Origin: Candidatus Desantisiibacteriota bacterium
Lineage (GTDB): Bacteria; JACRDZ01
Length of the DNA: 10,845 nucleotides
Direction: 5' to 3'
Assembly: GCA_016209155.1 (NCBI GenBank)
Contig: JACQWU010000032.1
Span: 1-10,845, forward strand
Position 1 is the first letter of the stretch. The number at the start of each line of letters is the position of its first letter. Below, in pieces: positions 1 to 10,845 of this stretch. The translations under genes and the position numbers were made by a program. The notes below the pieces were generated by a model that worked only from the letters and a program-made list of their open reading frames with translations, did not search any database and was not told where the DNA came from.

Positions 1-1
1 T

Positions 2-1015
2 AAATATTGGCGTAAAAAAGGATATAATACAAGAAATATTTTAATTATAGGTACCGGTACGCGGGCACAAAATTTCATCAAAAGTATTGAAAAACACAGC
101 GAATGGGGCTTGAAAATTCTGGGACTTCTTGATGAAGATCCGCGGAAAAAGGACCAGATAATAAATAATTATAAGGTTATCGGCTGTTTTGAAGACCTGG
201 TCGGCATATTACATACAAATGTTGTTGACCATGCTATATTTATTGTTCCCAGATTATGGTTTGAAAAAATAGAGAATCTTATCTCTATTTGTGAAATGGA
301 AGGAGTTACTGTAACTATTGCGGTTGATTTATATGAGCTTAAGTTTTCAAAGGCAAAACAGACAGACCTTGACGGTCATCCTTTATTGACATTTCAAAGC
401 GCGCCGGATAAAGTGGGATGCCTTTTTATTAAACGGATGTTTGATTTTATTCTATCAGGGATAGCGCTGCTTATTTTATCGCCTGTATTTATTATTATCC
501 CGCTGATTGAAAAAATATCAAAAGGCAAAGTATTTTTTAAGCAGGAAAGATGCGGTTTAAACGGCAGAAAATATATACTTTATAAATTCAGGACAATGGT
601 AGAAAACGCTGAAAATAAAATCAATGAACTTTATAAGTTTAATGAAATGAAAGGCCCTGTTTTTAAAATGAAAAACGATCCGCGTATTACAAAATTCGGA
701 CGTTTTATGAGGAAATTCAGCATAGATGAATTTCCTCAATTATGGAATGTTTTTAAAGGAGATATGAGTATTGTAGGCCCAAGACCACCTTTACCTTCAG
801 AAGTTAATAAGTATGACAGCTGGCATAGAAGGCGTCTAAGCATGAAACCCGGGCTCACATGCCTCTGGCAGATATTGGGGAGAAACGAAATAACTGATTT
901 TGACGAGTGGATGAAACTTGACCTTGAATATATAGATAAATGGTCATTGATTCTTGATTTAAAAATAGTATTAAAAACAATACCGATTGTTTTGCTTGGC
1001 AAGGGAGCGAAATAA
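2..1015 (+). CDS. Polyprenyl-phosphate sugar-1-phosphate transferase (WbaP/WcaJ type), 5' end outside window
   Basis: This enzyme transfers a sugar-1-phosphate from a nucleotide sugar to undecaprenyl phosphate at the inner membrane, the first step of repeat-unit assembly. The frame is open from base 2, so the gene starts upstream. A TTG at 110 is only an internal codon, because the residues before it (RNILIIGTGTRAQNF) are a typical nucleotide-binding-like fold of the family. That middle domain runs to about base 400. The catalytic sugar-transferase domain follows: KRMFDF and a membrane hairpin at about 430-510, FKQERCG, YKFRTM, then IDEFPQLWNVFKGDMSIVGPRP, in which the Asp-Glu pair at 725-730 matches the catalytic dyad of the PglC superfamily. 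The C-terminus, with KPGLTCLWQ and a final DLKIVLKT helix, is intact. The N-terminal transmembrane bundle expected of long members would lie outside. The next gene starts two bases after the stop, which implies one operon. The sugar specificity cannot be read. Confidence 0.95.
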   Translation, partial: KYWRKKGYNTRNILIIGTGTRAQNFIKSIEKHSEWGLKILGLLDEDPRKKDQIINNYKVIGCFEDLVGILHTNVVDHAIFIVPRLWFEKIENLISICEMEGVTVTIAVDLYELKFSKAKQTDLDGHPLLTFQSAPDKVGCLFIKRMFDFILSGIALLILSPVFIIIPLIEKISKGKVFFKQERCGLNGRKYILYKFRTMVENAENKINELYKFNEMKGPVFKMKNDPRITKFGRFMRKFSIDEFPQLWNVFKGDMSIVGPRPPLPSEVNKYDSWHRRRLSMKPGLTCLWQILGRNEITDFDEWMKLDLEYIDKWSLILDLKIVLKTIPIVLLGKGAK

Positions 1016-1017
1016 AA

Positions 1018-3405
1018 ATGGGGAGAAATATGAAAATATTAAAAATTGTTTTTTGCGCAATATTTTTACTGTCTGTATTTGTCTACGCCGGGGATGAAGT
1101 TTCAGAGGAACCTCCGGCTAAATATACGGTAGGCATTGATGATATTCTGGAGATATCAATACTCCAGCCGGAAAGAATTTCAACCATAGTAGCGGTGAGT
1201 CCCGACGGAGCAATAACTTTTCCTTATGTGGGGAACGTGCAGGTTAAAGATATGCCAATGGAAAAAATACAGGAAAAGATACAATCAATGCTTGCCAATT
1301 ATATGAAATATCCGGTGATTTCTATTTCTTTAAGAGAATCCAGAAGCAGAAAATTTTATATCTATGGAAATGTTATACATCCTGGAGTGTATCCTGTGGA
1401 AGAAAATCTGACATTGCTCAGGTCAATATCCATCGCGGGAGGATTTGTTCAATATGGACCTGCAAGCCGGGTTAAAATATTAAGACCTAAAAAAGGAGAA
1501 AACGTATTCGAAAATATAAAAATAAATATTAATGATTTAATGGCAGGTGTTACTAAGGATATATATATTTACCCGCAGGATGTAATAGAAATATCCGCCG
1601 GCAGATTTTCTATCTCGGGGAAAATCGCAAAACCCGGTATTTATTCAATAGAAGAAAATACAACTCTCTTAATGGCCATATCACTTGCCGGAGGATTAAT
1701 AGAAGAAAATACTATTAATGAGGTAAAAATTATCAGAACACAAAAAGGTAAGGAAAATGAAATTAAGTTGGACATAAAAGATGCAGTAAAAAATAATTCG
1801 GGTCAAAATGTAGCAATTCAACATGGTGATTTAATTATAATAGCCGGTATGCAAAAAGGGTATTTTTATGTTAACGGTGATGTTAAAAATCCCGGGATTT
1901 ACCCGTATCCTTTAGAGGAAAAAATTACAGCATTAAAAGCGATATCTATTGCCGGAGGTTTTCAGAAAAATGGATTTATTACAAAAGTAAAACTTTTAAG
2001 ACCTAATGAAAAAACAGGTTATGAAGTTATAAATCTAAATATTAAAGAAATTACAGAAGGGCATATCCTTGATACTTATATTCAATTGGGGGATATTCTT
2101 GAAGTTACTAATAATAAGTTTTATATCTCAGGAAAGGTTATAAACCCGGGAATGTATCCTATTGAGGAAAACACAACAATTATGAAAGCTGTGGCATCGG
2201 CAGGAGGATTTGTTGATGCAAGATTTGCAAGCGAGGGAAGAATAATAAGAAGACAAAAAGATAAAGATGAAAATGAAATTATAAAAATAAACATTAAGGA
2301 TATAGTAGAAGGAAAATATAAAGACATTAATATTGAATCAGGGGATGTAATTGAAATTAAAGATATGGATGTAGGAAATTTCTATGTATATGGAGAAGTT
2401 TTAAAACCCGGCGCTTTCCCCTATCCTCCGGAAGAAAATATTACTGTTTTAAAAGCGATTTCAATTGCGGGGGGATTTAGTAAATATTCTTCTTCAAAAC
2501 AAATCAAATTATTGAAATTGAAAAAAGAAAACTCAGGATATGAAATGAGAAAAATTAACGCCAGGGAACTTATAGAAGGCGGCGGAGGCAGGGATTTAAC
2601 GGTTAATATCGGAGATATAGTTGAAGTCCTTGAGGAAAATAAATTTTCCATTTCGGGAGATATATTAAAACCCGGAATATATTACATTGAAGAAAACACA
2701 ACTATTTTAAAAGCGATAACACTCGCAGGAGGATATGCGCGTTACGGCTCTTTAAAACGGGCTATTCTGCGAAGATTAAAAAATGACGGAGCAGGATATG
2801 AACCTGTAAATATAAACATAAATGCTATTAATAAAGAAAACAATAATCAGGATATTCTGATTCAACCGGGAGATGATATTGAAATAATATCAGAGAAATT
2901 TTATATATCCGGTGAAGTTTTAAGGCCCGGAGAATTTTTGTTAGACGAAAATATAACTGTTTTAAAGGCTATATCAATGGCAGGCGGACTTACTAAATTC
3001 GGTTCCATAAATAATGTCAAAGTTTTAAGGCTTAAAAATAATAAAGTGGAATATGAAAATATTAAAATAAATATGAAAGCGGCTATGGAAGGCTCATCCG
3101 GGTCGGATACCATTATCCAGCCCGGGGATATTATTGAAATTTTACCGGAAAAGTTTTTTGTATCCGGTGAAGTTTTAAGACCCGGAGAATTTTTCCTGGA
3201 TGAAAACATAACTGTTTTAAAGGCAATATCAATGGCAGGCGGTTTTACTAAATATGGTTCCATGAAAGGTGTCAAAATTTTAAGGCTTAAAAAAGATAAA
3301 GCAGAATATGAAAACATCAAGGTAAATATGAAAGCAGCCATGGACGGCTCATCCGAGTCGGATATCATCCTCCAGCCGGGGGATAATGTTGTGGTAACGG
3401 AATAG
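1018..3405 (+). CDS. OPX/Wza-type polysaccharide export protein with eight tandem SLBB domains
   Basis: A periplasmic polysaccharide export protein, expected to form the conduit between the inner-membrane co-polymerase and the outer membrane. Residues 1-24 are a Sec signal peptide (KILK, then a hydrophobic stretch ending VYA-G). No lipobox cysteine sits at the cleavage site, unlike E. coli Wza. Residues about 35-107 are the polysaccharide export domain (KYTVGIDDILEISIL ... VSPDGAITFPYVG). Eight SLBB units follow, starting near residues 113, 197, 283, 368, 455, 543, 628 and 713. Each has the pattern F-x-x-x-G-x-[VI]-x-x-PG, then EEN-T-L-AIS-AGG, then PGD-IE. Wza has two SLBB units, so 795 residues is about twice the usual length. 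The protein ends one strand after the last unit and has no C-terminal amphipathic helix for an alpha-helical outer-membrane pore. The ATG at 1018 has AAGGGAG at 1001-1007; an in-frame ATG at 1030 is a less well spaced alternative. Confidence 0.95.
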   Translation: MGRNMKILKIVFCAIFLLSVFVYAGDEVSEEPPAKYTVGIDDILEISILQPERISTIVAVSPDGAITFPYVGNVQVKDMPMEKIQEKIQSMLANYMKYPVISISLRESRSRKFYIYGNVIHPGVYPVEENLTLLRSISIAGGFVQYGPASRVKILRPKKGENVFENIKININDLMAGVTKDIYIYPQDVIEISAGRFSISGKIAKPGIYSIEENTTLLMAISLAGGLIEENTINEVKIIRTQKGKENEIKLDIKDAVKNNSGQNVAIQHGDLIIIAGMQKGYFYVNGDVKNPGIYPYPLEEKITALKAISIAGGFQKNGFITKVKLLRPNEKTGYEVINLNIKEITEGHILDTYIQLGDILEVTNNKFYISGKVINPGMYPIEENTTIMKAVASAGGFVDARFASEGRIIRRQKDKDENEIIKINIKDIVEGKYKDINIESGDVIEIKDMDVGNFYVYGEVLKPGAFPYPPEENITVLKAISIAGGFSKYSSSKQIKLLKLKKENSGYEMRKINARELIEGGGGRDLTVNIGDIVEVLEENKFSISGDILKPGIYYIEENTTILKAITLAGGYARYGSLKRAILRRLKNDGAGYEPVNININAINKENNNQDILIQPGDDIEIISEKFYISGEVLRPGEFLLDENITVLKAISMAGGLTKFGSINNVKVLRLKNNKVEYENIKINMKAAMEGSSGSDTIIQPGDIIEILPEKFFVSGEVLRPGEFFLDENITVLKAISMAGGFTKYGSMKGVKILRLKKDKAEYENIKVNMKAAMDGSSESDIILQPGDNVVVTE
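2899..3402 (+). repeat. Recent in-gene duplication: SLBB units 7 and 8
   Basis: The two units 2899-3153 and 3154-3402 are far more alike than any other pair in the gene, in both DNA and protein. Shared stretches include GTATCCGGTGAAGTTTTAAG-like text, LDENITVLKAISMAGG and NMKAAM-GSS-SD. Differences are mostly single bases, many of them synonymous. This suggests that the array of about 85-residue units grew by unequal recombination within the gene, with this pair the latest step. Confidence 0.8.
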
Positions 3406-3423
3406 CACGAAAACGGAGGAATA

Positions 3424-4953
3424 ATGACAAATTTAACGTTCAGAGATTATTTAAAGGTATTATTCAGGCAGAAAGCGGTAATCATTACTTCTATTTTAAC
3501 TGTAATAATAACAGTTGCGGTTGGATTAGAGTTTAAAACACCTGTTTATGAATCTCAGGTGAAAATTTTAATTTCAGCCCAAAAGCAGGTGGAATCACCT
3601 TATTACAGAGAATTAATGGGACCGCAAAATACAATATCGCTTACACAAAGCGAGATTGTAAAATCCAATCCTGTTATAGAGCGGGCGGTAAATGTGCTTG
3701 GTCTTCATAAAAGGCCTCTTGATTATGAAAAACAATTTGCCGGTCAGATTAAACAATTCTTTATCGCACAGCGTATTGAAAAAATGGAAAAAGAAATATC
3801 AAGCTTAGACCCGGAACAAAGGAGTGCCCTGCTTTTCCGGATTGCTGTTGAAGATTTGAAAAAAAACATTAAAATTGAACCCTTGAGAGATACCAACATA
3901 ATTGTTTTAACTGCCAGTGACTTCAGCCAGGTAGGTGCGGCAATAATTGCCAATATTGTAAGCCGTTCATATATAATTTTTGACCTTGAACAACAGCAGG
4001 TTGAATTACGGATGAGATATGGAGAAGAAAACCTTATGGTCAGGCAGTTAAAAGATAATATTGATAAAACAACAAAGGACATAAGCGGAGGCCTCCTGCC
4101 TAATATAGATGCTATCGGGCCTGCAAGTGTGAAAATTATTGAACAGGCACTGCCTTCATTTCAACCGTCAGGAATACCTAAAAAGCTAACCTTACTTCTG
4201 GCTGTTGTTATGAGTATATTTTTAGGTATAATGCTTGCATTTATTTTTGAATACATGGACCAGACTTTCAGGTCGCCACAGGAGGCAGAAGAATTTCTTG
4301 ATATACCTTTTTTGGGCTCTATTCCAAAAAAAGCTAAAATAGATTTATATCACACACTGTCTGACCAATTGTACCTTGTGATGAAAGATAAAAATTTAAA
4401 ATCTGTTTTAATAACTTCAACTTTACCCGAAGAAGGAGTTTCTACTATAATTGCCGATCTTGGAAGATATTTATCTGATAAAGGAGGCCATAAAATTTTA
4501 ATTATAGACGCAAATTTCAGGACTCCGTCGATTCATAAAATTTTCAATTTACCGGAAGATAAAGGTTTTTCCAATCTTCTTGAAGGTACGTTATCATTAG
4601 ATAAAGCAGTAAAAGATATAAACACTAAACTTGCGGTTTTACCCGCAGGTAAGACCGAACTTAATCCTATAACCCTTTTCGGATCACATTTTATGCCTGA
4701 AATAATAAAACAGGTTAAAGAAAAATATGATTTAATTCTTATAGACAGCCCAAATTTAAAAACCTATAAAGATTCCATATCACTCTCCTCATATTCAGAC
4801 GGAGTAGTAATAGTCATCAATGAAGGCAAAACCCGCCGTCAGGTTGTCAAATTCTCATTATCGGTTTTTGAACAGAAAAAAATAAATTTGATCGGCTTCA
4901 TCCTGAATAACCGAAAATATTCCCTGCCGAAAGTTATTTATGATAGAGTGTAA
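3424..4953 (+). CDS. Polysaccharide co-polymerase: Wzz domain fused to a degenerate BY-kinase-like ATPase domain
   Basis: This is a Wzc/CpsCD-like inner-membrane protein that controls polymer chain length and couples to the export protein just upstream. Residues about 1-60 hold the Wzz start and the first membrane segment (AVIITSILTVIITVAVG). A periplasmic, partly coiled region runs to about 235. The proline-rich motif PSFQPSGIP at 244-252 precedes the second membrane helix at 255-278. The cytoplasmic domain has the BY-kinase order of motifs but with changes. The Walker A equivalent is PEEGVST, with valine 339 where lysine is expected. Walker A' is IIDANFRTP (D362, then N364). Walker B is LILIDSPN (D441). 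The C-terminus is short and lacks the usual tyrosine cluster, with only two tyrosines in the last dozen residues. The protein has probably lost kinase activity and acts as a structural co-polymerase. The start has an excellent GGAGGA at 3415-3420, 18 bases after the previous stop. Confidence 0.92.
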   Translation: MTNLTFRDYLKVLFRQKAVIITSILTVIITVAVGLEFKTPVYESQVKILISAQKQVESPYYRELMGPQNTISLTQSEIVKSNPVIERAVNVLGLHKRPLDYEKQFAGQIKQFFIAQRIEKMEKEISSLDPEQRSALLFRIAVEDLKKNIKIEPLRDTNIIVLTASDFSQVGAAIIANIVSRSYIIFDLEQQQVELRMRYGEENLMVRQLKDNIDKTTKDISGGLLPNIDAIGPASVKIIEQALPSFQPSGIPKKLTLLLAVVMSIFLGIMLAFIFEYMDQTFRSPQEAEEFLDIPFLGSIPKKAKIDLYHTLSDQLYLVMKDKNLKSVLITSTLPEEGVSTIIADLGRYLSDKGGHKILIIDANFRTPSIHKIFNLPEDKGFSNLLEGTLSLDKAVKDINTKLAVLPAGKTELNPITLFGSHFMPEIIKQVKEKYDLILIDSPNLKTYKDSISLSSYSDGVVIVINEGKTRRQVVKFSLSVFEQKKINLIGFILNNRKYSLPKVIYDRV

Positions 4954-4955
4954 AG

Positions 4956-4993
4956 ATCGAAGGACGAGAGACGAAAAGATGAGGAACGAGAAC
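4956..4993 (-). repeat. Short heptamer-type array, complement orientation
   Basis: The stretch GAAGGACGAGAGACGAAAAG and what follows it is the reverse complement of the CTTTCGTCCCTCGTCC-type arrays found further right (6449, 7379, 7768, 9230). It starts directly after the co-polymerase stop codon and is the first member of the family in the window. No hairpin with a T-run is present, so it is not an obvious terminator. Confidence 0.6.
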
Positions 4994-5006
4994 AAGCAAA
5001 TTACAC

Positions 5007-5035
5007 TTGACTGATATATTAAAATATGGTAAACT
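5007..5035 (+). promoter_or_regulatory. Sigma70-type promoter of the ATPase gene
   Basis: TTGACT at 5007-5012 (5 of 6 to consensus) and TAAACT at 5030-5035 (4 of 6) are separated by exactly 17 bases. Transcription would begin near 5042, only a few bases before the ATG at 5046. No Shine-Dalgarno fits in that space, so the transcript would be leaderless or nearly so. The gene is therefore likely transcribed separately from the polysaccharide operon upstream. Confidence 0.6.
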
Positions 5036-5047
5036 ATAGTTAACCAT
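5026..5047. promoter_or_regulatory. Near-perfect palindrome over the -10 box and start codon (possible operator)
   Basis: The core GGTAAACTATAGTTAACC is an inverted repeat with one mismatched pair. With AT and AT on the outer sides it spans 22 bases and includes the first two bases of the ATG. It covers the -10 box, the likely transcription start and the start codon. A dimeric repressor bound here would block transcription; autoregulation by the ATPase, which has a winged-helix-like segment, is one inferred possibility. Confidence 0.5.
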
Positions 5048-6263
5048 GATTGAAAAATTTATCGAAATACATATATCCTTAATAAAAGAAGCCAGGAAAC
5101 TGACTTTTAGAAGGTATCTTTATAATAATATTGATTGGAATAACCGGCTTATTGGTATTATTGGTGCCAGAGGTGTAGGTAAAACTACGCTTTTACTGCA
5201 GTATTGCATTGAATATTTTGATAATCCCGAAGACGGTCTTTATTTATCTGCTGATAATATTAACATCGCGAGTAAAGGTTTGTATAACCTGGCTGAGGAA
5301 TTTTTTAATTTTGGCGGTAAGGTTTTACTTATTGATGAAGTACAGAAATATCCTAATTGGCAGCAGGAATTGAAAAATCTCTACGATTCCTTTCCCTCTA
5401 AAAAAGTAATTTTTTCGGGCAGTTCGAGTATAAATATTCTTAAAGGAAAGTCCGATCTTTCAAGGCGGGTTATCTTCTATAAATTAAAAGGGCTCTCCTT
5501 TAGAGAGTTTCTTTTGCTACATACCGGTAAATCTTTCGAGAAATTAAAAATGGAAGAAATCCTCACAAACCATGTGAAAATCGCGGGTGATATCAGCAAT
5601 GAAATTCCGATATTAAGATATTATAATGAATATCTTAAATTCGGGTATTATCCCTTTTTTAAAGAAGGAATAAATACCTTTTACGGAAAATTAGATAATG
5701 TGGTAGACAAAATATTTTATGAGGATATTCCTTTATTATTTAATGTAAAACCTGATTCAATATACAATTTAAAAAAGTTATTTTATCTGGTAGCAACTTC
5801 ACAACCGTTTACTCCAAATATATCCCGGTTAAGTTCTCAACTGGGTATCTCCAAGGAATATATATATATCTATATAGATGAACTTGAAAAAGCAGGATTA
5901 TTTAATCTGCTATATAGTAATACCACAGGTTTTAACCTGCTGCGTAAACCTCAGAAAATATATTTGGAGAATGTAAATCTTTTTACATTGATAGAAAAAG
6001 AGAAAGGATTTGGTGTCGAAAAAGGAAGTACTAGAGAAACCTTTTTTCTAAACCAGGTCTCTGAAGTTGTCCGTCTATTTTTTCCGGATAAAACAGATTT
6101 TATGGACAACACAGGCAGATATTTTGAAGTAGGCGGGAAGGGAAAAACGGATAAAGTCAAGAATATTGAAAGTACGTCAAAAAATCATTTTACTATTTGC
6201 GACGATATCAATATCGGTTTTAAAAATAAAATTCCTCTTTGGGTGTTTGGTTTTCTATATTAA
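5046..6263 (+). CDS. AAA+ family ATPase with C-terminal DUF4143 domain
   Basis: A cytoplasmic AAA_14/DUF4143 ATPase, a family common in anaerobic and candidate-phylum bacteria and in archaea, whose cellular role is mostly unproven. Walker A is GARGVGKT at residues 40-47. Walker B is VLLIDE at 93-98. A sensor-like SGSSS is at 124-128, and the family signature DLSRR, at 137-141, is followed by LKGLSFREFL. A winged-helix-like segment (SRLSSQLGISKEYIYIYIDELEKAGL) lies near residues 260-290. The DUF4143 domain ends with ETFFLNQV, FEVGGKGKT (E361) and the typical terminus IPLWVFGFLY. At 405 residues the length is normal and all motifs are intact. The gene has its own promoter and an unusual palindrome at its start. 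It is not a polysaccharide gene and probably arrived as an independent cassette between two halves of the polysaccharide locus. Confidence 0.93.
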   Translation: MIEKFIEIHISLIKEARKLTFRRYLYNNIDWNNRLIGIIGARGVGKTTLLLQYCIEYFDNPEDGLYLSADNINIASKGLYNLAEEFFNFGGKVLLIDEVQKYPNWQQELKNLYDSFPSKKVIFSGSSSINILKGKSDLSRRVIFYKLKGLSFREFLLLHTGKSFEKLKMEEILTNHVKIAGDISNEIPILRYYNEYLKFGYYPFFKEGINTFYGKLDNVVDKIFYEDIPLLFNVKPDSIYNLKKLFYLVATSQPFTPNISRLSSQLGISKEYIYIYIDELEKAGLFNLLYSNTTGFNLLRKPQKIYLENVNLFTLIEKEKGFGVEKGSTRETFFLNQVSEVVRLFFPDKTDFMDNTGRYFEVGGKGKTDKVKNIESTSKNHFTICDDINIGFKNKIPLWVFGFLY

Positions 6264-6274
6264 TAAGCAAAGTG

Positions 6275-6500
6275 GTATTATTCTAATTTTAATCCAAAAT
6301 ATAACTATCCGGAAGAACCATTAAAAATACTATTATGGAAGTATGCAAAAAATAAAAATTAATAAATATTTAAGGAATTTAAAAATATCATGATGGCGGT
6401 AGCCTGTCCTTTTATAATTTAGCAATTAATTATCAATTACTATTTTAATCGTCCTTCGTCCCAGCGAGTGCAACGAGCGATCATCCTTTCGTCCATCGTT
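6275..6500 (+). repeat. Direct repeat of about 225 bp, copy 1
   Basis: This begins 11 bases after the ATPase stop. It shares long near-identical stretches with 7596-7820, such as TATCCGGAAGAACCATTAAA and ATCATGATGGCGGTAGCCTG, and ends within a heptamer array common to both copies. One frame reads like the end of a protein (YYSNFNPKYNYPEEPLKILL and then WKYAKNKN-stop). Copy 2 keeps the NYPEEPLK part but shifts frame and contains a stop. I do not recognise the peptide. It may be the tail of a lost gene plus its 3' flank. Confidence 0.8.
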
Positions 6501-6543
6501 TTTATTAGCAATGAGCCATGAGCTAAATAAGCGCAGCGAATAA
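6449..6543 (+). repeat. Heptamer-type repeat array
   Basis: It contains CGTCCTTCGTCCCAGCGAG, an imperfect AGCGAG-TGCAA-CGAGCGATC motif, CTTTCGTCCATCG, then the second unit type ATGAGCCATGAGC and AAGCGCAGCGAATAA. The first half belongs to direct repeat copy 1. The remaining part of the 6264-6645 gap holds only the promoter of the next gene and a CACCATTCACCA stretch at 6601-6612. Confidence 0.7.
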
Positions 6544-6573
6544 TTATAATTATTCTTCAAACAGTTTTAAATA

Positions 6574-6582
6574 TGATATAAT
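6574..6582 (+). promoter_or_regulatory. Extended -10 promoter element of the antitoxin gene
   Basis: TGATATAAT contains a perfect TATAAT at 6577-6582 preceded by TG one base upstream, the extended -10 form. The -35 region (near 6554) is poor, as is allowed for extended -10 promoters. The gene start is 63 bases downstream with AAGGAGA at 6632-6638. Confidence 0.55.
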
Positions 6583-6645
6583 ATTAAGCGGTTATATATT
6601 CACCATTCACCAAAAAATATTGACCCATTATAAGGAGACAAAAAA

Positions 6646-7005
6646 ATGGAAATTAAGATAATTTTTGAAAAAGATGAAGATGGAATATATATAGTTACAT
6701 GCCCATCTTTACCAGGATGCGTTTCTCAAGGTAAGACAGAAAAAGAAGCAATAAAGAATATAAGAGAAGCTATTAAACTCCATATAAAATGTTTAGCGAG
6801 GAGATGGTTTGCCGATATTAAAACGAATCATAAAAGCATAAAGGAAGCGGATGAATATTCATACTATTTGGCAGTACTTCGTAAAAATATACAAAAACAA
6901 GGTGGTTTTAAAATTGGAAAAAATAAGAATGAAGTTTTGCGAAAATTAAAAGAAGTCAGACAAACCACAATGAAAGAAAATTATGAAAATCATTTTGGAT
7001 ACTAA
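6646..7005 (+). CDS. HicB-like antitoxin N-terminus joined to a PIN-partner antitoxin tail (probably a broken or chimeric gene)
   Basis: Residues 1-50 are a clear HicB/UPF0150 domain (EKDEDGIYIVTCPSLPGCVSQ, then KTEKEAIKNIREAIKLHIKCL). Normally this is followed by a sequence like EDGLPIP and a stop near 65-75 residues. Here the DGLPI text is present but in another frame, at 6803-6817, with a stop at 6839-6841, so one base seems to have been gained near 6795-6802. The shifted frame stays open through about 45 unrecognised residues. It then ends in NEVLRKLKEVRQT and MKENYENHFGY, which resembles the end of a small antitoxin encoded just before PIN toxins, and overlaps the PIN start by 23 bases. 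It may be expressed, since it has a good Shine-Dalgarno and an extended -10 promoter, but I doubt it is a working HicB: no HicA toxin is next to it. A true fusion antitoxin is the alternative. Confidence 0.7.
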   Translation: MEIKIIFEKDEDGIYIVTCPSLPGCVSQGKTEKEAIKNIREAIKLHIKCLARRWFADIKTNHKSIKEADEYSYYLAVLRKNIQKQGGFKIGKNKNEVLRKLKEVRQTTMKENYENHFGY

Positions 7006-7301
7006 TGAATATATATTTGGGTTAGATAATAAATTTGGCGAAATATCATCAATAAAATTATTAGATATAATAAAGATAATGATTGAGGATGTAAAAGATT
7101 TTAAACTTTTGGTTCCGGAAATTATTATTAAAGAAGTGCATAAGATTGAAGACGGGAGATGCTTTAATAGCGGCATTTGCTGAATTTAATAAGGTTGATT
7201 ATTTAATTTCAGAAAACAGGCATATATATAAAGAATTAGAAGTTAAAGAATTCATTACCATGAACGCTAAAGAATTTTTAAAAGTTTTAGGAATAGATTG
7301 A
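6983..7301 (+). pseudogene. PIN-domain toxin (VapC-like RNase), internally deleted and frameshifted
   Basis: The start MKIILDTNEYIFGL, with the first catalytic aspartate at residue 6, is a classic PIN N-terminus, continuing to VPEIIIKEVHK. That frame stops at 7183. In another frame, from about 7155, the C-terminal half follows: GDALIAAFAEFNKVDYLISENRH, then EFITMNAKEFLKVLGID and a stop at 7299-7301. It carries the third acidic residue in GDALIAA and the SENRH motif. An intact relative would have roughly 130-150 residues. Here the stretch that normally links the two halves is missing, and the join is out of frame, so a deletion of the middle of the gene is the simplest explanation. The RNase is presumably inactive. 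It overlaps the preceding antitoxin as in a functional pair, which shows it was once a two-gene toxin-antitoxin operon. Confidence 0.85.
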
Positions 7302-7378
7302 GTATACTGATAAACATTATTGGAATATAAGGAATTAGTTCATATTGTTATTAATTTTAATTCTAAATTTTTATTAAC

Positions 7379-7519
7379 TCGTCTCAGCGAATGAAGCGAG
7401 CTGTCGTCCTTTCGTCCCTCATGCTTTTTTCGTCCCTCGTCCCAGCGAGCAAAGCGAGCGATCGTCCTTCGTCCCTCATGCTTCAAAGTGAGCGAAGCGA
7501 ATAAGTCGTCCCTCGTCCT
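7379..7519 (+). repeat. Heptamer-type repeat array, longest uninterrupted block
   Basis: It is made of CGTCCCTCGTCC-type units alternating with AGCGA-ATGAA-GCGAGC, AGCGAGC-AAA-GCGAGCGATC and GTGAGCGAAGCGAATAAG. The TCGTCCCTC-ATGCTT segment occurs twice (around 7413 and 7470). The 77 bases before it (7302-7378) are AT-rich with nothing I can assign. Confidence 0.75.
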
Positions 7520-7556
7520 ATATTATAATCTCATAACTATTTTATCCATATTTATC

Positions 7557-7587
7557 TTGACAAAACTTTAAAATTAAGTAGTATTAT
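7557..7587 (+). promoter_or_regulatory. Promoter-like sequence without a gene
   Basis: A perfect TTGACA at 7557-7562 and TATTAT at 7582-7587 (5 of 6) are separated by 19 bases, longer than the ideal 17. The sequence directly downstream is direct repeat copy 2, which has no intact gene. It may be the surviving promoter of a deleted gene, may drive a non-coding transcript, or may be a chance match in AT-rich DNA. Confidence 0.35.
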
Positions 7588-7595
7588 AGCTTTGA

Positions 7596-7820
7596 GTATT
7601 ATTCTAATTTTATATAAAACACAATTATCCGGAAGAACCATTAAAATATTATTATGCAAGTATGCAAAGAATAAGAATTAATAAATATTTAAAGAATTTA
7701 AAATATCATGATGGCGGTAGCCTGTCCTTTTATAATTTAGCGATTAATTGTCAATTACTATTTTACTCGTCCATCGTCACAGCCAGCAAAGCGAGCGGTC
7801 GTACTTTCGTCCCTCGTGTT
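7596..7820 (+). repeat. Direct repeat of about 225 bp, copy 2
   Basis: This is the partner of 6275-6500 in the same orientation. The copies start together at GTATTATTCTAATTTTA and stay aligned with scattered substitutions and one-base indels through ATTACTATTTTA and on into the heptamer array (CTTTCGTCC-TCG). The indels break reading frames in a different way in each copy, so the repeat is probably not translated now. The 1,095 bases between the copies hold the decayed toxin-antitoxin genes. Confidence 0.8.
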
Positions 7821-7962
7821 TCGGTGAGCAAAGCGAATAAGTCGCCCCTCGTCCCAGCGAGTGAAACGAGCGATCGTCCCTCGTCCAAGTGAATGAAATG
7901 AACGATCGTCCTAGCGAGGTAACGAGCGATCATCTTTATCAAGAGCCAAGAGCCATGAACTA
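7768..7962 (+). repeat. Heptamer-type repeat array upstream of the acyltransferase
   Basis: This array continues out of direct repeat copy 2. It contains AGCAAAGCGAGCGGTC, TTTCGTCCCTCGTG, GTGAGCAAAGCGAATAAGTCG, CCAGCGAGTGAAACGAGCGATC, AAGTGAATGAAATGAACGATC-like text at 7887-7907, AGCGAGGTAACGAGCGATC, and finally the second unit type AAGAGCCAAGAGCCATGAAC. It ends about 25 bases before the acyltransferase start, so that gene has little room for its own promoter. Confidence 0.75.
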
Positions 7963-7986
7963 TAAATTAAATAGTGAAAAAATAGA

Positions 7987-9045
7987 GTGGAAGTTGTGGA
8001 AAGTAGAATAGATTGGATTGATAATGCTAAAGCTTTAGGAATTTTTCTTGTTTTATTAGGTCATCAAGATATATCTCCTTTGATTAGGCAGTGGATTTAT
8101 TCTTTTCATATGCCCTTATTTTTCTTTTTGTCAGGATTTCTTTTTAATTTTGAAAAATATAGCAAGGATAGAACGTTTTTTAAAAGAAAATTCCATACAT
8201 TATTAGTGCCATATTTTATCTTTGCTTTTATCTCATTCTTTTTTTGGCTTTTTGTAGTACGTAATTTAAGTATTCACGGAGAATCGCTGAAAATTGACCC
8301 GTTAAAGCCATTCCTGGGCATTTTTTATTCAATTGGAATGAATGGGTATGGTAATCCGATAGAAAACGCTTTGTGGTTTCTTACTTGCTTATTTGTTGTG
8401 GAGGCAATATTTTGGTTTATTTTAAAATTCTCCAAAAAGTTTTCATATACTTTATCCATATTTATTTTTTTTATAATAGTTATAATAGGTGTAGTATATA
8501 GTTATACGTCACTTGTTAGACTTCCTTGGAGTATGGAGGTAGCTTGTGTTGCATTAATATTCTATGCTGCTGGGTTTTTTTACAAAGATAAAATTGAATT
8601 CGGCTTGACATTATTAAAACATGCTAACCTCCCAAATAAGCTAGTTATTATTACTATTTTATTAAGCTTCAATATTTTATTTTCAATTATTAACGGTAGA
8701 ACTGATATGAACGGAAGTGGATTTCATAATTTTATTTTATTTTTAGCATCCGCTTGGATGGGGATTGCTTTTGTTTTGTCTGTAAGCAGATTTTCAAGCG
8801 TAAATAATGTATTTTCTTTTTTTGGAAAGAATACCTTGATAATCATGGGATTAAGTGGTATTGCTTTATTTTGTTTGAGGGGTGGAATCTATCTTATATC
8901 AAGGAATTTGTTATATTTTGAGGGAATACCTGTTTTTGTAGGAATTTTTCTTTCATTTTTTTTAATGATCATTTTGGTCCCAGTAATATATTTTATCAAT
9001 AAATATTTGCCATTTGTAGTTGGGAAAAGGACTCACGGTTGTTAG
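7987..9045 (+). CDS. Acyltransferase-3 family membrane O-acetyltransferase (fucose 4-O-acetylase-like)
   Basis: A multi-pass inner-membrane acyltransferase expected to add acetyl groups to sugars of the exopolysaccharide. The N-terminus RIDWIDNAKALGIFLVLLGH carries the family's first conserved histidine, followed by YSFHMPLFFFLSGFLF with the second. ALWFLTCLF and LPWSMEVACVALIFYAAGFF follow in the usual order, and about ten hydrophobic helices cover the 352 residues, the normal length. The GTG at 7987 is the first possible start after in-frame stops at 7972-7977. A second GTG at 7996 is possible. Neither has a convincing Shine-Dalgarno, so the start is uncertain. Repeat arrays lie on both sides, and a 21-base sequence is shared by the flanks (7887-7907 and 9269-9289), which suggests the gene moved in or out as a cassette. 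The substrate cannot be told from the sequence. Confidence 0.9.
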   Translation: MEVVESRIDWIDNAKALGIFLVLLGHQDISPLIRQWIYSFHMPLFFFLSGFLFNFEKYSKDRTFFKRKFHTLLVPYFIFAFISFFFWLFVVRNLSIHGESLKIDPLKPFLGIFYSIGMNGYGNPIENALWFLTCLFVVEAIFWFILKFSKKFSYTLSIFIFFIIVIIGVVYSYTSLVRLPWSMEVACVALIFYAAGFFYKDKIEFGLTLLKHANLPNKLVIITILLSFNILFSIINGRTDMNGSGFHNFILFLASAWMGIAFVLSVSRFSSVNNVFSFFGKNTLIIMGLSGIALFCLRGGIYLISRNLLYFEGIPVFVGIFLSFFLMIILVPVIYFINKYLPFVVGKRTHGC

Positions 9046-9062
9046 TAAACTATTTTGATACC

Positions 9063-9204
9063 TATTGTAGTGCGTCCAACACTTCTTTACATTTGAAAAA
9101 GTTGTTATCAGGCTGTCATTGCAAGCATTCGCATTAATAACAATACTACTTGGACTTATAGAATCTCTGCTTAAATGTCAAGCTATTTATGACGCACTAC
9201 ACTA
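9063..9204. mobile_element. Putative MITE-like element with 11-bp terminal inverted repeats
   Basis: TGTAGTGCGTC at 9066-9076 is matched perfectly by GACGCACTACA at 9191-9201. One base further out on each side there is a TA dinucleotide (9063-9064 and 9203-9204), as expected for insertion at TA by IS630/Tc1-type transposases. At 142 bp it is far too short for a transposase gene. An internal pair, TTGTTAT (9102-9108) and ATAACAA (9137-9143), would add a hairpin. One forward frame stays open for about 43 codons with a hydrophobic stretch, which I do not recognise. No second copy is in the window. Confidence 0.55.
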
Positions 9205-9326
9205 TGAGCCATGAGCTATAATTCTAGTTTCTCGTCCTAATGAGTACGCGAGCTGTCATCCCTCGTCTAAGTGAATGAAATGAACGATCATCTTTAAAAG
9301 AGATCTCTGAACCAAGAGCCAACAAC
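9205..9326 (+). repeat. Heptamer-type repeat array downstream of the acyltransferase
   Basis: It contains ATGAGCCATGAGC at the left (starting within the end of the inverted-repeat element), then CTCGTCC, a GAGTACGCGAGCTGTCATC motif, CCTCGTCTAAG, the 21-base sequence shared with 7887-7907, and CCAAGAGCCAACAAC. The order of units (CGTCC type, AGTGAATGAAATGAACGATC, ATCTTTA, then AGAGCCA) is the same as at 7880-7960, so the two arrays are homologous flanks of the acyltransferase gene. Confidence 0.7.
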
Positions 9327-9327
9327 T

Positions 9328-9346
9328 AATTTGCCAAAGGCAAATT
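9328..9346. repeat. Perfect 8-bp hairpin
   Basis: AATTTGCC and GGCAAATT form a perfect stem around an AAA loop. It is not followed by T residues on the + strand, and on the - strand the T-run lies before, not after, the stem, so it is not a standard intrinsic terminator. It stands at the border between the repeat array and the flippase relic. Confidence 0.5.
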
Positions 9347-9349
9347 CAG

Positions 9350-9530
9350 GTTAAAAAAAGAAAACAATCAGCGGCCTGTATATGGTATTTTGGTGCGTAA
9401 GTTGGAAAGATAGTAAGCCAGTTTATAATAACAGCTATTCTTGCGCGCTTACTATCCCCTGATGATTTCTGGGGTATTAAGCATGACAACTGTCTTTACG
9501 GGTTTTGTGACATTGTTTTGAGTATATGAT
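9350..9530 (+). pseudogene. Relic of a WzxC-type flippase N-terminus
   Basis: Reading from 9350 gives VKKRKQSAACIWYFGA, a stop at 9398-9400, then VGKIVSQFIITAILARLLSPDDF. After a one-base shift near 9470 it gives GVLSMTTVFTGFVTLF and a stop at 9531-9533. LARLLSPDDFG followed by an AMxTVF-like segment is the signature start of the MOP-superfamily lipopolysaccharide/exopolysaccharide flippases (WzxC/AmsL type). Only the first one to two membrane helices remain, no start codon is visible, and a stop and a frameshift break it. The intact flippase that begins 90 bases downstream has a different N-terminus, so this is the remnant of a replaced gene and not a broken upstream part of it. Confidence 0.75.
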
Positions 9531-9580
9531 TTTAAAGGATTTTGCGGTACGTGATGCATTATTTGTACTAATTTCCATTA

Positions 9581-9589
9581 TGTTATAGA
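9581..9589 (+). promoter_or_regulatory. Weak extended -10-like element before the flippase gene
   Basis: TGTTATAGA has a TG one base before TATAGA (4 of 6 to TATAAT). A TTGTAC at 9563-9568 is a poor -35 at a 15-base distance. It is the only candidate I see near the flippase start and is weak. Confidence 0.25.
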
Positions 9590-9620
9590 TAAAGCAAATA
9601 AGTTATTAACAGGAATTATC

Positions 9621-10845
9621 ATGAAAAGAGATGAAAAAGAACAAAAAATTATAGGATTCGAAGTAAATCGAAGACTGGTTAAAAAGAGTATAACAAATAG
9701 CATAATTTATAATTTTTTCTTGAAATTTAAAGGGTTGATTACTGTACCTATTATTACTTATCTTTTAGCCCCAGCGGAACTGGGCAAATATTTTTATATA
9801 CTTTCCTTAACATCAATTATGGTTCCTATGTTTATTTTGAATTTAGCTGATGGTCCAGTATTGCATTTTGTACAGGAAAATGACATTTTAAAAATTAAGC
9901 GTATGTATTATACTGTCCAAAACACAACGATCATTAGCCTATTTTTTTTTAATGTAGTTCTACTCCTGATTTCACATTTTATTGATCTGAAATTCTCAGA
10001 TTACATTGGTTATGTAATTCTCATTATTTTATGTCAGTCTATTTTTAAAATTACGTCTTATTTGCTGGTCGTGTACCAAAAGACAGATATTCTAATTCGA
10101 TATTCATTCACAAAGGAAATCATCAGTTTTGTTATAGGGATTTTATTACTTATTGCTGGTATTGGTATTAGGGGTTTGATGGTGGGGATTATATTAACGG
10201 ATGTTGTTGCAGGAATGCTTATCGGATTAAAAATATATAAAGAGATAGGGTATGAGCCAATAATAGACACAAAATATCTTGTGAAATTTTTAAAAATTTC
10301 AATTCCACTACTTCCGGTATTTTTCTTTTCATGGATCATGCTTGCTCTGGACACATTTTTATTGATGTATTTGCAGGGGGCATACAGCGTAGGTATTTAC
10401 AATATTGCGTATTCACTCAGTTCAATCATATTGACAGTGACTTTTGCACTGAATTTTTTTTGGTTTCCAGTATCAGCTAAAATGTGGGGAGAATCCCGCG
10501 AAAAATATAAAAAACTTTTCAAGGTATTATTTTCTGTTGCAAGCGTGTTGCTCTTGTGTATGGTTGTGCTGTTTGAGCTAAACGCTGAGTTTATTTTGAA
10601 GTTTCTCGTTAAAAATACCGAATATTATGCTGCAAAACCAATAATTGGGATTATAAGCTTTGCTATGGCCATGCGTGTATTAATTACACTTTTGACAGCG
10701 CCTCTTTACTCCAACAAGAACAGCTTTATGATATTTTTAACTAATTTTGTCGGGGCTTTTGTGACAGTTATTCTTGACATTTTGTTAATACCCAAATATG
10801 GTATATCAGGGGCGGCAATAACGACAGCTATCTCATATTTTCTAG
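9621..10845 (+). CDS. Wzx-type polysaccharide flippase (MOP superfamily), 3' end outside window
   Basis: An inner-membrane flippase that moves lipid-linked repeat units from the cytoplasmic to the periplasmic face. The frame is open from the ATG at 9621, with AGGA at 9611-9614 six bases before it, to the right edge, giving 408 codons of a protein usually about 430-500 long. It starts with a charged cytoplasmic tail, then NSIIYNFFLKFKGLITVPIITYLLAPAELGKYFY, which is the typical first helix and loop of the polysaccharide synthesis (RfbX/Wzx) family. A long run of hydrophobic helices follows, with the conserved central segment LKISIPLLPVFFFSWIMLALDTFLL, then VGIYNIAYSLSS and, near the edge, ILLIPKYGISGAAITTAISY. 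No stop or frameshift is seen. It belongs with the initiating transferase, acetylase and export genes on the left. The relic just upstream suggests it replaced an earlier flippase. Confidence 0.93.
   Translation, partial: MKRDEKEQKIIGFEVNRRLVKKSITNSIIYNFFLKFKGLITVPIITYLLAPAELGKYFYILSLTSIMVPMFILNLADGPVLHFVQENDILKIKRMYYTVQNTTIISLFFFNVVLLLISHFIDLKFSDYIGYVILIILCQSIFKITSYLLVVYQKTDILIRYSFTKEIISFVIGILLLIAGIGIRGLMVGIILTDVVAGMLIGLKIYKEIGYEPIIDTKYLVKFLKISIPLLPVFFFSWIMLALDTFLLMYLQGAYSVGIYNIAYSLSSIILTVTFALNFFWFPVSAKMWGESREKYKKLFKVLFSVASVLLLCMVVLFELNAEFILKFLVKNTEYYAAKPIIGIISFAMAMRVLITLLTAPLYSNKNSFMIFLTNFVGAFVTVILDILLIPKYGISGAAITTAISYFL

Follow-up and report, generated by a model that had tools for sequence, protein, structure and literature searches.

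Four competing models describe the route of the polymer from the inner-membrane co-polymerase to the outer-membrane barrel (PMC9603273). In Wza, the D1 domain meets the co-polymerase and the SLBB domains form stacked rings (PMC12881504, PMC9601211). Class 3 is the commonest class of OPX proteins and about 30% of its members have SPI signals; its published architectures consist of Poly_export followed by one to seven SLBBs, whereas helix-bearing Class 1 proteins carry up to 14 SLBBs (PMC9603273). EpsX, proven to partner a short OPX protein in Myxococcus, has been reported as an 18-strand AlgE-like barrel (PMC9601211). Helix-less OPX proteins with barrel partners (Class 3, D1D2 OPX) are already known; what is new in the locus described here is a variable-length family with constant partners, a rule for the terminal unit and a tie to a pseudokinase co-polymerase.

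The window, by which we mean the whole stretch of 10,845 nucleotides analysed, carries genes in the order PGT, OPX and PCP, followed by an acyltransferase and a Wzx-type flippase. The PGT, PCP and Wzx flippase markers of the Wzx/Wzy-dependent pathway are all present in the cluster, and a Wzy polymerase was not identified on the window contig. The OPX protein, of the EpsE/EpsY type, is probably part of a Wzx/Wzy-type exopolysaccharide operon. The features of the window are as follows.

2..1015, + strand: polyprenyl glycosylphosphotransferase (initiating PGT), 5' part lost at the contig end (PF02397, E 2.6e-68; NCBIfam TIGR03025 above cut-off)
1030..3405, + strand: OPX protein, 791 aa (Pfam; NCBIfam EpsE TIGR03028 above cut-off)
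1030..1089, + strand: Sec/SPI signal peptide MKILKIVFCAIFLLSVFVYA, without a lipobox (hydropathy 2.4 at aa 3-21; sequence)
1108..1332, + strand: Poly_export (D1, PF02563) (Pfam)
1354..1605, + strand: SLBB unit 1 (Pfam, unit alignment)
1606..1863, + strand: SLBB unit 2 (Pfam, unit alignment)
1864..2118, + strand: SLBB unit 3 (Pfam, unit alignment)
2119..2379, + strand: SLBB unit 4 (Pfam, unit alignment)
2380..2643, + strand: SLBB unit 5 (Pfam, unit alignment)
2644..2898, + strand: SLBB unit 6 (Pfam, unit alignment)
2899..3153, + strand: SLBB unit 7, duplicate partner of unit 8 (unit alignment)
3154..3402, + strand: SLBB unit 8, terminal, closest to the lone SLBB of short relatives and proposed to dock the barrel (unit alignment and comparison)
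3424..4953, + strand: polysaccharide co-polymerase (PCP) with a Wzz domain, a short periplasmic part and a degenerate tyrosine-kinase domain (Pfam, NCBIfam, sequence)
9621..10845, + strand: Wzx-type flippase, continuing beyond the window end (PF13440; HfsF-like by NCBIfam)

The OPX open reading frame opens at 1018 (795 aa), and the start at 1030 (791 aa) was preferred because GGGGAG lies just upstream of it; the stop is at 3405. The original prediction had placed the protein at 1354-3402, which is right for the SLBB part but not for the whole gene at 1018/1030-3405. Its count of eight SLBB units was borne out in the domain search, which found a single PF02563 domain (E 2e-16, 60 bits against a cut-off of 28) followed by exactly eight PF10531 stretches (E 5e-81), in units of 83-88 residues joined by linkers of few residues. 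The signal peptide was assigned to Sec/SPI by inspection of the sequence, which shows no lipobox cysteine at the cleavage site, as had been read before. The proposed lack of an outer-membrane helix also held: the chain ends in ...QPGDNVVVTE, 2 residues beyond unit 8, and carries neither a transmembrane nor an amphipathic stretch at its C-terminus (once the signal peptide is left aside, hydropathy over 19 residues peaks at 1.14), and a helical tail is likewise absent from the AF2 model. Neither Wza_C (PF18412) nor GfcC (PF06251) was found in the protein by Pfam at E<=0.001. The co-polymerase gene begins at 3424 and therefore leaves no space for a frame-shifted helix after the OPX gene.

The window OPX is almost certainly a Class 3 protein, that is, helix-less and porin-partnered. 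Since Class 3 is the commonest class (PMC9603273), the missing helix is ordinary, and the earlier view of it as unusual needed correction. Eight SLBBs lie beyond the published Class 3 range of one to seven, a range that is descriptive and not defining (PMC9603273); given this range and the Class 1 maximum, eight is a modest extension in number. We compared the protein with the Class 3 or D1D2 OPX proteins EpsY/WzaX, WzaS and WzaB of Myxococcus, EpsE (TIGR03028) and the XrtA-system export protein (TIGR03027). These likewise consist of Poly_export and SLBB only, lack the Wza_C helix, are encoded in an operon with PGT and PCP, and share an 18-stranded barrel partner with the relatives of the window OPX. 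They differ in having one or two SLBBs instead of eight and a lipoprotein signal instead of SPI, and the barrel of the relatives described here is of the BBP2_2 (PF10082) type. The EpsE match reached 336.8 bits against a cut-off of 262.65, a score that is summed over seven stretches of repeated SLBBs and is therefore weak evidence of equivalence to EpsE. The Class 1 protein Wza of E. coli is alike in its D1 and SLBB fold and in their predicted order, but it is a lipoprotein with two SLBBs and a C-terminal outer-membrane helix.

In order to identify relatives, named genomes were searched with an alignment of four SLBB units, which yielded 31 loci, mostly from Candidatus Omnitrophota with some from Auribacterota, Spirochaetes and Kuenenia. 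The OPX proteins of these loci also stop directly past the last SLBB, usually in ...VVVSEGxF, and have no C-terminal helix. Neither of the outcomes named as counting against the original prediction, far fewer SLBB units or close relatives with such a helix, was thus observed. Most relatives have one SLBB, and the others have three (L073, L091), four (L077, L088) or five (L083, L124); our own counts agree with Pfam where the two were compared. No other eight-unit OPX was found in 384 Omnitrophota genomes (E<=1e-58; a single passing genome encoded a multi-unit OPX, which had five units) or in 386 mixed relatives (E<=1e-45). Most other long OPX proteins of distant phyla end in a hydrophobic helix and were therefore set apart as a different kind. 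In several loci a small PD-(D/E)XK (PF13366) gene lies between OPX and PCP (L071 4457-4828, L079, L084).

The original prediction had called for a separate outer-membrane β-barrel, and the neighborhoods of the relatives support this. Clustered neighborhood analysis showed a conserved order of barrel, PGT, OPX and PCP, with the barrel gene at most 1.8 kb upstream of OPX in 23 of 24 close-family loci (duplicates excluded, at least 1.7 kb of sequence upstream of OPX), including OPX proteins with three, four and five SLBBs. The sole exception, the three-SLBB Kuenenia locus L091, showed no nearby barrel. The barrel matches PF10082 (BBP2_2) over cut-off and TIGR03016/TIGR03014 weakly, below the NCBIfam cut-offs. 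A model of the L070 barrel has 18 long strands (mean pLDDT 88) and matches AlgE structures best (Z 22.1, 317 residues, 4.3 A), with other 18-strand porins scoring slightly lower. The relatives' barrel thus resembles EpsX/WzpX, EpsL (TIGR03014) and AlgE in its 18 strands and its best structural match, and differs from them in remaining under the NCBIfam cut-offs and in not being recovered from the window genome. There, neither PF10082 nor a 16-sequence barrel alignment found a barrel in an assembly that is 79% complete, and the missing N-terminus of the PGT, which would flank the break from its far side, was not located on any other contig either. The own barrel of the window OPX is unseen because the contig ends within the PGT, immediately short of the upstream position expected for the barrel. 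At the five-SLBB locus L083 the contig breaks in the same way, and the barrel and then the PGT start lie at the end of another contig of that genome (G061). A barrel partner is predicted, and probable, for the window OPX as well. In some loci a regulator gene with HTH and HD_5 (c-di-GMP phosphodiesterase-like fold) lies just upstream of the barrel (L070 6195-6965, L071, L072).

The eight SLBB units of the window OPX share 27-72% pairwise amino acid identity, with an SLBB core (F, G, PG, T, AGG, D) that is invariant across all of them. Units 7 and 8 are the closest pair (72% amino acid, 84% DNA identity) and are a recent duplicate by sequence. Unit pairs 2-3 and 4-5, with common linker features, look like the product of an older two-unit duplication. 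Across the family, the last unit is the one most like the single SLBB of short relatives in six of seven multi-unit proteins, L088 being the exception (exact P=9e-4 under a null of equal chance per unit, for seven proteins that are not fully independent); the result holds without the C-terminal tail. In a unit tree, a single-domain tree of weak resolution, most inner units cluster with others of their own protein (L124; L091; L088 2-3; L077 2-3; L083 with some window units), and the expansions therefore arose several times. Read most simply, the terminal unit has retained one constant role, probably barrel docking, and the inner units are additional spacers. This unit comparison suggests that the last ring docks the barrel and that the inner rings are tandemly duplicated spacers, and it yields a concrete prediction, namely that docking to the barrel falls to the terminal SLBB.

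The partners of the OPX protein showed no comparable change in length. The spacing between TM1 and TM2 of the PCP is 232-241 residues whether the OPX has one or eight SLBBs, so a long OPX does not offset a shorter PCP, and simple length compensation by the PCP was rejected. Barrel lengths likewise showed no clear difference by SLBB number (373-401 aa in most, n=1 to 5). This close-knit family, with the same PCP and barrel type and one, three, four, five or eight ring domains, is a natural length series, in which the length of the conduit should rise stepwise with SLBB number if the rings stack.

PDB sequence matches of the window OPX are Wza and OPX proteins. The AF2 monomer has a pTM of 0.30 and weak inter-domain confidence; in a comparison with Wza its D1-U1-U2 part scores Z 17.6 (247 residues, 4.4 A rmsd), and the same part also aligns to the Class 3 protein WzaB (9n9a). 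By analogy with Wza, the chains would oligomerise with D1 facing the inner-membrane co-polymerase and with one ring per SLBB; the conserved last SLBB would dock on the BBP2_2 barrel, and the inner units may be spacer rings, multiplied by tandem duplication, that make the periplasmic conduit longer. At a ring height of about 30 A, our own arithmetic from Wza (140 A for three rings and a helix of about 50 A), nine stacked rings would give a tube of about 270 A, compared with a periplasm of 210-440 A. A Class 3 OPX with a barrel-docked last SLBB and conduit-forming spacer rings is, as a whole, the explanation we consider probable, and we lean slightly towards the stacking of all units into a long tube. 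Against this explanation stand the failure to find a barrel in the window genome, the constant PCP spacing, the uncertain inter-domain geometry of the model and the published finding that OPX length and periplasm thickness show no overall link (PMC9603273). We propose only tentatively that a single-chain OPX oligomer of nine rings is on its own long enough to span most of the periplasm, linking the PCP to the AlgE-like barrel, with the last ring as adaptor and the inner rings as spacers, tandem duplication being the source of changes in their number. If true, the nine-ring OPX would give the contiguous-conduit model (Model 3 of PMC9603273), which has been left open for Class 3, a naturally occurring case.

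The extra SLBBs could instead be flexible beads that bind polymer or peptidoglycan, with only D1 and one or two units forming rings. The SLBB is a ligand-binding β-grasp domain (PMC1796856), PCP and barrel do not differ between one- and eight-unit systems, and the AF2 model places the domains relative to each other with low confidence, all of which would suit such beads. However, the tight spacing of the units and their very short linkers, together with the match of D1-U1-U2 to the stacked Wza arrangement, make this fairly unlikely. We regard as slightly less likely again that SLBB copy number merely drifts through recombination between tandem repeats and has little functional meaning. Drift would agree with the repeated expansions indicated by the grouping of inner units, with the recent duplication of units 7 and 8 and with the varying counts among close relatives, but the SLBB core has been kept in all eight units despite their divergence, and old units therefore appear to be maintained by selection.

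That the OPX on its own extends to or across the outer membrane, without a barrel partner, is highly improbable: the failure to find a barrel in its own genome is in its favor, but the protein has no helix or other hydrophobic segment, the barrel is conserved beside the OPX of relatives and the contig is cut exactly at the expected barrel position. Inflation of the repeat number by misassembly is hardly credible even for a fragmented MAG of 352 contigs with a run of Ns and an unusual gene fusion further along the contig, as DNA divergence between units is at least 16%, even the closest pair is not identical and the frame is open throughout.

The host genome encodes Omp85, and the host is therefore a diderm with an outer membrane. 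Horizontal transfer of the OPX operon is likely, because the host phylum differs from that of the relatives and three other genomes of this sparsely sampled phylum gave no close match. Mis-binning of the window contig was not favored, as its tetranucleotide usage matches other contigs of the bin (0.84-0.88), though the nearest relatives belong to another phylum. AAA_14 ATPase (5046-6263) and HicB-like antitoxin (6646-7005) genes interrupt the window operon, and AAA_14 homologues also occur near OPX loci L072 and L083. A 32-N gap lies directly past the window end (contig C247 10846-10877), and the last ORF of this contig (11137-12603) joins an FAD oxidoreductase in frame with a cysteinyl-tRNA synthetase-like end (identity by eye), a probable misjoin. 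The host genome also contains a second long OPX (1294 aa; contig C114 (L039) 1629-5513). It has 8-10 SLBBs and a hydrophobic helix at its C-terminus, and adjoins a mannose-1-phosphate guanylyltransferase-like gene.

Finally, the tyrosine-kinase domain of the window PCP lacks the Walker A lysine (PEEGVST), which is absent from all 33 aligned close-family PCP rows (a few of them duplicates), and close-family PCPs end in a conserved ILNNR-[FY]-IP-x-[FI]Y-x-x-V tail, not a Tyr cluster. Judged by these motifs, they are a fused PCP-pseudokinase family. The BY pseudokinases EcpK (PMC12004946) and HfsB likewise lack the Walker A lysine and the Tyr-rich tail; in contrast to these, the pseudokinase domain here is fused to the PCP in one chain. 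PCPs beside four-SLBB OPX proteins (L077 5059-6924, L087, L088) have two additional transmembrane segments predicted ahead of the kinase-like domain.
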